Source: Flavobacteriaceae bacterium
GTDB lineage: Bacteria > Bacteroidota > Bacteroidia > Flavobacteriales > Flavobacteriaceae
Direction of reading: 5' to 3'
Length of the DNA stretch: 64,000 nucleotides
NCBI GenBank assembly: GCA_016649715.1
Contig: JAENXC010000007.1
Location: 62,001-126,000 of the forward strand
A model generated the notes under the pieces. That model made no database searches and was not told where the DNA came from. It saw nothing but the letters and a program-made list of their open reading frames with translations. This document shows, piece after piece, positions 1-64,000 of this stretch; the first letter of the stretch is position 1, and each line of letters begins with the position of its first letter. Made by a program: the position numbers and the translations under genes.

Positions 1-78
1 TTCGCTGAGTTGTAATGAAATGTTTGCCGCAATGACCATTTCATCCTCCACGATCAATATTTTCACGGCTCTTTCCAT
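1..78 (-). CDS. Response regulator, N-terminal fragment (runs off the left edge)
   Basis: The first 26 codons of a receiver domain are visible: beta-1 and the acidic pocket read VKILIVEDEMVI, the usual start of a CheY-like fold (E-D pair for Mg binding). It starts at an ATG whose A is also the last base of the histidine kinase stop codon (TAATG), so the two are translationally coupled as a two-component pair. The phospho-acceptor Asp and the output domain lie outside the window. A LytTR or other DNA-binding output domain is common with HisKA_2 kinases, but this cannot be seen here. Confidence 0.85.
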   Translation of the reverse strand, partial: MERAVKILIVEDEMVIAANISLQLSE

Positions 79-1419
79 TAAGCTATTTTGAAGTTTTTAA
101 AGTTGAAAGCTACAGCGGTTCCATTTTTGTGATCTTCGGAAATGGTGCCGTTCAATTGTTGCGTGAGCAATTGAATCAATTGTGTTCCAAAACCTGTTCC
201 TTTTGGTTTTGCACCTTTTGTTTTGCCGATGCCGTTATCTGAAACTTTTAATAAGAGTTCGTCGTTTTCCTTGCTGAGGCTAATGTTTATTTTACCCTGT
301 GTTCCTTCGGGAAAGGCATATTTCAGAGCATTAGTTAAAAGTTCGTTCACTATAAGTCCGATGGGAACGGCTGTGTCCACGTCCAAGTTTAGGTCGTCCA
401 TCGCGCATACTATCTTCACTTTGTCTTCGGCATTGAAAGTGTCCAGCACCCCTTCGCCTAAATTCATAAAATAATCCTTCATTTCAATACTGCCCAAGTT
501 TTCGCCCTGATACAATTTTTGGTGAATAATACCCATACTCTGCACGCGGTTTTGGCTGGCTAACATGGCTTCTTTGCTGGCGCCGTCTTCCAGTTTTGCG
601 GATTGTAGGGCGATGAGACTTTTCACCATTTCCAAATTGTTTTTTACGCGGTGGTGTATTTCTTTCAGCAACAGTTCGTTCTGTTTGTTTTTGGTATCCA
701 ATTCAATATTTATGGCAGCTAAAGCTTTTCGTTTTTTGCGAATGTTCTTCAGTGTAAAATACATTCCGAAGAGAATAATGGTCAGCAATCCTGCTATGCC
801 AATATATAGCCACTGGGTTTTTCGCTGTCGGGAAATCTCTGTCTCTTGGTCCAAAATTTCCATATCCTTTTGCGCGGTTTCATATTTTACTTGCAGTTCG
901 CTATCCTGGCGCGCAATGATAGTGTTGAGGTATTCGGTGTGGCCTTGTTCGTAGAGTTGGTGATATTCAAGGGCTTTTTTATAATCGCCCAACTCACTGT
1001 AAATATTGGACACATGCATATAGTTTTCCCAAAGGTTTTTGGTGTTTCCGATGCGTTTCATGATTTCTATGGCCTTTAGGTTGTAGGGCAGGGCTTCGGC
1101 ATATTTTCCTTGTAAAATATATACGTGGCCTATGTTTGCCGTTGGGGGCATCATGTAACGTTCCAGCCCTATCTTTTTCGCGCCCTCATAGCAAGTGTTG
1201 TAGTCGGCAATGGCTTCGTCATAGCGTTCCATATATTTGTAAATGTTTCCGCGGCCGTTGTAACAGGCCAAAAGTGGAGCATCCGTGATGCCCAATTTTT
1301 TGTATAAACGGATTGCGTGGTTCATACTTTCGAGACTTTCATCAAGATTTCCCAAAAACAGTTGGTTTTCGGCGAGCCGTCGATAGGAAAGGGCCAAGTC
1401 TTCTTCATAACCGTTTTTT
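78..1419 (-). CDS. Sensor histidine kinase, C-terminal part (TPR, HisKA_2, HATPase), out of frame with its N-terminus
   Basis: This part carries TPR helices, one membrane segment (about WLYIGIAGLLTIILFGMYF), a coiled coil, a HisKA_2 phospho-acceptor helix (KEIHHRVKNNL) and a HATPase_c domain with N-box (NELLTNALKYAF), DNGIG and GTGFG boxes. It should autophosphorylate on the His and pass the phosphate to the regulator at 1..78. The frame stays open upstream to 1586, but those extra codons have no TPR pattern. The true N-terminus is the open frame at 1405..1965, which is cut off from this one at an A8 run (1414..1421, T8 on the plus strand). Seven A would join them into a protein of about 630 residues. 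Confidence 0.75.
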
Positions 1420-1965
1420 TTCTTGGATGGCAATAGCTTTTTTGCAGTATTCGGCACCTTCGGCATAACTGTCGGAATAATATAGCAAATCACTAATTTT
1501 TGTGTAGCATTGTGCAATGCCACGTTGGTCGCCAATTTCTTCATAAAGCGCCAATGCTTTATAAACTGTTTCGGAGCCTTTGTCATATTCCGCAGTGCCG
1601 CTGTAATTGGTTGCCAATAAAAGGTAGGTGTCTGCCAAATATTTGGACATTTGCTGTTCCTTATAAACGGCTATCGCTTTTTGAAGATAAACTATTGAAG
1701 AGTCTAGCACGGTGTGATTTTCATGCCAATTAGCCAAACCGATATAGGCATTTCCAAGGGTTTTAAAATCCTTATTATTTATAGAAAGCTGAATGTTTTT
1801 TTTGAAATTGTTGTATTCTGAAAGAGTGTCTATGTTCTTCGGAATGGTTTTTTCCGAATCTAAATACGAATTTTTAAGCGTGTCTTCTTGTGCTTGGGAA
1901 GGAGTTTGGGGAAGACTGCTCCACGAAACGCAAGCTAATACTGCAGTGAGTAATAGTCGTTTCAT
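1405..1965 (-). CDS. Sensor histidine kinase, N-terminal part (signal peptide and TPR repeats), frameshifted
   Basis: The 186-residue product begins with a signal peptide (MKRLLLTAVLACVSWSS) and continues with TPR-type helix pairs, for example around GDQRGIAQCYTKISDLLYY. This places the sensor region in the periplasm. It stops just after EKK, where an A8 run puts translation out of frame with the kinase half. The two halves fit together at that point, so this is one gene broken by a single-base length change, not two genes. It may be a homopolymer sequencing error, a real lesion, or a slip site. The start is the first ATG and has a good signal peptide. Confidence 0.7.
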   Translation of the reverse strand: MKRLLLTAVLACVSWSSLPQTPSQAQEDTLKNSYLDSEKTIPKNIDTLSEYNNFKKNIQLSINNKDFKTLGNAYIGLANWHENHTVLDSSIVYLQKAIAVYKEQQMSKYLADTYLLLATNYSGTAEYDKGSETVYKALALYEEIGDQRGIAQCYTKISDLLYYSDSYAEGAEYCKKAIAIQEKKRL

Positions 1966-2111
1966 TTTATGATGATTGGTTGTTTGTTGATTCTAAATTT
2001 ACGATTATTTTTTTTGTACGACCAAAACTGGGCGATTATTTAGATTTATCCTCTTTTATGAAAAGGTCCAAATCCGTTTTACTTGGCATTGAAACCAACA
2101 TGGAATTCTTC

Positions 2112-2154
2112 AAAAAAAAATCTCCCCTACCACAATTTAAAATGGTAGAGAAGA
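2112..2154 (-). terminator. Intrinsic terminator after the DoxX gene
   Basis: A 12-bp stem with one mismatch (arms 2121..2132 and 2143..2154, loop 10 nt) is followed on the minus strand by nine T (2112..2120). It lies 34 bp past the stop of the DoxX-like gene. Confidence 0.75.
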
Positions 2155-2187
2155 TTTTCAAACACAAGGAAAAATAGAATTGTGGAA

Positions 2188-2580
2188 TTAAGAAGTTTTA
2201 ATTTCAGGAGCACTCAACTTAGCCAAAACATAGGCGGAGATTGCCATTACTATGTCTCGCACGGCCACGTCTGGGTGATGCCAAGTGAATAGTAGGCTCA
2301 GGGCAATCAGTAAAAGCCAAATGGAAACAATGTACGCCCCAACGCGGGTATTTAAAAGCACTATGATTCCCGCAATAATCTCGATTACGCCAACAATCAT
2401 CATGAATGTTGCTCCGCTAAAGGGAAGTACATCCAAGGTGGAAGGCGCGAGATAAGTGTCCCATTGCACCAAAATGTTGAAAAATTTGTCTAGCCCCGCC
2501 ACGATGGGCACAATCACAAAGACGTATTTCATAAGGGTCTGTAGTTTGCTGATTTCAGTACTGTTTGCTATTGTTGCCAT
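2188..2580 (-). CDS. DoxX-like integral membrane protein
   Basis: The 130-residue protein has four hydrophobic segments (about 17-33, 57-78, 80-101 and 107-124), the size and layout of the DoxX family. Members sit in the inner membrane; some take part in oxidative or thiol stress responses, but the biochemical role of this one is unknown. It is divergent from an ECF sigma factor gene 102 bp away, with a palindrome in the shared spacer, so co-regulation is possible. It has its own terminator. Confidence 0.75.
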   Translation of the reverse strand: MATIANSTEISKLQTLMKYVFVIVPIVAGLDKFFNILVQWDTYLAPSTLDVLPFSGATFMMIVGVIEIIAGIIVLLNTRVGAYIVSIWLLLIALSLLFTWHHPDVAVRDIVMAISAYVLAKLSAPEIKTS

Positions 2581-2630
2581 AGTTTTTTCGATTTTATGTT
2601 ATATTGGTTAGATGATTTTTGAAGGTGACG

Positions 2631-2647
2631 GTTACAAAATTTGTAAC
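2631..2647. promoter_or_regulatory. Palindrome between DoxX and ECF sigma genes
   Basis: GTTACAAAATTTGTAAC is a perfect 8-bp inverted repeat around one central base, in the spacer of two divergent genes. It is followed by TAACTTTA, which resembles a -7 box for the sigma gene. It looks like a dimeric repressor or activator site; the protein that binds is unknown. Confidence 0.5.
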
Positions 2648-2682
2648 TTTAGGAAAATTATGGCATCTAAAAAGAAAAGGAC

Positions 2683-3351
2683 ATGATGAATGCAATCCAA
2701 CCAGACCGATTTACCTTAACCAAATTATCCGATTCCAATGTCGTGCAGCGTGTATTGGAAGGAGAAAAAGAATTGTTCGAGATTTTGTTGAGAAGATATA
2801 ACCAACGTCTTTTTCGGGTAATTAGAAGTTATATCCATTCCGAAGATGACGTACAAGACATTATGCAAGACGCTTATGTGAAGGCCTATACCAAGTTGGG
2901 CCAGTTTAACAACCAGGCCTCTTTTTCCACTTGGCTTATCAGGATTGCCATCAACGAAGCGTTACAACATATACGAAAGAACAAAAGACGATTGATGAAT
3001 TACGGAAAAACGGAAAGTTTAGAAAACGTTTTTCAATTGCCAGATACAAATCAAATGAATCCAGAAAAACAAGCCATAACTACTGAAACCCGCACCTTGT
3101 TGGAAAACGCAGTAGATCATCTGCCCGAAAAATACCGTGTGGTGTTCGTGCTCCAACAGGTGGAAGGTCTAACGAATCCAGAGATTGCCGATTGCCTAAA
3201 ATTGACCGATAGCAATGTGAAGGTGCGGTTGCACCGTGCCAAAGGCCTATTGAAAGAAGAGCTCTTCAAAACCACACACGACACCTCCATCTTTGAGTTT
3301 GGAAACCATAAGTGCGATGCGATGGTGAAAAATGTTTTGGAACGAATTTAA
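2683..3351 (+). CDS. ECF-type RNA polymerase sigma-70 factor
   Basis: The 222-residue protein has sigma region 2 (about residues 33-100, with the helix HSEDDVQDIMQDAYVKAY and the motif FSTWLIRIAINEAL) and region 4 (about 140-200, with the helix-turn-helix NPEIADCLKLTDSNVKVRLHRAK). It should direct RNA polymerase to a small stress or envelope regulon. No anti-sigma gene follows it, so control may act at transcription. The start could be the first or second ATG (2683 or 2686); both are possible. It is divergent from the DoxX gene. Confidence 0.88.
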   Translation: MMNAIQPDRFTLTKLSDSNVVQRVLEGEKELFEILLRRYNQRLFRVIRSYIHSEDDVQDIMQDAYVKAYTKLGQFNNQASFSTWLIRIAINEALQHIRKNKRRLMNYGKTESLENVFQLPDTNQMNPEKQAITTETRTLLENAVDHLPEKYRVVFVLQQVEGLTNPEIADCLKLTDSNVKVRLHRAKGLLKEELFKTTHDTSIFEFGNHKCDAMVKNVLERI

Positions 3352-3589
3352 CATTTAAAACATCCACGCAGAAAATTCGTCGTACCTTCGCCGCTTATTA
3401 AAACCGTCTTCTTAGTTTTAATGGTTTTTAAAAAGACCGAATTCTAAAAGCGCCGCGATATACTATCTCCAAGCGCAGCGGTCTAAACAAAAATAAATAC
3501 AGGGTCCAAATTGGAAAAGTTATGTTTCTTCGATGTTGATCGAAGCCAACAATCTTGCAACCTGGAACCTGAAACCTGAAACACATTAT

Positions 3590-4861
3590 ATGACATTTAA
3601 ATCACTTGGGCTGTCCGATGCCCTGTTGAAAGCAATCACCAAAAAAGGATATGATACGCCTTCGGCAATTCAACAAAAAGCAATCCCTTTAATTTTAGAA
3701 CGAAAAGATGTACTGGCCTCGGCCCAGACCGGAAGCGGAAAAACCGCTGGTTTTGCACTTCCTATGCTTGAAATACTCAGCAACCAACCTACATTGCGCC
3801 AACGTCCCGTTCGCGCTTTGATACTTACCCCAACCCGTGAGCTCGCTGCACAAGTGCAGGACGAGTTTAGGGAATACAGCGAATATACAGACCTCCGTTC
3901 CACCGTTATTTTTGGTGGTGTTGGGGCAAACCCACAAATTAAAGCGTTGCGAAATGGCGTTGATATTTTGGTGGCAACTCCCGGAAGGTTATTGGATTTG
4001 GAAAACCAAAATGCGCTTTCACTTTCAAAAGTGGAGATTCTAGTTTTAGACGAAGCAGACCGAATGCTCGATATGGGCTTTCTCCGCGACATCAAAAAGA
4101 TACTTGCATTGCTGCCTTCCAAAAGGCAGAATCTTTTGTTCTCCGCAACTTTTTCAAAAGAAATAAAAAAACTGGCCAATGAGTTTCTGCACCATCCCGT
4201 TTTGGTGGAAGCTACTCCAGAAAATACTACGGTTGAAAAAATTGAACAAACCGTTTATAGGGTAGATAAAGCCCAAAAAACAGATTTAATTATCAAACTT
4301 ATTGCTGAAGGCGGATGGCAACAGGTTTTGGTTTTTACGAGGACTAAGCACGGCGCCAACCGTTTGAGCGAAAAACTTGAAAAGGCAAGAATCACTTCCG
4401 CAGCCATTCACGGCAACAAAAGTCAAGGCGCGCGAACAAGAGCACTTTCTGGATTTAAGGAAGGAAAAGTACGCGTATTGGTTGCGACAGATATTGCAGC
4501 CCGTGGGCTCGATATTCCGCTTTTACCACACGTTATCAATTTTGAATTGCCAAACATTTCCGAAGATTACATTCACCGCATAGGAAGAACTGGTAGAGCT
4601 GGCGCCAGTGGCGAAGCACTTTCATTGGTAAGCCTTGATGAGGTTGGTTATTTAAAGGATATTGAGAAACTGATTGGGGAACGTCTTCAACCTAAAACCC
4701 TTCCAGATTTTCAACTCACTGAAACCATGGCCGATGTAAAAGCCGCGGAAGAAGAGAAGAAACGCGAAAAGGCCCAGCGCCACAGCCGTGGACGAAATGC
4801 GGGAACCAAGGTGAATAACCACGCTAAAAGTGGAAATAATAGAAGTAGGGGAAGAAGATAA
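3590..4861 (+). CDS. rhlE: DEAD-box ATP-dependent RNA helicase, RhlE type
   Basis: The 423-residue protein has the full DEAD-box set in order: Q-motif region ([12 protein letters not shown]), Walker [26 protein letters not shown] ([13 protein letters not shown]), [15 protein letters not shown] and [11 protein letters not shown] basic, low-complexity tail rich in Arg, Asn and Gly follows, as is typical of RhlE proteins that remodel ribosomal or messenger RNA. The start was set at 3590 because the family begins with MTFKSLGLS; an upstream in-frame ATG at 3533 would add 19 unrelated residues. A diverged copy of the tail sequence lies about 1 kb downstream. Confidence 0.92.
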
Positions 4862-4950
4862 TTGTGTTCTTGCCTATTTTTAAATTAGAAGGTAAGAGAG
4901 TAAACCCTATACAGGCAGAGACTTAATGATTATCATATGTTAAAAAGGGA

Positions 4951-4982
4951 AGCATTCAGAAATATTAATACTTCTGAATGCT
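4951..4982. terminator. Bidirectional terminator between rhlE and the zinc-ribbon gene
   Basis: A perfect 11-bp stem (4951..4961 with 4972..4982, loop 10 nt) lies between two convergent genes. The minus-strand side is followed by CCCTTTTT; the plus side has a weaker T-rich tail. Confidence 0.6.
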
Positions 4983-4992
4983 ATTCTTGTTT

Positions 4993-5160
4993 TTAACCTT
5001 GCCAAGTATGGCTACATTTTTGACATGTTGTAGGGTTTCTGTCAGCTAAAAGTGCTAAAAGTCCTAAAGGGAAAAAACAAATTGCAACAACAATTTGCCA
5101 AGTTTTGTATCCTCCTTTTTTGGTTAATTCGCCACATTTGGGGCACGATAAATTTGCCAT
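4993..5160 (-). CDS. Small zinc-ribbon membrane-associated protein (LITAF-like layout)
   Basis: A 55-residue open frame starts with MANLSCPKCGEL and ends with CQKCSHTWQG. Two CxxC pairs flank a hydrophobic stretch (IVVAICFFPLGLLALL). This resembles LITAF/BRI3-type domains, in which a Zn-binding ribbon carries a membrane-inserting hairpin; that is an analogy from layout only. It lies 14 bp downstream of a DUF2752 gene on the same strand, and the two may be one unit. Confidence 0.6.
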   Translation of the reverse strand: MANLSCPKCGELTKKGGYKTWQIVVAICFFPLGLLALLADRNPTTCQKCSHTWQG

Positions 5161-5174
5161 AATTTTAATTGTTT

Positions 5175-5618
5175 TTATTGATGGTTAGTAAATATTTTTA
5201 TAATCCAGGTTAATAGAATTACAATCAGGATTGCTCGACTAAAATATTTTGAAATAATGTTTATCCTGCTACAATTAGTAATTTTTAATATTGAGATTAT
5301 TCTTAACGGAATTTGAAAAATAAAAAATGTGGCAACTAATATACTTGTTTTATTTAAAAAATAGGCATTATTCAGATTTCCATTGGATAATTCGCAAAAA
5401 GCTCTCGTTGTTCCACACACAGGACATTCAATTCCTGTTAATTTGTCAATTAGACAAAAATGGGGCACATAGTTCAGAATTGATATTATTGAATTTCCAA
5501 AAAAAGCAAAAGTTAAAATCAGTATTAAATTGCTCATCAAGATATTATAGTCATTTTGTCTATAATAATCAGAGGTTATGTTTTTAATCAAAAATTGTGG
5601 AATTATGGCAATCTCCAT
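5175..5618 (-). CDS. DUF2752 membrane protein
   Basis: The 147-residue protein contains the family signature CPVCGTTRAF (Gly-x-x-Cys-Pro-x-Cys-Gly-x-Thr-Arg-Ala) after a first membrane helix, then two more hydrophobic segments. DUF2752 proteins are small inner-membrane proteins of unknown function. Codon use is noticeably AT-rich compared with rhlE, and together with the next gene it lies between rhlE and a relic of the rhlE tail, which suggests insertion. An internal ATG (NYNILMSN region) gives a shorter alternative start. Confidence 0.7.
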   Translation of the reverse strand: MEIAIIPQFLIKNITSDYYRQNDYNILMSNLILILTFAFFGNSIISILNYVPHFCLIDKLTGIECPVCGTTRAFCELSNGNLNNAYFLNKTSILVATFFIFQIPLRIISILKITNCSRINIISKYFSRAILIVILLTWIIKIFTNHQ

Positions 5619-5844
5619 TTTTTGCTTTTAGCGTTCAGTCGTGTCATTTACTTAAACACGTCTATATTTGTTCAATCCTTCATTTTAATTTTCACACACA
5701 CAGATCAACCTTTACAATCCCAAATATATTTATAATTTTTTTAACATCTTTAAGGGATACCGTATTGGCGGTATATTTAAAAAAAATACGTTGTAAAATT
5801 TAGGGAATTCAATGGATACAACATTATACTTAAAAATGTAGCTA

Positions 5845-5952
5845 ATGAAGAAAAAAACGCCAAAAAGCGTGACGCCACAGCGTGAGCGAAATGTGGGAAC
5901 TAAGGTGAATAACCACGCTAAAGGTGGGAATAATAATAGGGGTAGGAGGTAG
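5845..5952 (+). pseudogene. Relic copy of the rhlE C-terminal tail
   Basis: The 35 codons end in [21 protein letters not shown] and stop, against [22 protein letters not shown] and stop in rhlE (4795..4861). Base identity is high but not complete, so the duplication is not recent, or it is the tail of a lost paralogue. No helicase core precedes it. The rest of the 5619..6043 gap holds AT-rich sequence with no gene that I can support. Confidence 0.65.
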
Positions 5953-6043
5953 ATGTTTTTGGTTTATGCTAACTTAATTTTGGTTGGAACATAGACGTTG
6001 TTTTTCATTCAGTAGATTTGGCAAAAGTTATATTTCTATAGTT

Positions 6044-7081
6044 TTAAGCATAATATTTTTTCTTTAACCAAAAAGAAACCCGAACTAATATAATCAAAGC
6101 CGGAACTTCCACCAAAGGACCAATCACTCCAGTAAAAGCTTGCCCAGAATTCAGTCCAAAAACAGCGATGGCTACGGCAATGGCCAATTCAAAATTATTG
6201 CCAGCCGCGGTAAAGGCTATCGAAGCGGTTTTGTCATAGGTTGTACCCATTGCTTTTGAAAAGAAGAACCCAATGAAGAACATTAAACTGAAATAAATAA
6301 GCAACGGCACCGCAATGAGCAGCACATCCATTGGTATTTCCACAATCAATTCTCCTTTTAAGGAAAACATCACTACAATAGTAAATAACAAAGCAATAAG
6401 CGTAATGGGCGAGATGGTGGGAATAAACTTGGTTGTGTACCATTCTTCACCTTTCCAAGGCACCAAAATCAACCTGCTCAAAATGCCAAGAACGAATGGA
6501 ATGCCTAAATAAAAAGCCACACTTTCGGCTATGGTGGCTATGGAAATGTCAACAATAGCACCTTCAAACCCAAAATAGGGAGGCAGTACGGTAATAAAAA
6601 GCCAAGCGTAAAAACTATATGCAAACACTTGAAAGATACTGTTGAGCGCTACCAATCCCGCACCGTATTCACTACTTCCTTCTGCAAGATCGTTCCATAC
6701 CAAAACCATGGCAATACATCGCGCAAGACCAATTAAAATAAGGCCTACCATATATTCGGGATAATCGCGTAAAAATGTAATTGCTAAAACAAACATCAAA
6801 ACGGGACCAATTATCCAATTTAAAACCAAAGAAATGGAAAGCACCTTCACATCCTGAAATACCTTTGGTAAAAGGGCATAATTTACCTTGGCCAGTGGCG
6901 GGTACATCATTAAAATCAATCCTATGGCTATAGGTATATTTGTAGTGCCGCTATTGAAGGAATTCAACAACTCCGGAAAGCTAGGGGTAAAATAGCCGAT
7001 ACCCACGCCAATGGCCATCGCAATAAAAATCCAAAGGGTGAGGTAACTGTCAAGAAAACTTAATTTTTTGGGAGCAGCCAT
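6044..7081 (-). CDS. acr3: Arsenite efflux permease, ACR3 family
   Basis: The 345-residue protein has about ten membrane segments and the ACR3 signature [18 protein letters not shown], with the conserved Cys needed for arsenite transport. It should pump As(III) out of the cell using the proton gradient. The start at 7081 was chosen because it lies two bases past the arsC-type stop; an in-frame ATG at 7108 would overlap that gene. It is the last gene of the arsenic operon. Confidence 0.92.
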
Positions 7082-7082
7082 T

Positions 7083-7721
7083 TTATAAACTGATTTTTGA
7101 GAACACATATTTCATTTCCGTGGCAATCTGCCCGTTGCGTTCCTTGTAAATTTGTTGTTGTTGAGGAGTGCCATCTGAAACTTTTGGATCTTCATACACA
7201 ATGGAAATTCGTTTTTCCGAACCTGCCACAAAAGGGCAGCCCGCATCGGCCTGTGAACAGGTCATCACTGCTGCAAACCCGCTTTTTGGGTTGGCGTCGT
7301 CATCATACTTCTTTGAAAATCCAAGGATAGGTGGCACAGTTTCAGAATAACTGATTTTGTAAACAGGATTATATCCTTCGGTTTCTTTGCGAATTTTAAA
7401 GCCAACGTTTTCCAATGTAATTACCACCATCGGAAAAAGAGCCGTTGCCTCCGTTCCGCCGGAATAACACTTTATGTTGTTAATGTTGAAATAAGCTGCC
7501 ATTGTCTGCGCCCAAACTTGCGCCAGATGGCTTCTTCGGGAATTGTGGGTGCAGATGAAATTGAGCAGAATGAACTGCTTTTCCGCTGTTTTATTTTTTA
7601 AATAAGCTATCAAAGGTTTAAGCACCGCTTTCCGAGTTTCGGATAGTGGTGCCGTGTCCAGCTTTTCTATATAATTATTTAGCTCGTTGAACAAAACGGG
7701 TCTGTTTTTTACTAACAGCAA
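7083..7721 (-). CDS. arsC: Arsenate reductase / low-molecular-weight protein-tyrosine-phosphatase-like protein
   Basis: The 212-residue protein has the P-loop region [18 protein letters not shown], which corresponds to the CxxNxxRS active site of LMW-PTP-like arsenate reductases (here C-T-H-N-S-R-R-S). Further Cys residues ([12 protein letters not shown]) may serve the thiol relay. It would reduce As(V) to As(III) for export or methylation. The first codons overlap the end of arsM by 10 bp, so translation is coupled. It is longer than classical ArsC (about 135 residues) because of an N-terminal helical extension typical of Bacteroidota homologues. Confidence 0.87.
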
Positions 7722-8611
7722 CCTGAACTTGGTTCACAGCAAGAGGAGTCTTCCTGTAAATCAGCCATTTTCACCTTTGGTTTTGCCTGTTTGGTTCCAG
7801 GCTTTTCTGCATAAACCGTGATACTGAAAATTCCAGTATCTGAATTGTTGAAAGTTTTCACTTCTTCTGAAGAAAGATATTTTTCAAGAATATCATCTGG
7901 TATTACAATTGGTTTTTCTTTTTGAATTTGAATGTTGCTGAAACCGGCATCTTTTATGAATTGAAGGTATTCCGTTTTTTGGACTGCACCAGCAACGCAT
8001 CCCGCGTACATTTCGGCGTCTTCTTTCAAGGCATCGGGAAGGTTTCCGACCAAAACGATATCGGAAATACTGAAATGTCCTCCCGGTTTTAAAACCCTAA
8101 AAATTTCAGCAATTACTTTCTGTTTATTTGGCACGAGGTTTAAAACACAGTTGCTCACTATTACATCGGCAACGTCATTGCTCACGGGCATTGCGTCAAT
8201 ATCTCCTTCTCTGAATTCTACATTGTTATAACCCAGTTTCTCTGCATTAATACGCGCTTTTTGGATCATAATCGGTGTAAAATCTACTCCTATTACTTTT
8301 CCTTCACTTCCTGTTTCGTGTCTGGCTACGAAACAATCATTGCCAGCACCGGAGCCCAGATCAATTACTGTATTTCCTTTTTCTATTTTGGCGAATTGTG
8401 TGGGTAGGCCACAGCCCAATCCTAAATCGGCGTCTTCAACATAACCGCCAGTTTCGGAATAGTCGTCCATCATTATGTTATAGACTTTGTTAGAAGGGGT
8501 GGTGGCGCCGCAGCAAGACGAAGCGTTTTCCACTTTCCCCTGTTCGGCTATTTTAGCGTAACGTTCTTTTACGATGTCTTTTAATTCTTGTTCGTTTTTC
8601 ATATTTTTCAT
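7712..8611 (-). CDS. arsM: Arsenite S-adenosylmethionine methyltransferase
   Basis: The 299-residue class I methyltransferase has the SAM motif VIDLGSGAGNDCF and the ArsM-type cysteines: an early CC (SSCCGATTPS), one in SNCVLNL, one near MYAGCVAGA, and a Cys-rich end ([11 protein letters not shown]). ArsM methylates As(III) stepwise, using three conserved thiols. It is the second gene of the operon after arsR, separated by a spacer with a large inverted repeat. Confidence 0.9.
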   Translation of the reverse strand: MKNMKNEQELKDIVKERYAKIAEQGKVENASSCCGATTPSNKVYNIMMDDYSETGGYVEDADLGLGCGLPTQFAKIEKGNTVIDLGSGAGNDCFVARHETGSEGKVIGVDFTPIMIQKARINAEKLGYNNVEFREGDIDAMPVSNDVADVIVSNCVLNLVPNKQKVIAEIFRVLKPGGHFSISDIVLVGNLPDALKEDAEMYAGCVAGAVQKTEYLQFIKDAGFSNIQIQKEKPIVIPDDILEKYLSSEEVKTFNNSDTGIFSITVYAEKPGTKQAKPKVKMADLQEDSSCCEPSSGCC

Positions 8612-8671
8612 TTTTTATAGTTGAGATAATCGATTGTAAATATTGTTCTTGTTGACGTAGAATCGTGACTC

Positions 8672-8732
8672 ATTTTGATTTCAACCTATTTCCCTTTAGG
8701 GCTGGGGTAAAAAAATAGGTTGAAATCAAAAT
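8672..8732. repeat. Perfect 20-bp inverted repeat with CCCTTTAGGG core
   Basis: Arms 8672..8691 and 8713..8732 are exact reverse complements with a 21-nt centre containing CCCTTTAGGG and CTGGGG. It lies between arsR and arsM, 60 bp past the arsM start. It could fold as an attenuator in the arsR-arsM transcript, or be a mobile palindromic element; the core recurs in the prophage near 41015 and 47032. Confidence 0.6.
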
Positions 8733-8747
8733 ATTTATATAATTTTC

Positions 8748-9077
8748 TTAGCAACATTTTTCTTCTGAAATGTCTTGGTCCAAAAACTGTAGCATCACTG
8801 CTTTCATTTTGGTCCAATTCTCTTTATGAATGCAATAGCAAACGCTCGTACCTTCAATGTTTCCCTTAATCAAACCGAGGTTTTTCAACTCCTTTAAATG
8901 TTGTGAAATTGTGGGTTGGGCCAGTCCAATTTCTTCCACCAAATCGCCGCAGATGCAAGCGTTTATTTTGAACAAATGCTGAAGAATGGCCACTCTCGCA
9001 GGATGCCCAAAAGCTTTGGCAAAGGTTGCAATCTGGTTTTGTTGGTCGGTAAATATTTCTGTTTTGGTAATTCCCAT
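8748..9077 (-). CDS. arsR: ArsR-family transcriptional repressor
   Basis: The 109-residue winged helix protein has the recognition helix QPTISQHLKELKNLGLI and the metal-binding motif CICGDL at the start of helix alpha-3, the classical CxC site of As(III)/Sb(III) sensors. Further Cys residues occur near the end (EEKCC). It should repress the operon until arsenite binds. An imperfect palindrome just upstream is a likely operator. Confidence 0.9.
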   Translation of the reverse strand: MGITKTEIFTDQQNQIATFAKAFGHPARVAILQHLFKINACICGDLVEEIGLAQPTISQHLKELKNLGLIKGNIEGTSVCYCIHKENWTKMKAVMLQFLDQDISEEKCC

Positions 9078-9094
9078 AATAGTTATATGTATTT

Positions 9095-9110
9095 ATTGCA
9101 ATATTACGAT
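9095..9110. promoter_or_regulatory. Candidate ArsR operator
   Basis: ATTGCAATATTACGAT is an imperfect palindrome centred on AATATT, 18 bp upstream of the arsR start. Site type and position fit autoregulation by ArsR; there is no direct proof. Confidence 0.4.
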
Positions 9111-9164
9111 GAATATTTGATTTATTATAAAAATTGAAAGGTTTTTTAAAAATATATATTTTGG

Positions 9165-9725
9165 TTAATTCTTTAAAAGATTTTCAAGAGTTTTAAAATG
9201 ATGAGCTTCGGTTCTCAAAGAAATAATCAAAATATCTTTTTTGAGTATAATTGAATAGATTTCACCCGACTTAAAAAGAGGTTCGAGTGTTTGGTAGAGC
9301 TTTTCTATAAGTGCTGAGTTGTTATCTGAACCACTGATAACATAATCTTTTAGTCCACGAAAGGATTTTGAATTATTGAACAACTTTTTTATAAATCCGA
9401 AACTTTCTTTTTTATAGATAGAAAATTCAGAATTGAAAGAACCTGCCATCGGGGTTGACCATTCCGCTAACGTGAGAAGGTTTTGTTTTTTAGAAGAAAG
9501 GATTAAGTTTCCAGTGGAAGTATAAGTGGCTTTTTTATACTTTAAATGCCACGTTTTCGACGCTATAATTTCAGCTTGAATAAAATAGGACCAGGCATTG
9601 TAATTGCCCTTCACCTTTCCATTTTTGCTAGCAACGTAGTTTTCAAATTCTCTGCAGAAATCTTCGTTTATTTTATAGAAGGGAGATGTGAGTTCGGCAG
9701 ATGCTGCATTCGATTTTATTTTCAT
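9165..9725 (-). CDS. Protein of unknown function
   Basis: The 186-residue soluble protein has no signal peptide or membrane helix and no motif that I recognise. It is rich in Lys, Ser and Phe, with a central region ILSSKKQNLLTLAEWS. The start at 9725 is preferred because it lies five bases past the acetyltransferase stop; the in-frame start at 9782 would overlap that gene. It is probably co-transcribed with it. Confidence 0.6.
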   Translation of the reverse strand: MKIKSNAASAELTSPFYKINEDFCREFENYVASKNGKVKGNYNAWSYFIQAEIIASKTWHLKYKKATYTSTGNLILSSKKQNLLTLAEWSTPMAGSFNSEFSIYKKESFGFIKKLFNNSKSFRGLKDYVISGSDNNSALIEKLYQTLEPLFKSGEIYSIILKKDILIISLRTEAHHFKTLENLLKN

Positions 9726-9729
9726 CAGT

Positions 9730-10191
9730 TTATGTTTTTTGCAATAATTTCTTAAAACAAACACTGTTTTCCACCCCCGCATATTGCCCGTAGTTATCTA
9801 TAAATCTGTAACCGCTTTTTTTATAAAGCGAAATAGCTTCCGGTTGTTTGATTCCCGTTTCCAAAATACATTTTGTGTTGCCCAGTTCCAATGCCCAAAT
9901 CTCGAGCTCTTTCAGAATTTTCCCTGCAATCCCTTTCCCGCGTTGCTCCAAAGGGACAAACATGCGTTTCACTTCCATTACCCCTGCTTCAAATTGTTTA
10001 ATGGCACCACAACCAACGGCCGTATTCTCATCATCATAAGCAACCACAGTGTGTTTTATGGAGTCTAATTTATTGAATTGGTCGTAAAATGGATGGTCGT
10101 CGCCATCGCGAATTGTGAGCTCTTCATCCAATTGTTTTACCAGCAATTTGAAGTCTTCACTTTGTGAATTGATGCGTTGTATATCAATCAT
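9730..10191 (-). CDS. GNAT-family N-acetyltransferase
   Basis: The 153-residue protein has the acetyl-CoA binding motif PLEQRGKGIAGKILKELE (R/Q-x-x-G-x-G/A) and the following beta strand with KCILETGIKQPEAISLYKKSGY, typical of GNAT enzymes. It would transfer an acetyl group to an amine; the substrate is unknown. It is the first gene of a likely pair with 9165..9725. Confidence 0.85.
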   Translation of the reverse strand: MIDIQRINSQSEDFKLLVKQLDEELTIRDGDDHPFYDQFNKLDSIKHTVVAYDDENTAVGCGAIKQFEAGVMEVKRMFVPLEQRGKGIAGKILKELEIWALELGNTKCILETGIKQPEAISLYKKSGYRFIDNYGQYAGVENSVCFKKLLQKT

Positions 10192-10323
10192 TTATATTTT
10201 TTTTGGTTTGTTCAAATCGTGAATAGTTAATTATTCTTGGTTGGGAATCTAAAGATAATAAAGGTTTTTTATCTTAGCCATTTAAATTTAGCTGTTACTC
10301 TTTTCATCCAAAAAATTACTTTT

Positions 10324-12456
10324 ATGAAATATTCTTTCGTCCTTATTTTTTCTTTATTGTTTTTTTTCACCGTCGATGCACAGCAGAAAGAACTAACCCT
10401 AAAAGACGCTGTAATTGAACAATACGGTAAATTTTACCCCGAACAAATACAAGGCTTTCAGTGGGTTCCGGGGACAACTTCTTATACATACCTTGATGAT
10501 GGCACCACGCTGAAAAAATCTTTCGCCGAAAGCAAAAAAGAAATAGAACAGCTTTCAATTGCTGAAGTAAACCAAACCTTGGGCACCGTTTTAAAACGGT
10601 TTTCAGGGATGACTTGGAAAAACAGCGAAGCTTTCTATCTGGTTGATAATAATTCCTATTACCTATATAATTACAATGAAAAAAAAGGAGCATTGGTTTC
10701 TAAAATAAACGATGCTGCAGAAAACAGCACCCTGCAAAATGAAACTGGAAACGTTGCCTACACAATAGACAACAATCTCTATATTCAAAAATCCGATGGT
10801 ACAACCGTTGCAGTCACTAATAATTTCGATAAAAATATTGTTTCGGGGCAAGCCATTGCGCGAAGTGAATTCGGAATTACCAACGGTATTTTTTGGTCGT
10901 CCAATGGAAATCTGCTCGCTTTTTACCAAAAAGATGAAACCGATGTCGCAGATTATCCGCTTCTGAACATCATTCCAACTCCCGGAGAATTAAATTCCAT
11001 AAAATACCCAATGGCGGGGCAGAAGAGTGAGCGCCCAAAAGTGGGAATTTATAATTTGGCCACTGGGCAATCGGTTTTTATTTCTCCTACTGGAAATGTG
11101 GATGACTATTTGACTAATCTATCTTGGACTCCCAATGAAAAAAATGTTGTTATCGCTGAGCTGAACCGCGACCAAAACCATATGAAACTGCAGCTTTTTG
11201 ATGCTTCAACAGGAAAGTTGGTCCGCACCATTCTTGAAGAGAAAAATGATAAATGGACCGAGCCGGAGCATCCTGCCTATTTCTATTCAGATTCTTCCGA
11301 AGACTTTATTTGGATGAGTGAAAAAGATGGTTTTATGAATCTTTATCTGTGCAATACTTCAAAAGGTTTCGCAAAACAGCTTACTGTCAATAAATGGGTC
11401 GCCGAGGAAATAGTTGGCAACAACGCTAAAGGAACGGAAGTTTATTTCACTGGAACTGGCGAATCACCTTTGGACACAAAGTTGTATTCCGTAAACATTT
11501 CCAACGGAAAACAAATCTGCATAACGGAAACAAGCGGTACCCACAATGCCAGCATTTCTTCCGATGGAAAATATATTTTTGATCAATATTCAAATCACGA
11601 AACGCCCAACGTTGCACAGTTATTGGACAACAAAGGAAAAACGATCCAAACTTTTGTGAAAGTCGATAACCCAATGGCCGATTATAGAATTGGAACCACA
11701 GAGATTGGAAAATTGAAGTCGCACGACGGCTTTGATCTTTATACTCGATTAATAAAACCATCCAATTTCGACCCAAATAAAAAGTACCCGGTTTTGGTAT
11801 ATGTTTATGGCGGTCCGCACGCACAATTGATAACGAATTCGTGGAATGACGGTGCTTCTTTATGGATGAAGTGGATGGCCGAACAAGGTTATCTCGTTTT
11901 TACCTTGGATGGTAGAGGTTCCGCAAACAGAGGTTTCGCTTTTGAAAGTGTTATTCACAGACAAGTGGGCACCGAGGAATTAAAAGACCAATTGGTTGGT
12001 GTGGAATATCTTAAATCACTTTCTTATGTTGATGCAGGCCGATTGGCAATCCACGGTTGGAGTTTTGGTGGTTTTATGACCGTTTCAATGATGCTCCGCG
12101 ATCCTGGGGTTTTCACCACTGGAGTTGCCGGAGGACCAGTTACCGATTGGAAATATTACGAAGTAATGTATGGCGAGCGCTATATGGACACTCCGCAACA
12201 AAACCCCGAAGGCTACGAAACCTCGAGCCTGCTGAACAAAACCCAAAACTTGACAGGAAAATTATTGACAATCCACGGATCGATAGATCCCGTGGTTGTT
12301 ATGCAGCACGATTTGTCATTGATTAAATCTTTTGTGGACAATGAAAAGCAAATGGATTTCTTTGTTTACCCAATGCACGAGCACAACGTTCGCGGCAAGG
12401 ACCGCGTGCATTTAATGACGAAGGTGCTTAACTATGTGATTGAGAATAATAAATAG
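10324..12456 (+). CDS. S9 family prolyl peptidase, dipeptidyl-peptidase IV-like, secreted
   Basis: The 710-residue protein begins with a signal peptide (MKYSFVLIFSLLFFFTVDA), then a DPP4 N-terminal beta-propeller and an alpha/beta-hydrolase domain. The nucleophile motif is GWSFGGFM; the Asp (GSIDPVV) and His (MHEHNVRG) of the triad are present, as is the YVYGGPHAQ oxyanion strand. It would cleave X-Pro dipeptides in the periplasm or outer envelope. The start at 10324 was chosen for the signal peptide; upstream ATG 10237 is unlikely. Confidence 0.92.
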   Translation: MKYSFVLIFSLLFFFTVDAQQKELTLKDAVIEQYGKFYPEQIQGFQWVPGTTSYTYLDDGTTLKKSFAESKKEIEQLSIAEVNQTLGTVLKRFSGMTWKNSEAFYLVDNNSYYLYNYNEKKGALVSKINDAAENSTLQNETGNVAYTIDNNLYIQKSDGTTVAVTNNFDKNIVSGQAIARSEFGITNGIFWSSNGNLLAFYQKDETDVADYPLLNIIPTPGELNSIKYPMAGQKSERPKVGIYNLATGQSVFISPTGNVDDYLTNLSWTPNEKNVVIAELNRDQNHMKLQLFDASTGKLVRTILEEKNDKWTEPEHPAYFYSDSSEDFIWMSEKDGFMNLYLCNTSKGFAKQLTVNKWVAEEIVGNNAKGTEVYFTGTGESPLDTKLYSVNISNGKQICITETSGTHNASISSDGKYIFDQYSNHETPNVAQLLDNKGKTIQTFVKVDNPMADYRIGTTEIGKLKSHDGFDLYTRLIKPSNFDPNKKYPVLVYVYGGPHAQLITNSWNDGASLWMKWMAEQGYLVFTLDGRGSANRGFAFESVIHRQVGTEELKDQLVGVEYLKSLSYVDAGRLAIHGWSFGGFMTVSMMLRDPGVFTTGVAGGPVTDWKYYEVMYGERYMDTPQQNPEGYETSSLLNKTQNLTGKLLTIHGSIDPVVVMQHDLSLIKSFVDNEKQMDFFVYPMHEHNVRGKDRVHLMTKVLNYVIENNK

Positions 12457-12492
12457 TATTCAGTAATCAGTACGCAGTAATTCAGTAATCAG
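12457..12492. repeat. 7-bp periodic intergenic array (TNNNCAG type)
   Basis: Units TATTCAG, TAATCAG, TACGCAG, TAATTCAG and TAATCAG follow each other directly after the peptidase stop. The period is 7 bp with one 8-bp unit. Similar arrays occur at 14101, 19619, 29886 and 55904. Confidence 0.7.
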
Positions 12493-12542
12493 TGAATTCA
12501 CCTTCTAAACTTTTCAACTTCTCAACCTTATATCCATTAGTA

Positions 12543-13874
12543 TCATTCTTTCTCCTCCAAAGGTGAATGGTCAAACTTCCCCTTCACGGTGTCATAGCGA
12601 AGAATTCCAAACCCAATAATAGCCGAAATAAAGGAGCCAATCAAAATCCCGATTTTTGCCGAATCTATGTATTCCGGGCTATTGTTAAACGCTAGGCCTG
12701 CAATGAAAATGGCCATCGTAAATCCGATTCCCGCCAAGAAGGAAACACCAATTATCTGTTTGTTAGTGATATCTTCCGGCACGTCAATCATCTTGAATTT
12801 TTTTGCTAAAAAGATAACCGTTGAAATGCCAATACTTTTACCCAAGATCAAACAGATCATAATGTTCACTATCAATGCCGTCTCCAGGCCACCGTTGCCG
12901 TTTATGGCCACGCCCGCATTTGCAAGTGCGAAAATGGGGATTACCAAATAGGCCACCCAATTGTGGAGTTTGTGCTCTAAATGTTGCAAAGGCGATCGAT
13001 AATCATCTGCCCAATCTTCCAAATCGTCTATCAATTCCAGTTGTTCCGCAGAAAGTACTGGCTTTTGAAGAATGGTGCTTTCTTTTATTTCACTCACAAT
13101 GCTTTCCAGTTGGTCGGTAAATTCGTGGGTACTTATTTTTTGCCTCACGGGAACGGCAAAAGCCATCAGAATTCCAGCTAAAGTAGGATGGAGACCAGCT
13201 TTCAAAAACAACAACCAAACAACGAATCCCGATGCCATTGTTAAATATTCGGAATACAAACCTCTGTAGCTTAAGAAATAAATTACAGCCAACAGTCCCA
13301 AAGCAGAGCCCAACAATACAAAATTTAAACTGCTGCTGTAAAATATGGCAATTACCAGCACCGCTCCCAAATCGTCCACAATGGCAAAGGCAGTGAGAAA
13401 TATTTTCAAACTTAAAGGCACCCGATTTCCCAATACTTTTAAGATAGCCAATGAAAACGCAATGTCTGTCGCCATTGGGATTCCCCAACCTTTCAGCGTT
13501 TCGGGATTTTGGTTTAGGATAACGTACATAAGTACCGGTAGCGCAATTCCTCCGATTGCTCCAAATAGGGGAAACATAATTTTTTTGGTGGAATTGAGTT
13601 CGCCAATCAAGAATTCCCGTTTGATTTCAAGGCCAATTAGAAAGAAAAAAATAGACATCAGACCATCGTTCACCCAAAGCAATAATGGTTTTTTTAGCTC
13701 AAAACTGTCGGTAACAATACCAAACTCATACTGCCAAAAAGATTGATAACTTTCCGCAAACATTGAATTGGCCCAAACCAAAGCAATAATGGTGGTTGCC
13801 AGCAGCAGAATTCCGGTAGAACTTTGAAGGTTGACGAATTTTTGAAAAGGAGAGAGTACTTTTTCTTTTAACAT
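12543..13874 (-). CDS. nhaA: Na+/H+ antiporter NhaA
   Basis: The 443-residue protein has about 12 membrane segments with the NhaA signatures FFFLIGLEIKREFLIGEL, GWGIPMATDIAFSLAIL (with the Asp of the ion site) and FAIVDDLGAVLVIAIFY (the DD pair that binds Na+). It exports Na+ in exchange for protons, as expected for a marine or salt-tolerant organism. The start at 13874 matches the family; 13931 would add an unrelated leader. It has a C-terminal extension of a few charged residues. Confidence 0.94.
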   Translation of the reverse strand: MLKEKVLSPFQKFVNLQSSTGILLLATTIIALVWANSMFAESYQSFWQYEFGIVTDSFELKKPLLLWVNDGLMSIFFFLIGLEIKREFLIGELNSTKKIMFPLFGAIGGIALPVLMYVILNQNPETLKGWGIPMATDIAFSLAILKVLGNRVPLSLKIFLTAFAIVDDLGAVLVIAIFYSSSLNFVLLGSALGLLAVIYFLSYRGLYSEYLTMASGFVVWLLFLKAGLHPTLAGILMAFAVPVRQKISTHEFTDQLESIVSEIKESTILQKPVLSAEQLELIDDLEDWADDYRSPLQHLEHKLHNWVAYLVIPIFALANAGVAINGNGGLETALIVNIMICLILGKSIGISTVIFLAKKFKMIDVPEDITNKQIIGVSFLAGIGFTMAIFIAGLAFNNSPEYIDSAKIGILIGSFISAIIGFGILRYDTVKGKFDHSPLEEKE

Positions 13875-14002
13875 ATATTTTTTTCGAACTGGCAATATAC
13901 CAAAACCAGCAATAAAACCATTTATTGCCAACTGGCTACAAATCTGTTTTATGAAAAATTTGTGATTGGCGGAAAAATATTCGAAAGAACTAAAGATAGA
14001 TT

Positions 14003-14037
14003 GATGACCGATGACCGATGACCGATGACCGATAACC
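14003..14037. repeat. Heptanucleotide tandem repeat (GATGACC)x5
   Basis: Five 7-bp units GATGACC, the last GATAACC, stand in the 344-bp gap between nhaA and ffh (13875..14218). The rest of the gap holds the ACTGNNN array and the ffh promoter; no gene was seen. Confidence 0.8.
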
Positions 14038-14100
14038 GAAAACAGGAACGCTTCCTAACATAAAATTTTCAAAGTCTGGCAAGAGATAAATCGCAAGCCT

Positions 14101-14156
14101 ACTGCAAACTGATTACTGCAAACTGACCACTGACCACTGAATCCTGAATACTGAAT
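14101..14156. repeat. Heptanucleotide array (ACTGNNN)x8
   Basis: Eight consecutive 7-bp units: ACTGCAA, ACTGATT, ACTGCAA, ACTGACC, ACTGACC, ACTGAAT, CCTGAAT and ACTGAAT. It ends just upstream of the ffh promoter. Confidence 0.8.
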
Positions 14157-14163
14157 ACTTTTT

Positions 14164-14193
14164 TTGATACTCCCTTTCAGAATGTTATCTTTG
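14164..14193 (+). promoter_or_regulatory. ffh promoter (Bacteroidota type)
   Basis: TTG (14164..14166), 19 nt, then TATCTTTG (14186..14193) match the Bacteroidota consensus TTG-N19-TAnnTTTG. The ffh ATG follows 25 nt later. Confidence 0.7.
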
Positions 14194-14218
14194 CATTCCT
14201 ATTTAAGAAAGCGAGAAT

Positions 14219-15547
14219 ATGTTCGATAATTTAAGCGATAAGCTGGACAAAGCACTGCACGTACTGAAAGGCCACGGCAGCATAACCGAAGTAAACGTAG
14301 CCGAGACTTTAAAAGAAGTGCGTCGCGCCCTTTTGGATGCCGACGTCAACTTCAAGACTGCCAAGGAATTCACCAATACCGTAAAGGAAAAAGCTCTGGG
14401 CCAAAACGTACTCACTACGCTTCAGCCAGGCCAATTGATGGTGAAATTGGTGAAAGACGAACTTACCGAATTGATGGGCGGCGAAACTGCTGGCATCAAT
14501 TTGAGCGGCACACCAACGGTTATTTTAATGTCCGGTCTGCAGGGTAGTGGTAAAACTACGTTCTCCGGGAAGCTTGCCAATTACTTAAAAACAAAAAAAT
14601 CCAAAAAACCGCTTTTGGTTGCATGTGATATTTATCGTCCTGCCGCGATTAACCAATTGCAGGTGGTTGGGGAACAAATAGGAGTTGAGGTTTACAGCGA
14701 ACCCGAAAATAAAAATCCAGTTCAAATTGCACAAAACGCAATCGCATACGCCAAGCAAAATGGCTTTAACGTCGTGATTGTGGATACTGCTGGTCGTCTT
14801 GCGATAGATGAAGTGATGATGACTGAAATTGCAAACGTCCACAAAGCTATCAACCCACAGGAAACACTTTTTGTGGTTGATGCAATGACGGGGCAGGATG
14901 CTGTGAACACTGCAAAAACCTTTAACGAAATATTGAATTTTGATGGCGTTGTACTTACCAAATTAGACGGTGATACCCGCGGTGGTGCTGCAATTTCCAT
15001 TAAAAGTGTAGTTGATAAACCCATCAAATTTATCGGTACCGGTGAAAAGATGGACGCCATTGATGTGTTCCACCCAGCCCGTATGGCCGACCGTATTTTG
15101 GGGATGGGTGACGTTGTTTCTTTGGTTGAAAGGGCGCAGGAACAGTTTGACGAAGAGGAAGCTAGAAAAATTCAGAAGAAAATTGCGAAAAACCAATTCG
15201 GGTTTGACGATTTTCTTAACCAAATTCAACAGGTTAAGAAAATGGGAAGCATGAAAGATTTGGTTGGAATGATTCCCGGCGCCGGAAAAGCGTTGAAAGA
15301 TGTTGACATTGACGATGATGCTTTCAAAGGAATTGAAGCCATTATCCATTCAATGACTCCAACTGAAAGAACGCAGCCTTCAGTAATTAACGGAAGCCGA
15401 AAAAAACGAATTGCCTCCGGAAGCGGAACAAGCGTGCAGCAAGTAAATCAACTCTTGAAACAATTTGACCAAATGAGCAAAATGATGAAGATGATGCAAG
15501 GTGGCGGCGGAAGGAAGATGATGCAGGCAATGGGCAAAATGAGGTAA
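14219..15547 (+). CDS. ffh: Signal recognition particle GTPase Ffh (SRP54)
   Basis: The 442-residue protein has the N domain (helices with EVRRALLDADVNFKTAKEF), the G domain with P-loop GLQGSGKTTFSGKLA, DTAGRL, and TKLDGDTRGGAA, and a Met-rich M domain (repeated MMKMM and MQAMGKM at the end). With 4.5S RNA it delivers ribosomes making membrane proteins to FtsY and SecYEG. Length and domain order are normal. The folD gene follows after 70 bp. Confidence 0.97.
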   Translation: MFDNLSDKLDKALHVLKGHGSITEVNVAETLKEVRRALLDADVNFKTAKEFTNTVKEKALGQNVLTTLQPGQLMVKLVKDELTELMGGETAGINLSGTPTVILMSGLQGSGKTTFSGKLANYLKTKKSKKPLLVACDIYRPAAINQLQVVGEQIGVEVYSEPENKNPVQIAQNAIAYAKQNGFNVVIVDTAGRLAIDEVMMTEIANVHKAINPQETLFVVDAMTGQDAVNTAKTFNEILNFDGVVLTKLDGDTRGGAAISIKSVVDKPIKFIGTGEKMDAIDVFHPARMADRILGMGDVVSLVERAQEQFDEEEARKIQKKIAKNQFGFDDFLNQIQQVKKMGSMKDLVGMIPGAGKALKDVDIDDDAFKGIEAIIHSMTPTERTQPSVINGSRKKRIASGSGTSVQQVNQLLKQFDQMSKMMKMMQGGGGRKMMQAMGKMR

Positions 15548-15588
15548 ACGTGAAAATGTTAAAAGTTAATTGTTGATCCTAAGCAGTG

Positions 15589-15616
15589 CAATTAACAATT
15601 AACAACTAACAATTAA
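15589..15616. repeat. Heptanucleotide array (CAATTAA)x4 ending one base before folD
   Basis: Units CAATTAA, CAATTAA, CAACTAA and CAATTAA form the whole leader next to the folD ATG, which begins at 15618. The same unit in reverse complement (TTAATTG) occurs in the prophage at 62933..62960. Confidence 0.75.
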
Positions 15617-15617
15617 C

Positions 15618-16505
15618 ATGCAACAAATGACAATACTAGACGGAAAGAAAGTCTCAAACGACATCAAAAACGAAATCGCAGCCCAAGTTGATAAGATGAA
15701 GGCCAATGGCGAAAAAGTACCGCATCTCGCCGCAATAATCGTCGGTGATGACGGCGCAAGTCTTACTTACGTTGGAAGTAAAGTAAAAGCTTGCGAACGT
15801 GTTGGTTTTGAATCTACTTTGGTGCAAATGCCGCACACCACCAGTGAACTGGAATTGCTTAATAAAATTAAAGAACTTAACGAAGACGACAATATTGACG
15901 GTTTCATCGTGCAGCTTCCGTTGCCTCCGCAGATTGATACTCAGAAAGTACTACTTACCGTAGATCCTTCAAAAGATGTAGATGGTTTCCACCCTGAAAA
16001 CTTCGGAAAAATGGCATTGGATATGAGTACTTTTATCCCAGCTACACCTTTCGGAATTCTCGAATTGCTTCAACGGTATAACGTTGAAACAAAAGGGAAA
16101 CATACCGTAGTTATTGGAAGAAGCCATATTGTTGGCCGCCCGATGAGTATTTTGATGAGTCGTAAAGGTTGGCCAGGAAATAGCACTGTAACCCTTACGC
16201 ACAGTAACACAAAAAACATTGCACAAATAACCAAGCAAGCTGATATTATTATCTCGGCATTGGGAGTTCCAAAATTTTTGAAAGCCGAAATGGTAAAGGA
16301 TGATGTAGTGATCATTGACGTGGGCATAACCCGGGTTGAGGATCCAAGCAATCCGAAAGGCTACGTGATTACTGGTGATGTGGATTTTGAAAATGTAAGC
16401 AAAAAAGCGTCATTCATCACTCCCGTTCCCGGTGGTGTTGGACCTATGACCATTGCAATGCTTTTAAAAAATACACTTTTGGCGAGAGAGCAGCGAAAAG
16501 GCTAA
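15618..16505 (+). CDS. folD: Bifunctional methylenetetrahydrofolate dehydrogenase/cyclohydrolase FolD
   Basis: The 295-residue protein has the FolD signatures TYVGSKVKACERVGF (with the catalytic Lys), DGFIVQLPLPPQID and the NADP-binding PVPGGVGPMTIAMLL, plus VIGRSHIVGRPMSILM. It converts 5,10-methylene-THF to 10-formyl-THF for purine and formyl-Met synthesis. The start may be 15618 or the ATG three codons later. Its 3' end overlaps the convergent DUF1232 gene by 4 bp. Confidence 0.96.
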   Translation: MQQMTILDGKKVSNDIKNEIAAQVDKMKANGEKVPHLAAIIVGDDGASLTYVGSKVKACERVGFESTLVQMPHTTSELELLNKIKELNEDDNIDGFIVQLPLPPQIDTQKVLLTVDPSKDVDGFHPENFGKMALDMSTFIPATPFGILELLQRYNVETKGKHTVVIGRSHIVGRPMSILMSRKGWPGNSTVTLTHSNTKNIAQITKQADIIISALGVPKFLKAEMVKDDVVIIDVGITRVEDPSNPKGYVITGDVDFENVSKKASFITPVPGGVGPMTIAMLLKNTLLAREQRKG

Positions 16506-16942
16506 GCTTTTTCGTTTTCCGCCAATCGCCAGTCCAAATATTTGTGAAGATCGGTTTCTATCCAGCCCATACTGATGGAGAGTACCGCCAAATCGTCTAT
16601 ATAACCAATCCCGGGAATAAAATCTGGAACCAAGTCAAAGGGGTTGAAAACGTATAATAAAGCAACTACAATAGAGGCAATTGTAAACCACGGCACGTTT
16701 GGATAATTCCCTTTTTTTACATCTTTCAACATAGCGAACATAATTTTTCCAAGTTCGGCATATTTGCGCAAAGGGCTGGCGTTGCTCAGTTTTTCTGAAA
16801 TAGCCTCTTCATTGTCCATGACTATTTCCACATCTTCATCTTTTATTTTAGTCACTTTCTCCTCTACATAATCCTCGTTGATTCTGGAGTCCATCACGGC
16901 GATGGTGGAAGGTTTTTTATTCTTCTTTTTTTTGAAAAACAT
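16502..16942 (-). CDS. YkvA/DUF1232 family membrane protein
   Basis: The 146-residue protein has a charged N-terminal half followed by the DUF1232 core: a membrane segment (WFTIASIVVALLYVFNPFDLVPDFIPGIGYIDDLAVL) with the family motif NPxDLxPDxIPxxGxxDD. Function is unknown; members are small inner-membrane proteins. The gene is convergent with folD. Confidence 0.82.
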   Translation of the reverse strand: MFFKKKKNKKPSTIAVMDSRINEDYVEEKVTKIKDEDVEIVMDNEEAISEKLSNASPLRKYAELGKIMFAMLKDVKKGNYPNVPWFTIASIVVALLYVFNPFDLVPDFIPGIGYIDDLAVLSISMGWIETDLHKYLDWRLAENEKA

Positions 16943-17060
16943 AGTTTCTTTTTTTGTCCTCTAAAAGTATGAAATGGAAACGCGAATACTTTTAAAATTT
17001 TGTTATAAATACTTTAGAAGAGAACAAATTTTAAAAATGTAGAGTTTTCAGGAAATATAG

Positions 17061-18101
17061 TTAGAGTCTTTCTTTTTGGTCGTTAGCGTCCAGTTTTCCG
17101 TATTCCGCCCTGTAAATACGGACGATTACCATAAAGAGACTGATTAACAATGGACCAAAAATAAGCCCGATGAAACCAAATAATGGTACTCCCACAATAA
17201 CTCCTATCAAGGTAATTAATGGATGAACATTATCCAATTTCTTAAGCACATAAAGGCGAATAATATTATCGGTTGAACCCACAACTACAAAGCCGTAAAT
17301 GAGTATTCCCCAAGCCTGAAAACTATGGCCCGTAGAGAGTGTTAGCACAAAGACGGGCAGGATTCCCACCAAAGTTCCGACGAAAGGAATCATACTGCCA
17401 ATGGTAACAATAACAAACCAAAAGAAAGGGTCTTTAATTCCAAAAATAAGGAAACCAATAAGTGCCACAATTCCCTGTGCAACCGCTACCAAGGGGATAC
17501 CCAGCGCATTGGAGCGCACCATTGCCTGAACTTCAACACCAATCTCCTTTAAGTTTCCCCGATCCATAGGGATATATTCTTTTAGGGATTCTCTTAAATC
17601 TCTACGGTTTGTAAACATGTAAAATAAAATAAAGTACATTAACCCAATAGCGATAATAGCATTGAAAGTGCCACCCGCCAAACTCTGAAGGTTTTCTGAA
17701 AGCCAGCCGGTAATAGCAGACTGATCAATTTGTGAATTGAGATCGTAACCAACTTTGGCTTCTATTCTTCCAAGTTGTTCTTTCAGTGCCCTAATAACCG
17801 CTGCGGAATTTTGGACGGCATCACCAATTTTGTTGGTGAGCATTAAAATTATTCCTGCGATGGGAATAAGGATGCCCACAAAAGAAAGGAACATTAAGAA
17901 TGCGGCGGCCAACGAAGGGTTCCATTTTTTCTCGGTGACCAATTTTGCCATCCATTTGCGCATTAATACATAAATGGTTATTGCGCCCAAAACCCCCGTT
18001 AGGTAGGGAAGTAGTTCCCTAAAAATAAGGCTTCCCATTAATAAAATGAGCAAGATGACAAATATTTGTCGGATTATTTGAGGCGGTATTTGCTTAATCA
18101 T
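17061..18101 (-). CDS. AI-2E family (PerM-like) transporter
   Basis: The 346-residue protein has about eight membrane segments in the family arrangement: two N-terminal pairs, a soluble middle part (residues about 90-150) and a C-terminal block with the motifs FVGTLVGILPVFVLTL, PLITLIGVIVGVPLFG and GLIFGPLLISL. The family exports small molecules or ions (AI-2, Na+ or Li+ in different members); the substrate here is unknown. It overlaps the VOC gene stop by 4 bp, so the two are coupled. Confidence 0.85.
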   Translation of the reverse strand: MIKQIPPQIIRQIFVILLILLMGSLIFRELLPYLTGVLGAITIYVLMRKWMAKLVTEKKWNPSLAAAFLMFLSFVGILIPIAGIILMLTNKIGDAVQNSAAVIRALKEQLGRIEAKVGYDLNSQIDQSAITGWLSENLQSLAGGTFNAIIAIGLMYFILFYMFTNRRDLRESLKEYIPMDRGNLKEIGVEVQAMVRSNALGIPLVAVAQGIVALIGFLIFGIKDPFFWFVIVTIGSMIPFVGTLVGILPVFVLTLSTGHSFQAWGILIYGFVVVGSTDNIIRLYVLKKLDNVHPLITLIGVIVGVPLFGFIGLIFGPLLISLFMVIVRIYRAEYGKLDANDQKERL

Positions 18102-18526
18102 TTTGCGAATAATTGTGTTAAATCATTAAATGCTTTAAATTCCAATGCATTTCCGGCAGGATCTTTAAAAAACATCGTTGCCTGTTCGCCCACCTGTCCT
18201 TCAAAACGGATATAAGGTTCAATGATGAAGGTAATGTTTTTCTTTTTTAGTTTTTCTGAAAACATGCGGAAGGTTTCCATATCCAACACAACACCAAAAT
18301 GTGGAATTGGCACAGCTTTGCCATCTACGGGATTTACAGTTTCTTTTTTCCGGGGATTATTCTCTTTTAGATGAATAACAAGCTGGTGCCCAAAAAAATC
18401 AAAATCCACCCAATGGTCGCTGCTTCTTCCTTCGGGAAGCTCAAGTACGTCTCTGTAAAATTTTCTGCAATTTTCTAAATTGTCTACAGGAATGGCAAGA
18501 TGAAAGGGGGTTAGTTGGCTGCTCAT
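18098..18526 (-). CDS. VOC (glyoxalase/dioxygenase superfamily) protein
   Basis: The 142-residue protein has two beta-alpha-beta-beta-beta modules, beginning FHLAIPVDNLENCRKFYRDVLELPEG and ending with FFKDPAGNALEFKAF, the usual metal-site strand with Glu. VOC proteins bind a divalent metal and act on small organics; no substrate can be named. It is the first gene of a pair with the AI-2E family transporter. Confidence 0.85.
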   Translation of the reverse strand: MSSQLTPFHLAIPVDNLENCRKFYRDVLELPEGRSSDHWVDFDFFGHQLVIHLKENNPRKKETVNPVDGKAVPIPHFGVVLDMETFRMFSEKLKKKNITFIIEPYIRFEGQVGEQATMFFKDPAGNALEFKAFNDLTQLFAK

Positions 18527-18608
18527 TAGTTATTTCTTAAAGCGTGTATAAGTTCCTTTTTCTTCATTTTTTGATAGGTGGGTCTGGCATAAAAATGCTT
18601 TTTAAGCA

Positions 18609-18637
18609 TAAAACCCTTTGAGAAACAAAGGGTTTTA
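18609..18637 (-). terminator. Hairpin downstream of the small membrane protein gene
   Basis: A perfect 12-bp stem (18609..18620 and 18626..18637) with a 5-nt loop lies 11 bp past the stop of the 61-residue protein. The T tail on the minus strand is short, so termination strength is uncertain. Confidence 0.55.
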
Positions 18638-18648
18638 AAAATTTTAAT

Positions 18649-18834
18649 TTATGTTTGATCTGTATCTTTTCTGTTTTTAAGAAGGCCAATGCCGGCAATG
18701 AAGAATACAACTCCCAGAATTATAAGTGCCCAAGGGCTCATCCCTACATTCATACTTCCAAACGCACTAAGTACGCCCATTATGAGGCCAATTCCTCCAA
18801 CAATGGTTAAAATGAAACCTAAAATCTTAATCAT
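18649..18834 (-). CDS. Small two-helix membrane protein (DUF3185-like)
   Basis: The 61-residue protein has two hydrophobic helices (about 4-25 and 35-52), Gly-rich, followed by a charged tail KNRKDTDQT. Size and pattern resemble DUF3185 proteins, but family membership is only suggested. It has its own downstream hairpin. Confidence 0.65.
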   Translation of the reverse strand: MIKILGFILTIVGGIGLIMGVLSAFGSMNVGMSPWALIILGVVFFIAGIGLLKNRKDTDQT

Positions 18835-18923
18835 AATTTAATTTTTTTGATGGTTTATTGGATTAAAATTAGAGGAAAGCATTCACTTGGGAATGAATGT
18901 TAACAAAATCTTTGCAGCTCAAA

Positions 18924-19490
18924 TTATTTGGCAGCAGGATCCCAGCCTATCATAAAATATTTAAAAGGCGCATCATCCGGTATTTGGCTGGCTTCAACTT
19001 TTAAATCCATGTTGTAGCGGAGCTCTTCCGGAAGGCTTTTTTTGTCAATGGTTAAATACACATCTGTGTCTTTCAGAAATATTACAACTGCGTTGATGGT
19101 CGTTTGAATATTATCTATGGTGTAATTGGCCTTGACATCTTTCCAAGTACTTGCTGGAGTTAATCCCTTTTCGGTTTTATATCTGGAATCAAAAACTTGT
19201 ATGTTTTTTATAGTTGAATTTGGATCGGTTTCATCATCGGGTGAAAGCAGCAAAAGTTGTTTCCCGCCTTTCTCATAAATTTCAACCTCTCCCTGTGTTT
19301 CCAAAGCGTTTGGTGATGAGTTTATTTTTACAATAGAATCTGTTGCGAAAATGGAATCTATCTGCTTAATCTTCATTTCGTTGGTCAAATTGCCGATGGA
19401 GCCATTTTTAATCAAAAAAGGATCGCTGTCCTTTCCGCATTGAACAAAAGCAAGTGAAACTATTCCTATTATTAAAAGTGTTTTTTTCAT
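18924..19490 (-). CDS. Putative lipoprotein of unknown function
   Basis: The 188-residue protein starts with a lipoprotein signal (MKKTLLIIGIVSLAFVQCG, lipobox F-V-Q-C), so it is probably anchored to the periplasmic side of a membrane. The mature part is mostly beta-strand-like with a conserved-looking LSPDDETDPNSTIKNI segment. I do not recognise a family. Confidence 0.65.
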   Translation of the reverse strand: MKKTLLIIGIVSLAFVQCGKDSDPFLIKNGSIGNLTNEMKIKQIDSIFATDSIVKINSSPNALETQGEVEIYEKGGKQLLLLSPDDETDPNSTIKNIQVFDSRYKTEKGLTPASTWKDVKANYTIDNIQTTINAVVIFLKDTDVYLTIDKKSLPEELRYNMDLKVEASQIPDDAPFKYFMIGWDPAAK

Positions 19491-19618
19491 TTATGTTATT
19501 ATGTTATAAAGTTACTAAGTTATTAAGTCGATGAGTTTAGAAATTTTTATTTTGAAAACAGATTTTTAACCGATGACACACTTTAATGAACACTCCCATT
19601 TAAAAAGTTTAGTTTTTT

Positions 19619-19667
19619 ACTGACCACTGACTACTGACTACTGACTACTGACCACTGACCACTGAAT
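19619..19667. repeat. Heptanucleotide array (ACTGANN)x7
   Basis: Seven consecutive units: ACTGACC, three of ACTGACT, two of ACTGACC, then ACTGAAT. It reaches the first base of the stop codon of the neighbouring HerA-like gene. Confidence 0.8.
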
Positions 19668-21196
19668 CACCGCATCATCTTCCCTAAAATCCCCAAAACA
19701 CTGCGTATTACAGTTGGGCTGGTAAGTGTTTTTAACCAAGGGTTTGCAGTACTTCTTCGGCTTGATGAACTGCGGCTCGAAGTAGTTTTTCTTGCAGCTT
19801 CCTTTTCATTTTGTGCTTTTTCCTTGGCTTCCTCTTTATTGGCAATTTCAATTTTTTCCGTCAACATTTCGTAAGCGCTTTCTCGATCAATAACTTCGTT
19901 GTATTTCGGAATCAGTTTTGAAGTTCTTAATAAATCCTTCAATTCGCTATCCGTCAAAATGTCCATGCGGCTCATGGGTGCGCGCAGCATTGTGCGAGCC
20001 AGTGGAGTTGGAATTCCTTTTTCGTTCAGTGCGCTTACTAATGCTTCGCCAATTCCCAAAGCTGTTAAAACTTCGTCTGTTCTGTAATAATCAGAAAGTG
20101 GATAATTCTCGGCGGTCAGTTTTATTGCTTTTCTATCTTTCGCAGTAAATGCCCGAAGCGCATGCTGGATTTTCAATCCTAACTGGCTCAAAACAGCGTC
20201 TGGAACATCGGTTGGGTTTTGGGTGCAGAAATAAAGGCCAACCCCTTTGGAGCGTATCAATTTTACAATACTTTCAATTTGGTTTAGCAGCGCGCTGCTG
20301 GCTTCATTGAAAATTAAATGTGCTTCATCAACAAATATCACCAACTCGGGTCTGCCGCTGTCGCCCTGTTCGGGAAAGGTTGCGTAAATTTCAGCCAAAA
20401 GACTAAGCATAAAAGTGGAAAAAAGCTTCGGGCGGTCCTGAATATCAGTCAAACGGAGAATGTTTATATAACCCATTCCGTTTTCGTCAATACGAAGCAG
20501 ATCCTGCGTGTCAAACGATTTTTCGCCAAAAAACAAATCGGCATCCTGTTGCTCCAGTTCTACTACATTCTGAAGAATGGAACCTGTTGATGAGGTTGAA
20601 ATTCTTCCGTATTCGCTTGCAAATTCATCTTTTTCTTCTTCTGTTGCATACTGCAGCATTTTTTTGAAATCCTTTAAATCGAGCAAGGGCATTTTGTTGT
20701 CGTCGCAATATTTAAAAATTACGGAAACAATGCCAGCTTGCACATCGCTCAAATCTAAAATCCGGGAAAGTAAGACGGGTCCAAATTCGCTTACAGTAGC
20801 GCGAAGGCGAACGCCTTCCTGGTCTGAAAGCGAAAGTATTTCGCATGGAAACTTTTTCGCTTCATACGGAAAGCCAATGGCTGCATGGCGTTCCTCAATT
20901 TTGGCATTGGTGGCTCCGGGTTCGGCAATGCCACTTAAATCGCCTTTTATGTCCATCAAAAGTACTGGGATTCCCTTCTCGGAAAGATTTTCGGCAATTA
21001 TCTGTAGCGTTTTTGTTTTTCCCGTTCCGGTTGCACCGGCAATAAGCCCGTGGCGGTTCAAGGTTTTCAACGGAATTTTAACGTAAGCATCCTTAACGGT
21101 TTCGCCATCCAGCATAGCCGCACCGAGGGTTATGTAATCGCCCTTGGTAGTATATCCGGCGTTTATATAATCGAAAAAAGCTTGTTTGTCTGCCAT
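19667..21196 (-). CDS. HerA/YjgR-like ATPase (DUF853)
   Basis: The 509-residue protein has Walker A GATGTGKTKTL and Walker B VIFVDEAHLIF, a helicase HerA central domain (about residues 20-440) and an Ala/Lys/Glu-rich coiled C-terminus. DUF853 (YjgR) proteins are hexameric-type ATPases related to HerA/FtsK whose role is not settled; DNA translocation is likely by family. It stands alone between a repeat array and queE. The length matches E. coli YjgR (about 500). Confidence 0.88.
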   Translation of the reverse strand: MADKQAFFDYINAGYTTKGDYITLGAAMLDGETVKDAYVKIPLKTLNRHGLIAGATGTGKTKTLQIIAENLSEKGIPVLLMDIKGDLSGIAEPGATNAKIEERHAAIGFPYEAKKFPCEILSLSDQEGVRLRATVSEFGPVLLSRILDLSDVQAGIVSVIFKYCDDNKMPLLDLKDFKKMLQYATEEEKDEFASEYGRISTSSTGSILQNVVELEQQDADLFFGEKSFDTQDLLRIDENGMGYINILRLTDIQDRPKLFSTFMLSLLAEIYATFPEQGDSGRPELVIFVDEAHLIFNEASSALLNQIESIVKLIRSKGVGLYFCTQNPTDVPDAVLSQLGLKIQHALRAFTAKDRKAIKLTAENYPLSDYYRTDEVLTALGIGEALVSALNEKGIPTPLARTMLRAPMSRMDILTDSELKDLLRTSKLIPKYNEVIDRESAYEMLTEKIEIANKEEAKEKAQNEKEAARKTTSSRSSSSRRSTANPWLKTLTSPTVIRSVLGILGKMMR

Positions 21197-21275
21197 CTAA
21201 CTAATTTTTGTTCAAATGTAAGGAAATATAAATTCCAAATATTTTAAAGCATCAAATTCCAAATAAAAAACAACT

Positions 21276-21308
21276 TTCAATATTCAATATTCAATATTCA
21301 ATATTCAA
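21276..21308. repeat. Heptanucleotide array (TTCAATA)x4.7
   Basis: Four exact copies of TTCAATA plus TTCAA stand in the spacer upstream of queE, followed by ATTTGGAATTTG-type imperfect repeats. The period is again 7 bp. Confidence 0.8.
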
Positions 21309-21396
21309 AATCAGATTCATTTTTAGTTTGAAATTTATTCGTTTTTTGAGATTTATTTGGAATTTGGAATTTGTGATTTGGAATTTATTTTTAAAG

Positions 21397-21404
21397 TACT
21401 TTTG
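21397..21404 (+). promoter_or_regulatory. -7 box of queE, probably giving a leaderless mRNA
   Basis: TACTTTTG fits TAnnTTTG and ends only five bases before the queE ATG (21410), so transcription should begin at or next to the start codon. No TTG lies at the ideal distance. Confidence 0.5.
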
Positions 21405-21409
21405 CACCG

Positions 21410-22039
21410 ATGAAAAAGGAAGTACAAATTTTAGTGGATAAAGGAGTGATGCTCCCGTTGATGGAAGAGTTTTATACCATTCAGGGCGAAGGTTTCCACA
21501 AAGGCACTGCCGCATATTTTATACGCGTTGGTGGGTGTGATGTGGGCTGCCATTGGTGCGACGTCAAAGAAAGTTGGAACGCTGAACTGCATCCGCCAAC
21601 AGCCATTGAAGCAATAGTCGAAAACGCTGCAAAACACTCAAAAACCATTGTTATAACAGGAGGCGAACCGCTAACTTGGGATATGGGACCATTAACTGAA
21701 ATGCTGAAAGAAAGAGGCATGCAAACGCATATTGAAACTTCCGGAGCCTACAGGCTAACTGGAATTTGGGACTGGATTTGTCTTTCTCCTAAAAAAATGA
21801 AATTGCCTACCGATGAAATCTATAAAGTGGCTAACGAGCTGAAAGTGATAGTTTTCAACAAGGATGATTTCCGTTTTGCGGAAGAACAGGCCGCGAAAGT
21901 CAACGAAAACTGCATACTCTATTTACAGCCCGAATGGAGCAAACGCGAAAAGATGAGCCCGCTTATTGTGGATTACGTGATGCAGAACCCACAGTGGAAG
22001 GTTTCGTTGCAAACCCATAAATATTTGAATATACCGTAG
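21410..22039 (+). CDS. queE: 7-carboxy-7-deazaguanine synthase QueE (radical SAM)
   Basis: The 209-residue protein has the QueE start PLMEEFYTIQGEGFHKGTAA and the cluster motif in GGCDVGCHWCDVKESW, which binds the 4Fe-4S cluster and SAM. ITGGEPLTW is the GGE SAM motif. It makes the deazapurine core of queuosine in tRNA. The start at 21410 matches the family length. Confidence 0.94.
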   Translation: MKKEVQILVDKGVMLPLMEEFYTIQGEGFHKGTAAYFIRVGGCDVGCHWCDVKESWNAELHPPTAIEAIVENAAKHSKTIVITGGEPLTWDMGPLTEMLKERGMQTHIETSGAYRLTGIWDWICLSPKKMKLPTDEIYKVANELKVIVFNKDDFRFAEEQAAKVNENCILYLQPEWSKREKMSPLIVDYVMQNPQWKVSLQTHKYLNIP

Positions 22040-22056
22040 AGACGCACGGCTGTGCT

Positions 22057-22599
22057 TTACGGCTTTTTGAACGGGATTTCCACATAATGGTCGTCCCAGC
22101 CTATCATCAATGTTGTTCCCTTACTGTCTGTTTTAAAAATCATAGAGAGCGATTCAATAGGCGCCGCGGCTTGCAAACAGGGTACAGTTATCCGTGCAAC
22201 ATCTTTTTCTTTTTTATAACTAAAAGCTCCCCAAACATTGGTATCGCTGTTTATGATGACAGTCCAATTCTCTTTGTCAGGAATTGTATAAAGTGTATAG
22301 GTTCCGGGCTTTAAAAGTGTTTTTCCTAATTTTAATGGAGTATAAATATCGAGTTCTGTCGCTTCGTTTGCGCCAGTTCGCCACACTTCGCCATAAGGCA
22401 CTAAGCCTCCAAATATATCGCGGCCTTTTTTCTGTGGGCGACTGTAAATAACTCTTGCCAAGGGTGGGCTTTTTTTGTCGGGCCGTGCCATTGCAAGATC
22501 CATTGGTGAGGCATCCATCTCTGGAAAGCTTTGTGCCTGCAAACTTTGAAATGCAAAACCGGTTGAAACAATGAAAAACAGGAGAAGTGCTTTTTTCAT
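22057..22599 (-). CDS. DUF2911 secreted protein
   Basis: The 180-residue protein has a signal peptide (MKKALLLFFIVSTGFAFQSLQA) and the DUF2911 core: VIYSRPQKKGRDIFGGLVPYG, VWRTGANEATEL, PGTYTLYTIP and the ending WDDHYVEIPF. The family is widespread in Bacteroidota, lies in the periplasm or on the surface, and has no assigned function. It is convergent with queE. Confidence 0.88.
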   Translation of the reverse strand: MKKALLLFFIVSTGFAFQSLQAQSFPEMDASPMDLAMARPDKKSPPLARVIYSRPQKKGRDIFGGLVPYGEVWRTGANEATELDIYTPLKLGKTLLKPGTYTLYTIPDKENWTVIINSDTNVWGAFSYKKEKDVARITVPCLQAAAPIESLSMIFKTDSKGTTLMIGWDDHYVEIPFKKP

Positions 22600-22857
22600 A
22601 AAAGATATTTTTAAAGATTTGTTGATAATTCTAAATAATTATGACAACTATTTCAACGAAAAGTTTCAACCAAAATTAAAAAATTCGAAATAAATAGTAC
22701 TGTAAAACGTTTAATAAGTCGAAAATAGTACCCAACTATTACGCTAAAATCCAAATCTCTTCCCAAGCCTATCAAAAGGTGTGTTTTTTCACAGAGATTT
22801 GTTAATAACTTACAGCTTATAAATTACGTAAACCCTCAATTTTAGTGGGGATTTGGT

Positions 22858-22865
22858 TATATTTG
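22858..22865 (+). promoter_or_regulatory. -7 box of gyrB
   Basis: TATATTTG matches TAnnTTTG and lies 39 bp upstream of the gyrB ATG. No clear TTG at -33. The rest of the 305-bp gap (22600..22904) shows no gene. Confidence 0.5.
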
Positions 22866-22904
22866 TTCGTTACGAAAAAAACTGAAAATCATTCAAATTA
22901 TTAT

Positions 22905-24845
22905 ATGAGCGAAGAACAGAAAAAAGGCAGCTACGGTGCCGACCAGATTCAAGCGTTGGAAGGAATGGAGCATGTGCGCAAACGCCCCTCCATGTACATC
23001 GGCGATACGGGGGTACGCGGTTTGCACCATTTGGTTTATGAAGTGGTGGACAACTCCATCGACGAGGCCATGGGTGGCTTTTGCGATACTATTGAAGTCT
23101 GGATAAACGAGGACAACTCGGTTACCGTTAAGGACAACGGCCGTGGGATTCCGGTAGATATTCATAAAAAAGAAGGCGTTTCGGCACTTCAGGTTGTAAT
23201 GACCATGATTGGGGCTGGCGGAAAATTCGACAAGGATTCCTATAAAGTTTCCGGAGGGCTCCACGGGGTTGGGGTTTCCGTCGTAAACGCACTTTCAGAA
23301 CATTTAACAGCTACCGTTTACCGCGATGGCAAAATATGGCAACAGGAATACGAACGCGGCAAACCGTTATACCCTACAAAGCCTATTGGCGAAACAGATT
23401 ACCGCGGAACTGTTGTTACTTTCAAGCCAGATCCGCAAATATTTCAGCAAACGTTGGAGTACAATTATGATACTCTTGCAAGTAGAATGCGTGAGCTTTC
23501 TTTTTTGAATAAAGGAATTACCCTTTACTTTACCGATAAAAGGGAAAAGGATGAAAATGGGGAATTTGTTACTGAAAAATTTCACAGTACAGAAGGTTTA
23601 AAGGAATTCATCCGCTTTTTGGACGGAAACCGTGAACCGATTATTGCCCAAGTAATTTCGATGGAAGGCGAGAAAAACGACATTCCTGTTGAAGTTGCAA
23701 TGGTTTACAACACTTCTTTCAACGAAAACCTTCATTCCTACGTAAACAATATCAACACTCACGAAGGTGGAACGCACCTTGCTGGTTTCCGCGCCGGATT
23801 GACCCGTACTTTAAAGAAATATGCGGATTCTTCCGGAATGCTTGATAAATTAAAATTCGAGATTTCTGGGGATGATTTCCGTGAAGGATTGACCGCCATT
23901 ATTTCGGTAAAAGTACAGGAACCGCAATTTGAAGGGCAAACGAAAACTAAATTGGGTAACCGCGAAGTTACGGCAGCGGTGAGCCAAGCGGTTTCCGAAA
24001 TGCTTGAAAACTATTTGGAGGAACATCCAAATGATGCCAGAACCATTGTGCAAAAAGTAATCCTTGCTGCACAGGCGCGTCACGCAGCACGAAAAGCCCG
24101 TGAATTGGTGCAACGCAAAACCGTGATGAGCGGTGGCGGCTTGCCCGGAAAGCTTTCCGATTGCTCCGAACAGGATCCTACAAAATGTGAAGTATTCCTC
24201 GTGGAGGGAGATTCCGCAGGTGGAACGGCAAAACAAGGAAGGGATCGTAATTTTCAAGCAATTCTTCCTTTAAGGGGAAAAATTCTGAACGTTGAAAAAG
24301 CCATGCATCACAAGGTCTTTGAAAATGAGGAAATTCGAAATATATATACCGCTTTGGGCGTAACCATCGGTACCGAGGAAGACAGCAAAGCCCTGAACCT
24401 TGAAAAATTGCGCTACCATAAAGTGGTGATTATGTGTGATGCGGATGTCGATGGTAGCCACATTGCCACATTGATTCTTACTTTCTTTTTCCGTTATATG
24501 CGCGAATTGGTTGAGGCTGGTTGTGTTTACATTGCCACGCCACCTCTTTATTTGGTAAAAAAAGGAGCTAAAAAAGAATACGCTTGGAGCGATAAAGAGC
24601 GCGATGCACTGAACGAACAGTTTGGCGGTAGCGCAGCAATTCAACGCTACAAAGGTTTGGGTGAAATGAACGCTGAACAGCTTTGGGACACTACAATGAA
24701 CCCGGAATTCAGAACCCTTCGCCAAGTAACTATAGACAACGGCACCGAAGCCGATAGGATTTTCTCTATGCTGATGGGCGATGAAGTTCCACCAAGGCGC
24801 GAATTTATTGAGAAGAATGCGGTTTATGCGAACATTGATGTATAA
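22905..24845 (+). CDS. gyrB: DNA gyrase subunit B
   Basis: The 646-residue protein has the GHKL ATPase (VRKRPSMYIGD, EVVDNSIDEAMGG, VKDNGRGIP, GGLHGVGVSVVNALS), the transducer, and the TOPRIM domain (EVFLVEGDSAGGTAKQGRD, MCDADVDGSHI), ending with the GyrB C-terminal motif QRYKGLGEMNAEQLWDTTM. With GyrA it introduces negative supercoils. Start 22905 (MSEEQKKGSYGADQIQ) is the usual Flavobacteriia start. A strong terminator follows. Confidence 0.97.
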   Translation: MSEEQKKGSYGADQIQALEGMEHVRKRPSMYIGDTGVRGLHHLVYEVVDNSIDEAMGGFCDTIEVWINEDNSVTVKDNGRGIPVDIHKKEGVSALQVVMTMIGAGGKFDKDSYKVSGGLHGVGVSVVNALSEHLTATVYRDGKIWQQEYERGKPLYPTKPIGETDYRGTVVTFKPDPQIFQQTLEYNYDTLASRMRELSFLNKGITLYFTDKREKDENGEFVTEKFHSTEGLKEFIRFLDGNREPIIAQVISMEGEKNDIPVEVAMVYNTSFNENLHSYVNNINTHEGGTHLAGFRAGLTRTLKKYADSSGMLDKLKFEISGDDFREGLTAIISVKVQEPQFEGQTKTKLGNREVTAAVSQAVSEMLENYLEEHPNDARTIVQKVILAAQARHAARKARELVQRKTVMSGGGLPGKLSDCSEQDPTKCEVFLVEGDSAGGTAKQGRDRNFQAILPLRGKILNVEKAMHHKVFENEEIRNIYTALGVTIGTEEDSKALNLEKLRYHKVVIMCDADVDGSHIATLILTFFFRYMRELVEAGCVYIATPPLYLVKKGAKKEYAWSDKERDALNEQFGGSAAIQRYKGLGEMNAEQLWDTTMNPEFRTLRQVTIDNGTEADRIFSMLMGDEVPPRREFIEKNAVYANIDV

Positions 24846-24863
24846 CCAAATGTAAATAATTTT

Positions 24864-24902
24864 AAAAAGCCCATTTCTGAATATTTCTGAAATGGGCTTT
24901 TT
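24864..24902 (+). terminator. Intrinsic terminator of gyrB
   Basis: A perfect 14-bp stem (24864..24877 and 24889..24902, loop 11 nt) has an A run on one side and a T run on the other, starting 18 bp past the stop. Confidence 0.85.
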
Positions 24903-25039
24903 AGTTTTTAACCCTTTATTATCATTATTTTAAGCAGATATTGGTACTTTTGTGCAACTTTTCAGCCCACAATAATTTAAACATTAAAATGGGTTTACTA
25001 TTCAATAAAAAATAATAATAATCAATAAAAAATAATTAA

Positions 25040-25966
25040 ATGAAAGTAACAGTTGTAGGCGCAGGAGCCGTTGGCGCAAGTTGTGCCGAGTACATTGCCA
25101 TCAAGAATTTTGCAAGCGAAGTAGTTTTGTTGGACATCAAAGAAGGTTTTGCCGAAGGAAAGGCGATGGACCTGATGCAGACCGCTTCATTAAATGGTTT
25201 CGACACCAAAATTACAGGAATAACAAATGATTATTCAAAAACTGCGGGTAGCGATATCTGCGTAATCACAAGTGGAATTCCAAGAAAACCGGGAATGACC
25301 CGCGAAGAGCTGATAGGTATAAACGCCGGAATTGTGAAGGACGTTTCTTCCAATCTTGTAAAAAATTCACCTAAAACCATTATAATCGTGGTAAGCAACC
25401 CGATGGACACGATGGCCTATTTGGTTCATAAAACATCCAGTTTGCCGAAAAACAGAATTATAGGAATGGGTGGCGCTTTAGACAGCGCACGTTTTAAATA
25501 TCGTTTGGCAGAAGCTTTGGGTGCGCCCATCAGCGATGTTGACGGAATGGTAATCGGTGGCCACAGCGATACCGGAATGGTGCCATTGACCCGTTTGGCA
25601 ACGAGAAACAGCGTTCCTGTAAGTGAGTTTATTTCCAAAGAAAGATTGAATCAAGTAATGGAAGACACCAAAGTGGGTGGAGCAACCCTTACAAAATTGT
25701 TGGGAACTTCAGCTTGGTACGCACCGGGAGCGGCAGTTTCAGCCTTGGTTCAAGCAATAGCTTGCGACCAAAAGAAAATGTTCCCTTGTTCCGTAATGCT
25801 TGACGGCGAATACGGATTAAAAGATATTTGCATTGGTGCTCCAGTTATTTTGGGCCGAAACGGTATTGAGAAAATTGTGGAATTGGTATTGACCGATGCC
25901 GAAATAGCACATATGAAAGAAAGTGCGGAAGGTGTTCGCAGTGTTAACAATTTGCTCGAATTGTAG
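25040..25966 (+). CDS. mdh: Malate dehydrogenase
   Basis: The 308-residue protein has the NAD-binding Rossmann motif VVGAGAVGASCAEYIA, SGIPRKPGMTREELI (substrate Arg loop) and the catalytic His in GGHSDTGMVPL. It oxidises malate to oxaloacetate in the TCA cycle; it is of the LDH-like bacterial MDH type. A TACTTTTG -7 box stands at 24945..24952, 87 bp upstream. It has its own terminator. Confidence 0.96.
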   Translation: MKVTVVGAGAVGASCAEYIAIKNFASEVVLLDIKEGFAEGKAMDLMQTASLNGFDTKITGITNDYSKTAGSDICVITSGIPRKPGMTREELIGINAGIVKDVSSNLVKNSPKTIIIVVSNPMDTMAYLVHKTSSLPKNRIIGMGGALDSARFKYRLAEALGAPISDVDGMVIGGHSDTGMVPLTRLATRNSVPVSEFISKERLNQVMEDTKVGGATLTKLLGTSAWYAPGAAVSALVQAIACDQKKMFPCSVMLDGEYGLKDICIGAPVILGRNGIEKIVELVLTDAEIAHMKESAEGVRSVNNLLEL

Positions 25967-25992
25967 TTTTAGACAAATTATCTATCGAAATG

Positions 25993-26020
25993 AAAAAGCT
26001 GGCGTTTGCTGGCTTTTTTT
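25993..26020 (+). terminator. Intrinsic terminator of mdh
   Basis: An AAAAAGC...GCTTTTTTT hairpin with two G-U pairs in the RNA stem and a 4-nt loop lies 27 bp past the stop. It overlaps the last codon of the convergent membrane-protein gene. Confidence 0.75.
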
Positions 26021-26513
26021 ATTTCTCTATTTCTAGTTCCTTTTTCTTATAAATTCCATATAAATAAAGGGATAAAATAATTATGGTGATCCAACGACAT
26101 ATTGCAATTGAAGCTTCGGTTAAACCAAATAAGTTTAAAAATTCTATATCATCAAAACTCAATTCTAATGAAATTTTCTCAGCCATTAATCCCATTAATT
26201 TATTTCCTAGCGGATTTAAAAATACCACAATAATTATGGCAATAATATATTCAACTTTAGGAAACTCAGTTTTTTGTATTTCAAAATGAATAGCTTTTTG
26301 GTTGACATATTTTAAAACCAAAACAATTGTCAAAGCATATGCAAGAACGCTTAAAATAGGTATTGAATAATTTAAAAAATCTAAGGAAAATTCCATCCAC
26401 AGCCCAAAATAGAAATACGCGTGGATTATGAAACTCAGAATAGAATCAATTGCTTTTATCAAAACAAACCCAAAAAACATCCAAAGTGCAAGTGAAAATA
26501 ATTGTTTGTTCAT
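26019..26513 (-). CDS. Integral membrane protein of unknown function
   Basis: The 164-residue protein has four hydrophobic helices (about 6-27, 47-68, 85-105, 137-158), a layout like DUF2975 proteins, but I see no decisive motif. It is AT-rich compared with mdh. It is convergent with mdh and stands downstream of a terminator, so it is probably transcribed alone. Confidence 0.6.
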   Translation of the reverse strand: MNKQLFSLALWMFFGFVLIKAIDSILSFIIHAYFYFGLWMEFSLDFLNYSIPILSVLAYALTIVLVLKYVNQKAIHFEIQKTEFPKVEYIIAIIIVVFLNPLGNKLMGLMAEKISLELSFDDIEFLNLFGLTEASIAICRWITIIILSLYLYGIYKKKELEIEK

Positions 26514-26540
26514 TCTATAAATTTAAAGAATTGAAATGAA

Positions 26541-26577
26541 AAAGACCTGTCAAGTATTCAAAACTTGACAGGTCTTT
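26541..26577 (-). terminator. Intrinsic terminator of the FG-GAP gene
   Basis: A perfect 14-bp stem (26541..26554 and 26564..26577, loop 9 nt) is followed on the minus strand by a short T stretch, 61 bp past the stop. Confidence 0.75.
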
Positions 26578-26637
26578 GATTCAGTAGGAATTCAAGATAT
26601 ATTTTTTAGATAATCATTCGTGAATTCGTGGCTTATT

Positions 26638-28251
26638 TTAATTCTTAATAAATTTATAGCTCGTGGTTTTCTTCTCCACTTGTAGCATTGCAAAATAGGT
26701 TCCCGTTTTCAATGAAGATACGTTTATGTTTCCTTCATTTGAAACTTTGCAGTTCAAGACTATTTTGCCGTTTACATCTATAATCTTTACAGGAATATTT
26801 TCCAACCCTTTCATCGAAAAATTCAGCAGTGCCGATGTTGGGTTTGGATATAGGTTTATTGTTTCGTATTCAAAATCATCCACATTTATAGTAGTGCTTC
26901 CTTCTTCAACAATAATTGTTTCATTGATGTTCGGGTTTTGGATTATATCTACCGTCCCCGAAGGCCATTCAATAATCAATGTTTCAATAGTTGTGCTGGT
27001 GCCAATACCAAAATGTGCCAATAGTGAATTCATATGGCTAAAGCCTTGGCCAGAGCGCACTTCGCGCATCTGTGTGCCCCAATCGCCCACTATTTTTACT
27101 CTTGCCCCAATTCCATTTTTGTTGCTTTCAATGCCTTCCAAGCCAACTTTTATCCAGTTGTTTGCATTGCCATCGTTTATGTATAGATTGCCATCATTCA
27201 CAACATCCAAAAACCCATCATTGTTAAAATCGCCAATACCGCCTTCGTCGAAGCTGAGGTCCTGGCCTATAAAGGTCATATCGCCATTGTTTAAATAAAG
27301 CTCTTTAGACATTTCAGAAAAAATATCCACAAAACCGTCGTTGTTGAAATCGCCTGATTGGTTTTCCCAGGCACCCAGATCTGTTGGGTTTATTCCCGAA
27401 GCATCAATAACGTCTGTGAACATTCCGGTGCCGTCGTTTTGCATCAATCGGTTTTGAAAATCGTGGTTCACAATAAAGGCATCAAAATCGCCATCATTGT
27501 CAAAATCCTCAAAAACAGTAGACCAAGATTGCGCATTGTCGCGCATCCCGATTTCCAATGCATTTTCGGTAAAAGTGCCATCGCCGTTGTTGGTGTACAT
27601 TGCGTTGTCACGATTTGGGTCGCCAGGCTGGGCGCCCCCTTTGCATTTGGTTAAATACATATCTGTGTCTCCATCATTGTCATAATCTACCCAAATTGCA
27701 GCGTAGTTGCCAGGCCTATCTAGGGTTTCTATTAAAGTTTGGTCAAGAACCATGTTTTGGCCGCCCTCGTTGCGGTATGGATGGCTTTGGTCCACGTCGT
27801 GGCAAATGAAGGCATCTAACATACCGTCGTTGTCTATGTCTGCAAGTGTGGAACGCTGTGAAAAAATATATTCGGGTTTTGTTATTTCAGTATATGCAGT
27901 CCCGTCTTCATTAGCGAATAGAAAAGATACGCGTGAATTGTTGCCAAGAAACAAATCGTTGTAGCCATTGCCGTCAATATCGCCAGCCGCTACGCTCCAG
28001 TCTGGAACATTCTGTATGGGTGTGGAAATAAATACGGAATAGAAAGTGTGGTCTGGAAGCTGGTAATCTATACCAATCCCGGTATCTGAAACCCGGACGT
28101 AATCGTCAAGGTAGTCGCCATTCATATCAACAGCTACCTCAGAATAGTCTGGATAGTTCCCAATCAGGTCGCTTTGGTTGGTAAATGTAACTTGGGCCAT
28201 CAAGGCAGCGCTGAACATTAGTGCGTTGAAAAGAAGTAGTTTTTTTATCAT
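26638..28251 (-). CDS. Secreted FG-GAP/VCBS repeat protein with ASPIC/UnbV domain and T9SS sorting domain
   Basis: The 537-residue protein begins with a signal peptide and continues with at least seven FG-GAP/VCBS repeats carrying Ca-binding DxDxDG-like loops (YDNDGDTDMYL, FDNDGDFDAFI, FNNDGFVDIF, FNNDGFLDVV). Residues about 380-450 are an ASPIC/UnbV domain (NGIGARVKIVGDW, VRSGQGF). The last 75 residues are a type IX secretion sorting domain (NLYPNPTSALLNF ... FIKN). It is most likely surface-exposed and may bind glycans or other ligands. Confidence 0.88.
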   Translation of the reverse strand: MIKKLLLFNALMFSAALMAQVTFTNQSDLIGNYPDYSEVAVDMNGDYLDDYVRVSDTGIGIDYQLPDHTFYSVFISTPIQNVPDWSVAAGDIDGNGYNDLFLGNNSRVSFLFANEDGTAYTEITKPEYIFSQRSTLADIDNDGMLDAFICHDVDQSHPYRNEGGQNMVLDQTLIETLDRPGNYAAIWVDYDNDGDTDMYLTKCKGGAQPGDPNRDNAMYTNNGDGTFTENALEIGMRDNAQSWSTVFEDFDNDGDFDAFIVNHDFQNRLMQNDGTGMFTDVIDASGINPTDLGAWENQSGDFNNDGFVDIFSEMSKELYLNNGDMTFIGQDLSFDEGGIGDFNNDGFLDVVNDGNLYINDGNANNWIKVGLEGIESNKNGIGARVKIVGDWGTQMREVRSGQGFSHMNSLLAHFGIGTSTTIETLIIEWPSGTVDIIQNPNINETIIVEEGSTTINVDDFEYETINLYPNPTSALLNFSMKGLENIPVKIIDVNGKIVLNCKVSNEGNINVSSLKTGTYFAMLQVEKKTTSYKFIKN

Positions 28252-28319
28252 GATAGTATAGTTTGGGGACTAAAAATAAAGTAAATTGTTTGATTAATAA
28301 GGCAATAAGATTAGAAAAA

Positions 28320-29084
28320 TTATCCTTCCTTTAATTGGACCTCCCTTATTTTTTTGAAAAGATCTGAAGAATATACAAAATTGGTAACATCTTCATTGTC
28401 GGTTTTGAAGATTTCCTGATTGTTGCCCTGCCATACCAGTTTCCCATTTTTGAGCAATACCACTTTTTCTCCAATTTCCATTACGGAATTCATATCGTGG
28501 GTTACCACAATGGTCGTAATGTTGTTTTCGTGGGTAATGGCCTGAATTAAGGTGTCTATCAAAGTAGCCGTTTTTGGGTCCAGGCCGGAGTTTGGTTCAT
28601 CGCAGAAAAGATATTTGGGTTTGTTTACGATTGCCCGAGCTATGGAAACCCTTTTTTGCATCCCACCGGAGATTTCGGCGGGAAATTTTTTGTTCACGTT
28701 TTCGAGGTCTACGCGTTTCAGTACTTCGTTTACCCGTGCCACCATATCGGCTTTTTTCTGTTTGGTGAACATTCGCAGTGGGAACATAACGTTTTCTTCA
28801 ATATTCATGGAATCGAACAGGGCGCCGCCTTGAAAAAGCATCCCTATTTCTTCGCGAAGCTTGCGCTGTTGCTCGTCATCCATATTCTGGATAGCTTTGT
28901 CTTCGTAATATATCCTTCCCTGATCAGGTTTGAATAGTCCGAGAAGACATTTCAGCAAAACGGTTTTTCCACTGCCACTTTGGCCAATGATAAGGTTTGT
29001 TTTTCCCTTGTCAAATTCGGTGGTTATCCCTTTCAGGATTTCTTCGTCCCCAAAACCTTTATGTACGTCTTCCACTCTTATCAT
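28320..29084 (-). CDS. mlaF: ABC transporter ATPase, MlaF type
   Basis: The 254-residue ATPase has Walker A GQSGSGKTVLLK, the signature ISGGMQKRVSIARAI and Walker B YLFCDEPNSGLDP, followed by a His switch (VTHDMNSVMEIG). It resembles MlaF, the ATPase of the lipid-transport system that works with MlaE and an MCE protein between outer and inner membrane. The start at 29084 overlaps the mlaE stop (TGATG), so the pair is coupled. No MCE (mlaD) gene is adjacent here. Confidence 0.92.
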   Translation of the reverse strand: MIRVEDVHKGFGDEEILKGITTEFDKGKTNLIIGQSGSGKTVLLKCLLGLFKPDQGRIYYEDKAIQNMDDEQQRKLREEIGMLFQGGALFDSMNIEENVMFPLRMFTKQKKADMVARVNEVLKRVDLENVNKKFPAEISGGMQKRVSIARAIVNKPKYLFCDEPNSGLDPKTATLIDTLIQAITHENNITTIVVTHDMNSVMEIGEKVVLLKNGKLVWQGNNQEIFKTDNEDVTNFVYSSDLFKKIREVQLKEG

Positions 29085-29821
29085 CAGCTTAACATTAGTT
29101 GGGTTATAATATAGTTGGACGCAATAATAAGCACACTGGTCCATACGAAGGAGTTTGTGCTTGCCTTGCCCACTTCCAGGGCGCCGCCTTTCATGTAAAA
29201 ACCTTGCCAAGACGGCACGGTTGCAAGTATGAATGCAAAAATAAAGGTCTTGAAAAAGGCGTAAAACAGTTGGTAGGGAATAAAATCTTGCTGTACCCCA
29301 GCTATAAAATCTGATGAGCTTGAAAAACCTCCATAGACACCTGCCACCCAACCGCCCATAATGCCGAGAAACATTGAAAAGACAATCACGAAAGGATAGA
29401 ACATCAAGGCCACTATTTTTGGGAATACCAAATAATTTAGTGAATTTATACCCATTACCTCCAAAGCGTCAATTTGTTCGGTAACCCGCATAGAACCTAT
29501 ACTTGAAGTTATAAAAGAACCAACCTTTCCCGCCATGATGATTGAAATGAACGTGGGCGCAAACTCCAAAATTACCGATTGGCGGGTTGCGAACCCGATA
29601 AGGCTTTTCGGAATCAACGGATTGGTCATATTCAGCGCAGTTTGTATTGCCACAACACCCCCAACAAAGAAGGATATAAAGGCAACAATACCCATTGAGC
29701 TAATAATAAGGTCGTTGATTTCCTTAAAAATGAGATGTTTTAAAACAGATGTTTTGGTAAAACTGCCAAACACCTTTTTAAGCATCAAAAAATAGGAACC
29801 AATATCTTGTAAATACTTCAT
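29084..29821 (-). CDS. mlaE: ABC transporter permease, MlaE type
   Basis: The 245-residue protein has five membrane segments and the MlaE signatures FGSFTKTSVLKHLIFKEI, APTFISIIMAGKVGSFITSSIGSMRVTEQIDALEVMGIN and YPFVIVFSMFLGIMGG. It is the inner-membrane permease for phospholipid trafficking. It is the first gene of the mlaEF pair. Confidence 0.92.
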   Translation of the reverse strand: MKYLQDIGSYFLMLKKVFGSFTKTSVLKHLIFKEINDLIISSMGIVAFISFFVGGVVAIQTALNMTNPLIPKSLIGFATRQSVILEFAPTFISIIMAGKVGSFITSSIGSMRVTEQIDALEVMGINSLNYLVFPKIVALMFYPFVIVFSMFLGIMGGWVAGVYGGFSSSSDFIAGVQQDFIPYQLFYAFFKTFIFAFILATVPSWQGFYMKGGALEVGKASTNSFVWTSVLIIASNYIITQLMLS

Positions 29822-29885
29822 AAAACAGATAGCTTGGGCTAAAGTACTAAAATTACATCACTGTATTTTATAAAAGTGGGTTAAG

Positions 29886-29899
29886 TATTCAGTGGTCAG
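29886..29899. repeat. Two-unit heptad repeat (TATTCAG, TGGTCAG)
   Basis: A short member of the TNNNCAG family described at 12457..12492, in the spacer between mlaE and the phosphatase. Confidence 0.45.
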
Positions 29900-29929
29900 T
29901 ATATAGAAAATTTTATAAATCCCAAATGT

Positions 29930-29954
29930 GTCATCCTTAGCGAAGTTGAAGGGC
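29930..29954. repeat. REP-like 25-mer, copy 1
   Basis: It matches a copy at 31164..31188 at most positions and, in reverse complement, one at 63707..63731. The core is GTCATCC, AGCGA and GTTGAAGGGC. The match to the 31164 copy continues upstream (AAATCCC-AAT). Confidence 0.65.
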
Positions 29955-29962
29955 CGAATTAA

Positions 29963-31069
29963 CTATTGAGCTAAAAGGCGCATCATTTTATGATAGATCT
30001 CGTTGCTTTCATAAATTCCGTTGAAAAGGGAAGCGCCGGGGCCTTCTGCAAAAACGGGAACCATTGTTCCCGAATGGCCGGTTGTGGAAAAAGTAGGTTT
30101 TATTTTGTTGTAATCCTTCCCGTCCGATGCCAGTGTGAAACCTCCCGTTTCATGGTCCGCGGTAACAATCACGAGCGTTTCGCCGTTTTGTTTTGCAAAG
30201 TCCAGAGCCACGCCCAAGGTTTTGTCAAAATCCAGCAATTCCTGAATTAGGTAATCGGCATCATTGTCATGGCCGCCCCAATCTATTTGGCTTCCCTCCA
30301 CCATTAGGAAAAAACCTTTTTCGTTTTTGGAGAGTTTTTCCAAAGCCAATTTTGTTGCATTAGGCAGGAAATCGCCACGGCCTTCGCTCATTTTGGGCAT
30401 TTCGTTTTCGGCGAGTAAAATCAATTCATTTTTTTCGCTGGGCAAATTTGGAAGTTGGTCGGTAATTACTTCATAGCCTTTGTTTCTCATTTCAGACAAT
30501 AAATCTTTTCCGTCCTTTCTTTGGTTAAAAAATTTAAGTCCACCTCCAGCAAAAAAGTTCACACCGCTGTTGGGGGCAAATTCAGTAATATCTTCATAAA
30601 GACTACGGGATTTTACGTGCGCATAAAAGCTTGCAGGCGTTGCATGCTGGATGGACGATGTGGCAATAATGCCAGTAGCCAAGCCACGTTTGGACAATTG
30701 CTCAACAATGGTTGGCAGCGGAATGGTGTCCATGCTAACTGCTATGGCCCCATTATAGGTTTTTTCTCCTGTGGAAAAAACGGTCGCCCCTGCGGCGGAA
30801 TCGGTAACCAGATCGCTGGCGGAAGAGGTTTTGCTCAAACCGATGGTATGAAAACGCTCAAAATTCGGTTTGCCATTTTTATAGTAAATGGCTGATGAAA
30901 CCTGGCTCAGACCCATTCCATCGCCAATTAAAAGGATGATGTTTTTTGGTTTTTTTACTTCCGAAGAAAAGCTTGAAACTGTATTGTCCCTAACCTGAAC
31001 GGAAATACAGGAAGTTGAGATTATTGCAAAGGACAGAAGGATTGTGAGGAGGGAAAGCTTTAATTTCAT
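29963..31069 (-). CDS. Alkaline phosphatase (PhoA superfamily), lipoprotein
   Basis: The 368-residue protein has the metal-binding start IILLIGDGMGLSQV, the nucleophile motif LVTDSAAGATVFSTGE (active-site Ser), VEGSQIDWGGHDNDADYL and VIVTADHETGGFTL for the zinc ligands. The N-terminus carries a lipobox-like ISTSC, so it may be a periplasmic lipoprotein releasing phosphate from organic esters. It is smaller than E. coli PhoA (about 450), as in other Bacteroidota enzymes of this clade. Confidence 0.93.
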   Translation of the reverse strand: MKLKLSLLTILLSFAIISTSCISVQVRDNTVSSFSSEVKKPKNIILLIGDGMGLSQVSSAIYYKNGKPNFERFHTIGLSKTSSASDLVTDSAAGATVFSTGEKTYNGAIAVSMDTIPLPTIVEQLSKRGLATGIIATSSIQHATPASFYAHVKSRSLYEDITEFAPNSGVNFFAGGGLKFFNQRKDGKDLLSEMRNKGYEVITDQLPNLPSEKNELILLAENEMPKMSEGRGDFLPNATKLALEKLSKNEKGFFLMVEGSQIDWGGHDNDADYLIQELLDFDKTLGVALDFAKQNGETLVIVTADHETGGFTLASDGKDYNKIKPTFSTTGHSGTMVPVFAEGPGASLFNGIYESNEIYHKMMRLLAQ

Positions 31070-31163
31070 GGGAATATTTTTTTTTGCAAAAATAGAGAAT
31101 ATTAATGCTTTGGAATGTTAAGAAAATATCGTTGTGTTTAAAAATTCAAAAAATCCCGAATCT

Positions 31164-31188
31164 GTCATCCTGAGCGAGGTTGAAGGGC
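31164..31188. repeat. REP-like 25-mer, copy 2
   Basis: The same family as 29930..29954. It is followed at once by a 7-bp repeat CCTAATC, CCTAATC (31188..31201). This is the last host-type sequence before the prophage. Confidence 0.65.
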
Positions 31189-31233
31189 CTAATCCCTAAT
31201 CCCTACTGCTACTTATTTCCATGAATCAACTTC

Positions 31234-31306
31234 TGCAATTCAATAATATTCTCGTATAATCACAAAATCAAAAAGTACATAAACACAATTCAAATAGTAC
31301 AAAAAA
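31234..31306. other. Probable prophage end with spaced transposase-binding-like repeats
   Basis: Two related 15-mers (31270..31284 and 31292..31306; 12 of 15 identical, both with AGTACA) stand exactly 22 bp apart. A weaker third match lies 21 bp further left. MuA sites are 22 bp long, are also set side by side, and end in a similar R-Y-R-C-G-A-A-A pattern. A TG at 31234 could be the terminal dinucleotide, but the exact end cannot be fixed without the other end. Confidence 0.4.
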
Positions 31307-31342
31307 ATAAATTTAAAGGTGCTTTAAACCAGTTTTAAATCA

Positions 31343-32146
31343 TCACTCAGCAAAGTTGCTTAGGTCATAGTTTGCTGTGAGTACTTCAATTTTCTTTTTG
31401 CCAGGCTTACCAGTGCCGTTGGCCACACTTACGCTTTGCTCCAACTGTATAGTGTACCAGCCATTGGCTTCGGTGTATTGACTCAGTATCTCGCTTGGAT
31501 AGCTACTCATTAAAAACTTTCCCTCGATGCGCTGTAGTGTCTTCAATAGATTCTCAAAATCGTCTTGGCTATAGCCGTCATAGTGGCCACAATCACTATT
31601 GAAATATGGTGGATCGCAATAGTGGAAGGCACCTTTGTGATCCCGGCTGTTTATCACCCGCAGTGCATCTGTACATTCTACCTGTACGTTCTGCATACGT
31701 ATAGCTAGATCTAACGTAAACTCATCACGCTTGTTGGTTATCTTTTTGCTCGTGGTGCCTTTTAGTCGGTCATAACCAAAAGTTCCATCCAACATACTAC
31801 TGAAGCTTTGGGCCGCAAGTACCCACACAGCCCACGCACGCTTCAATCTATCAAACATGTGGGGGTTGTTATAAATAACGGTAGCATCGCCGTGCAGTGA
31901 GCGGCTGTGGAGGCTTATGCGTACCATCTTTTCAAGCTCTACAAATTCATTCTGAACGCATTCATAGAAGTTGATCAGCTCTCGATTGTAGTCGTTAATG
32001 ATTTCGGTTTCGCTCTTTTGTTTCGCCCAAAATATGGCACCACCACCAACAAACGGTTCTACATAAGTTGTGTGCTCCGGTATCAATGGCAGAATGGTAC
32101 TCACAAGATTTTGCTTGCCACCGTAGTAACTTGTCGGGGTTTTCAT
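31343..32146 (-). CDS. dam: Phage DNA adenine methylase (Dam, D12 class)
   Basis: The 267-residue protein has the SAM motif (YYGGKQNLVSTILPLIP ... YVEPFVGGGAIFW) and the catalytic DPPY motif (FHYCDPPYFNSDCGH), in D12-class order. It would methylate N6 of adenine, protecting phage DNA from restriction. It is the last gene before the phage end, the place of the mom modification gene in phage Mu. The start at 32146 (MKTPTSYYGGK) fits the family; the upstream ATG at 32179 lies inside a large inverted repeat. Confidence 0.88.
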   Translation of the reverse strand: MKTPTSYYGGKQNLVSTILPLIPEHTTYVEPFVGGGAIFWAKQKSETEIINDYNRELINFYECVQNEFVELEKMVRISLHSRSLHGDATVIYNNPHMFDRLKRAWAVWVLAAQSFSSMLDGTFGYDRLKGTTSKKITNKRDEFTLDLAIRMQNVQVECTDALRVINSRDHKGAFHYCDPPYFNSDCGHYDGYSQDDFENLLKTLQRIEGKFLMSSYPSEILSQYTEANGWYTIQLEQSVSVANGTGKPGKKKIEVLTANYDLSNFAE

Positions 32147-32155
32147 ATATTTGTC

Positions 32156-32244
32156 ATTCCAGTCAATTAAAAATTCCACATCGATTCTGAAGGCTTTGGC
32201 CCCCAGTTTTCCCGATGTGGAATTTGTATTTAATTGACTGGAAT
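32156..32244. repeat. Long inverted repeat between dam and the holin-like gene
   Basis: Arms 32156..32183 and 32213..32244 pair over about 26 bp with a 4-nt bulge. A second pair, GCCCCCAGT (32199..32207) with ACTGGGGGC (32255..32263), offers an alternative fold followed by T5. It could end or attenuate the late transcript before dam. The arm end TGACTGGAATCTT recurs at 56982. Confidence 0.65.
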
Positions 32245-32266
32245 CTTTTAATGCACTGGGGGCTTT

Positions 32267-32470
32267 TTATACCCGCAACTGTTCCGGATTTTCTTTCCCT
32301 TTTTGGTATGCTTGTATGCCTTTATCTGCCACACGAACGCCAAACAACAATCCTTCAAATGTCAATACCAGTCCACAATGTTCATGGCCGTTCAATAACA
32401 GCGCTGTGGCCGTTAAAATGACTGAGGCAATTACCGCAGTCCAAAAATTGCTTACTACCTTAGTTCCCAT
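32267..32470 (-). CDS. Small phage membrane protein, holin candidate
   Basis: The 67-residue protein has one hydrophobic helix (about 8-26, WTAVIASVILTATALLL) and a charged C-terminus. It overlaps the coiled-coil gene upstream by 11 bp. Size and position next to another one-helix protein suggest a lysis role, but no family match is evident. Confidence 0.55.
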   Translation of the reverse strand: MGTKVVSNFWTAVIASVILTATALLLNGHEHCGLVLTFEGLLFGVRVADKGIQAYQKGKENPEQLRV

Positions 32471-32882
32471 CGCTCGATATTTTCTTTAATTGTTCATCTT
32501 TGGCACGGTACAGGTCAAATGCAAGCTTCAGCGCATTGTACTTTTCCCGCCAATTGCCTATTTCCGCACGCAACTCTTTGTTTTCCATATGCAATAATCT
32601 CAGGTCTTTTCGCTGCTCGATATTCTCATTTTTTACAGCGTTGAGCTCTTTTCTAATCACGACAATCTGTGCCTTCAGTTCTTCGTATTGCCGCTTGTAG
32701 TCTTCAACGAACGATCCGTAAAGTTCGCGAATGGCTTTCACCGCTTCCGCATCTTTCTGCTCAGCGGTGGAGGTGGCTTCCTTTAGTTCAATTCGCTTAA
32801 GGCGCCAAGCAAAAAACCCTCCTCCAAATAGAAAAAGAACGATCCCTGTAATTGCTTCCCAATTTTCTAATATATACGTCAT
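32460..32882 (-). CDS. Phage membrane-anchored coiled-coil protein
   Basis: The 140-residue protein has an N-terminal membrane helix (ITGIVLFLFGGGFFAWRL) and then about 100 residues of heptad-rich coiled coil. This resembles i-spanins or Rz-like proteins, but tail-linked roles are also possible. Confidence 0.55.
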   Translation of the reverse strand: MTYILENWEAITGIVLFLFGGGFFAWRLKRIELKEATSTAEQKDAEAVKAIRELYGSFVEDYKRQYEELKAQIVVIRKELNAVKNENIEQRKDLRLLHMENKELRAEIGNWREKYNALKLAFDLYRAKDEQLKKISSDGN

Positions 32883-32885
32883 AAC

Positions 32886-33398
32886 TTACGCTGGTGAAAG
32901 GATATATTGAACCGCCAATATTTTGTTTAAATAAGCTGTTTGAAAAGCACCAATATTCGCTGAAAGCAAGGTGTAATTCCCAGTCGTGGAAACAAGGCCA
33001 CAGTCTGCTGCAGGAGCATCAAAAACGGCATTGTAAACACTTCGCGCTGCTTCTGTCAACGGGAAGTCGTGACTGTCATACGTAAAGGTCTCGGTCTCAA
33101 AAATGCCTGTCAGGCTTTTGGAACGTGCAACCTCCGTAGCTTTTGCTAAAGCCGCCTGTTGGTCCGTAATTTCACCCGCCAAACGGTCTGCTATCACGCC
33201 GCCAAAAATGCGTTTGTGGCAAATCCCGTATTCATAGCTAATGTAATTGGGATCTGCTGGCAACAACAATTGATCCTTTGTTACCACCAATGGATCTGTG
33301 TCCATTCCCAACTCTTGCAGCTCTTCCAAAGTGTCCGCCACAAGGTCGAAAAGTAAAAATGGACGGTCGTCGGTTTCGTATGCTTTATAATATTTCAT
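32886..33398 (-). CDS. Phage protein of unknown function, possibly tail-fibre related
   Basis: The 170-residue soluble protein begins MKYYKAYETDDRPF and has a helical middle (AGEITDQQAALAKATEVARSK), reminiscent of DUF4376-type domains of tail-fibre chaperones. The assignment rests on position downstream of the fibre genes. Confidence 0.5.
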   Translation of the reverse strand: MKYYKAYETDDRPFLLFDLVADTLEELQELGMDTDPLVVTKDQLLLPADPNYISYEYGICHKRIFGGVIADRLAGEITDQQAALAKATEVARSKSLTGIFETETFTYDSHDFPLTEAARSVYNAVFDAPAADCGLVSTTGNYTLLSANIGAFQTAYLNKILAVQYILSPA

Positions 33399-33409
33399 TT
33401 TTTTAAATT

Positions 33410-34126
33410 TTATCCACCGGTAATCGGTGAGGTTCTATTAATTGGAATCACAGTATAGTCAAAAATCAACGGCACACTGCTCGCCGTAGCTTGATTAATC
33501 AACACATCAAAACCTGTGTAATTTCTGTTGTTGATGTCCCAGACAAATGCACGCGAAAAATTAAGCGAAGGATCCGCTGCTCTAAAATTGCCGAGCACCT
33601 GAAAGTCTTTCGTTCCTATATTTTCACCAAACGCAACGTGATAAATGGCCGTTTCAATGTCAAGAACCACAGGCCCAACAAAGATGCTTCCAGCTTTCAG
33701 ATATTCCAGCTGCTTCCTGCCACGAATGAAGAATGCTGTGTTGGCTATATAGGTATAATCAACTATATTACCAACCTGCGCGGTGCGCACAATCTTCCAC
33801 GGCCTGTTTTCGTAAATAGGACTTCCCTGTGTCCCAATATTAAATTCCGCCGCCACGGTGGTTTCAAAAAAGGAAATAAAAGTAGTGTCGCCAATGCTTC
33901 CTGAAAAGGGTGCAACGGTCCACAGCTTTCCCCTGTAAAGCAAAATGCCTTCGGTTGAACTGGTTGCGCCACCGCCTCCGGCAGTGAACACAAACCCACT
34001 TAAAATCCTGTTGCCCGGAAGTCGCGCCAAAAGTTCATCAATAGGAACTTTAAAGCTTTCCTGCATTTCGTGTAGGGTTTCCCGATTCTTCGGAAAGCCG
34101 CTTTCATTTATAATTAACTGTACCAT
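33410..34126 (-). CDS. Putative phage tail-fibre/baseplate accessory protein
   Basis: The 238-residue protein is beta-rich with Gly-rich loops (FTAGGGGATSSTEGILLY) and no membrane helix. It lies between the gp48-like gene and 32886..33398, with a 13-bp overlap upstream. This region normally encodes fibre components. No firm family. Confidence 0.5.
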   Translation of the reverse strand: MVQLIINESGFPKNRETLHEMQESFKVPIDELLARLPGNRILSGFVFTAGGGGATSSTEGILLYRGKLWTVAPFSGSIGDTTFISFFETTVAAEFNIGTQGSPIYENRPWKIVRTAQVGNIVDYTYIANTAFFIRGRKQLEYLKAGSIFVGPVVLDIETAIYHVAFGENIGTKDFQVLGNFRAADPSLNFSRAFVWDINNRNYTGFDVLINQATASSVPLIFDYTVIPINRTSPITGG

Positions 34127-34632
34127 ACTATCGTGTATTTTGTTCCAAATATTTTATAATAATCTAAATCTGCCCGCACCAAGGTTAACAATCTTTCTTC
34201 ATCTTCAGGGTCTAGCGGCTTAATTGCTTCCGGAATAAACACCGTAAAATCACTTTGATAAACGTTGAAAACCTCCAAATCAAAAAACCATTGCGGATCG
34301 CCGCTGCCTTCGTCATAAAAAACCAACGGATCACCGAGCCCTGTGTCGTAATAATGCTGGGTGGCGGTTATTTCGGCATTGTTAATGTAAATGCGGCGTT
34401 CCACGTCATCAAAGTGATCGTTTAACACTTGCTGCAGTAAGGTGATGGCCGCGTTGTGTTCTGTTTTGTAAATCGCTTCGGTTTTAAATGCGAAAAACAA
34501 ATCATAAAGCGAAACCAGCGGACTTATCAACGCCTGCAGCATAGCCAACCATTTTGGACGGCGCAGGATGATTGGGAGCAGCTGCTCCTTAAAATCCTGA
34601 TAACTTACTATGTATATTTTTTTGTTTATCAA
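34114..34632 (-). CDS. Phage baseplate/tail protein, Mu gp48-like by position
   Basis: The 172-residue protein follows the baseplate J-like gene with a 4-bp overlap. Mu has gp48 directly after gp47, and both are baseplate parts. Sequence similarity is not obvious; the order is the argument. Confidence 0.5.
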   Translation of the reverse strand: MINKKIYIVSYQDFKEQLLPIILRRPKWLAMLQALISPLVSLYDLFFAFKTEAIYKTEHNAAITLLQQVLNDHFDDVERRIYINNAEITATQHYYDTGLGDPLVFYDEGSGDPQWFFDLEVFNVYQSDFTVFIPEAIKPLDPEDEERLLTLVRADLDYYKIFGTKYTIVWYS

Positions 34633-35540
34633 CGTGCTATGTATTGAAAGCTGCTTAAAAGCTCATCCAATTTAAAATAACCGGATTGGGGTTGCCTAAA
34701 TTCAGGAAATGGACCAATGTTGCCTTGGCTGTTGGTGTCGCCATAGCCATAGGTCAAGTACGCACTCGATGCGCTTTGCAAAAAAACATCGGTAATGCCC
34801 GGCACATTTTCCAAAACATCGTTCAATTGGTCCAGGGAAAGTTCGCCATTAAAATCGCGTGCGTTTTTGTCCTTTAAATAGGTTTTTAAAGCCGAAATAA
34901 CAGGAGTATCGTCCGTGCCGTCCAGCCGTTTGCCAAGGTTGTTTAATATGGTTGGATCGTAATACAATTTGTAAGCAACCTTTAGTCTGTCTGCCTGCGC
35001 ACTGCTTGTGGCTGTGCTTATTCCTGCAGCGCCCATTAAGATCATATACTCGGAAAAACCAATAAGTTCTGGACTGCTCAACGGTTCCAAAATACCGCCG
35101 ATGCTCTTGGCTACTTTTATACGCAAAATGCCGTGGCCGTTAATAGTTCCTTCCACAACAGCAGCCTTGGCCACTATCTTTTTGGCCGCAATCTCGGCAA
35201 TGGTTAAGCCTGTATTGTCATAAATACCACTTTCTGGCAGTTCCTGCCCGTGTTGGTAGTTGAGTGCCGTTTGGGTGTACCAACCCCGGCTAAAGGGGCG
35301 GGAAACGGCAATGCGTTCATCTATATCTGCACTCAGGATATCCCACAATTTATAGAGACTCCAAGCAATAGTGGCCACCACGAACACAATTAACCGGAAC
35401 ACGCTTACTTTGCTGGTGGTGGTTAGGTTGGTGAGTATTGATTGCTCATTTTCGGTCAATACTGCAGTTGCCGGTAGGGCGTCTGCGCCTGCAGCTGTGT
35501 TGAGTATTTGGATTTGGATTTCGTTTATTGTTGGTGTCAT
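34629..35540 (-). CDS. Baseplate J-like protein (Mu gp47 equivalent)
   Basis: The 303-residue protein has the arrangement of baseplate J proteins: a helical N-terminus, a middle region (ISTATSSAQADRLKVAYKLYYDP) and a C-terminal domain with LSLDQLNDVLENVPGITDVFL, which corresponds to the typical J-domain end. It should form wedge parts of the contractile tail baseplate. Confidence 0.65.
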   Translation of the reverse strand: MTPTINEIQIQILNTAAGADALPATAVLTENEQSILTNLTTTSKVSVFRLIVFVVATIAWSLYKLWDILSADIDERIAVSRPFSRGWYTQTALNYQHGQELPESGIYDNTGLTIAEIAAKKIVAKAAVVEGTINGHGILRIKVAKSIGGILEPLSSPELIGFSEYMILMGAAGISTATSSAQADRLKVAYKLYYDPTILNNLGKRLDGTDDTPVISALKTYLKDKNARDFNGELSLDQLNDVLENVPGITDVFLQSASSAYLTYGYGDTNSQGNIGPFPEFRQPQSGYFKLDELLSSFQYIAR

Positions 35541-35544
35541 AATT

Positions 35545-37962
35545 TTAACTATTTAGCAACTTTGCGGTTCTCAATTTTGTTAGCAAGGCGTTAAAATCCG
35601 TTACAATCTCAGAAACGGTTGTAGCTGCTGAATTTGCCTGTATTGGCATATTTGCCGAATTAATTGTATAAGACCAGCTTGACAATTTGTGATCCCACCT
35701 TAGAGTTATTGTTTCTTTGGCTAAAATCTGCTTTATTGAAGTTGTTTTATCGAATCTTCTAATATCTAAAGGAAGGGAAGGATGATTATTTACAATATTA
35801 ACTGTATAGCTTTTATATATAGGTTCGTCAAGAAACGAATATGCCACTGTATCCCTTCCCACTATATACATTGTTTTTGAACACTGCGGCGAAACAAAAC
35901 ATTCAGCAACATAATCAACTTCATAAGAAGATGAACGTCCGTTTAAATCGGTTCTAGAGCCTACATAAGCGGCTACTGGCAGACCTTCTAAAGTAAATGT
36001 CTTGCCGTTCGCTATCACCACCTCGCCTGTTACAAATGTACCAGACCTATAAGTTCCGTAAGCCGCAGTATTTTGACCGATTATAAAATCTGCAATTGCG
36101 CCCGAAGTCTGTCCTACTATTGTGCCTAGACTGGATATATTAGAATAAACACCAGATTCACCACTAGCTATTTTAAACGCTAAAATATCTGTTGACTTTC
36201 TAAACGTATATTTAACAAGGCTTCTTGGGTAAAACACAACTTCGTTTCTGTCGTTTCCAATTAAATAATCGGATGAAAAATTAACAACAGACGCCCCCCT
36301 ATAATCACTTTTAAAAATAAATTCTATTTCAGAACCTACTACATCATTTATAGGTCTTTTTATTTTTTTTGTGGTAGGTCCTCCTTCGTTTATTTCATAA
36401 CAAGTAAAATTACTTAGATTTGGCACATAATCTGTAATTGACAAACCAGAAACCTTAGTGATTTTTCTCCCAATTGAGTTAAACACATTAATAGCAGATG
36501 CGTCGGGTGATGGTGAAAAACTACCTATTGTATTAGCCAAGGGATTTTTAAGTAAATTGTAGGTTTGGGTAGAAACATTTTGAGAAGAAAAAATCCATTC
36601 TTGTGTAACTTCTTTTCTTTCTACATTTAGAATACTTTCAAATATTTCACTGTAGCCATTATTATTATTTCTATAATAAATATCTGTATACCCTCCATAA
36701 ATGGAAGTTGTGCCGCTTAACCCACCTGTTAATAATTCACTGTCAACAATTGAAAATCTACTCTTAGCCGCTCCCGCTAAAAATATTTTATCTGTCTTAT
36801 AGATATATTTACAATCTTCAAAATGAGTGTTTCCTACAAATACGGCAGACGCGTTTAAAGAGCCAAATGATTCTTCTAAAATAGAACCACCGCTTAAAGA
36901 TTGAAATAAAGAGTTTTTAATATTAACAGTCGTTCGGTGTAATTTAATGCCTATCTGATTTGTGCCAGAAGACTCAAATCTGCAATTATCAATAGTCGTT
37001 ATAGTGGTTGTAGATATTACTGGCAATGGATTCATTACTAAACACGTGCCGTTTTCTGTGCTTGAATTAAAATATGTGTTTGTGAATTTACACCCATAAC
37101 TAAACCCCAATTTGAACGCTATTTTTGAATCTCTAAAATAACAATCATCAACAATTCCAGATACTTGATTAGAAAAATCTACGAGCGTAGTATCTAAATT
37201 ATTTCCACCTATAAACAAGCCTTTTATCGTGTTGTATGACAAATAAGAGCCCGGATTAGCTGTATATTTATATTCAAGAAAAACATTATTAATAACTGCA
37301 TCTACAGGATGGAAATACAATTTTGTACTTAATTTTCCCTCGCCCGATAAAACATATTGCTTACCATCCATTAATACTTTTTCAGAAAAATAATAGCTTC
37401 CTTTATCGAACTTAATTACTCTTATGTTTGATATGCTATTAACAATGTGATTAAGTATTTCGCTATTTCTTTGCTTTGTAGATGCGTCTGATTTTGATTT
37501 TTCCACTCCAAACCATTCAACATTAACTTTATAATTGCTAAAATCGCCTGAAAAAATCACATCTTTATCTAATATTTGTTGCGAAGTTTCGTTAATAATC
37601 GTCTTATTTCCAACTATTGTGCAATTAGACAACCTTCCGCCTTGAAAATCTAATTCTACATTTTCTGGAAGTGTAATTGTAATACCCCCTAAATTTCTAA
37701 AATATCTAATTATAAATTTTGAATTTGCGTAAGATGCTGGTATCGAAGCCCAGTTAAAGCTAGAGGATATGTATATTTCGCCACGCTGAGTTATATTAGA
37801 CTTACGATCAAAACCATTGGCAATAGATTCGCCTATTAGTGTCATAGAATTTAACTGAGTGTTTTCACTCTTGGTTCTATTATCTAATTCCTCAATAATC
37901 TCAGAACCTTCCTCTTTTGTGTACTGTTGCCCATTGTAGGGCCGAATGTTTTTCTGTATCAT
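35545..37962 (-). CDS. Tailspike/tail-fibre protein with right-handed beta-helix
   Basis: The 805-residue protein has an N-terminal attachment region (residues 1-90) and then many parallel-beta-helix-like rungs rich in Asn, Ser, Thr and Ile (TIKGLFIGGN, TITTIDNCRFESSGTNQ, TVNIKNSLFQSLSGG), as in pectate-lyase-fold tailspikes. The C-terminal domain may trimerise it. It is clearly more AT-rich than its neighbours, which points to recent exchange. It probably binds or cuts host surface polysaccharide. Confidence 0.75.
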   Translation of the reverse strand: MIQKNIRPYNGQQYTKEEGSEIIEELDNRTKSENTQLNSMTLIGESIANGFDRKSNITQRGEIYISSSFNWASIPASYANSKFIIRYFRNLGGITITLPENVELDFQGGRLSNCTIVGNKTIINETSQQILDKDVIFSGDFSNYKVNVEWFGVEKSKSDASTKQRNSEILNHIVNSISNIRVIKFDKGSYYFSEKVLMDGKQYVLSGEGKLSTKLYFHPVDAVINNVFLEYKYTANPGSYLSYNTIKGLFIGGNNLDTTLVDFSNQVSGIVDDCYFRDSKIAFKLGFSYGCKFTNTYFNSSTENGTCLVMNPLPVISTTTITTIDNCRFESSGTNQIGIKLHRTTVNIKNSLFQSLSGGSILEESFGSLNASAVFVGNTHFEDCKYIYKTDKIFLAGAAKSRFSIVDSELLTGGLSGTTSIYGGYTDIYYRNNNNGYSEIFESILNVERKEVTQEWIFSSQNVSTQTYNLLKNPLANTIGSFSPSPDASAINVFNSIGRKITKVSGLSITDYVPNLSNFTCYEINEGGPTTKKIKRPINDVVGSEIEFIFKSDYRGASVVNFSSDYLIGNDRNEVVFYPRSLVKYTFRKSTDILAFKIASGESGVYSNISSLGTIVGQTSGAIADFIIGQNTAAYGTYRSGTFVTGEVVIANGKTFTLEGLPVAAYVGSRTDLNGRSSSYEVDYVAECFVSPQCSKTMYIVGRDTVAYSFLDEPIYKSYTVNIVNNHPSLPLDIRRFDKTTSIKQILAKETITLRWDHKLSSWSYTINSANMPIQANSAATTVSEIVTDFNALLTKLRTAKLLNS

Positions 37963-37964
37963 AG

Positions 37965-38444
37965 TTATTCAAATAATCCGTACTCAAACAGTCCTGTCTC
38001 AAATAATTGCTGAGGCAGTATTTGTAATCCGGTTGCGGGTTTTATGCTTTTTGCCACATAGTAGTTTACTATATCGCTGTTAATATCATTTTCAACGCTT
38101 CTGTATTTTTGTCCAGGCGTTGGCGTTTCAGTAATTGAAATTCCATTCAGCATTGCCATTTCAAAAATGTGTTCCAGGCTTCCTGAAGTCTGTATGGTTA
38201 GATCCTGCAGGTTTTGGTTTTCGATGGCCACCGTCTTTGGTGTTGGTTTCAATTGGGGTAAAGCTGTTTCGCGAACATTCAATTTTGAAGCCGGTGCAAC
38301 AGCCTCAAAAGTTGATTGTGGATCCAAATATTCAGTAATACCAATTCCATTCAATAATGCGCTAGCAAACAATGTTTCTATACTGCCGGTGGCAAGTGCC
38401 AGGGCAGTTATAAAATCTTGGTTTGAGGCTACGTAAAGTGTCAT
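37965..38444 (-). CDS. Phage tail protein with two LysM-like repeats
   Basis: The 159-residue protein contains two copies of a pattern N-Q-x(4-5)-L-x(4-7)-G-S-x-E-x-x-F-x-x-A-x-L-N-G-I-x-I-T-E (about residues 8-38 and 77-107). This resembles the LysM-like tail protein X of P2-type phages, which helps the tail hub at the cell wall. It overlaps the next upstream gene by 4 bp. Confidence 0.6.
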   Translation of the reverse strand: MTLYVASNQDFITALALATGSIETLFASALLNGIGITEYLDPQSTFEAVAPASKLNVRETALPQLKPTPKTVAIENQNLQDLTIQTSGSLEHIFEMAMLNGISITETPTPGQKYRSVENDINSDIVNYYVAKSIKPATGLQILPQQLFETGLFEYGLFE

Positions 38445-38719
38445 TCTGTCGTTTTGAGGTTTATCATATCCCGGTATTCGTCATAATTCTTTCCATCCCG
38501 TGCCAGGGCAATTTTCATCCGTTGTTTTACTTCCGCTTCGCCGCCGTTGGCGTTTATCAACTCAATAAGGTTTGGACCAAGCAACGGATCGCTCTTCACT
38601 TCGCCTTTGTTTATCCGGGCAATAATGCCCACCTCCTGCAGATCACAATCGCCAAGCACCAGCTCGCCGTTTGCATCAAAGAGCAGATCATCATTTTCGT
38701 CAAGTAATATATCGGTCAT
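38441..38719 (-). CDS. Phage baseplate protein, gp25/gp46-like
   Basis: The 92-residue protein (DILLDENDDLLFDANGELVLGDCDLQEV start) resembles small baseplate wedge proteins (Mu gp46, GPW/gp25 family) that follow the gp45 gene. Overlaps of 4 bp on both sides show a tight operon. Confidence 0.6.
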   Translation of the reverse strand: MTDILLDENDDLLFDANGELVLGDCDLQEVGIIARINKGEVKSDPLLGPNLIELINANGGEAEVKQRMKIALARDGKNYDEYRDMINLKTTE

Positions 38720-38907
38720 ACTATTTTTGTTGTAACTGTAACCAAAGTGGCACCGTCGCTGGTTGTTCCAATTAATCCTGCCTGATCCATTTGAAGCTTC
38801 AGTGCGGCCACCATTTTTGCAACAACAACATCTTTATTATTGGCAGTTGCAGGATTGCTCATTGCTTCTTTCCAGTCAAGTTCTAGTTTATTCCAGTTAA
38901 ATGGCAT
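38716..38907 (-). CDS. Small phage protein of unknown function
   Basis: The 63-residue protein lies between gp45-like and gp46-like genes, with a 4-bp overlap downstream and a 1-bp gap upstream. It is helical with no recognisable motif. Confidence 0.6.
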   Translation of the reverse strand: MPFNWNKLELDWKEAMSNPATANNKDVVVAKMVAALKLQMDQAGLIGTTSDGATLVTVTTKIV

Positions 38908-38908
38908 T

Positions 38909-39439
38909 TTAATTCTCTTTTAAAACCGTTTTCATTCGGCTGTTAATGGTTTGGGTTACTTCGGTTTTTATTAATGTGATTGCTGCCACATTTGGCGTTA
39001 CTCCAATGCTTACCACTATTTTGTTCACTTCATCACAGAGCTTTCCAAATTGTTTGTCATAATCATCCAGAATTGTGCGTAAATTTTCCGCACCTTGCTT
39101 CACAATAAAACCTTCCTCTTTTATTACAAAGGTGCTTTCGCCACTCACAAATATTGCTTCCTCAAAAGCTTCACATTCAATTAAAAATGTATCACTTCCT
39201 TGTAAGCCTGGAACGCCTAACATCACCAACTTTCCCACTTCGGGTTTGCGGTAATATGCGCCAAGGCCCAATTGTACATTAAAGTAGTCCAGCTCGTCCT
39301 CAACTCCTGTGGCGGTCATTGTCTTTTTATCCCAATCCACATCTTTCACCGTTGCCCAAACGCAGCCGGGAGTAAGCAAGGTTTTTGCATCTTCACGTTG
39401 CAGTTTTTTAAACTCTAATATTTCGTCTGCAAAACTCAT
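38909..39439 (-). CDS. Baseplate assembly protein V / spike (Mu gp45-like)
   Basis: The 176-residue protein has an OB-fold-like N-terminal part (ATVKDVDWDKKTMTATGV ... GLGAYYRKPEVGKLVMLG) and a beta-strand stretch that could be the spike stem, then a helical end. This is the layout of gpV/gp45 spike proteins. It follows the hub gene with a 4-bp overlap. Confidence 0.65.
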   Translation of the reverse strand: MSFADEILEFKKLQREDAKTLLTPGCVWATVKDVDWDKKTMTATGVEDELDYFNVQLGLGAYYRKPEVGKLVMLGVPGLQGSDTFLIECEAFEEAIFVSGESTFVIKEEGFIVKQGAENLRTILDDYDKQFGKLCDEVNKIVVSIGVTPNVAAITLIKTEVTQTINSRMKTVLKEN

Positions 39440-40401
39440 TGTGCTACGTCTCCAAGGGTTGCGGTTCTGGCGTAGCGGTACCCTTCGCCAAAACTCACTT
39501 TAATACTGTCCACATAATACAAGCCCTCACGGTCTGGGTACAGATCGCTGCTCAGGTTTACTTTCCAGCCGTGTTCTATGGCGGGTATTCCAAAGGTGGT
39601 TATGCCGCCTTTGTAACGGTTCACTTTATATTTGTCATAATCTACCTTCGCCAATTTTTTTAAAGTTTCTTCATCTTTTATTCCGAAATGAGGAACACGA
39701 ATGACATCACCACCATCTTCCCCAACTTCCGCTTTCAGTTTTTTACCATTACTCAAAGTGCTCTCAACAAACACCTTTACTATAACATCATCGGCAAATT
39801 GGTACTCCAAATTGTTGCTGTACACTTGCTTTTCCAAATGCAGATCCACCGGTGGTGTTCCGGTATCGTCCGCGTAAATTTTACCCACCACCAACTTTTC
39901 GCCTTTCATATAACTGAAAAAACCAAAGCGCTTTTTTAAATCGTCCAATACTAAAGCCACCGTTTTTTGTGGGTAACGCGCGGGGCCTATTTCATACTCC
40001 GCGGCATCGATGGTGTAATCCGTCACAACTTCATCCATCAAAGCTTTTAAGGTGGTGGAAGGCTTGCTGATGTTTACGGGTTGTTGCTTTAACTTCCACA
40101 TAGCATCTTCGCACCAAATCTTTATTGGTATATCTGCTGAAACACGGCTGATAAAGCCCACAAACTCCTCGTAATATTCGCCATCATACCCAAGCTCAAT
40201 CTTCACTGGATCGCCAGGGCGAAAAACGTCCCGGACTTTCTGTTTGTCAAAATCGCGCACGTTGCGGGCGATGGTGATAATAGCGGTATCAGTTAGCATC
40301 TTCCAGCTCTTTTCCACGATCACGCTGGTGGGTTTGCGCAACACAATAGCCTCACGACCTCGTGAAGCTTCAAACGTTATTTTTGCGCAGAGTGCTTTCA
40401 T
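39436..40401 (-). CDS. Tail hub protein (late control D / Mu gp44-like)
   Basis: The 321-residue protein has the pattern of D/gp44 hub proteins: an N-terminal beta domain, FRPGDPVKIELGYDGEYYEEFVGFI, a LysM-like helical insertion (STTLKALMDEVVTDYTIDA) and later strands. It connects the tail tube to the spike. Confidence 0.72.
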   Translation of the reverse strand: MKALCAKITFEASRGREAIVLRKPTSVIVEKSWKMLTDTAIITIARNVRDFDKQKVRDVFRPGDPVKIELGYDGEYYEEFVGFISRVSADIPIKIWCEDAMWKLKQQPVNISKPSTTLKALMDEVVTDYTIDAAEYEIGPARYPQKTVALVLDDLKKRFGFFSYMKGEKLVVGKIYADDTGTPPVDLHLEKQVYSNNLEYQFADDVIVKVFVESTLSNGKKLKAEVGEDGGDVIRVPHFGIKDEETLKKLAKVDYDKYKVNRYKGGITTFGIPAIEHGWKVNLSSDLYPDREGLYYVDSIKVSFGEGYRYARTATLGDVAQ

Positions 40402-40997
40402 TATAAGTTCAATTCTGCAGGGCTGTCGCTTACTGCTCTAATTACAAAAGGAATGGTGTTTGGCCTTCCTTCCAATTGTTCAAAATATATTTCTTTTATA
40501 ACGATGGCATCAATGCCTTTATCGTTGTACAGCGCTGAAAGCACTGGTATGCTTTCTGCCACGCTTTCAAAATCCTTTAATCTTTTCACCTGTGCCTGTG
40601 GGGTCATATTTCTGCCCTTAACGGGGTCAAACAAACAAATGCCACGGATGTCTATCTGCCAATCGCCAAAGCCGTACATTTCCTTCACGGTGCCATAACC
40701 TGCCGTCAGTTCGGTTTCAGCTACATTTTTCCTGCGGCTAAAGCTTGAAAGCGTTACAGTTGGCAACTCAAACGGTGCAAGTGTTACGGTTGTAACTTCG
40801 CCTTTGTCATTGTAAGCTCTGTAAGTCTGCCCTTGGAAGATGATTGGATAAATAACCGGAGTTCCCAACCAGCTCGTCCTGCCAAAACCCGTGATATCCG
40901 GAATAGCCACAACCCCTTTGTAACCGTCAATGCCCGAAATTGGGCCATTGATGCCAAAAGCGTCTTTTAAAAATTGTGCAACATCAAATTTGCTCAT
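40401..40997 (-). CDS. Phage tail/baseplate protein (DUF6046-like, at the Mu gp43 position)
   Basis: The 198-residue protein lies between tape measure and hub, where Mu has the DNA circularisation/N protein. The start MSKFDVAQFLKDAFG and middle part (DWQIDIRGICLFDP) match my memory of DUF6046 proteins in Bacteroidota phages; this is only moderately sure. Confidence 0.55.
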   Translation of the reverse strand: MSKFDVAQFLKDAFGINGPISGIDGYKGVVAIPDITGFGRTSWLGTPVIYPIIFQGQTYRAYNDKGEVTTVTLAPFELPTVTLSSFSRRKNVAETELTAGYGTVKEMYGFGDWQIDIRGICLFDPVKGRNMTPQAQVKRLKDFESVAESIPVLSALYNDKGIDAIVIKEIYFEQLEGRPNTIPFVIRAVSDSPAELNL

Positions 40998-41004
40998 ATT
41001 CCGT

Positions 41005-41031
41005 TATTAAACCCCTTCAGGGGGCAGGGGT
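41005..41031. repeat. GC-rich repeat fragment between tape measure and gp43-position gene
   Basis: CCCCTTCAGGGGGCAGGGG (41012..41030) is a hairpin-forming GC-rich word in an AT-rich operon. Its core CCCTTnAGGG is shared with the arsR-arsM inverted repeat and with 47030..47050. Confidence 0.5.
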
Positions 41032-43203
41032 CTATCCCATTGTTAACACTGCATCGCGCAGCTTGTCGTTTATTAGGCGCACGGTTTCAAGCGCAACGGC
41101 CTCAATGTCCTGCCCCTTGGCAACGGCAAAATTCTGCACTATGTTTAGGGTCATTGTTATGCTTTTGCCGGAACCGGAACCGCTGCCACCGCTGCCACCT
41201 GTTCCTGCTTTTCCTAATCCATTTTCACCACCTCCTGCAGCCATTTCAGGAACTAAAACCCATTCCCCATCTTTGAAAATATATTTCTTTCCGTTTATAT
41301 TTTTGATATCGCCTTCCTTTGGCTTTGATTTTGCATAAAGCGAAACGGTCTCACGGTATTGATCTACGCCAAAGCCAGCTTTTTTATATGCATCCACCAC
41401 ACCTTTTGCAATGTCAGCAGGAGCCATCACAATGTCGCGGCCTAAATTTGCAACGTCGTCTTTTAAATCTTTTTTGAAATTAGCAAACCCTTCACGTGCT
41501 GCGTCCCAATTTCCTGAAAGTGCGTTTTTTATAATATCACCGGCAGACACAAATGTGAGAATCAATAGGCCTACGTCTTCCCCAATGTTTGTAAATACGT
41601 TTTTCAACTGCGTTGGAATTTCAAGAGCAGCTGCTATCATCTGCACAAAAAATCGAGTGGTGGCGTTGAACCAATCCTGTGCCCAAACAATGGCTTCGTA
41701 ATACCAGGTCTTTATTTTGAGCCAGAATATTTCCATTTCTTGGGCAAAAGTTACATAGGTGTTACTATCTAAAGCTGCTTTTTGAGCTGCCGCATATTCT
41801 TTAGTGGTGTCAAAAACCTTTTTAACAGCTATCTCTACACTTGTTAATGCCACTTCCTGATCGCCCAACACGCCGTTTACGGCATTCAAAATTTCAAAGT
41901 AGCCGCCAGCATCTTCACCCGCACCCCTAAAAAGGTCTGCGGTAAGTTGCGAGGCCTGTTGGCTGTTCACCCCAACGCGGTCTGTTTCTGTTGAAATTTG
42001 CTGAAGTGCCTCTTTGGTGGTGATGCTACCGTTTTTAATGTTTTGAAATAGCTCGTCGGTAAACTTCTTGCCAAACGCATTTTCCAAGGCAGCTCTGGAG
42101 CTCTTAGTTTGTTCCTTTAATGAAAGGTCTAGTTCTTTGATGGCATCGGGCAGTTTATCGGAGTACATTCCCAAATCAAAGCCAGCATCCACAATCTTCT
42201 GGAATTCCTCCATGTTGAAACCGGCATTCGCAAACATCCGTGGATATTCGCGCATACTATCAATGTATTCATCATTGGCAGACGCGCCGTGAACCAAAGC
42301 ATCGCCAATATTGTCCATTGCCTCTTCATAGCTAATGCCGAAAGCCTGAACGTTGTTTTTTGCTATTTCTAAGGTGTCTTTAAGGTCCTGCCCAAAAACC
42401 TCCTCCATCACTTTCGCGCGGACACGCATCTGGCTCACGGCTTCGCCTTCCAGTTGCGTCATTTGCGAAATGATGGTGTTTGTTTCCCGAGCAGCTTCAT
42501 TATAGCGCACAAAGTCCGTTGCAATCAATCCAACCACGGCGAGCGCCGCGAGTGTTGCTCCCAGCGGAGTGGCTATAAACGCAAGGGCGCTGCGGGTCAT
42601 TGTGCCAATGTTATTGGCTATGCCTTTAAAACCATCACTGATCTGCACTAAATTGCCAGATTGTAAGCCTTCAAACAAATCTTTGAAACTGCTTGTAAAA
42701 TCTTTTACTTGTTTTTCTGAAAGGTCTACTTCCTCGCCAAGCTTACGAACGTCTGTGGATGTTGCTGTAGCTACTTTTGCGACATCATCCAATTCAAAAC
42801 CAACTTCGGTAAGCTGTTCTTTATACCGCCGCAACTTGTTTTCGGCTAGTTCAGTTTGAAAAGCAATAACACCTTTTTCCAAAGGATCTGCAGCATTGGC
42901 AGCGCCACTTAATCTTTTTTCCAGATCTTGAAGTGCCGTGGATTCCTTTTTGATGCCCTCCGTTAAATCTTCATAACTTTTTAGTGCCTGTTCAGCAGAG
43001 GCTTTCGTCTCATCATCCATCCCTGCCAGTGATTGTTTCACGGCGGCAACAGAATGTTCAATATCTTTCCCTGCTTTATCAAAACTCTGACCTAAATCAA
43101 TGCCGATATCAGTAACCAGTTTTGCCTCGCTCTCAATTGCTTTTAAGGGCGCGGTTATCTGGTCCACCAGTTCTAAGATCCATTTTGTTGTTTTGTCTGC
43201 CAT
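41032..43203 (-). CDS. Tape measure protein
   Basis: The 723-residue protein has a long helical and coiled N-terminal half (DKTTKWILELVDQITAPLKAIESEAKLV), a central hydrophobic block (LAFIATPLGATLAALAVVGLIATDFV) and further helices. This is the pattern of tape measure proteins, which set tail length. It follows the tail chaperone, as in all contractile and siphovirus tails. The Gly/Ser stretch GGSGGSGSGSG near the end is a flexible linker. Confidence 0.87.
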   Translation of the reverse strand: MADKTTKWILELVDQITAPLKAIESEAKLVTDIGIDLGQSFDKAGKDIEHSVAAVKQSLAGMDDETKASAEQALKSYEDLTEGIKKESTALQDLEKRLSGAANAADPLEKGVIAFQTELAENKLRRYKEQLTEVGFELDDVAKVATATSTDVRKLGEEVDLSEKQVKDFTSSFKDLFEGLQSGNLVQISDGFKGIANNIGTMTRSALAFIATPLGATLAALAVVGLIATDFVRYNEAARETNTIISQMTQLEGEAVSQMRVRAKVMEEVFGQDLKDTLEIAKNNVQAFGISYEEAMDNIGDALVHGASANDEYIDSMREYPRMFANAGFNMEEFQKIVDAGFDLGMYSDKLPDAIKELDLSLKEQTKSSRAALENAFGKKFTDELFQNIKNGSITTKEALQQISTETDRVGVNSQQASQLTADLFRGAGEDAGGYFEILNAVNGVLGDQEVALTSVEIAVKKVFDTTKEYAAAQKAALDSNTYVTFAQEMEIFWLKIKTWYYEAIVWAQDWFNATTRFFVQMIAAALEIPTQLKNVFTNIGEDVGLLILTFVSAGDIIKNALSGNWDAAREGFANFKKDLKDDVANLGRDIVMAPADIAKGVVDAYKKAGFGVDQYRETVSLYAKSKPKEGDIKNINGKKYIFKDGEWVLVPEMAAGGGENGLGKAGTGGSGGSGSGSGKSITMTLNIVQNFAVAKGQDIEAVALETVRLINDKLRDAVLTMG

Positions 43204-43208
43204 CTGTC

Positions 43209-43228
43209 ATTCCCGCGAAGGCGGGAAT
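43209..43228. repeat. REP-like hairpin ATTCCCGC/GCGGGAAT
   Basis: A perfect 8-bp stem with a GAAG loop fills the 27-bp gap between the chaperone extension stop (43231) and the tape-measure ATG (43203). The sequence GTCATTCCCGC...GCGGGAAT is a common bacterial repeat type, unusual in a phage tail operon. Confidence 0.65.
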
Positions 43229-43230
43229 CT

Positions 43231-43443
43231 CTATTTAAGAGTTAGTAACTTTGCAATTTCAATACTAAGTAATTTGGCTCGGTGGGTTTCCAGCCAGGAT
43301 GCTTGCTTTACAGTGGAAAGCCATTCTGCTTCGTCTTCCTGCCGAAGTTGCTCGGCATCAATAAAAAACGCACCCCTGATGAGTGCGTTTCCTTTTTTTA
43401 TCAGTCCGAAGTCTGCCGCATCGTCACAGACTCCGTTTACAGC
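43231..43443 (-). CDS. Frameshift extension of the tail assembly chaperone (G-T type)
   Basis: A 70-codon frame begins in the -1 frame at the end of the chaperone gene and has no ATG. It encodes a charged, helical segment (FFIDAEQLRQEDEAEWLSTVKQ) and stops at 43231. Tail chaperones of many phages make a longer form by frameshifting here. The likely slip point is GGAAAAG at 43443..43449, two codons before the zero-frame stop. The product would be about 182 residues. Confidence 0.6.
   Translation of the reverse strand, partial: AVNGVCDDAADFGLIKKGNALIRGAFFIDAEQLRQEDEAEWLSTVKQASWLETHRAKLLSIEIAKLLTLK
43366..43390 (-). terminator. Terminator-like hairpin inside the chaperone extension
   Basis: An 8-bp stem (AAACGCAC with GTGCGTTT, loop 9 nt) is followed on the minus strand by TTTATT. 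It lies within coding sequence, about 50 bp past the slip site, and could attenuate the tail operon or assist the frameshift. Confidence 0.4.
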
Positions 43444-43778
43444 TTTTCCACGTCGCCTTCAATGGCGGTTGCCAACTTTAGCACGGCTTTCATAAACCCG
43501 TGTTTCAATCGGAAATTCTCCATCACTTGGTCACTTCCCCCAAGGCGCACATTGTTTGCCATTGCAACACCTATTTTGGTTCCGTCACCATCGCCCACTT
43601 CGCGGGCGTAGTCAATGTCATCAAAATTGGGTGGCCGGAAGTAGGTAACGTGGGTGTTGCCTTCCTCGTCTTTTTGTGTGAAGCTGCGCACGTCGCCGTG
43701 TTTTGCTTTCCACTTTTCAATGTCTGGTTGTGTGTGCTGGCCAATTACGGCAGGCACGTTTTGCGGTTGTTTTGCCAT
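43437..43778 (-). CDS. Tail assembly chaperone (Mu gp41 position)
   Basis: The 113-residue protein lies between tail tube and tape measure, the fixed place of the tail chaperone. It has a compact helical C-terminus (RLKHGFMKAVLKLATAIEGDVEKL) and no catalytic motif. It should coat the tape measure during tail assembly. See the extension at 43231..43443. Confidence 0.7.
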   Translation of the reverse strand: MAKQPQNVPAVIGQHTQPDIEKWKAKHGDVRSFTQKDEEGNTHVTYFRPPNFDDIDYAREVGDGDGTKIGVAMANNVRLGGSDQVMENFRLKHGFMKAVLKLATAIEGDVEKL

Positions 43779-43781
43779 TTT

Positions 43782-44207
43782 TTAGATATTTGTGATGTGG
43801 GTAACAGCAAGGTTGAAAGACCTCACTATTTTTCCGTCACCTTGTTTAATTTCAATGCCGTTGTTCATAAAGCGGCAGTTGTGGATCACATCTGTAGATG
43901 TGCCTCCTCCCGGAATTTCAAAACTCACGATGATCGGGAACGGAACAATGTCCTGCATCCGCAGTCCGGGTGGAATTACAGATTGCAAGGCTCTCACTTC
44001 CTCGTCAAACAGATCAATGCTTGCCGTGGCGGTGTAATTGCCTTCCTCCAGGCCCACAGGCTCCTTGCCTGCGCCGTAAGCGTTTGCGTGGCTTTGCTCA
44101 TCACCGTAAGCTATCTTGGCAACTCCAACCACATCGCGCGCAAAAAGGCGAAGGGTTACGGAGTTCCATCCTTTCAATTTTCCTAAACTGTTTATTACTG
44201 TTGCCAT
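43782..44207 (-). CDS. Phage tail tube protein
   Basis: The 141-residue protein has the beta-barrel-type pattern of tail tube proteins: a start MATVINSLGKLKGWNSVTLRLF, an exposed loop with Gly/Glu and a final strand with RSFNLAVTHITNI. It follows the sheath gene after one base. Hexamers would form the inner tube of the contractile tail. Confidence 0.75.
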   Translation of the reverse strand: MATVINSLGKLKGWNSVTLRLFARDVVGVAKIAYGDEQSHANAYGAGKEPVGLEEGNYTATASIDLFDEEVRALQSVIPPGLRMQDIVPFPIIVSFEIPGGGTSTDVIHNCRFMNNGIEIKQGDGKIVRSFNLAVTHITNI

Positions 44208-44208
44208 C

Positions 44209-45429
44209 TTATACTATTGAATTTGTTAGACCAAGATCCACAACAATGTCGTAGATTATTCCATTTGCAACCACCTGCGCTTTCACGATTAGTGGAGTGT
44301 CTTCCGCTGGATTTTGTTCGGGGTCAACGTAAACGGCGCTGCCACTAATTTCGCCACTCGCTTCCATAGCGGTAAGAGCGTCCTTCCCCAATTGCTCCAA
44401 ATCCTTAACCTCGGTGTTTCGCAAAAAACCAGTGGTGGCGTCTTTCAAAATGTTGCCTTTCACACGTGGCAATAATGCCAGGCGAAGTGCACGGGCTGCT
44501 TTGTTCCACACACGGTTGTTTTCGATGTACGCAAAATCATCACTCAACAAAGTTGCTGTTGGGGAGCTGCTGAAGTAAACCCCGGCAAGTCCGGCATAGC
44601 TTCCGGCAAAAACATAGCCTTTTGCGGTCAGTGAAGTTTTTTCAGTTCCCGAAAGTCCGGAAACAGCAACGCCATTTTGAAGCACCGCGCTCAACCAACG
44701 GCCACGGCCATTGTTTGTAAGAGGGTAAGTGCTGTCGCCCTTGGCGTAGTTTGGTTTGTTATTTATGTTGATGGATCCCAATTGCTCATTTACTGAGCGA
44801 ACGCTCAACATTCCAAGGGCGCTACCAATGGCAGCGTGTCCGGCATACGCCGCTTTTATTGCGCGAATGGCTGGATCCTGAACGCCAATTACGCTCACAT
44901 TCCTGGCATCTTCCAAACGAAGATCATCATAGTCGCCAACTGCCGTTAATGCAGAAAACTCATTGCCTTCCACCAAAACGGCATCTACAAAAACGTGTTC
45001 AAGTTTCAGCTCGTCCACAAGGTTTTGGTATCCGCCAATGTAGGCCGAAAAGTCAATCACGGCAACAATGGAGTTACGGGCTACACCTATTCCACGGATG
45101 TCGCTGTTTTCGCGAATGATGGTTTTGAGCATCACATCTGTGAAACTTACATCCGCAAGGACCACGTGAAGCGTGCCATCAGGGTTCAATCTAAAAAACT
45201 CATCGATGTGGTAATGCGCCAAGATGTTGTTGGTGTCATCATAGCTGGCATCAATGCCTTTGTCCACTGCATTTTGCAGGCTCAGCAATTTGGTGGCAGT
45301 GTTTACCGCCAATCCGGTAGCTGCTACTGCTGCGTGAACTACCAAAAGCATCACCCCATCGCTGGAAGGATTTCGGCGACCAAGGCCACCGTTCAATTGG
45401 TTTACTGTTACTCCGTCAAACTGTCCCAT
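44209..45429 (-). CDS. Tail sheath protein (DUF2586)
   Basis: The 406-residue protein begins MGQFDGVTVNQLNGGLGRR, typical of DUF2586, and has the sheath-like core with RKLFT-type strands near RSVNEQLGSI and the C-terminal domain VKDLEQLGKDALTAMEASGEI. It is the contractile sheath and lies just before the tube gene, as in Mu (L then M). Confidence 0.82.
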   Translation of the reverse strand: MGQFDGVTVNQLNGGLGRRNPSSDGVMLLVVHAAVAATGLAVNTATKLLSLQNAVDKGIDASYDDTNNILAHYHIDEFFRLNPDGTLHVVLADVSFTDVMLKTIIRENSDIRGIGVARNSIVAVIDFSAYIGGYQNLVDELKLEHVFVDAVLVEGNEFSALTAVGDYDDLRLEDARNVSVIGVQDPAIRAIKAAYAGHAAIGSALGMLSVRSVNEQLGSININNKPNYAKGDSTYPLTNNGRGRWLSAVLQNGVAVSGLSGTEKTSLTAKGYVFAGSYAGLAGVYFSSSPTATLLSDDFAYIENNRVWNKAARALRLALLPRVKGNILKDATTGFLRNTEVKDLEQLGKDALTAMEASGEISGSAVYVDPEQNPAEDTPLIVKAQVVANGIIYDIVVDLGLTNSIV

Positions 45430-46127
45430 TAGTTATCGTCTTCTTTACGTTTAGTATCGTTTTTCGCCGCATCAAAAAGCTGCGCGTTACGGTTGCCGAT
45501 TGCTTCGATTACCGTTTTTCTGTTTTGTCCTTCTACTTCGGCTTTCTCCATTTCGTCCAGAACTTTTACATCCATAACTGCATTTACTTTCGTAATGCTG
45601 TCTTTTGCGTTCAGCACTTTTTCTGAAGCTTTGCCGTTTTGTTCATCCAGTTTGTCCTGGATGCCTTTCGCAGTAATTACTTCAGCATTGGTGTTGGACT
45701 TGTTTAAAGGAAGCGCAGCTACTAACTGTGCATTTCGCTGGCCAATAGCTGCAAGAATGCTAGCGCGTTTTTCGCCATTGTCTTCCATCGCCTGCAAAAC
45801 AGTCAATACAGAAAGATCTTCTACTTTGGCAATTTCGCCAATCAGTGCTTCGGTGCTCAAACCTTCAAACTCAGGAATGCTAACCTCGTTCACGTTGTGT
45901 TGGTTGGGTGCTAGTGCCGGTACAATTTCTGCTTCCATATCAAAAGCTGCTGCAGCTCCAAAAACAAATACCGTAAGCTTGTCGCCTGCAGCATTGGTGT
46001 CTCGGTGCAATTCAGCTGAATTCTTTCCAAAAAACAGTTGGCCGTCACTGGTTGCGTAAACAGTATCTACTGAAGGGTTGTCCTTCATTAGTTGCTCCGC
46101 ATTCTTTTTAATATCTGATTTATTCAT
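45429..46127 (-). CDS. Phage protein of unknown function with internal repeat
   Basis: The 232-residue protein contains two copies of a motif of about 30 residues (VLTVLQAMEDNGEKRASIL... and VKVLDEMEKAEVEGQNRKTVI..., both ending IGxRNAQL) at about residues 103-133 and 188-218. It overlaps the sheath start by one base (TAATG). A head-tail joining or tail terminator role is possible by position only. Confidence 0.6.
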   Translation of the reverse strand: MNKSDIKKNAEQLMKDNPSVDTVYATSDGQLFFGKNSAELHRDTNAAGDKLTVFVFGAAAAFDMEAEIVPALAPNQHNVNEVSIPEFEGLSTEALIGEIAKVEDLSVLTVLQAMEDNGEKRASILAAIGQRNAQLVAALPLNKSNTNAEVITAKGIQDKLDEQNGKASEKVLNAKDSITKVNAVMDVKVLDEMEKAEVEGQNRKTVIEAIGNRNAQLFDAAKNDTKRKEDDN

Positions 46128-46130
46128 CGT

Positions 46131-46607
46131 TCAGGGTTTTAGAAATTTGAAGCCTACCAGGGCAACCAAACCAATTAAGGCAATGCCGCCAATCCAGGCT
46201 AATATTTTTGTTGTCCAGGGCACGAACTTAACCGGCACTTCAATAGTGGTCTTTTCACTTTCCTGAATGGTCCGCAGTTGCTGGATCACTTTGTCAAAAA
46301 GTTCCAACCGTTGCTGAAGCTCTTCCGTAATGCACTCCACATTTACATTATCGCCATCGCGGGTGATAATAGCTGTGGTGCGTCCGTTTTTCCTTTTTAT
46401 CGGTTCTTTTGTTATTTCAGAAATTGGAACGGTGATCCGTGTGGTGTCGCCTGGAATAACAATAACAGTGTCGTGCTTGTGGTAGGTTACTTCCGTAACC
46501 GTGCTATCCTTCACGGTGTGGATTGTTTCCTTGGACAATCTACCCGTCCCGCAGCTGCCCAAGGTTAAACAAACAATCGCAATCGTTATGAGGATGATAC
46601 GCTTCAT
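46131..46607 (-). CDS. Putative unimolecular spanin (lipoprotein with C-terminal membrane helix)
   Basis: The 158-residue protein has an N-terminal lipoprotein signal (MKRIILITIAIVCLTLGSCG, lipobox L-G-S-C), a beta-rich then coiled middle (about 90-118), and a C-terminal membrane helix (ILAWIGGIALIGLVALVGF). One chain thus links outer and inner membrane, which is the definition of a u-spanin such as T1 gp11. It lies 4 bp into the DUF5675 gene, forming a lysis pair. Confidence 0.6.
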   Translation of the reverse strand: MKRIILITIAIVCLTLGSCGTGRLSKETIHTVKDSTVTEVTYHKHDTVIVIPGDTTRITVPISEITKEPIKRKNGRTTAIITRDGDNVNVECITEELQQRLELFDKVIQQLRTIQESEKTTIEVPVKFVPWTTKILAWIGGIALIGLVALVGFKFLKP

Positions 46608-47080
46608 ATAATTGTTAATTCAAAGCCTTCAGGGGCCAGTTTTAAAAGCTTTGCAAGTGTGTTTTTTGAGTTGGTTACGTCTCTTCGTCCGTCGCCGTTT
46701 ACATCGCTCAGTTTATCGCCAACCAAAATACAGCCGAGAATGTCGGTGTAATAATTGCCAGGATGAATGAGGATGTAAGAGCGTCCCGGAACATCCAGCA
46801 CGTGAAAGTGATTTTTAAATTTTGGCGAAAAGCGCGACACCACCTGATACTTTCCTGCAGGGATGCAGCTCTTTTGCTTTTCGTTATTTAACCAGGGAAG
46901 CTCCAGCGTTTTGCATTCAAAAAGAACCTTGCAGTTTGCTTCCAGACGAAAGTCGCCCAGCGTCTGCCTGTCTTCAAAAAACCGTCTTTTTATTGTTGCT
47001 TCCAAAGTGTGTGTTTTTAGATATTCCCGCTTTAGGGGGCCAGGGGGCAAAACCCCCGTAAGGGTGCCGGCTACTTGCAT
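46604..47080 (-). CDS. DUF5675 protein, possible phage lysis enzyme
   Basis: The core (residues about 26-155) shows the DUF5675 pattern: TLGDFRL, CKTLELPW, KSCIPAGKYQV, ILIHPGN and GCILVGDKL, with conserved His and Cys that could be catalytic. The family is frequent in Bacteroidota phages and may cut or bind murein; this is unproven. The first 25 codons run through the GC-rich repeat at 47027..47080, so a TTG start at 47005 giving 133 residues is more likely than the ATG at 47080. Confidence 0.7.
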   Translation of the reverse strand: MQVAGTLTGVLPPGPLKREYLKTHTLEATIKRRFFEDRQTLGDFRLEANCKVLFECKTLELPWLNNEKQKSCIPAGKYQVVSRFSPKFKNHFHVLDVPGRSYILIHPGNYYTDILGCILVGDKLSDVNGDGRRDVTNSKNTLAKLLKLAPEGFELTII

Positions 47081-47150
47081 TAAGTAAGCCGGCTCTTGTA
47101 CCGGTAGTCTCCACTGGCTAATCCGTGAGACCTAAACCGGTGAGATTGTT
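47027..47150 (-). other. Structured spacer between major capsid and DUF5675 genes
   Basis: It contains a CCCGCTTTAGGGGG repeat fragment, the near-perfect stem 47066..47093 (GCCGGC both ends), and ACCGGT twice at 47100 and 47136. It could be a partial terminator or processing site that sets capsid against lysis gene expression. Confidence 0.4.
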
Positions 47151-47151
47151 A

Positions 47152-48171
47152 TTAGGCTGGAACAACTCCATCAATGATGGCTCCCTGTCCTTTGGTTTGG
47201 GTTGGCACACAAATGAACCATAAACGCATACCCAACACAGTTTGTCTGTTTGCTGGATCGTCTTTTGAAAGTGCGCTGTAAGCCGCCACAGATCCACGCG
47301 CTTTCGCAGTGGTTTTCTTGTGGAATACTACGGAAGCATTACTTCCTGCAGTAGCAGCTTTAAAAGCTATTTTGGCACCGCCAGTGTATTTCACTTCGTT
47401 TTGGTGTTCGTAAAGTTCAAAACCTGCGTAGTTTTTAGCTATCAATCCGTTGGTGTGGTTTTGGTATTGATTAGTCAAACCTTTGTCGTCTAACAACAAA
47501 TCAATAACGTGATCGCTATTTAACACCAAGACTCTTCCAACTGTTGGAATAAGCAAAGTGTCTAATTTAGATTTCATTGTTAGTAAATCTTTATAGGTCA
47601 ATCGCAATCTGTCGCCTGGTGTCGCGCTAACTCCCGCGCCGGTTGTGGTTACAATTGGCGTGGTGGCAGTATCACTATCTGGCGCCAAGTTCCACAGCGC
47701 GTGCCATAGTGTGGTTTCCTCCAAAGTTTCACGGTGCTGGCGTTGAACGCTGCCAATTTTATCATAAGGCAAAGCATAAAGTTCGTCATCAGTGATTTTG
47801 GTGTTTTCAGTATCGTATTTAAACAATGAAATAGGTGTACTTGTGTCTGTACGTGCATTTATTGCAATAGGATAAGAAGTGTTGTTTATAAGCACAGTTG
47901 GATCTGCTCCGATTTCGTTTAGCTTAATAACATCGTTGTTCACCCATTGGTTTTTTGAAGGAACAACCGTAAGCCAAGTGCCATCGTGGCGAAATTTATT
48001 GATCAGCTCGCGCTCAATCAATTCGGTTTTCGCGACCGCTGCCATCATTGTGGTAGGTCCAGCAACATCGCCAGAGCTTCCCAATATATTTCCGCTCACC
48101 GCATTAAAGGTGAGTACTGCCGCTATGATAAACAGGAAGCCGAACAGTTTGTTGAAATTGAAATTTTTCAT
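47152..48171 (-). CDS. Phage major capsid protein (with unusual N-terminal hydrophobic segment)
   Basis: The 339-residue protein lies directly after the protease/scaffold gene, the major head gene position in Mu-like phages. It has HK97-like features: a long middle with YDKIGSVQRQHRETLEETTLWHALWN, RLRLTYKDLLTMKSKLDTLLIP and GRVLVLNSDHVIDLLL. The first 30 residues (FGFLFIIAAVLTFNAVSG) look like a signal peptide or membrane anchor, unexpected for a capsid. A start after it is possible but no good ATG is near (next Met about residue 42). Confidence 0.75.
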   Translation of the reverse strand: MKNFNFNKLFGFLFIIAAVLTFNAVSGNILGSSGDVAGPTTMMAAVAKTELIERELINKFRHDGTWLTVVPSKNQWVNNDVIKLNEIGADPTVLINNTSYPIAINARTDTSTPISLFKYDTENTKITDDELYALPYDKIGSVQRQHRETLEETTLWHALWNLAPDSDTATTPIVTTTGAGVSATPGDRLRLTYKDLLTMKSKLDTLLIPTVGRVLVLNSDHVIDLLLDDKGLTNQYQNHTNGLIAKNYAGFELYEHQNEVKYTGGAKIAFKAATAGSNASVVFHKKTTAKARGSVAAYSALSKDDPANRQTVLGMRLWFICVPTQTKGQGAIIDGVVPA

Positions 48172-48208
48172 CTTCTTTTTGTGGTTTTAAAGGTGTTTTA
48201 AACTTGTT

Positions 48209-49384
48209 TTAGGATGGGTTGAGTTCAGGCATAGCCTCATCCAAAATTGTAGCATACGCCACTGGATCTTCTGTTTCCAATATTGCAAGAAGCTCAGCAC
48301 CTTTTGCGCCTGCGTTTGCATAGTTTTCGTACTTCCAGCCTTTAGTATCAGGATTTGCTCCAGTCGCTCCATGTGTTTTGCCAGCTGCGTTGATGTCAAT
48401 TTTCTCCAGCGGAAGCAGAGCATCAATAAATTTTTCGGTAGCTTCAAAGCTGGCTTCTGCCATTGCCTGAAGGTTGGCGCGTTGGTCCCCAGTAAATTTC
48501 TTGTCGGCTTCACCTTTATTCAGCAGTGCTGTAATTTTGGCGGCCTTTCCGTCTTTTTCCTGTTGGTCCATTTTGGCCTGAAGTTGAACAGATTGTTCCG
48601 CTTTGGCCTTGTTTTCTGCAATTTTGGCGGTAATTTCCGCCTCAGTTGCTGTGGATGGCAATCCTAAGCTGGCTGCCAATACTTCTTTGTTCATATTCTC
48701 GGTTTTTGGATTTGTTTCGGGTTCAATAATTGGATCTGGAATGTTAGGATCTCCAGCGGCAACCAATTTCATTCTTGCCTCAGTATCTATTGCCAGTGTA
48801 TCATTTTCTATAGTGGCAACCATTCCTTTCTTTTTTGCTTCTTTGGCGTCCATCCAGTAGTCATTCACCCAAAGTTTTTCAACTTCGTCTTCAGTCATTC
48901 CAAAGGACTCAGCATATTCAGCTTTATATTCAGCTGTTATATTTTCAAGAAGTTTTAATTGTGCTTTAATTTTGTCCTCATTGCCTCCAATGTACATCGA
49001 TGGCTTGTGGATCATAAAACGACTGTTTTTCTTACAGCTGGCCTTTTTGCGATAATGCACTAATATTTTAGTACCTGCAGAAGCGGCTAATGCACCAACT
49101 TTTAAACTCACGTTTTCTTTTTGAAAGGCATCGTCCAGAATGTTGCACATTTCATTTGCCTGGAAGCAATCGCCGCCTTCGGTGTTTAGATACACTTCAG
49201 CGGTCGTTGCGCCTTCGTCTTTTAAGGTTTTTACATTGTTCTTTAAATTAGTGGTTGAAGCATCGCCCCATCTTCCTATGTAGCCATCAATAGATAAATA
49301 GGCCACCTTGTTTTTCACCTCAGCAGTGATAAGCAAAGCGCCGTTGTCTTTTGTGGCCGGTAATTGAAGTAAGGTCTTTCGCAT
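48209..49384 (-). CDS. ClpP-like head maturation protease fused to scaffold (Mu I/Z type)
   Basis: The 391-residue protein has a ClpP-fold N-terminal domain (residues about 25-200): LNTEGGDCFQANEMC, the Ser in ALAASAGT and the His in FMIHKPSMY. The C-terminal part (from about 231) is helical and Lys/Glu/Ala-rich, as in scaffolds. An internal ATG at 48694 (MNKEVLAASLGLPSTATEAE) could give the scaffold alone, as with Mu gene Z inside gene I. It is the first gene of the leftward late block. Confidence 0.83.
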   Translation of the reverse strand: MRKTLLQLPATKDNGALLITAEVKNKVAYLSIDGYIGRWGDASTTNLKNNVKTLKDEGATTAEVYLNTEGGDCFQANEMCNILDDAFQKENVSLKVGALAASAGTKILVHYRKKASCKKNSRFMIHKPSMYIGGNEDKIKAQLKLLENITAEYKAEYAESFGMTEDEVEKLWVNDYWMDAKEAKKKGMVATIENDTLAIDTEARMKLVAAGDPNIPDPIIEPETNPKTENMNKEVLAASLGLPSTATEAEITAKIAENKAKAEQSVQLQAKMDQQEKDGKAAKITALLNKGEADKKFTGDQRANLQAMAEASFEATEKFIDALLPLEKIDINAAGKTHGATGANPDTKGWKYENYANAGAKGAELLAILETEDPVAYATILDEAMPELNPS

Positions 49385-49407
49385 GGGTTTACTACTATTT
49401 CAGGTAA

Positions 49408-49440
49408 CAAAAATGCGATGCCTTTGTAAGTCTGTAAAAA
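49408..49440 (-). promoter_or_regulatory. Leftward late promoter motif (TTTTTA-N17-CGCATTTTTG)
   Basis: On the minus strand, TTTTTA (49435..49440) and CGCATTTTTG (49408..49417) are 17 nt apart. The rightward copy at 49508..49540 has the same parts and spacing. TTTG is shared with the normal -7 box but TA is replaced by CA, so an activator is probably needed. Confidence 0.6.
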
Positions 49441-49454
49441 AAGCGTTGTAAAAT

Positions 49455-49493
49455 ACCAGAGATTTACTGGTATTTTACCAGTAAATCTCTGGT
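49455..49493. promoter_or_regulatory. Nested palindromic operator between divergent late operons
   Basis: Perfect 18-bp arms (49455..49472 and 49476..49493) with a 3-nt centre. Each arm region is itself a palindrome ACCAG-N7-CTGGT (49455..49471 and 49477..49493), the two being 22 bp apart, two helix turns. Flanking promoter motifs begin 14 bp away on both sides. Confidence 0.75.
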
Positions 49494-49507
49494 GAAATAA
49501 ACAGTAG

Positions 49508-49540
49508 TTTTTAGCAGCCCAACCCATTGCCGCAAATTTG
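49508..49540 (+). promoter_or_regulatory. Rightward late promoter motif (TTTTTA-N17-CGCAAATTTG)
   Basis: TTTTTA (49508..49513), 17 nt, CGCAAATTTG (49531..49540), ending 4 nt before the start codon of the small terminase gene, so its mRNA may be leaderless. Confidence 0.6.
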
Positions 49541-49544
49541 TGCT

Positions 49545-50036
49545 ATGGCAAAAGACAAAGAAAGGGCGACGGCAAAAGCACTGTTTCTGCAAGGTAGAAA
49601 TCAAAAAGAAATTGCCGGCATTGTTGGGGTTCAGGAAAAGACCATAAACCAATGGTGCAAAAATCACGGCTGGAAACAGCAGCTTGATGCTAAACTGAAC
49701 GGCAACAGGGAAAGGGTGGACAATCTTAAAAAGCTGATCGGCGTCTTCACCGATGAACGCCTGGAGCTGGTGGACAAAATTAAAGCTGCCGAAAAAGCAG
49801 CCGACAAGGAGCTGCTTGCAGAATACACCAAACGGGCCAACCAAATAGCCAATGAAGTGGCTATGTATTCCAAGGCTTTGGAAAACTTAGACCAGGACAA
49901 AAAAATACCACTTACCGTCTATCTGGACGTGATGGATCAAATTTTCCACGACCTACAAAAACGCTATCCAAAACTTTACATGCAACTGGTGGACTTTCAG
50001 GACGAGCACATCAATGGCGTATCACTAAAATATTAA
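49545..50036 (+). CDS. Phage small terminase-like protein (DUF1804 / Mu gp27 type)
   Basis: The 163-residue protein has an N-terminal helix-turn-helix (LFLQGRNQKEIAGIVGVQEKTINQWCKNHGW) and long helices, as in DUF1804 and small terminase subunits that choose phage DNA for packaging. The start at 49545 is the ATG next to the HTH; the frame upstream is part of the control region. It is the first gene of the rightward late block. Confidence 0.78.
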   Translation: MAKDKERATAKALFLQGRNQKEIAGIVGVQEKTINQWCKNHGWKQQLDAKLNGNRERVDNLKKLIGVFTDERLELVDKIKAAEKAADKELLAEYTKRANQIANEVAMYSKALENLDQDKKIPLTVYLDVMDQIFHDLQKRYPKLYMQLVDFQDEHINGVSLKY

Positions 50037-50038
50037 AA

Positions 50039-50380
50039 ATGAACAACCGCATCAAATACTGGATTAATTCAATTTACCTCTTTCTACGGCGTTTTTTAAC
50101 GCTGTTTCTGCTGGTACCCGGCGGTGTGCTTTTACACTGCTGGATATCGATCTTTAAAAACATTCCAGCTGCACAGGTTTACATGAATTTGGGCAGCCAG
50201 TTTATGCGTACGGGCGTGGGTGTAAAAATTGGTGATCAGATACATAGACCGCGTAAAGATTTGCAAGGCATTCGTTCTATGTGGGTGAAAAACCTGTATT
50301 ACAACTTCGGTTTGAATAAAGTAACTGCCAGTTACACGGACAAACCTCATACAATCAAAAAGAATGAAGGCCGAAGATAA
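50039..50380 (+). CDS. Small phage membrane protein of unknown function
   Basis: The 113-residue protein has one hydrophobic region (YLFLRRFLTLFLLVPGGVLLHCWISIF) and a basic C-terminus. It overlaps the terminase large subunit gene by 17 bp. I do not recognise it. Confidence 0.55.
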   Translation: MNNRIKYWINSIYLFLRRFLTLFLLVPGGVLLHCWISIFKNIPAAQVYMNLGSQFMRTGVGVKIGDQIHRPRKDLQGIRSMWVKNLYYNFGLNKVTASYTDKPHTIKKNEGRR

Positions 50381-51875
50381 AAAAGCGTTATTAGCATACC
50401 GCAAAAAACTTGAATTTGCCCGGAGCTCTGGACCCGTAAACGTCTATGAAACCGCCAGCGAAAAGGAGGCTCGGATTGAACGGGCAAAAAAGGATCCTAA
50501 GTTTTGTGCGGAGTATTATTTTCCACATTTCGCCACTTCGGAAGCGGCAGACTTTCACATAAAAGGTGCAAAGGCAACCATTAAAAACCGTTTAGACAGA
50601 TCTTTCGATCAGTGGGGCCGTGGACTTGCAAAATCGGTGTGGGCAGATCTGATCACTCCCTTTTGGATGTGGATGAATGGCGAATGTAATTATATGGCAA
50701 TCGTTACCACCAGTAAAGACCGCGCAGGTGAATTATTGGAAGATATCCGGGCAGAGTTTGAAGGGAATCCGCGCATCATTGCAGATTTTGGAGAGCAGGC
50801 TGGAACTGGGCAATGGGAAAAAAGTTTTTTCATTACCAAAAGCGGGTTTATTGGCAAAGCCCTGGGCGCAGGCCAAAACGTGCGTGGTCTTCGTGTAAAG
50901 CACCAACGCCCGGACTATATCGTGATTGATGATTTGGAAACCAAAGAACTTATTGCAAACCCAAAACGCCAGTTAAAACTCGCAAAATGGGTGGAGCGCG
51001 ACCTTATTCCAACAATGGATGGTCCTATTCGTCGCTTCAAATATGCAAACAACCGCTTTGCGCCCACAATGATCCAAACCATACTGCAGGAACGCCACCC
51101 AAACTGGCGTGTGTTTGAAATAAACGCCTACGATCCTGTAACCTATAAACCTACGTGGTTGCAAAAGTATGACGATGAATACTACAAAGTAGTTGAGGAA
51201 GACATAGGTATTCTGGCTGCAAAAGCAGAATACAACAACGAGCCACATATTGAAGGGACCATCTTTAAACAGGAAGACATCCAGTGGGGAAAACTTCCTG
51301 CTTTAAATCACTTTAAAGTCATCACAGGCTTTTGGGATGTGGCTTATGCCGGCACGCAAACTGCCGATTTTAACGCCGTGCGGGTTTGGGGGTTAAAGGA
51401 TAAGGATTTTTGGTACATAGACAGCTTTGTGAGGCAATCAAAAATTAGAGCTGCGTTGGATTGGATGGCACAATTTCAAATGTCGTTGCCGGACACGGTG
51501 ATTGTGCATTGGAAGTTTGAAGCGCAGTTTTGGAATGACGAAATAGAAAGGACCATTCGCGAAGTGGAAGCTGCTTACAGGATACATTTAAACCTGGTGA
51601 AAGTGGACACGCCAAAAACTCACAAATACGATCGTATTTTGAGCCTGCAGCCTTATTATCAAAATGGCCGCTGCTATTACAACGAACTAAAGAAGAGCCA
51701 CCACAGCACGCAAGAAGGCATTGCTCAGCTCTTGGGTATTGAACCAGGTTACAAAACCCACGACGATGCGCCCGATGCGGACCAACAAGCTATAAAATGG
51801 TTAAGTAGTTGGCTATATACAGGAAGCCGTGGAACAACCTTAACCGGAAATATTAAACGCGAAACACACTTTTAA
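50364..51875 (+). CDS. Phage terminase large subunit (Mu gp28 type)
   Basis: The 503-residue protein has an ATPase half with a degenerate Walker A region (FDQWGRGLAKSVWADLIT), Walker B DYIVIDDLETKE, and a C-terminal RNase-H-like nuclease domain (FWDVAYAGTQTADFNAVRVWG, the acidic triad ending at DDAPDADQQ). It cuts and packages phage DNA into the prohead. Length is normal. Confidence 0.87.
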   Translation: MKAEDKKALLAYRKKLEFARSSGPVNVYETASEKEARIERAKKDPKFCAEYYFPHFATSEAADFHIKGAKATIKNRLDRSFDQWGRGLAKSVWADLITPFWMWMNGECNYMAIVTTSKDRAGELLEDIRAEFEGNPRIIADFGEQAGTGQWEKSFFITKSGFIGKALGAGQNVRGLRVKHQRPDYIVIDDLETKELIANPKRQLKLAKWVERDLIPTMDGPIRRFKYANNRFAPTMIQTILQERHPNWRVFEINAYDPVTYKPTWLQKYDDEYYKVVEEDIGILAAKAEYNNEPHIEGTIFKQEDIQWGKLPALNHFKVITGFWDVAYAGTQTADFNAVRVWGLKDKDFWYIDSFVRQSKIRAALDWMAQFQMSLPDTVIVHWKFEAQFWNDEIERTIREVEAAYRIHLNLVKVDTPKTHKYDRILSLQPYYQNGRCYYNELKKSHHSTQEGIAQLLGIEPGYKTHDDAPDADQQAIKWLSSWLYTGSRGTTLTGNIKRETHF

Positions 51876-51877
51876 TT

Positions 51878-52306
51878 ATGGCCTACATATTTTTAGCTGC
51901 GGACGATTTTGAACCGCACATACAAAGCAAGCTTCTAACTGCGAACAGTGAGAATCCGATTGCAACCATAATCGAACCCATTGAAAAGCAAAACATCGCT
52001 TTCATCCGTTCCAAGCTTTCTGGGCGTTATGATATGGATCCTGTTTTTATAGCTGTTGGCGACGACCGCAACCAGGTTATTTTAAAAATACTACTTCGCA
52101 TGTGCCTGTATGATTTTATCCGAAGGAACGCAGCGCGAAAAGTGCCGGACGATTACCGCGAAGACTACAATTGGGCCATCAAAGAACTTGAAAAGCTGCA
52201 GGGCGGTTATTCATACGCTGGCCTTCCCGGTTATGTGGATGGTGATGGCGGCGAAATTTTAAAGCCTATTTGGGCAAATACAACTAACGACGACAATTAC
52301 ATTTAA
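51878..52306 (+). CDS. Mu gp36-like head protein (DUF1320)
   Basis: The 142-residue protein has the DUF1320 pattern: helical, with IAFIRSKLSGRYDMDPVF, ILKILLRMCLYDFIRRNAARKVPDDYREDY and a C-terminal loop. It is a connector between head and tail. Here it stands before the portal gene, not after the capsid as in Mu. Confidence 0.72.
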   Translation: MAYIFLAADDFEPHIQSKLLTANSENPIATIIEPIEKQNIAFIRSKLSGRYDMDPVFIAVGDDRNQVILKILLRMCLYDFIRRNAARKVPDDYREDYNWAIKELEKLQGGYSYAGLPGYVDGDGGEILKPIWANTTNDDNYI

Positions 52307-52311
52307 AAAAT

Positions 52312-53640
52312 ATGGGACTTAAAAGCTGGCTTCAGAACTTTTCAAAAAATGAGGTGTTGAAAGACCGCAAACTTTCTGCACAAACGCTTCGGGAAATGCC
52401 GGAAGATATTTTGCGCATCGAAATGGCTGCCAAAAAAGGAAATCGCGGAAGTGGCAAAAACATAACCGCTGGACTTACCGGTAACGCCACATTTTTCACT
52501 CCAAAAACCATTAAGGATTGGAACAATGCCGTGCAATCTGCCACAGATCCTGAACGCCCTAACTTTCAATTCCTGCAGGAGCTTTACGAAAATCTAAAGC
52601 TGGATGCACACGTTCAAAGTGTTATTGAAACCCGTGTAAAACGTGTACTGCGCTCCAAATACGATTTGATTAGCCAAGGTGGTGAAGTAAACGAAGATGC
52701 CAAGAAACTACTCAACGCGCCCTGGTTTGAAAGCTTTGTGAGCGATGTGGTGATGACCAAGTTTGAAGGCATTAAAGTATTGGAGCTTTTTGACGTGGAC
52801 GAAATTGGCGAGCTCATTCGTTGTAAAGACATTCCAAAAGGCCACTTGTTGCCATTGCGCCAAGAAATTGCAAAGGAAGCGGGTGGTGAAAATGGAACAA
52901 GCTATGTGGGCGGATTAGCAAATTATTACGTTGAAGTAGGCGAAATGGAAGACCTTGGATTGCTCAGCCAGATTGCCACTTACATACTTGCAAAGAAAAA
53001 AGCAATGGGCGCTTTCCTGGACTACCTTCACAAATACGGAGTGCCGCCCATTATCATCAATACGGCCAATTACGATAAGGAACGCCAAACAGAGCTGTTG
53101 GCTATGGGTGTGGAAATGCACAACAACCACGTGATGGTTATCCAAGGAAATGAAACCTTTACTTTGGGCGATGTCCCCACAGGTGGAAGTACAACCTTGT
53201 TTTTCGACTTCATTAAATTAATGAACTCCGAAATATCAAAAGCAGTACTGGGCCAAGATGGAACTACAGAAAATAAGGACGGTGCCGGGACTTACGGCAG
53301 CCTAAAAATAATGCAAGGTGTGGCAGACGATCGCCACGAAAGCGACAAGCTTTTTGTGCAAAATGTCATCAACAAAGAGCTGCTTCCAAGATTGCCAAAA
53401 ATCAACAGCTTTTACAGTGTTTTAACGGGACTTATCTTTGATTGGGACGAGAGCTCCGAAATGGAGCAGAAAGACTATGTAGAAAGTGCTGTGCGCTTAA
53501 CTCAGGCGGGTTATGAACTTGACCTGGACGAGCTGAGCAACCGTTCCGGTATTACCGTAAAAGGTTACCGGGCACCGTTTGGAACTGCAGCAGATCCTTC
53601 GCTTGAAGATCCTAAAAAAAAAAGCCCAGCCAAAAAGTAA
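52312..53640 (+). CDS. Portal protein (DUF935, Mu gp29 type)
   Basis: The 442-residue protein has the DUF935 core: FLQELYENLKLDAHVQSVIETRVKRVL, YDKERQTELLAMGVEMHNNHVMVIQGNETF and MNSEISKAVLGQDGTTENKDGAGTYGSLK. Twelve copies form the ring through which DNA enters the head. The gene ends in a run of ten A (53614..53623), where frame slipping into the next gene is possible. Confidence 0.85.
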   Translation: MGLKSWLQNFSKNEVLKDRKLSAQTLREMPEDILRIEMAAKKGNRGSGKNITAGLTGNATFFTPKTIKDWNNAVQSATDPERPNFQFLQELYENLKLDAHVQSVIETRVKRVLRSKYDLISQGGEVNEDAKKLLNAPWFESFVSDVVMTKFEGIKVLELFDVDEIGELIRCKDIPKGHLLPLRQEIAKEAGGENGTSYVGGLANYYVEVGEMEDLGLLSQIATYILAKKKAMGAFLDYLHKYGVPPIIINTANYDKERQTELLAMGVEMHNNHVMVIQGNETFTLGDVPTGGSTTLFFDFIKLMNSEISKAVLGQDGTTENKDGAGTYGSLKIMQGVADDRHESDKLFVQNVINKELLPRLPKINSFYSVLTGLIFDWDESSEMEQKDYVESAVRLTQAGYELDLDELSNRSGITVKGYRAPFGTAADPSLEDPKKKSPAKK

Positions 53641-53705
53641 ATAGCGCAGCAATACAAGCTTTTTACAATGCGGAAGGCTGCGGACATTCACACGATGAAA
53701 GTCCG

Positions 53706-54458
53706 GTGGCTTTAGATCTGTCTAAGTGGGTTAAAATGATAGTCCGTATTGCAAAACTGCTTCACTCCGGAAAACTGAAACCCGAAGAGTTGGATCAAGA
53801 GCTCTTGGAAAAAACCTACAGCGAATTAAAAAAAGGCGCAAAACAAGGTTGGGGCAAAGATTGGGACAAACTGCAAAAGGATGGCGACGCCATTGTTACC
53901 GAAATCCAAAACAACCTTTACTATTTCAGCGCAGCGAAAACATACCAACAGCTGTTGGACTTTAACGCGATGCTGGTGGATGAAAACGGCAAGATCAGAA
54001 ACTTTACCGATTTCCGAAGAAAGGTAATGACGGTTCACGAAACCTACAACCAAAACTATCTGCAGGCAGAATACCAAACCGCCAAAAGGAGCAGCCAAGC
54101 CGCCAGACAATGGCAGAGTTTTCTAAAAGATGCAGATCTATTTCCAAACTTAGAATACAGAACCGTGGGCGATGACCGCGTGCGCGATGAGCACCAAAAA
54201 TTGGAAGGTGTAATAAAACCAATCAACGATACTTTTTGGGACACCCACTATCCGCCAAACGGATGGCGCTGCCGTTGCTCCGTTAGGCAAAGCGATGCCA
54301 CACCAACCAAAGGAATACCAAAAGTAACTGTGGAGCGTGGTTTTGAAAACAACGTAGGCAAAACAGGAATGGTCTTTAATCCAGATGGCCACCCGTATTT
54401 CGCGATGGATAAAAAGCAACTGGACAAACTGAAAAAGCAAAAGCCGAAGGATGAGTAG
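53706..54458 (+). CDS. Phage Mu F-like minor head protein (SPP1 gp7 family)
   Basis: The 250-residue protein has the Mu F signature in its C-terminal half: RTVGDDRVRDEHQKLEGVIKPINDTFWDTHYPPNGWRCRCSVRQ. The N-terminal half is helical. The only canonical start is GTG at 53706; the frame is open upstream to about 53616 and encodes a sensible Cys/His segment (NAEGCGHSHDES), so the real N-terminus may be earlier. It acts in head assembly next to the portal. Confidence 0.82.
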   Translation: MALDLSKWVKMIVRIAKLLHSGKLKPEELDQELLEKTYSELKKGAKQGWGKDWDKLQKDGDAIVTEIQNNLYYFSAAKTYQQLLDFNAMLVDENGKIRNFTDFRRKVMTVHETYNQNYLQAEYQTAKRSSQAARQWQSFLKDADLFPNLEYRTVGDDRVRDEHQKLEGVIKPINDTFWDTHYPPNGWRCRCSVRQSDATPTKGIPKVTVERGFENNVGKTGMVFNPDGHPYFAMDKKQLDKLKKQKPKDE

Positions 54459-54966
54459 TTTTGAAAAAACACCGGACTTTAATGCGATGGGTGCGCAGCT
54501 CGTTAATGATGCTGTGCGTTATGCAGGAGTAACTGGTGTCAACTTTTTTAAAGACAGTTTTACAAAAGAGGGGTTTACCGATAAAAGTTTTCAGAAATGG
54601 GAAGGGCGAAAAGGTGAAGTGGATCCAGGAAGACGAATTTTAACTAAAAGCGACATTCTTGAAAATTCCGTTGAATATGAAATTAATGGTACCAAGATTA
54701 CATTTTTCAGCAATGAGGAATATGCGGACATCCATAACAATGGCGGAACCATTCAAGTTCGTATAACTGAAAAAAGCCGGAAGTATTTCTGGTATATGTA
54801 CAAAAGCACTAAAAAAGAAATGTGGAAATGGATGGCATTGACAAAGAAGGACGTAATGACCATTAAAATACCTGCTAGACCATTCATACAACCTTCAGAA
54901 ACTCTTATGGCCAATCTGGACGAATGGCTATTAAATACTATTTTAAAACGCTTTAAAAACCCATAA
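54451..54966 (+). CDS. Phage virion morphogenesis protein (Mu gpG-like)
   Basis: The 171-residue protein has the family pattern FTDKSFQKWEGRKG, RRILTKSDILENSVEYEINGTKITFFSNEEYADIHNNGG and IPARPFIQPSETLM, as in P2 gpS/Mu gpG tail-completion proteins. It overlaps the F-like gene by 8 bp. The last third is AT-richer than the F gene. Confidence 0.82.
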   Translation: MSSFEKTPDFNAMGAQLVNDAVRYAGVTGVNFFKDSFTKEGFTDKSFQKWEGRKGEVDPGRRILTKSDILENSVEYEINGTKITFFSNEEYADIHNNGGTIQVRITEKSRKYFWYMYKSTKKEMWKWMALTKKDVMTIKIPARPFIQPSETLMANLDEWLLNTILKRFKNP

Positions 54967-54967
54967 C

Positions 54968-55342
54968 ATGAACAAAAAAGTAATTGAAATTTTAGAAGAT
55001 AAAGTTGGCAATAAACAAGCCTACTTTATTTGTCCTGGTTGCAGATCTGGACACGCCCCATATATAGAAGGCAAAGGAGTTCCTGTTTGGGGTTTTAATA
55101 ATAATCTTGAAAAGCCAACATTTACACCTTCAATTTTAGTAAGATATGATTATTTAAGCGAAGAAGGGCAAAAAAAATCATTTGAATTCAAGAAAAAAAA
55201 CGGCAGGTTGCCAACAAGAGAGGAACTTCCATATGATATTCATAAAATCTGTCATTCATTTGTAACCGATGGAAAAATTAAATTTTTAGGGGATTGCACA
55301 CACGATCTGAAAAATACTACAGTTGAATTAAACCCGATATAA
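54968..55342 (+). CDS. DUF6527 phage protein
   Basis: The 124-residue protein has CPGCRSGHAPYI, WGFNNNLEKPTFTPSILV and the ending CHSFVTDGKIKFLGDCTHDLKNTTVELNPI, a pattern I know from the DUF6527 family, often found in phages and misnamed ammonia monooxygenase. The Cys and His residues may bind a metal. Function unknown. It is more AT-rich than the head genes around it, so it is probably a cargo gene. Confidence 0.7.
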   Translation: MNKKVIEILEDKVGNKQAYFICPGCRSGHAPYIEGKGVPVWGFNNNLEKPTFTPSILVRYDYLSEEGQKKSFEFKKKNGRLPTREELPYDIHKICHSFVTDGKIKFLGDCTHDLKNTTVELNPI

Positions 55343-55344
55343 CA

Positions 55345-55902
55345 ATGGTAACAGAAAACTATAAACAAGATTTTACAGGATTGTACTTGGAACTATGCGT
55401 AGCTGTGGCCGCCAAAATTCCTGAAGTGCTATGGCAGGACCTTTGGCACAACCAAGTTAATTTTTTGGAAGAGGAACACCCCTTTCCCACGCCAGCGTGG
55501 TTTTATGCCATCCGTATTTTAAACACCGAAGATGCCAGCGAAAACGCGCAGGATTGTGATGTGCAAGTGGATATTTATCACTTTTTTGAAACCTTTAATG
55601 ATACTTATTCCGGCAGTTACAACCAAGAAGATGCCTTGGATTTTCTGCGAAACTGCAACAAAGCGCACCAACTTTTCCACGGCACTACTGGCGCTACGTA
55701 TAGCGAAATGCGTCGCGTGGCTTTTACGCCAGTAGATACCGGAAGCGCGGGCAACCTGTACCGCCAAAGCTTTGTTTGCAAATTGAGAGATCTAAGCGCA
55801 ATGAAGGAATATGTGGAAGTAACACCAAACGAGATTACTATTGTGCGGGAAGATCCTGTGTTTACTCCGCCGGCGGGGGGTGGGTTTGTGTTGCCGGGGT
55901 GA
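55345..55902 (+). CDS. Phage head-tail connector/tail completion candidate (Mu gp37 position)
   Basis: The 185-residue protein is the last of the rightward block. It has the stretch DVQVDIYHFFETFNDTYSGSYNQEDALDFLRN, resembling connector or tail-completion proteins that follow gpG-like genes. The assignment rests on order. Confidence 0.55.
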   Translation: MVTENYKQDFTGLYLELCVAVAAKIPEVLWQDLWHNQVNFLEEEHPFPTPAWFYAIRILNTEDASENAQDCDVQVDIYHFFETFNDTYSGSYNQEDALDFLRNCNKAHQLFHGTTGATYSEMRRVAFTPVDTGSAGNLYRQSFVCKLRDLSAMKEYVEVTPNEITIVREDPVFTPPAGGGFVLPG

Positions 55903-55903
55903 G

Positions 55904-55930
55904 TTTTCAGTATTCAGTCGCAGTTGGCAG
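55904..55930. repeat. Heptad-type array in the prophage (TNNNCAG)
   Basis: Units TTTTCAG, TATTCAG, TCGCAG and TTGGCAG follow the last rightward late gene. They are of the same family as host arrays at 12457 and 29886. Confidence 0.6.
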
Positions 55931-55937
55931 TAAATAG

Positions 55938-55971
55938 AAAACCATTTTGTTGAAGCCAACAAAATGGTTTT
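55938..55971. terminator. Bidirectional terminator between convergent phage blocks
   Basis: A perfect 15-bp stem (55938..55952 and 55957..55971, loop AAGC) lies between the last late gene (+) and the XRE gene (-), with T-rich tails on both sides. Confidence 0.8.
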
Positions 55972-55972
55972 A

Positions 55973-56278
55973 CTAATTTTTAGAGAGCTTGTCGGGGCGT
56001 CTTCCAAGTTGATCCATCGCATCTTCAAACCACTTGTTGAGCTCTGCGCTCTCGTCTTGGCTTTCAAAGAAGATATTTAGCTGAAGTGCGTGGACCATTT
56101 TCAAAACTACATCAAACTTTACACAAAATTCAAGTTCAAAGAAGCGTTTGATGGTGGAACTGTGAACGCCTACCTTTTCGGCAAGCTGTGTGCGGTTCAT
56201 CCCTTGTGCGTTCATAGCTTTTTCAAGGAAAAGGGCGAACGCTTTCCAGTGTTCGCCCTGTGGGGTTTTATTACTCAT
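55973..56278 (-). CDS. XRE-family helix-turn-helix regulator
   Basis: The 101-residue protein has an HTH_3 domain: MNRTQLAEKVGVHSSTIKRFFELEFCVKFDVVLKMVHAL. It is the last gene of the leftward early/middle block, the position of the late activator C in phage Mu, so it is one candidate for the regulator of the late control region. It overlaps the previous gene by 8 bp. It could also be a repressor acting on the palindrome at 56606. Confidence 0.75.
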   Translation of the reverse strand: MSNKTPQGEHWKAFALFLEKAMNAQGMNRTQLAEKVGVHSSTIKRFFELEFCVKFDVVLKMVHALQLNIFFESQDESAELNKWFEDAMDQLGRRPDKLSKN

Positions 56279-56540
56279 TTATTTTTGCGTTTGAAGCGTC
56301 ATAAGACAAAAAAGAACCTCTTACATAACTAATGCCGCCTTGTTTGTAATAATCAACTTCATCATTTTTCAAAGTTTGAAAAGCTTCACTTAATGCTTTA
56401 ACGGCCTTACCTTTTGTAGGGAAAATAATTTCGTAATTGTTGAAGTTTAATTTTTTTGTTTCACTTTCATAAGTGCAGATCGCATTGTGAAGTGTGTGAT
56501 TTCCTGAAATTTGACCTGAAATGATAATTGAAGTTGTCAT
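56271..56540 (-). CDS. Small phage protein of unknown function
   Basis: The 89-residue protein (start MTTSIIISGQISGNHTLHNA) is coupled to the XRE gene by an 8-bp overlap. The start at 56540 is 57 bp past the -7 box at 56597. No motif recognised. As a regulator partner it could be an antitoxin- or toxin-like protein, but nothing shows this. Confidence 0.55.
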   Translation of the reverse strand: MTTSIIISGQISGNHTLHNAICTYESETKKLNFNNYEIIFPTKGKAVKALSEAFQTLKNDEVDYYKQGGISYVRGSFLSYDASNAKINE

Positions 56541-56596
56541 AATAATTGTTGCCGTATTGTGCTGTTGCCGCCAGCTCTTATGATTAATTTGTTTAC

Positions 56597-56633
56597 CAAA
56601 GATAATTTTTATTTGCGTGTACGCAAATAAAAA
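56597..56633 (-). promoter_or_regulatory. Promoter and palindromic operator of the XRE unit
   Basis: On the minus strand TTG (56624..56626), 19 nt and TATCTTTG (56597..56604) fit the Bacteroidota consensus exactly. A perfect 12-bp inverted repeat (56606..56617 with 56622..56633, loop 4) covers the spacer and -33, so a bound protein would block RNA polymerase. Confidence 0.7.
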
Positions 56634-56658
56634 GATAAACTTTAACATTTATTTTTGA

Positions 56659-56862
56659 TTAAACAGATACTTTATAAAGAATACTTTCCAGCGTGGAAGG
56701 CGAAAGGTAGTGCGCGTGTGCGGCTTTGGCGATGCACCAGGTTTCACTGTAAATTTTCACTTTGCGGCCATTGAAGTTTTCTGTCTTCGCGGAAAGTTTG
56801 TGGTAGAGCGCCACGGCATCTTTGTGCTTCCGTAAGGTGTTTGGAGTTGTAGGTTGGCTCAT
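56659..56862 (-). CDS. Small phage protein of unknown function
   Basis: The 67-residue basic, helical protein (SQPTTPNTLRKHKDAVALYHKLS) has no recognised motif. It lies upstream of the XRE promoter and is transcribed in the same direction. Confidence 0.5.
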   Translation of the reverse strand: MSQPTTPNTLRKHKDAVALYHKLSAKTENFNGRKVKIYSETWCIAKAAHAHYLSPSTLESILYKVSV

Positions 56863-56941
56863 CGTGGACGTTTAAAACAAATATAACTCCAAAACCCGCG
56901 CCTGTCAACCCTTTGAGTAGTGGTGGAAGCTAACAGGTTGT

Positions 56942-56978
56942 TAACATAAAAAAAGCCACCCTTTTCAAGATGGCTTTT
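56942..56978 (-). terminator. Intrinsic terminator after the 56-residue membrane protein
   Basis: An 8-bp stem (AAAAGCCA 56951..56958 with TGGCTTTT 56971..56978) is followed on the minus strand by seven T. It is directly beside TGACTGGAATCTT (56982..56994), a word also found in the inverted repeat at 32156..32244. Confidence 0.7.
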
Positions 56979-56999
56979 AACTGACTGGAATCTTCAAAA

Positions 57000-57170
57000 T
57001 CATTCAATTTTCTTTTGATTGTTTGAGTTCAATTTTCGCAATTCGCCAATAATAGTGTATTGGTTTTTAATAAGTACATCAATTCGTAACATCCAAGCTC
57101 CAACTAAGCGCATAATAAGCACTAAAAGCACTATAGCCGCTAAGATTACAGGTATCATAACAAATTTCAT
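57000..57170 (-). CDS. Small phage membrane protein
   Basis: The 56-residue frame starts MKFVMIPVILAAIVLLVLIM, a single membrane helix, and ends in a polar tail (RKLNSNNQKKIE). A terminator precedes and another follows it, so it may be its own unit; a TAACTTTG box lies at 57198..57205 on the minus strand. It could be a superinfection or lysis-related protein; unknown. Confidence 0.5.
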   Translation of the reverse strand: MKFVMIPVILAAIVLLVLIMRLVGAWMLRIDVLIKNQYTIIGELRKLNSNNQKKIE

Positions 57171-57204
57171 AATTTAAAATTTAAAGGGTTAGTAATTCAA
57201 AGTT

Positions 57205-57235
57205 AGAAAAAAACAGGGGATTTTACACCCCTGTT
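57205..57235 (-). terminator. Intrinsic terminator of the KilA-N unit
   Basis: An 8-bp GC-rich stem (AACAGGGG 57212..57219 with CCCCTGTT 57228..57235) is followed on the minus strand by a run of T, just past the stop at 57239. Confidence 0.75.
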
Positions 57236-57238
57236 GGG

Positions 57239-57487
57239 TTATTTTGTTGAGTCTGTAAGTACCCTGATTTTTTCTTCGGGCAACAAATACAACTCTGCCT
57301 GGTCTACAGTTGGCAGTAAATCCTGTAGCATATCCATTGCATAACGAATGTCTGCAAAATCTACGCTACTTTCTTCCTGATTGCGCACAAGTGCTACCAG
57401 TGCGTGCATACGGCAAGAAGCTTCAATACCGTTAAGCTCTTCCCACGGGTCTATAACTATCTTGTTTTTGATGTCTCGCTTTATCAT
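57239..57487 (-). CDS. Small phage protein of unknown function
   Basis: The 82-residue acidic, helical protein is coupled to the KilA-N gene by a 4-bp overlap (ATGA). No motif recognised. Confidence 0.55.
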   Translation of the reverse strand: MIKRDIKNKIVIDPWEELNGIEASCRMHALVALVRNQEESSVDFADIRYAMDMLQDLLPTVDQAELYLLPEEKIRVLTDSTK

Positions 57488-58101
57488 AGTGAAAGTTTTA
57501 ATTGTGTGGAGGCTTTTTTATAATCATAAAAACCCTTCAGTAAATCAAAGTAATGACCAGTTATAAAATTACGCCCAAAAACCATAAAGAAGTGGTTTGG
57601 GTGTCTTTTCTTTCTTCGTGAAGCGCTTGGTCTTTTTGCATTCGCTACAACTTTCATTACTTCAACATAAGGATAAAGCGCTTTACCTTCGTGAACAATT
57701 GGACTCACATTATGCTTTGGAGGCAAAATTAAAGCTTGTTCTGTAAGTAGTTGCTTTAATTTAGTGTTACAAGCAAGGTAAAAATCTGGACTGAGCCATT
57801 GCGCAAAGAATAATGCTACATCTTCTTGAAATAATGTGCCACGGTTAACACCACCATGCTTAACTATCTGTAAATCATCCAAGGGGCATATATGCCTCTT
57901 GGAAACAACATTTAGTAAGTCTTTAGCTTGTTGCGTTCTAAGCCAATCTTTCGGAGTTTTTCCAAATGGTTTTGCCATTTGTGTTGCATTAACCATCATT
58001 CTGCCATTGATTTCTTCAAAGGCAACATTGCTTCCGTGATATTGTAACACAGAAAACTGCTCGTTTTCAGCCTGAGCTTGGCTTTTGCTTTCTTTGGACA
58101 T
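57484..58101 (-). CDS. KilA-N domain protein
   Basis: The 205-residue protein has a KilA-N domain (about residues 22-120): GRMMVNATQMAKPFGKTPKDWLRTQQAKDLL and GTLFQEDVALFFAQWLSPDFYLACNTKL. KilA-N proteins bind DNA and act as phage antirepressors or regulators. The C-terminal part is basic (KRPSASRRKKRH). It may influence the lytic decision. Confidence 0.82.
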   Translation of the reverse strand: MSKESKSQAQAENEQFSVLQYHGSNVAFEEINGRMMVNATQMAKPFGKTPKDWLRTQQAKDLLNVVSKRHICPLDDLQIVKHGGVNRGTLFQEDVALFFAQWLSPDFYLACNTKLKQLLTEQALILPPKHNVSPIVHEGKALYPYVEVMKVVANAKRPSASRRKKRHPNHFFMVFGRNFITGHYFDLLKGFYDYKKASTQLKLSL

Positions 58102-58114
58102 ATCGAAAGTTTTT

Positions 58115-58339
58115 TTAAAGCGAAGCCTCTAATCCTAATTCATCAGAAGTCATATTTACCAAAAAGCCTTCATCATTTGTGCCTTTACAATAGACTGTTA
58201 ATTTTACATTTTCGGGCATCTTGTTTTCCCAACGCAAACCATCAGCGTTTTTGTCTTTTGGATAAATATCTGTGAAATTATCCAAGTGGTCGTAGCATAA
58301 TCTTACTACTTTGTCATTTTCAATTTCTTCTTGTGTCAT
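58115..58339 (-). CDS. Small phage protein of unknown function
   Basis: The 74-residue acidic protein starts MTQEEIENDKVV at 58339 and ends SDELGLEASL. The upstream in-frame ATG at 58390 is less likely. The spacer to the methyltransferase (58340..58468) holds an imperfect hairpin around 58381..58425 and no gene. Confidence 0.5.
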   Translation of the reverse strand: MTQEEIENDKVVRLCYDHLDNFTDIYPKDKNADGLRWENKMPENVKLTVYCKGTNDEGFLVNMTSDELGLEASL

Positions 58340-58468
58340 TATTTTTATTTTAAATTTGTTACTAAAAAAGCCCGAACGCATAACACGCAATTGGCAAAAT
58401 AAAAGCCATTGGGCATTGTGCTAAACTTCAACATTAGTGGTAGGCTTTTACTTCGCCAATCGCCACCG

Positions 58469-59029
58469 TTACACCCCATAAGAGGAAAGTTTCATAAATG
58501 TTACCCAGTGCGTTTTCATCGCCTTTCCGGATGGATGTCCAAACAACGGCCGATAAGGACAAAGTTTTAAAATCTCACTTAATCTAATATCGTGCTCGTT
58601 CCATTTGAAGATTAAAATACCCTCATTTTGAAGAACCCTAAAGCATTCCTCAAAGCCTTTTTTAATATCCTCGCGCCAAGTCTTTTTATTTAAAATACCG
58701 TATTTTATTCCCATATAAGATTTTTCGCCTAAAGATGTAAAATGTGGTGGATCAAAAACCACTAACTTAAAAGTTTCATCTTCATAAGGCATATCCCTAA
58801 AGTCGGCCACTAAATCAGGTTTACAAGAAAAATCCCTTGCATTTCTGCCTTTACCAACTGTAATTGTCTCAACCTCTCTACGGTCCTGAAATAAAACGTT
58901 CGGATCCGCTTTATCAAACCAAAACATTTTCCCCCCGCAACAGGCATCGAGAATAGACGGGGTGTAACACTCGCTATAAGTAATGGCGGGGTTTTCCTGT
59001 AATTTCATATTTGTATTTTCAATTGACAT
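58469..59029 (-). CDS. Phage SAM-dependent DNA methyltransferase
   Basis: The 186-residue protein has a class I methyltransferase fold: ILDACCGGKMFWFD (motif I), VADFRDMPYEDETFKLVVFDPPHF (motif IV with DPPH) and later strands ending MKTHWVTFMKL. DPPH/DPPY is typical of N6-adenine or N4-cytosine methylases. With Dam at 31343 the phage thus carries two modification enzymes. Starts at 59068 and 59008 are also possible. Confidence 0.72.
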   Translation of the reverse strand: MSIENTNMKLQENPAITYSECYTPSILDACCGGKMFWFDKADPNVLFQDRREVETITVGKGRNARDFSCKPDLVADFRDMPYEDETFKLVVFDPPHFTSLGEKSYMGIKYGILNKKTWREDIKKGFEECFRVLQNEGILIFKWNEHDIRLSEILKLCPYRPLFGHPSGKAMKTHWVTFMKLSSYGV

Positions 59030-59079
59030 TAATCTAAAATTAAAGTTGAGTAGTTTTAAAGCCGCCACTACTCATAGCG

Positions 59080-59091
59080 GCTAACGTTAGC
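59080..59091. repeat. Perfect 12-bp palindrome GCTAACGTTAGC
   Basis: It stands in the 82-bp spacer upstream of the methyltransferase, beside a GCCGC/GCGGC hairpin (59061..59081). AACGTTAGC recurs at 59487..59495. Role unknown. Confidence 0.4.
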
Positions 59092-59111
59092 AGTCAGATA
59101 AGGAAGATTAA

Positions 59112-59426
59112 TCACAAGTAAGAAAAATAACCCGCACTCGCTGTAATTGTCATTTTTCTATCTTCCGTTTTCGGCAAAGCTATTTCAGTTTTATACCGAT
59201 GAAAAAAGAAAGGAATATCATCCACAAAGTATGTGCGCTCTTCTAAATCGGGATAATCCTCACATCTACAACGCTCCTTTATAAATGCTTCTAATTCCAT
59301 TCTGTTTTTAAACTCGAATCCTTTACGCTTCAATCCTTCTATAAGGTAGTCATCCAATTTTTTATGAAGTCCTTTAGATAAATTATCTATCGCGTACTGT
59401 GTAATATCATATTTTGATAAATCCAT
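59112..59426 (-). CDS. Phage protein of unknown function
   Basis: The 104-residue protein has a central acidic region (FIKERCRCEDYPDLEERTYFVDD) with two Cys. No family recognised. The start at 59426 is the first ATG. Confidence 0.5.
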   Translation of the reverse strand: MDLSKYDITQYAIDNLSKGLHKKLDDYLIEGLKRKGFEFKNRMELEAFIKERCRCEDYPDLEERTYFVDDIPFFFHRYKTEIALPKTEDRKMTITASAGYFSYL

Positions 59427-59500
59427 AATATCTCTTATTTATATCGGTTTTTATATTTTCCTTTTGGCTTTTTATAATCGCCCAGAAACGTTAGCAAACA

Positions 59501-60157
59501 TCAAAGCCTACCCAAAAAATCAGAGTTTTTAAACTCATGTTTAAAAGTGTTGGGGCCTAAAGTGGCAATGGCTTCGGCCACATTTTTAAAGCCTTTGCTC
59601 TCGGCAAATTTCAGCTTGTCGCTGTAGCCTTTTTGGGGTTCGTTTTTTTTGGGTTTGTGGTTTTTAAGTATCTTTTCAAGAGGCTTTGGCTGTGGTGCAT
59701 CAATGGGTTTTAAGCTCCACGTAAACGGGCGGGCGCTGCCGTCTTTAAAAGCCAAGCCTTTAAAAGCCAAGCGGTCTAAGGCCACAATAACGGAGTGGGT
59801 CTGTATGGGCAGGTCGCTGCTTTTTAGCAGTTGTTTGGTGATTGCTCCGGCGGTTTCCTCGGCATCAATGATCTTCATTGCCTCCAAAACTTCCTTGTCT
59901 GAAGGTATCTTGTTTTTCCCGTCACGCGAGAGCCTGGAGTCGTTAAAAACATCAACTACCGGATATACCTCGGTTGTTGTCGGGGTTTCGTCAACTTCCG
60001 CGTTTGGTTCATCACAACACACAACTGGCGAGGTGTTATTGATCCGCTGCAGATCCTTTACTATTTCCTGCAGGTCTGATATTGCCTGCCATTCGGTTTG
60101 AACAGCTGCTTTGCGGGTGGCTATTTCGGTTTCTAAAAGTGCGATTGCTTGTTTCAT
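59501..60157 (-). CDS. Phage coiled-coil and winged-helix-like protein
   Basis: The 218-residue protein starts with a coiled coil (about 1-40), has an acidic linker, and then a region like a winged helix (SDKEVLEAMKIIDAEETAGAITKQLL ... VALDRLAFKGLAFKDG). A perfect 14-bp tandem copy (59744..59757, 59759..59772) encodes the repeated GLAFK. Function unknown; DNA binding is a guess. Confidence 0.55.
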   Translation of the reverse strand: MKQAIALLETEIATRKAAVQTEWQAISDLQEIVKDLQRINNTSPVVCCDEPNAEVDETPTTTEVYPVVDVFNDSRLSRDGKNKIPSDKEVLEAMKIIDAEETAGAITKQLLKSSDLPIQTHSVIVALDRLAFKGLAFKDGSARPFTWSLKPIDAPQPKPLEKILKNHKPKKNEPQKGYSDKLKFAESKGFKNVAEAIATLGPNTFKHEFKNSDFLGRL

Positions 60158-60163
60158 GGTTTA

Positions 60164-60379
60164 TTAATCTTCAGGTGGGAATTTTGCAAATAAAGCCTTT
60201 GCGCGGCAATGGATCTCGCAGTCGTTTACGTCAAAACAGGTGCAGCGTGGCAGATTTTCTATTTCGGGATCGGGCGGGAAGGGCGGTGGAGTGTAGTCGC
60301 ATTTAAAATAGTACACACCCACCAAGATGCCAAGGCCAATAACGGCCAGAAATACGAAAAATATGAGTAGGTAAATCAT
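60164..60379 (-). CDS. Small phage membrane protein with Cys pairs
   Basis: The 71-residue protein has an N-terminal helix (IYLLIFFVFLAVIGLGILVGVYYF) and a Cys-rich tail (CDYTPP, CTCFDVNDCEIHC), perhaps binding a metal. It overlaps the DUF4406 gene by 4 bp. Confidence 0.5.
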   Translation of the reverse strand: MIYLLIFFVFLAVIGLGILVGVYYFKCDYTPPPFPPDPEIENLPRCTCFDVNDCEIHCRAKALFAKFPPED

Positions 60380-60681
60380 AGCGTTATGTGTTTTAGGTTA
60401 TGGTAGATTGGCACGCCCAGATGTGCTGCCAATTGCAGTTCCACAAAAGCGCCTTTGCTGGTTTCGTGGCACGGAAGTGCGTAAATGGCGTCTGCATCCA
60501 TTAGGGCTTTTATGCAGAGCTTCATTGCTTCTGGCCAAGTGGTGTGAAAATCGTTTACCACCGCGAGCGGGTTTATGGCTTGGTGGCCCAAGGCTTCCAG
60601 TTGCTTTTGGGCCATTCCAAACTTCATGGTGCACTCAGCTATTGGCTCACCGGTTACTTTTCCTGTTATGTAGATTTTCAT
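60376..60681 (-). CDS. DUF4406 protein (nucleoside deoxyribosyltransferase-like)
   Basis: The 101-residue protein begins MKIYITGKVTGEP and has LCIKALMDADAIYALPCHETSKGAFVELQLAAHLGVPIYH, the DUF4406 pattern, a Rossmann-like fold related to nucleoside 2-deoxyribosyltransferases. It may handle nucleotides during phage replication. It overlaps its neighbours (4 bp downstream, stop-start contact upstream). Confidence 0.75.
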   Translation of the reverse strand: MKIYITGKVTGEPIAECTMKFGMAQKQLEALGHQAINPLAVVNDFHTTWPEAMKLCIKALMDADAIYALPCHETSKGAFVELQLAAHLGVPIYHNLKHITL

Positions 60682-61020
60682 TTATATGTTTTTAAAGTAA
60701 TTTTCAACTACTGAAACCATCACAACAAACATCAATGATGCGTTATTTTCGCTAAAAGGAAATAAACGCATTGAAAGAAGCTCTAAGTTTTCATCCTTAT
60801 CAATTTGAAGCTCTAAATAATCATTATTAACGAAATCAATTTCAATTTTAATTCCTTTAATAGAATGTGAAGCCCCATCCCATTGATAGTTTATAGCTTT
60901 GTCCCCCTTATTTCTAATAAAAATGAAATTATTGTATTGGTACCAAGCTATCCAAAGCTCCGGTTTTATGCCTGCAGCTTTGGCTTCCTTTTCGAGTTGC
61001 TTTTTAGAGATTGTTGCCAT
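60682..61020 (-). CDS. Phage protein of unknown function
   Basis: The 112-residue protein has a basic helix at the start (TISKKQLEKEAKAAGIKPELWIAWYQYNNF) and then beta-like strands. No family recognised. Confidence 0.5.
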   Translation of the reverse strand: MATISKKQLEKEAKAAGIKPELWIAWYQYNNFIFIRNKGDKAINYQWDGASHSIKGIKIEIDFVNNDYLELQIDKDENLELLSMRLFPFSENNASLMFVVMVSVVENYFKNI

Positions 61021-61091
61021 TATATCTGTGGTTTATCACCATCGCGGTCTGTTTTTCTTTAGTGCCATTTTAATAGGGTTTTAAGGGTTAT

Positions 61092-61538
61092 TTACATACT
61101 TCTAAAATCATCCAACCAGCGTTTTTGGCTTATATACGTGTCCGGTTGCTGTTGGGCGATACCTCGCTGCCTTCCTAACCAATATTTATAAGGTTTTACG
61201 CTGGCAATGGCGTTTGTTTTTTCGGTGTCTGTTAGTTTGTTCCACAGACTTTCGGAACGGGTGCGCTTTACTTTGTTGCCAAACAGGTTGTAAAAAGCTT
61301 CAAAACTTAGATCTGGCATTCCCTTGGTTACGGTAAAATTGCTGATGGCATAAAAGTGTTTCAGACGTTCCACTGTATAGGGGAATTTTTGGGTGTAGAG
61401 CCAGTTGCGCTGTTTTTCATCCAATTGGGCGTCCACCAGTTCAAAGTGCGTTAAAAAGCCATCCAGATCATATTTAAAAATCATGGTGCCGGTGAAGGTG
61501 GAACCGATGACGGTGTATGTGGTTTCGAGCGCGGCCAT
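61092..61538 (-). CDS. Phage protein of unknown function
   Basis: The 148-residue protein starts MAALETTYTVIGSTF at 61538; its start codon overlaps the stop of the next upstream gene (TAATGG). It has a helical, basic C-terminus (VKRTRSESLWNKLTDTEKTNAIASVKPYKYWLGRQ), as in some phage replication-associated proteins, without clear family. Confidence 0.6.
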   Translation of the reverse strand: MAALETTYTVIGSTFTGTMIFKYDLDGFLTHFELVDAQLDEKQRNWLYTQKFPYTVERLKHFYAISNFTVTKGMPDLSFEAFYNLFGNKVKRTRSESLWNKLTDTEKTNAIASVKPYKYWLGRQRGIAQQQPDTYISQKRWLDDFRSM

Positions 61539-61783
61539 TATTTCTGAATGTTTATATAGTTGCTGTCTGGGCAGCACGCCATTGCTGGCGGATCTATGGG
61601 TTCAATATTCAAGTGGCCACAACCTGTGCAGACTTTAATATTGTCTATTCCAGCCGCCTCAATGGCTGCGCTGTTTTTTATCATTTGGTCCCAAAATTTG
61701 CGGACCTCTTTGTGTGTAAACCCTTTTGCGTAAAGTGATTTGTTTACTGCAGCAACTCTTTTAATGGTTTCGTCGAAGGTCAT
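61538..61783 (-). CDS. Small phage protein with a zinc-ribbon-like half
   Basis: The 81-residue protein has a helical first half (TIKRVAAVNKSLYAKGFTHKEVRKFW) and a second half with CTGCGHLNI ... CCPDS, a probable one-ribbon Zn site. Confidence 0.55.
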   Translation of the reverse strand: MTFDETIKRVAAVNKSLYAKGFTHKEVRKFWDQMIKNSAAIEAAGIDNIKVCTGCGHLNIEPIDPPAMACCPDSNYINIQK

Positions 61784-61785
61784 AA

Positions 61786-62091
61786 CTATGCGGTTTTTTG
61801 GTTGAGTTGGTCAAATATATTTTGCATATCCCGGTCTTTATTTACGTAAAGCAAAGCATAGAGTGTTTTTTCTAAGCAGAATGCTTCAAAGTATTCGAGC
61901 TTAATCTTTATAGGCTTTTCGCTTCCACGATTGCTGATTTCTTTTTTAGAAAGCTTTAGTGCCACATGACGTAATAAACTTATGTAAGAACGCGTTGTTT
62001 TTTCTTGACGTTGAGGAACATCAAAGTCTATATAAGCACAAAGCGTTGTAAGGACGTCGGAGTTTATTTCAAGTTTAATTGGATTGTACAT
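61786..62091 (-). CDS. Phage protein of unknown function
   Basis: The 101-residue helical protein (LLRHVALKLSKKEISNRGSE ... FEAFCLEKTLYALLYVNKDR) starts inside the end of the next upstream gene (17-bp overlap). No family recognised. Confidence 0.5.
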   Translation of the reverse strand: MYNPIKLEINSDVLTTLCAYIDFDVPQRQEKTTRSYISLLRHVALKLSKKEISNRGSEKPIKIKLEYFEAFCLEKTLYALLYVNKDRDMQNIFDQLNQKTA

Positions 62092-62257
62092 TTTTTAAAG
62101 TATTATTTTCAAAATTTGCAGATATGAGAATGGTGTGGTCGTAGTATTCATTGTTTAGTCTTTCAGGTTCTACTATTGCGTCTGTGCGTATTTGTTTGTT
62201 TTCGTTGAGCAATCTGGCTATTTCCAGCATTAGCTCGTCTTCGTCCTGGCTATCCAC
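62075..62257 (-). CDS. Small phage protein of unknown function
   Basis: The 60-residue acidic protein (DEDELMLEIARLLNENKQIRT) has no known motif. It overlaps the next gene by 17 bp. Confidence 0.45.
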   Translation of the reverse strand: MDSQDEDELMLEIARLLNENKQIRTDAIVEPERLNNEYYDHTILISANFENNTLKNVQSN

Positions 62258-62367
62258 TTTTTTAACATCGGGATGTGGCGGTCTTCCTGATAGTTGCGCA
62301 CTTCGTAAAAATCCTTATAGGCGGCTATCAGGTTTTCGTTTTCTTTGTATTTTTGTCTTACTGTCAT
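62230..62367 (-). CDS. Very small phage protein
   Basis: The 45-residue basic, helical frame (MTVRQKYKENENLIAAYKDF) starts 8 bp after the next upstream small gene stops and overlaps the following gene by 28 bp. The tiling supports it; no other evidence. Confidence 0.4.
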   Translation of the reverse strand: MTVRQKYKENENLIAAYKDFYEVRNYQEDRHIPMLKKWIARTKTS

Positions 62368-62375
62368 TGGGGCGG

Positions 62376-62513
62376 TTATCTGCAGTCTGTTTCAGGTTCG
62401 GTTAAAAATTCTTTGCACAGGGTGCATTGGGTGCGGGTGGTCTCGCAGTTTATGGCGCCGCCTACTACTTTGGTTATGCGTGCTTCTTCAGGATGTGGAC
62501 AATTACTTCGCAT
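62376..62513 (-). CDS. Very small Cys-rich phage protein
   Basis: The 45-residue frame has NCPHPEEA, NCETTRTQCTLCKEF, and a final Cys, a likely Zn ribbon. It overlaps the end of the gp16-like gene by 11 bp, as expected in a packed early operon. Confidence 0.5.
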   Translation of the reverse strand: MRSNCPHPEEARITKVVGGAINCETTRTQCTLCKEFLTEPETDCR

Positions 62514-62913
62514 ATTGCTTTCCTATCATACTTTCCAAACAAGGGATGAGCTTCTGTGAAACTTCCGCTGGGGTCATATCCAGCAAGGGTTTACGCACCG
62601 GGCTTTTAAGTGATTTTAAAAAGGCATTAAATCTGCCTAAGTCTGCCACTTCGCCAAAGCGTTCACTGGGGCGTGTCCAGCCCATCTGCATTAATAGCGA
62701 AAGGATAAGCAGGTGCTTTGGGTTGTCTTTGTCAAAAGCTGCCCAGTTCATCGCTAGTTTATTGATGATGCTCTGCGCCTGCGTGGGCGTTAGGTCTTTG
62801 GTGCTGGTCTTTTTTGGGTCTTTGGTGATGTCCACTACATAGGCGGCCTTTAACTCGGGGTCATAGCCTGTAAGAATGTGGATGCGGCGACGTTGATCTG
62901 CTGTGCTTGTCAT
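62503..62913 (-). CDS. gemA: GemA/Mu gp16-like early protein (DUF1018 type)
   Basis: The 136-residue protein has the pattern LSLLMQMGWTRPSERFGEVADLGRFNAFLKSLKSPVRKPLLDMTPAEVSQKLIPCLESM, close to what I know of gp16/GemA-type early proteins (regulators of host and phage gene expression). This agrees with the Mu-like nature of the early block. Confidence 0.6.
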   Translation of the reverse strand: MTSTADQRRRIHILTGYDPELKAAYVVDITKDPKKTSTKDLTPTQAQSIINKLAMNWAAFDKDNPKHLLILSLLMQMGWTRPSERFGEVADLGRFNAFLKSLKSPVRKPLLDMTPAEVSQKLIPCLESMIGKQYAK

Positions 62914-62932
62914 TGTTTGTGGTTAATTGTTA

Positions 62933-62960
62933 ATTGTTATTAGTTAATTGGCTTATAAAT
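62933..62960. repeat. Heptanucleotide array (TTAATTG)x4 in the prophage
   Basis: Units TTAATTG, TTAATTG, TTATTAG and TTAATTG stand just upstream of the gp16-like gene. They are the reverse complement of the array next to folD (15589..15616). Confidence 0.75.
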
Positions 62961-62968
62961 GGTGTTTA

Positions 62969-63184
62969 TTAGTGTCTTTCTAATGTTATCGGTTTTACCC
63001 ATTCTGGTGCTTCCCATAATTGGTGGGTAAAACAATAATGCCTTTTTTCAATAATCTTTTCTTCTAGGCAATGAGAACAATGAAAATAGTCCCCAGAATA
63101 ATATGCTCTGGAGTTCATACCTTCGTGTTTCCAAAACGCAATAGTTTTGAAATAGACCCAATTATGTTTTTTACATTCTGCCAT
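62969..63184 (-). CDS. Small phage zinc-binding-like protein
   Basis: The 71-residue protein starts MAECKKHNWVYFKTIAFWKH and has FHCSHCLEEK and HYCFTHQLWE, a His/Cys set fit for one Zn. A TTG start at 63283 would add 33 Ala/Lys-rich residues running through the tRNA-like element, which I think is not coding in this frame. Confidence 0.55.
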   Translation of the reverse strand: MAECKKHNWVYFKTIAFWKHEGMNSRAYYSGDYFHCSHCLEEKIIEKRHYCFTHQLWEAPEWVKPITLERH

Positions 63185-63194
63185 AACTTTGATT

Positions 63195-63299
63195 TTAAGT
63201 GACCGGAGCAGGAATTGAACCTGCGTTAACCGTTCCGGTCGTTTTGCTGCTGTAACGCTTGCAGCTTTCGCGGCTTTTGCCAATCTTACGGGTTGTCAT
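63195..63299 (-). CDS. Possible 34-residue peptide overlapping the tRNA-like element
   Basis: MTTRKIGKSRESCKRYSSKT begins at 63299 and stops at 63195, ending in AGSIPAPVT. That ending is what a tRNA T-arm and acceptor strand encode by chance, so the frame may be fortuitous. Confidence 0.2.
   Translation of the reverse strand: MTTRKIGKSRESCKRYSSKTTGTVNAGSIPAPVT
63200..63240 (-). other. tRNA-like acceptor/T-arm minihelix
   Basis: On the minus strand GACCGGA (63234..63240) pairs perfectly with TCCGGTC (63201..63207), and GCAGG with CCTGC encloses TTCAATT, which fits the T-loop consensus TTCRANY. A 9-nt linker replaces the D and anticodon arms. No CCA is encoded after the discriminator A. A decayed tRNA and a functional mini-RNA are both possible. 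Confidence 0.55.
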
Positions 63300-63426
63300 G
63301 CTTGCCGATCGCGGCCCGTTTACTACTTCCTAAAGCTGTTTTTAAAACCTTTTACGGCACGGGCTCAGCTTGGAAGCTACAGAATGGCCTTTTGAGGTCC
63401 CTGTTCTGGGTCTTTATTCCCCGCGC

Positions 63427-63591
63427 TCACCCGTTTACTCTCTTTTTGGATTGCAGGTGCTTTCTGAAGGCGCTATTTTCTGAAATGGTGAGCTCCTCGC
63501 TGGCAATCCATTTGTTATTGCTGTCTTGGTACACCAACTTTCCGTTTACCAGCACTTGGTCTGTCTGTGGTGATGAAATTGTTACTGCCAT
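63427..63591 (-). CDS. Small phage protein of unknown function
   Basis: The 54-residue frame MAVTISSPQTDQVLVNGKLV ends in a basic helix (FRKHLQSKKRVNG). Its strands look like a small beta-hairpin protein. The next 130 bp (63300..63426) hold no convincing gene. Confidence 0.5.
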   Translation of the reverse strand: MAVTISSPQTDQVLVNGKLVYQDSNNKWIASEELTISENSAFRKHLQSKKRVNG

Positions 63592-63673
63592 TTATTGTTA
63601 GCTTTATGTTGTGATAGTTTATGTTCGCGCAGGCGTCTGCCAGCATTTGCTGTAATTTTAGTTCGGTGTTCAT
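63515..63673 (-). CDS. Very small phage frame overlapping its neighbour
   Basis: The 52-residue frame (MNTELKLQQMLADACANINY) has a plausible helical start but overlaps 63427..63591 by 77 bp in another frame. Either could be the real one, or both. Confidence 0.3.
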   Translation of the reverse strand: MNTELKLQQMLADACANINYHNIKLTINGSNNFITTDRPSAGKRKVGVPRQQ

Positions 63674-63706
63674 TGTAGGTTATAATTTGGGGATTGTTTT
63701 TTTCGA

Positions 63707-63731
63707 GCCCTTCGACTGCGCTCAGGGTGAC
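63707..63731. repeat. REP-like 25-mer, copy 3 (inside the prophage)
   Basis: The reverse complement differs from the host copies at 29930 and 31164 at only a few positions. It lies just after the DUF3164 stop. Confidence 0.65.
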
Positions 63732-63736
63732 ATTGG

Positions 63737-64000
63737 TTATATACTTGAAAAATTAAGATCAATATTGTCATATCCACCTTCCTCGTTTTTTACGGACACA
63801 CGGAAGTAACTCTTACTTTTTGGTCGCCTGATGGAGCTGTTGATTAGATCTACAGCTTCAGAAAACTTGGTGTCATTGATGCGTTTTTCGTAGCGAGTGA
63901 TCTTCATCACTGCTTTGGTGTCCAGTTGTCCGTTGCGTTGGGTTTCAAAAGCATCGATGATCATCGCTTTTACGAATTCGTTTTTACTGGTGATGTTATC
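63737..64000 (-). CDS. DUF3164 phage protein, C-terminal part (runs off the right edge)
   Basis: The frame is open to the last base of the window; 87 codons are visible. FVKAMIIDAFETQRNGQLDTKAVMKITRYEKRINDTKFSEAVDLINSSI followed by SYFRVSVKNEEGGYDNIDLNFSSI is the typical end of DUF3164 proteins, which lie in early operons of Mu-like phages downstream of the transposition genes. The ATG at 63964 is internal, not the start. Confidence 0.75.
   Translation of the reverse strand, partial: DNITSKNEFVKAMIIDAFETQRNGQLDTKAVMKITRYEKRINDTKFSEAVDLINSSIRRPKSKSYFRVSVKNEEGGYDNIDLNFSSI

Follow-up and report, generated by a model that had tools for sequence, protein, structure and literature searches.

Divergent late operons and the region between them

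The window, by which we mean the whole 64,000-nucleotide stretch of Flavobacteriaceae DNA analyzed here, carries prophage genes in which two late operons diverge. The rightward operon begins with a TerS-like small HTH protein and continues through the terminase large subunit, portal, head morphogenesis, and neck genes to about 55902, with PHROG matches phrog_38 for 50364-51872 and phrog_113 for 52312-53637. The leftward operon begins with the head maturation protease and continues with the major head protein, tail sheath, tape measure, and baseplate genes. The early block lies on the minus strand and extends from a transposase-like ORF outside the window (L004:835-2802) towards 55973. When the prophage was compared with the Winoviridae, its head-gene layout was found to match that of Peternella_1; the transposase-like ORF was recognized by eye. 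A further conserved early protein of about 150 aa is encoded at 61092-61577 (-) and has relatives such as L024:19759-20205. At least 15 of 32 phages carry its family in the stretches scanned, the window copy lying outside the scan and being matched by eye, and it is possibly another early regulator. The features of the late side are as follows.

48209..49384 (-): head maturation protease, which opens the leftward late operon
49408..49415 (-): leftward late promoter, -7 type box reading CATTTTTG on the minus strand and fitting [C/G]AnnTTTG; conserved in relatives on both sides
49435..49440 (-): -33 type T-run TTTTTA of the leftward late promoter, matching the T-run of the pooled half-logo
49445..49459 (no strand): predicted left regulator site, centre 49452, GTTGTA-AAA-TACCAG, outer half degenerate, two mismatches to CTGGTANNNTACCAG, register from the alignment of relatives
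49455..49493 (no strand): 39-bp inverted repeat, composed of the central site and the inner half of each outer site
49467..49481 (no strand): predicted central regulator site, centre 49474 on the mirror axis, CTGGTA-TTT-TACCAG, perfect
49489..49503 (no strand): predicted right regulator site, centre 49496, CTGGTG-AAA-TAAACA, inner half CTGGTG, outer half degenerate, register from the alignment
49508..49513 (+): -33 type T-run TTTTTA of the rightward late promoter, likewise in the half-logo
49533..49540 (+): rightward late promoter, -7 type box reading CAAATTTG; conserved in relatives
49545..50036 (+): TerS-like small HTH protein, ATG at 49545, phrog_4151 and phrog_1889, first gene of the rightward late operon
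55938..55971 (no strand): long hairpin in the gap where the rightward late operon and the early/middle genes converge; each strand gives terminator-like matches

The two arms of the inverted repeat (49455-49472 and 49476-49493) are 18 nt each, 100% complementary, and separated by a 3-nt spacer. With spacers of up to 10 nt allowed, 18 nt was the longest perfect arm in the window, while in 60 Markov-1 random 64-kb sequences no perfect arm exceeded 14 nt, a length that was reached; perfect arms of this length are far beyond chance. The axis of the repeat is also the midpoint between both boxes, 49474. The motif ACCAG-N7-CTGGT occurs at 49455-49471 and 49477-49493, with no other exact match in the whole 3.4-Mb genome. 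The outward motif TTTTTA-N17-CGCAnnTTTG was found in the window without mismatches only at 49440..49408 (-) and 49508..49540 (+), and with up to three mismatches showed no excess (22 observed versus 27 expected). An earlier note on this DNA had described the 39-bp repeat, its 18-bp arms, and the outward motifs, and we confirmed each of these at the same positions.

The 133-bp span and its palindromic sites in related phages

Relatives were collected by searches with the first rightward protein, which yielded 70 loci; with L007 (the window's own region), L013, L022, and L023 added, 74 loci were examined. These reduced to 54 distinct regions, and L046 and L060 were dropped for too little upstream sequence, leaving 52 with the window included. 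Every divergent TTTG/CAAA pair was counted, with no further criteria. A box-to-box span of exactly 133 bp was present in 34 of the 52 regions, and six others had a span of 132, 134, or 135 bp, so that 40 of 52 fell within 132-135 bp. The next most frequent span value was found in 8 of 52 regions, and the mean was about 1. After dereplication at 70% identity, the corresponding counts were 27 of 43 for 133 bp and 33 of 43 for 132-135 bp. The 12 regions lacking a 132-135 bp pair include L034 and the nearly identical L073 and L023, all three of which have a span of 152 bp. The position and spacing of the region, whose conservation the earlier note had anticipated, are thus widespread in related phages. 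Looking further afield contributed little: among 395 genomes of the order, the TerS alignment had three matches, the window's own genome included.

We then scanned for palindromicity with the axis set by the boxes alone. Seven near-duplicates were removed from the 34 cores having 133 bp when the half-logo was made, and again seven in a rerun in which the window was kept, leaving 27 non-redundant regions. In these, palindrome peaks were obtained at the midpoint (z 7.9), at -11 (z 8.4) and +11 (z 4.4), and at ±22 (z 5.3 each); the largest z among 300 shuffles was 4.0, and the next real peak, at -5.5, had z 3.8. The half-logo pooled from 54 half-regions showed sites of the form ACYRA-N-TYRG at the axis and at +22, with a T-run over positions +35 to +38 and, at +59 to +66, the box [C/G]AnnTTTG. 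What is conserved in the outward motif, which the earlier note had written as TTTTTA-N17-CGCAwwTTTG and which does flank the repeat on both sides in the window, is [C/G]AnnTTTG together with a T-run that lies 28-31 nt ahead of the box's final G; the CGC ahead of the box is not general in relatives.

Most of the aligned regions show three sites in a fixed register with lineage-specific letters, such as CCCATnATGGG in L033, TACCGATTCGGTA in L054, and ACTAAnTTAGT in L044. The relatives thereby fit three sites 22 bp apart, centred in the window at 49452, 49474, and 49496, rather than the two sites proposed earlier. The repeated ACCAG-N7-CTGGT, present twice as had been noted, would not be the binding unit but the symmetry between neighbouring sites. 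The proposal that several dimers sit two helix turns apart on a symmetric control region is supported by the 22-bp spacing in relatives, while the particular palindrome is not conserved, its letters being replaced in other lineages. The outer half-sites of the window are poor matches, and the right site (49489..49503) is not among the matches of CTGGTANNNTACCAG with up to three mismatches; its stretch is identical in the close relative L024, which retains the cores (A/G)TAAAATAC and the right-hand site but has largely lost the left-hand palindrome. The layout is conserved to the base pair in many related phages although the letters presumed to be read by a protein have changed.

The number of sites can also differ. 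L033 has three sites at 22-bp spacing and a span of 133 bp, and L034 has four direct repeats or sites at 21-bp spacing and a span of 152 bp, but the distance from outer site to box G is exactly 44 bp on each side of either array. That this distance is kept in both would be expected if the outer dimer must meet the polymerase. The arrays of L033 and L034 also bear on whether the inverted repeat might be a structural element, that is, a cruciform or an RNA hairpin or terminator, instead of a set of protein sites. Perfect 18-bp arms with a 3-nt loop could indeed form a hairpin, but these two phages carry short palindromes at fixed spacing, with the register conserved rather than one long hairpin. 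Furthermore, the repeat of the window is upstream of both predicted starts, so that neither promoter would transcribe it, and we regard a structural role as extremely improbable.

A search for a second operator with 13-mers at up to two mismatches gave 0 to 5 scattered matches per phage in 14 phages, a few of these matches having one mismatch (in L054 and the window). In the window, CTGGTANNNTACCAG with up to three mismatches was found 15 times versus 14.9 expected. Given scattered matches and a count at chance level, we do not claim a second operator.

A candidate regulator, its putative promoter, and the late boxes

A gene for a 67-aa protein near the end of the early/middle block is the proposed source of the late activator, and the features around it are the following.

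56659..56862 (-): 67-aa small HTH protein, the proposed late activator, on the basis of its conserved place, predicted fold, covariation, and the regulator-led search
56878..56908 (-): promoter-like stretch of the 67-aa gene, TTGACA, 17 nt, TATATTTG, with a canonical TAnnTTTG
56951..56978 (-): terminator-like hairpin upstream of the 67-aa gene, a consensus match only, which would part the gene from the preceding genes

When the ORFs in the 4.8-kb interval starting 5.8 kb after the TerS start were compared, 30 of 32 phages proved to have a member of the 67-aa family (the protein at 56662-56862 (-) in the window) in this position. A second minus-strand family in that interval, the next in frequency, was found in 15 of 32, a lower bound because it lies near the far end of the available stretches. 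Of 49 loci that extend for 7 kb or more on the regulator side, counted with duplicates, 44 encode the 67-aa family; it was absent by profile from L067, L074, L075, L076, and L093. The two non-redundant phages in which no homologue was detected by profile, L067 and L075, are also without the 133-bp pair. The homologues are 54-87 aa with start codons chosen by rule, and AlphaFold2 models of the family (pLDDT 79 and 84) consist of a helix, a hairpin, and a helix-turn-helix. With the HTH assigned from predicted structure, the gene ends the early/middle block as do those of the Mu Mor/C family. Among 397 genomes of the bacterial family, seven encode the regulator, one of them (G354) as a partial copy with a stop. 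Strong TerS matches were likewise found in seven genomes, six of which also encode the regulator; in the remaining one, G371, the contig at that place is just 3.7 kb long. Among 395 genomes of the phylum, the only match was in the window's own genome.

No convincing match of the 67-aa family was found in Pfam, PHROGs, NCBIfam, PDB, or BFVD. The lowest NCBIfam E value was 0.0013, in one member and to a lipoate ligase model; CD3324_fam was matched by 8 of 34 members with a best E of 0.003, and the best E values with Pfam (0.0063) and PHROGs (0.023) came from one member each. Fold searches with the models returned non-significant matches only, many of them to HTH proteins.

Other candidates in this part of the prophage were considered. 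A KilA-N protein was set aside since its cluster occurs in just 4 of 32 phages. The XRE protein (55973-56278), which the earlier note had named for a binding test, is an HTH_3 protein encoded just downstream of the 67-aa gene and might bind the palindromes itself; however, its sole match beyond the window among the loci searched, not all of which extend to that place, was in L029, whereas the architecture is widespread. We regard binding by the XRE protein as highly improbable, and the 67-aa HTH protein, which fits better, is likely to be the regulator.

Several minor observations concern the same genes. At 56596-56633 (-) a second hairpin is followed by TATCTTTG, ahead of a 125-aa gene and the XRE gene, and these two genes may be transcribed from a promoter other than the one serving the 67-aa gene. 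In the window's own clade (the window, upstream of 56862 (-), and L024 and L025), the promoter of the regulator is preceded by the conserved sequence TTAACAACC(T/C)GT(T/G)AACTTC or a near version of it, which may be a site for an upstream regulator. Where a detectable regulator homologue is missing, a small ORF occupies the equivalent position in L093 (16670-16933 (-)) and in L075 (16260-16577 (-)), the latter (GVTQKWVYDHVIYPRFLISISTFYNYL) looking by eye like a distant version of the regulator.

The late boxes were compared with the primary-sigma consensus reported for Bacteroidota, TAnnTTTG at -7 and TTTG near -33 (PMC7366714). In 54 late boxes chosen by TTTG pairs alone, position 1 was C in 37, G in 12, A in 4, and T in 1, and position 2 was A in 53. 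Late boxes therefore share with Bacteroidota primary-sigma promoters the TTTG ending, the A at position 2, and the T-run at -33, whereas position 1, T in the consensus, is C or G in 49 of 54; they do not match TAnnTTTG and depart from the host consensus by one base. The earlier statement that the TTTG is present but the TA of the -7 box absent holds for the T, which is lost, and not for the A, which is kept. An off-consensus box fits a promoter needing help.

Upstream of the regulator gene, the picture is the reverse at position 1. We scanned 36 upstream regions, 4 of which had no TTTG within 75 nt; in the remainder the nearest TTTG had T at position 1 in 32 of 32 and TA in 24 of 32, although 4 of the 36 also contain [C/G]AnnTTTG in the same stretch. 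After dereplication, T was at position 1 in 24 of 24, with 4 of 28 regions having no TTTG. We infer that these TTTG boxes are the promoters of the regulator gene. Its start codon often lies just 4-6 nt past the TTTG box (56862-56885 (-) in the window; 36 upstream regions), and that of TerS 4 nt past in the window. The regulator and TerS mRNAs may accordingly be leaderless or nearly so; leaderless mRNAs are reported to be uncommon in Bacteroides (PMC7366714).

The relation between operators and regulators was then examined by Mantel tests. The first included 26 phages, a set that held close relatives, because 8 of the 34 cores had no regulator in reach. Operator distance correlated with regulator distance (rho 0.456, p 0.0005) and with distance in the recognition-helix region of the regulator (rho 0.379, p 0.0005), but not with that of TerS (rho 0.047, p 0.32) or the TerS HTH (0.097, p 0.19); given TerS, the operator-regulator correlation was 0.47. 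The TerS gene adjoins the operator, and the regulator gene is 6-8 kb off. For a control stretch between site and box, the correlation was 0.272 with TerS and 0.212 with the regulator, the latter falling to 0.129 (p 0.04) given TerS. With one phage per group (n = 21), rho was 0.31 (p 0.0045) for the regulator, -0.105 for TerS, -0.164 for the terminase large subunit, and 0.229 (p 0.02) for the protease, and the regulator correlation was 0.23 (p 0.029) given the protease and 0.358 given TerS. The covariation of operator and regulator is real but moderate, and it is not entirely peculiar to the regulator, as the adjoining protease correlates too.

These correlations bear on the possibility that the array serves in packaging, as a pac site to which the product of the neighbouring terminase small subunit gene binds. 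TerS is itself an HTH protein, about 40 bp separate the right site from the start of its gene, and TerS proteins often bind close to the gene that encodes them. Yet site similarity follows neither TerS, in the full or the dereplicated set, nor its HTH. Mu and hankyphage are also described as packaging with a short host piece at the left prophage end (PMC12135933), while the array is about 17-19 kb from the transposase gene. We consider a pac site very unlikely.

Loci were also sought through the regulator alone. This search returned 40 loci, 13 of which were from contigs already used; of the 27 new viral loci, 7 were too short, leaving 20 with at least 6.9 kb on the late side. In 18 of the 20, a TTTG/CAAA pair of exactly 133 bp was present in the interval of 5.7-7.1 kb, with the next span value found in 8, and in 16 of the 20 the 133-bp pair had A at position 2 on both sides, with the next span value in 2. 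Because a strict scan and a palindrome scan had already been inspected when the interval and the loose box were chosen, the regulator-led search is predictive for the span and only loosely blind otherwise. The strict scan, with [C/G]AnnTTTG at both ends, found 133 bp in 6 of the 27 new loci and any other span value in at most 2; its yield was low because position 1 is often A in the regulator-found group. Searching for the axis by palindrome score alone proved too noisy. The 18 cores reduced to 13 at 70% identity, and the 133-bp pair of L127 looks accidental. In the 12 cores independent of the first set, palindromes were present at ±11 and 0 with z 4.9 to 5.6 (shuffle maximum 4.0), and the peaks at ±22 (z 3.3 and 2.8) were below that maximum. 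Position 1 of the second-set boxes was T in 2 of 36 and A in 11 of 36, so that the rule in this set is "not T" more than "C or G".

Proposed activation of both late operons and known precedents

The above considerations indicate that the region is probably an activator-dependent bidirectional late promoter, at which dimers of the 67-aa HTH protein on three sites spaced 22 bp apart turn on both operons together; we put the probability of this reading at roughly 0.8. It builds on the computed architecture and conservation, the regulator's conserved place, the moderate covariation, and the contrast between promoters, from which we infer binding, dimerization, activation over repression, and the transcription starts of the candidate system. 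The 67-aa protein would be made from its own canonical host-type promoter, and its dimers would bind the sites centred at 49452, 49474, and 49496 on the same helix face. On each side the outermost dimer would then sit immediately ahead of the -33 region, at a distance of 44 bp from the final G of the box. There it would assist host RNA polymerase with the Bacteroidota primary sigma in starting from a -7 box that has become the weaker [C/G]AnnTTTG in place of TAnnTTTG. The two late operons would thereby be switched on at once, with terminase, portal, and head genes rightward and protease, capsid, and tail genes leftward. The earlier idea of one regulator acting as several dimers on both late operons is retained in this reading, given the symmetric region, the off-consensus boxes, and the two-helix-turn spacing, but its two-dimer version is not.

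The same sites could instead be operators of a repressor, either the lysogeny repressor or the 67-aa protein acting negatively, that silences both late operons. Palindromic sites between divergent promoters are common for repressors, and a repressor-like gene, read by eye, is located at the far prophage end (L004:3091-3552). On the other hand, the -33 and -7 elements are all clear of the sites, with 44 bp between outer centre and box G in L033 and L034, and sites upstream of -33 at a fixed distance from a poor box are a signature of activation by contact. Repression also sits poorly with boxes that fit a promoter needing help, with operator similarity that tracks the 67-aa protein, and with the absence of the exact ACCAG-N7-CTGGT pattern from the rest of the genome. 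We view repression as unlikely.

Functional precedent for an activator-dependent divergent promoter is found in phage P2, in which PP and PO share an Ogr site midway between the divergent late starts, as proposed here, though the likeness is of layout only. The annotation of P2 (NC_001895) places the starts at 3016 (P operon, -) and 3127 (O operon, +) and the activator site at 3057-3087. Terminase and portal are on one side and scaffold and capsid on the other in P2, so the head genes are split nearly as here. In phage Smp131, PP' and PO' are likewise reported on the same 18 bp (PMC3931495). The earlier note had stated that Mu has no such arrangement, its late promoters pointing one way, which is fair by the Mu record; P2 nevertheless offers a divergent precedent with a shared site. 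The proteins and sites differ, in that Ogr is described as a zinc-finger protein with CX2CX22CX4C (PMC3931495), while the 67-aa protein has a single cysteine and a predicted helix-hairpin-HTH fold and lacks the zinc-finger motif. P2 sites are of the TGT-N12-ACA type, as opposed to an array of three or four sites spaced by 21-22 bp, with Bacteroidota-type boxes at a conserved 133-bp span, here. The logic is therefore known, and the regulator family is new to the libraries searched. The divergent head-gene layout common to P2 may be ancient or convergent, and its occurrence there with an unrelated activator suggests a recurrent way to keep head genes in step.

Mu Mor and C resemble the candidate, as proposed here, in being small activators from the end of the early/middle block of a transposable phage, with a dimer acting at a dyad just upstream of a poor promoter. 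The Mor dyad is reported to be centred at -43.5 (PMC4287176), and the C site to lie upstream of -35 (PMC4461284). By the usual placing of -7, the outer site of the present array would be centred near -48, which would be comparable. As a Mor/C homologue the 67-aa protein was rejected, with no detectable homology to the single Mu Mor and C sequences by hhalign (E 0.22 and 0.16, probabilities below 1%), and the Mor family was absent from its Pfam matches at E up to 1. Mor (129 aa) and C (140 aa) are about twice its size, and the late genes that come after C in the Mu record run in its own direction, in contrast to the divergent operons here.

Winogradskyella phage Peternella_1 of the Winoviridae (L052) has the same divergent layout and the same kind of array with operator letters that differ from those of the window. 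Its homologue of the regulator, Peternella1_28, is annotated as a hypothetical protein, and the word "promoter" is absent from the main text of the description of Peternella_1 (PMC8776804). In the limited literature searched, and in those parts of it that were available, no late-gene activator or bidirectional switch of this kind is described for Bacteroidota transposable phages.

A fuller version of the proposal is that an activator of 60-70 aa, from a new family, assembles as three or four dimers into a single symmetric complex, by which two RNA polymerases are loaded back to back onto the off-consensus boxes. The length of the array would be free and the 44-bp distance from outer site to box fixed, with regulator and operator letters drifting together. 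We put this forward tentatively, at somewhat below even odds, as a bidirectional late promoter of a new class, belonging to the transposable phages of Bacteroidota. The analysis names a probable late-gene activator with a defined target for a group of these phages, and it points to the -7 box base given up in Bacteroidota promoters that probably need an activator. The fixed geometry and changing letters make the co-evolution of regulator and operator directly testable. Such pairs could supply small activator-promoter parts for Bacteroidota and, if the proposal is true, would be a natural set of matched, possibly orthogonal ones.
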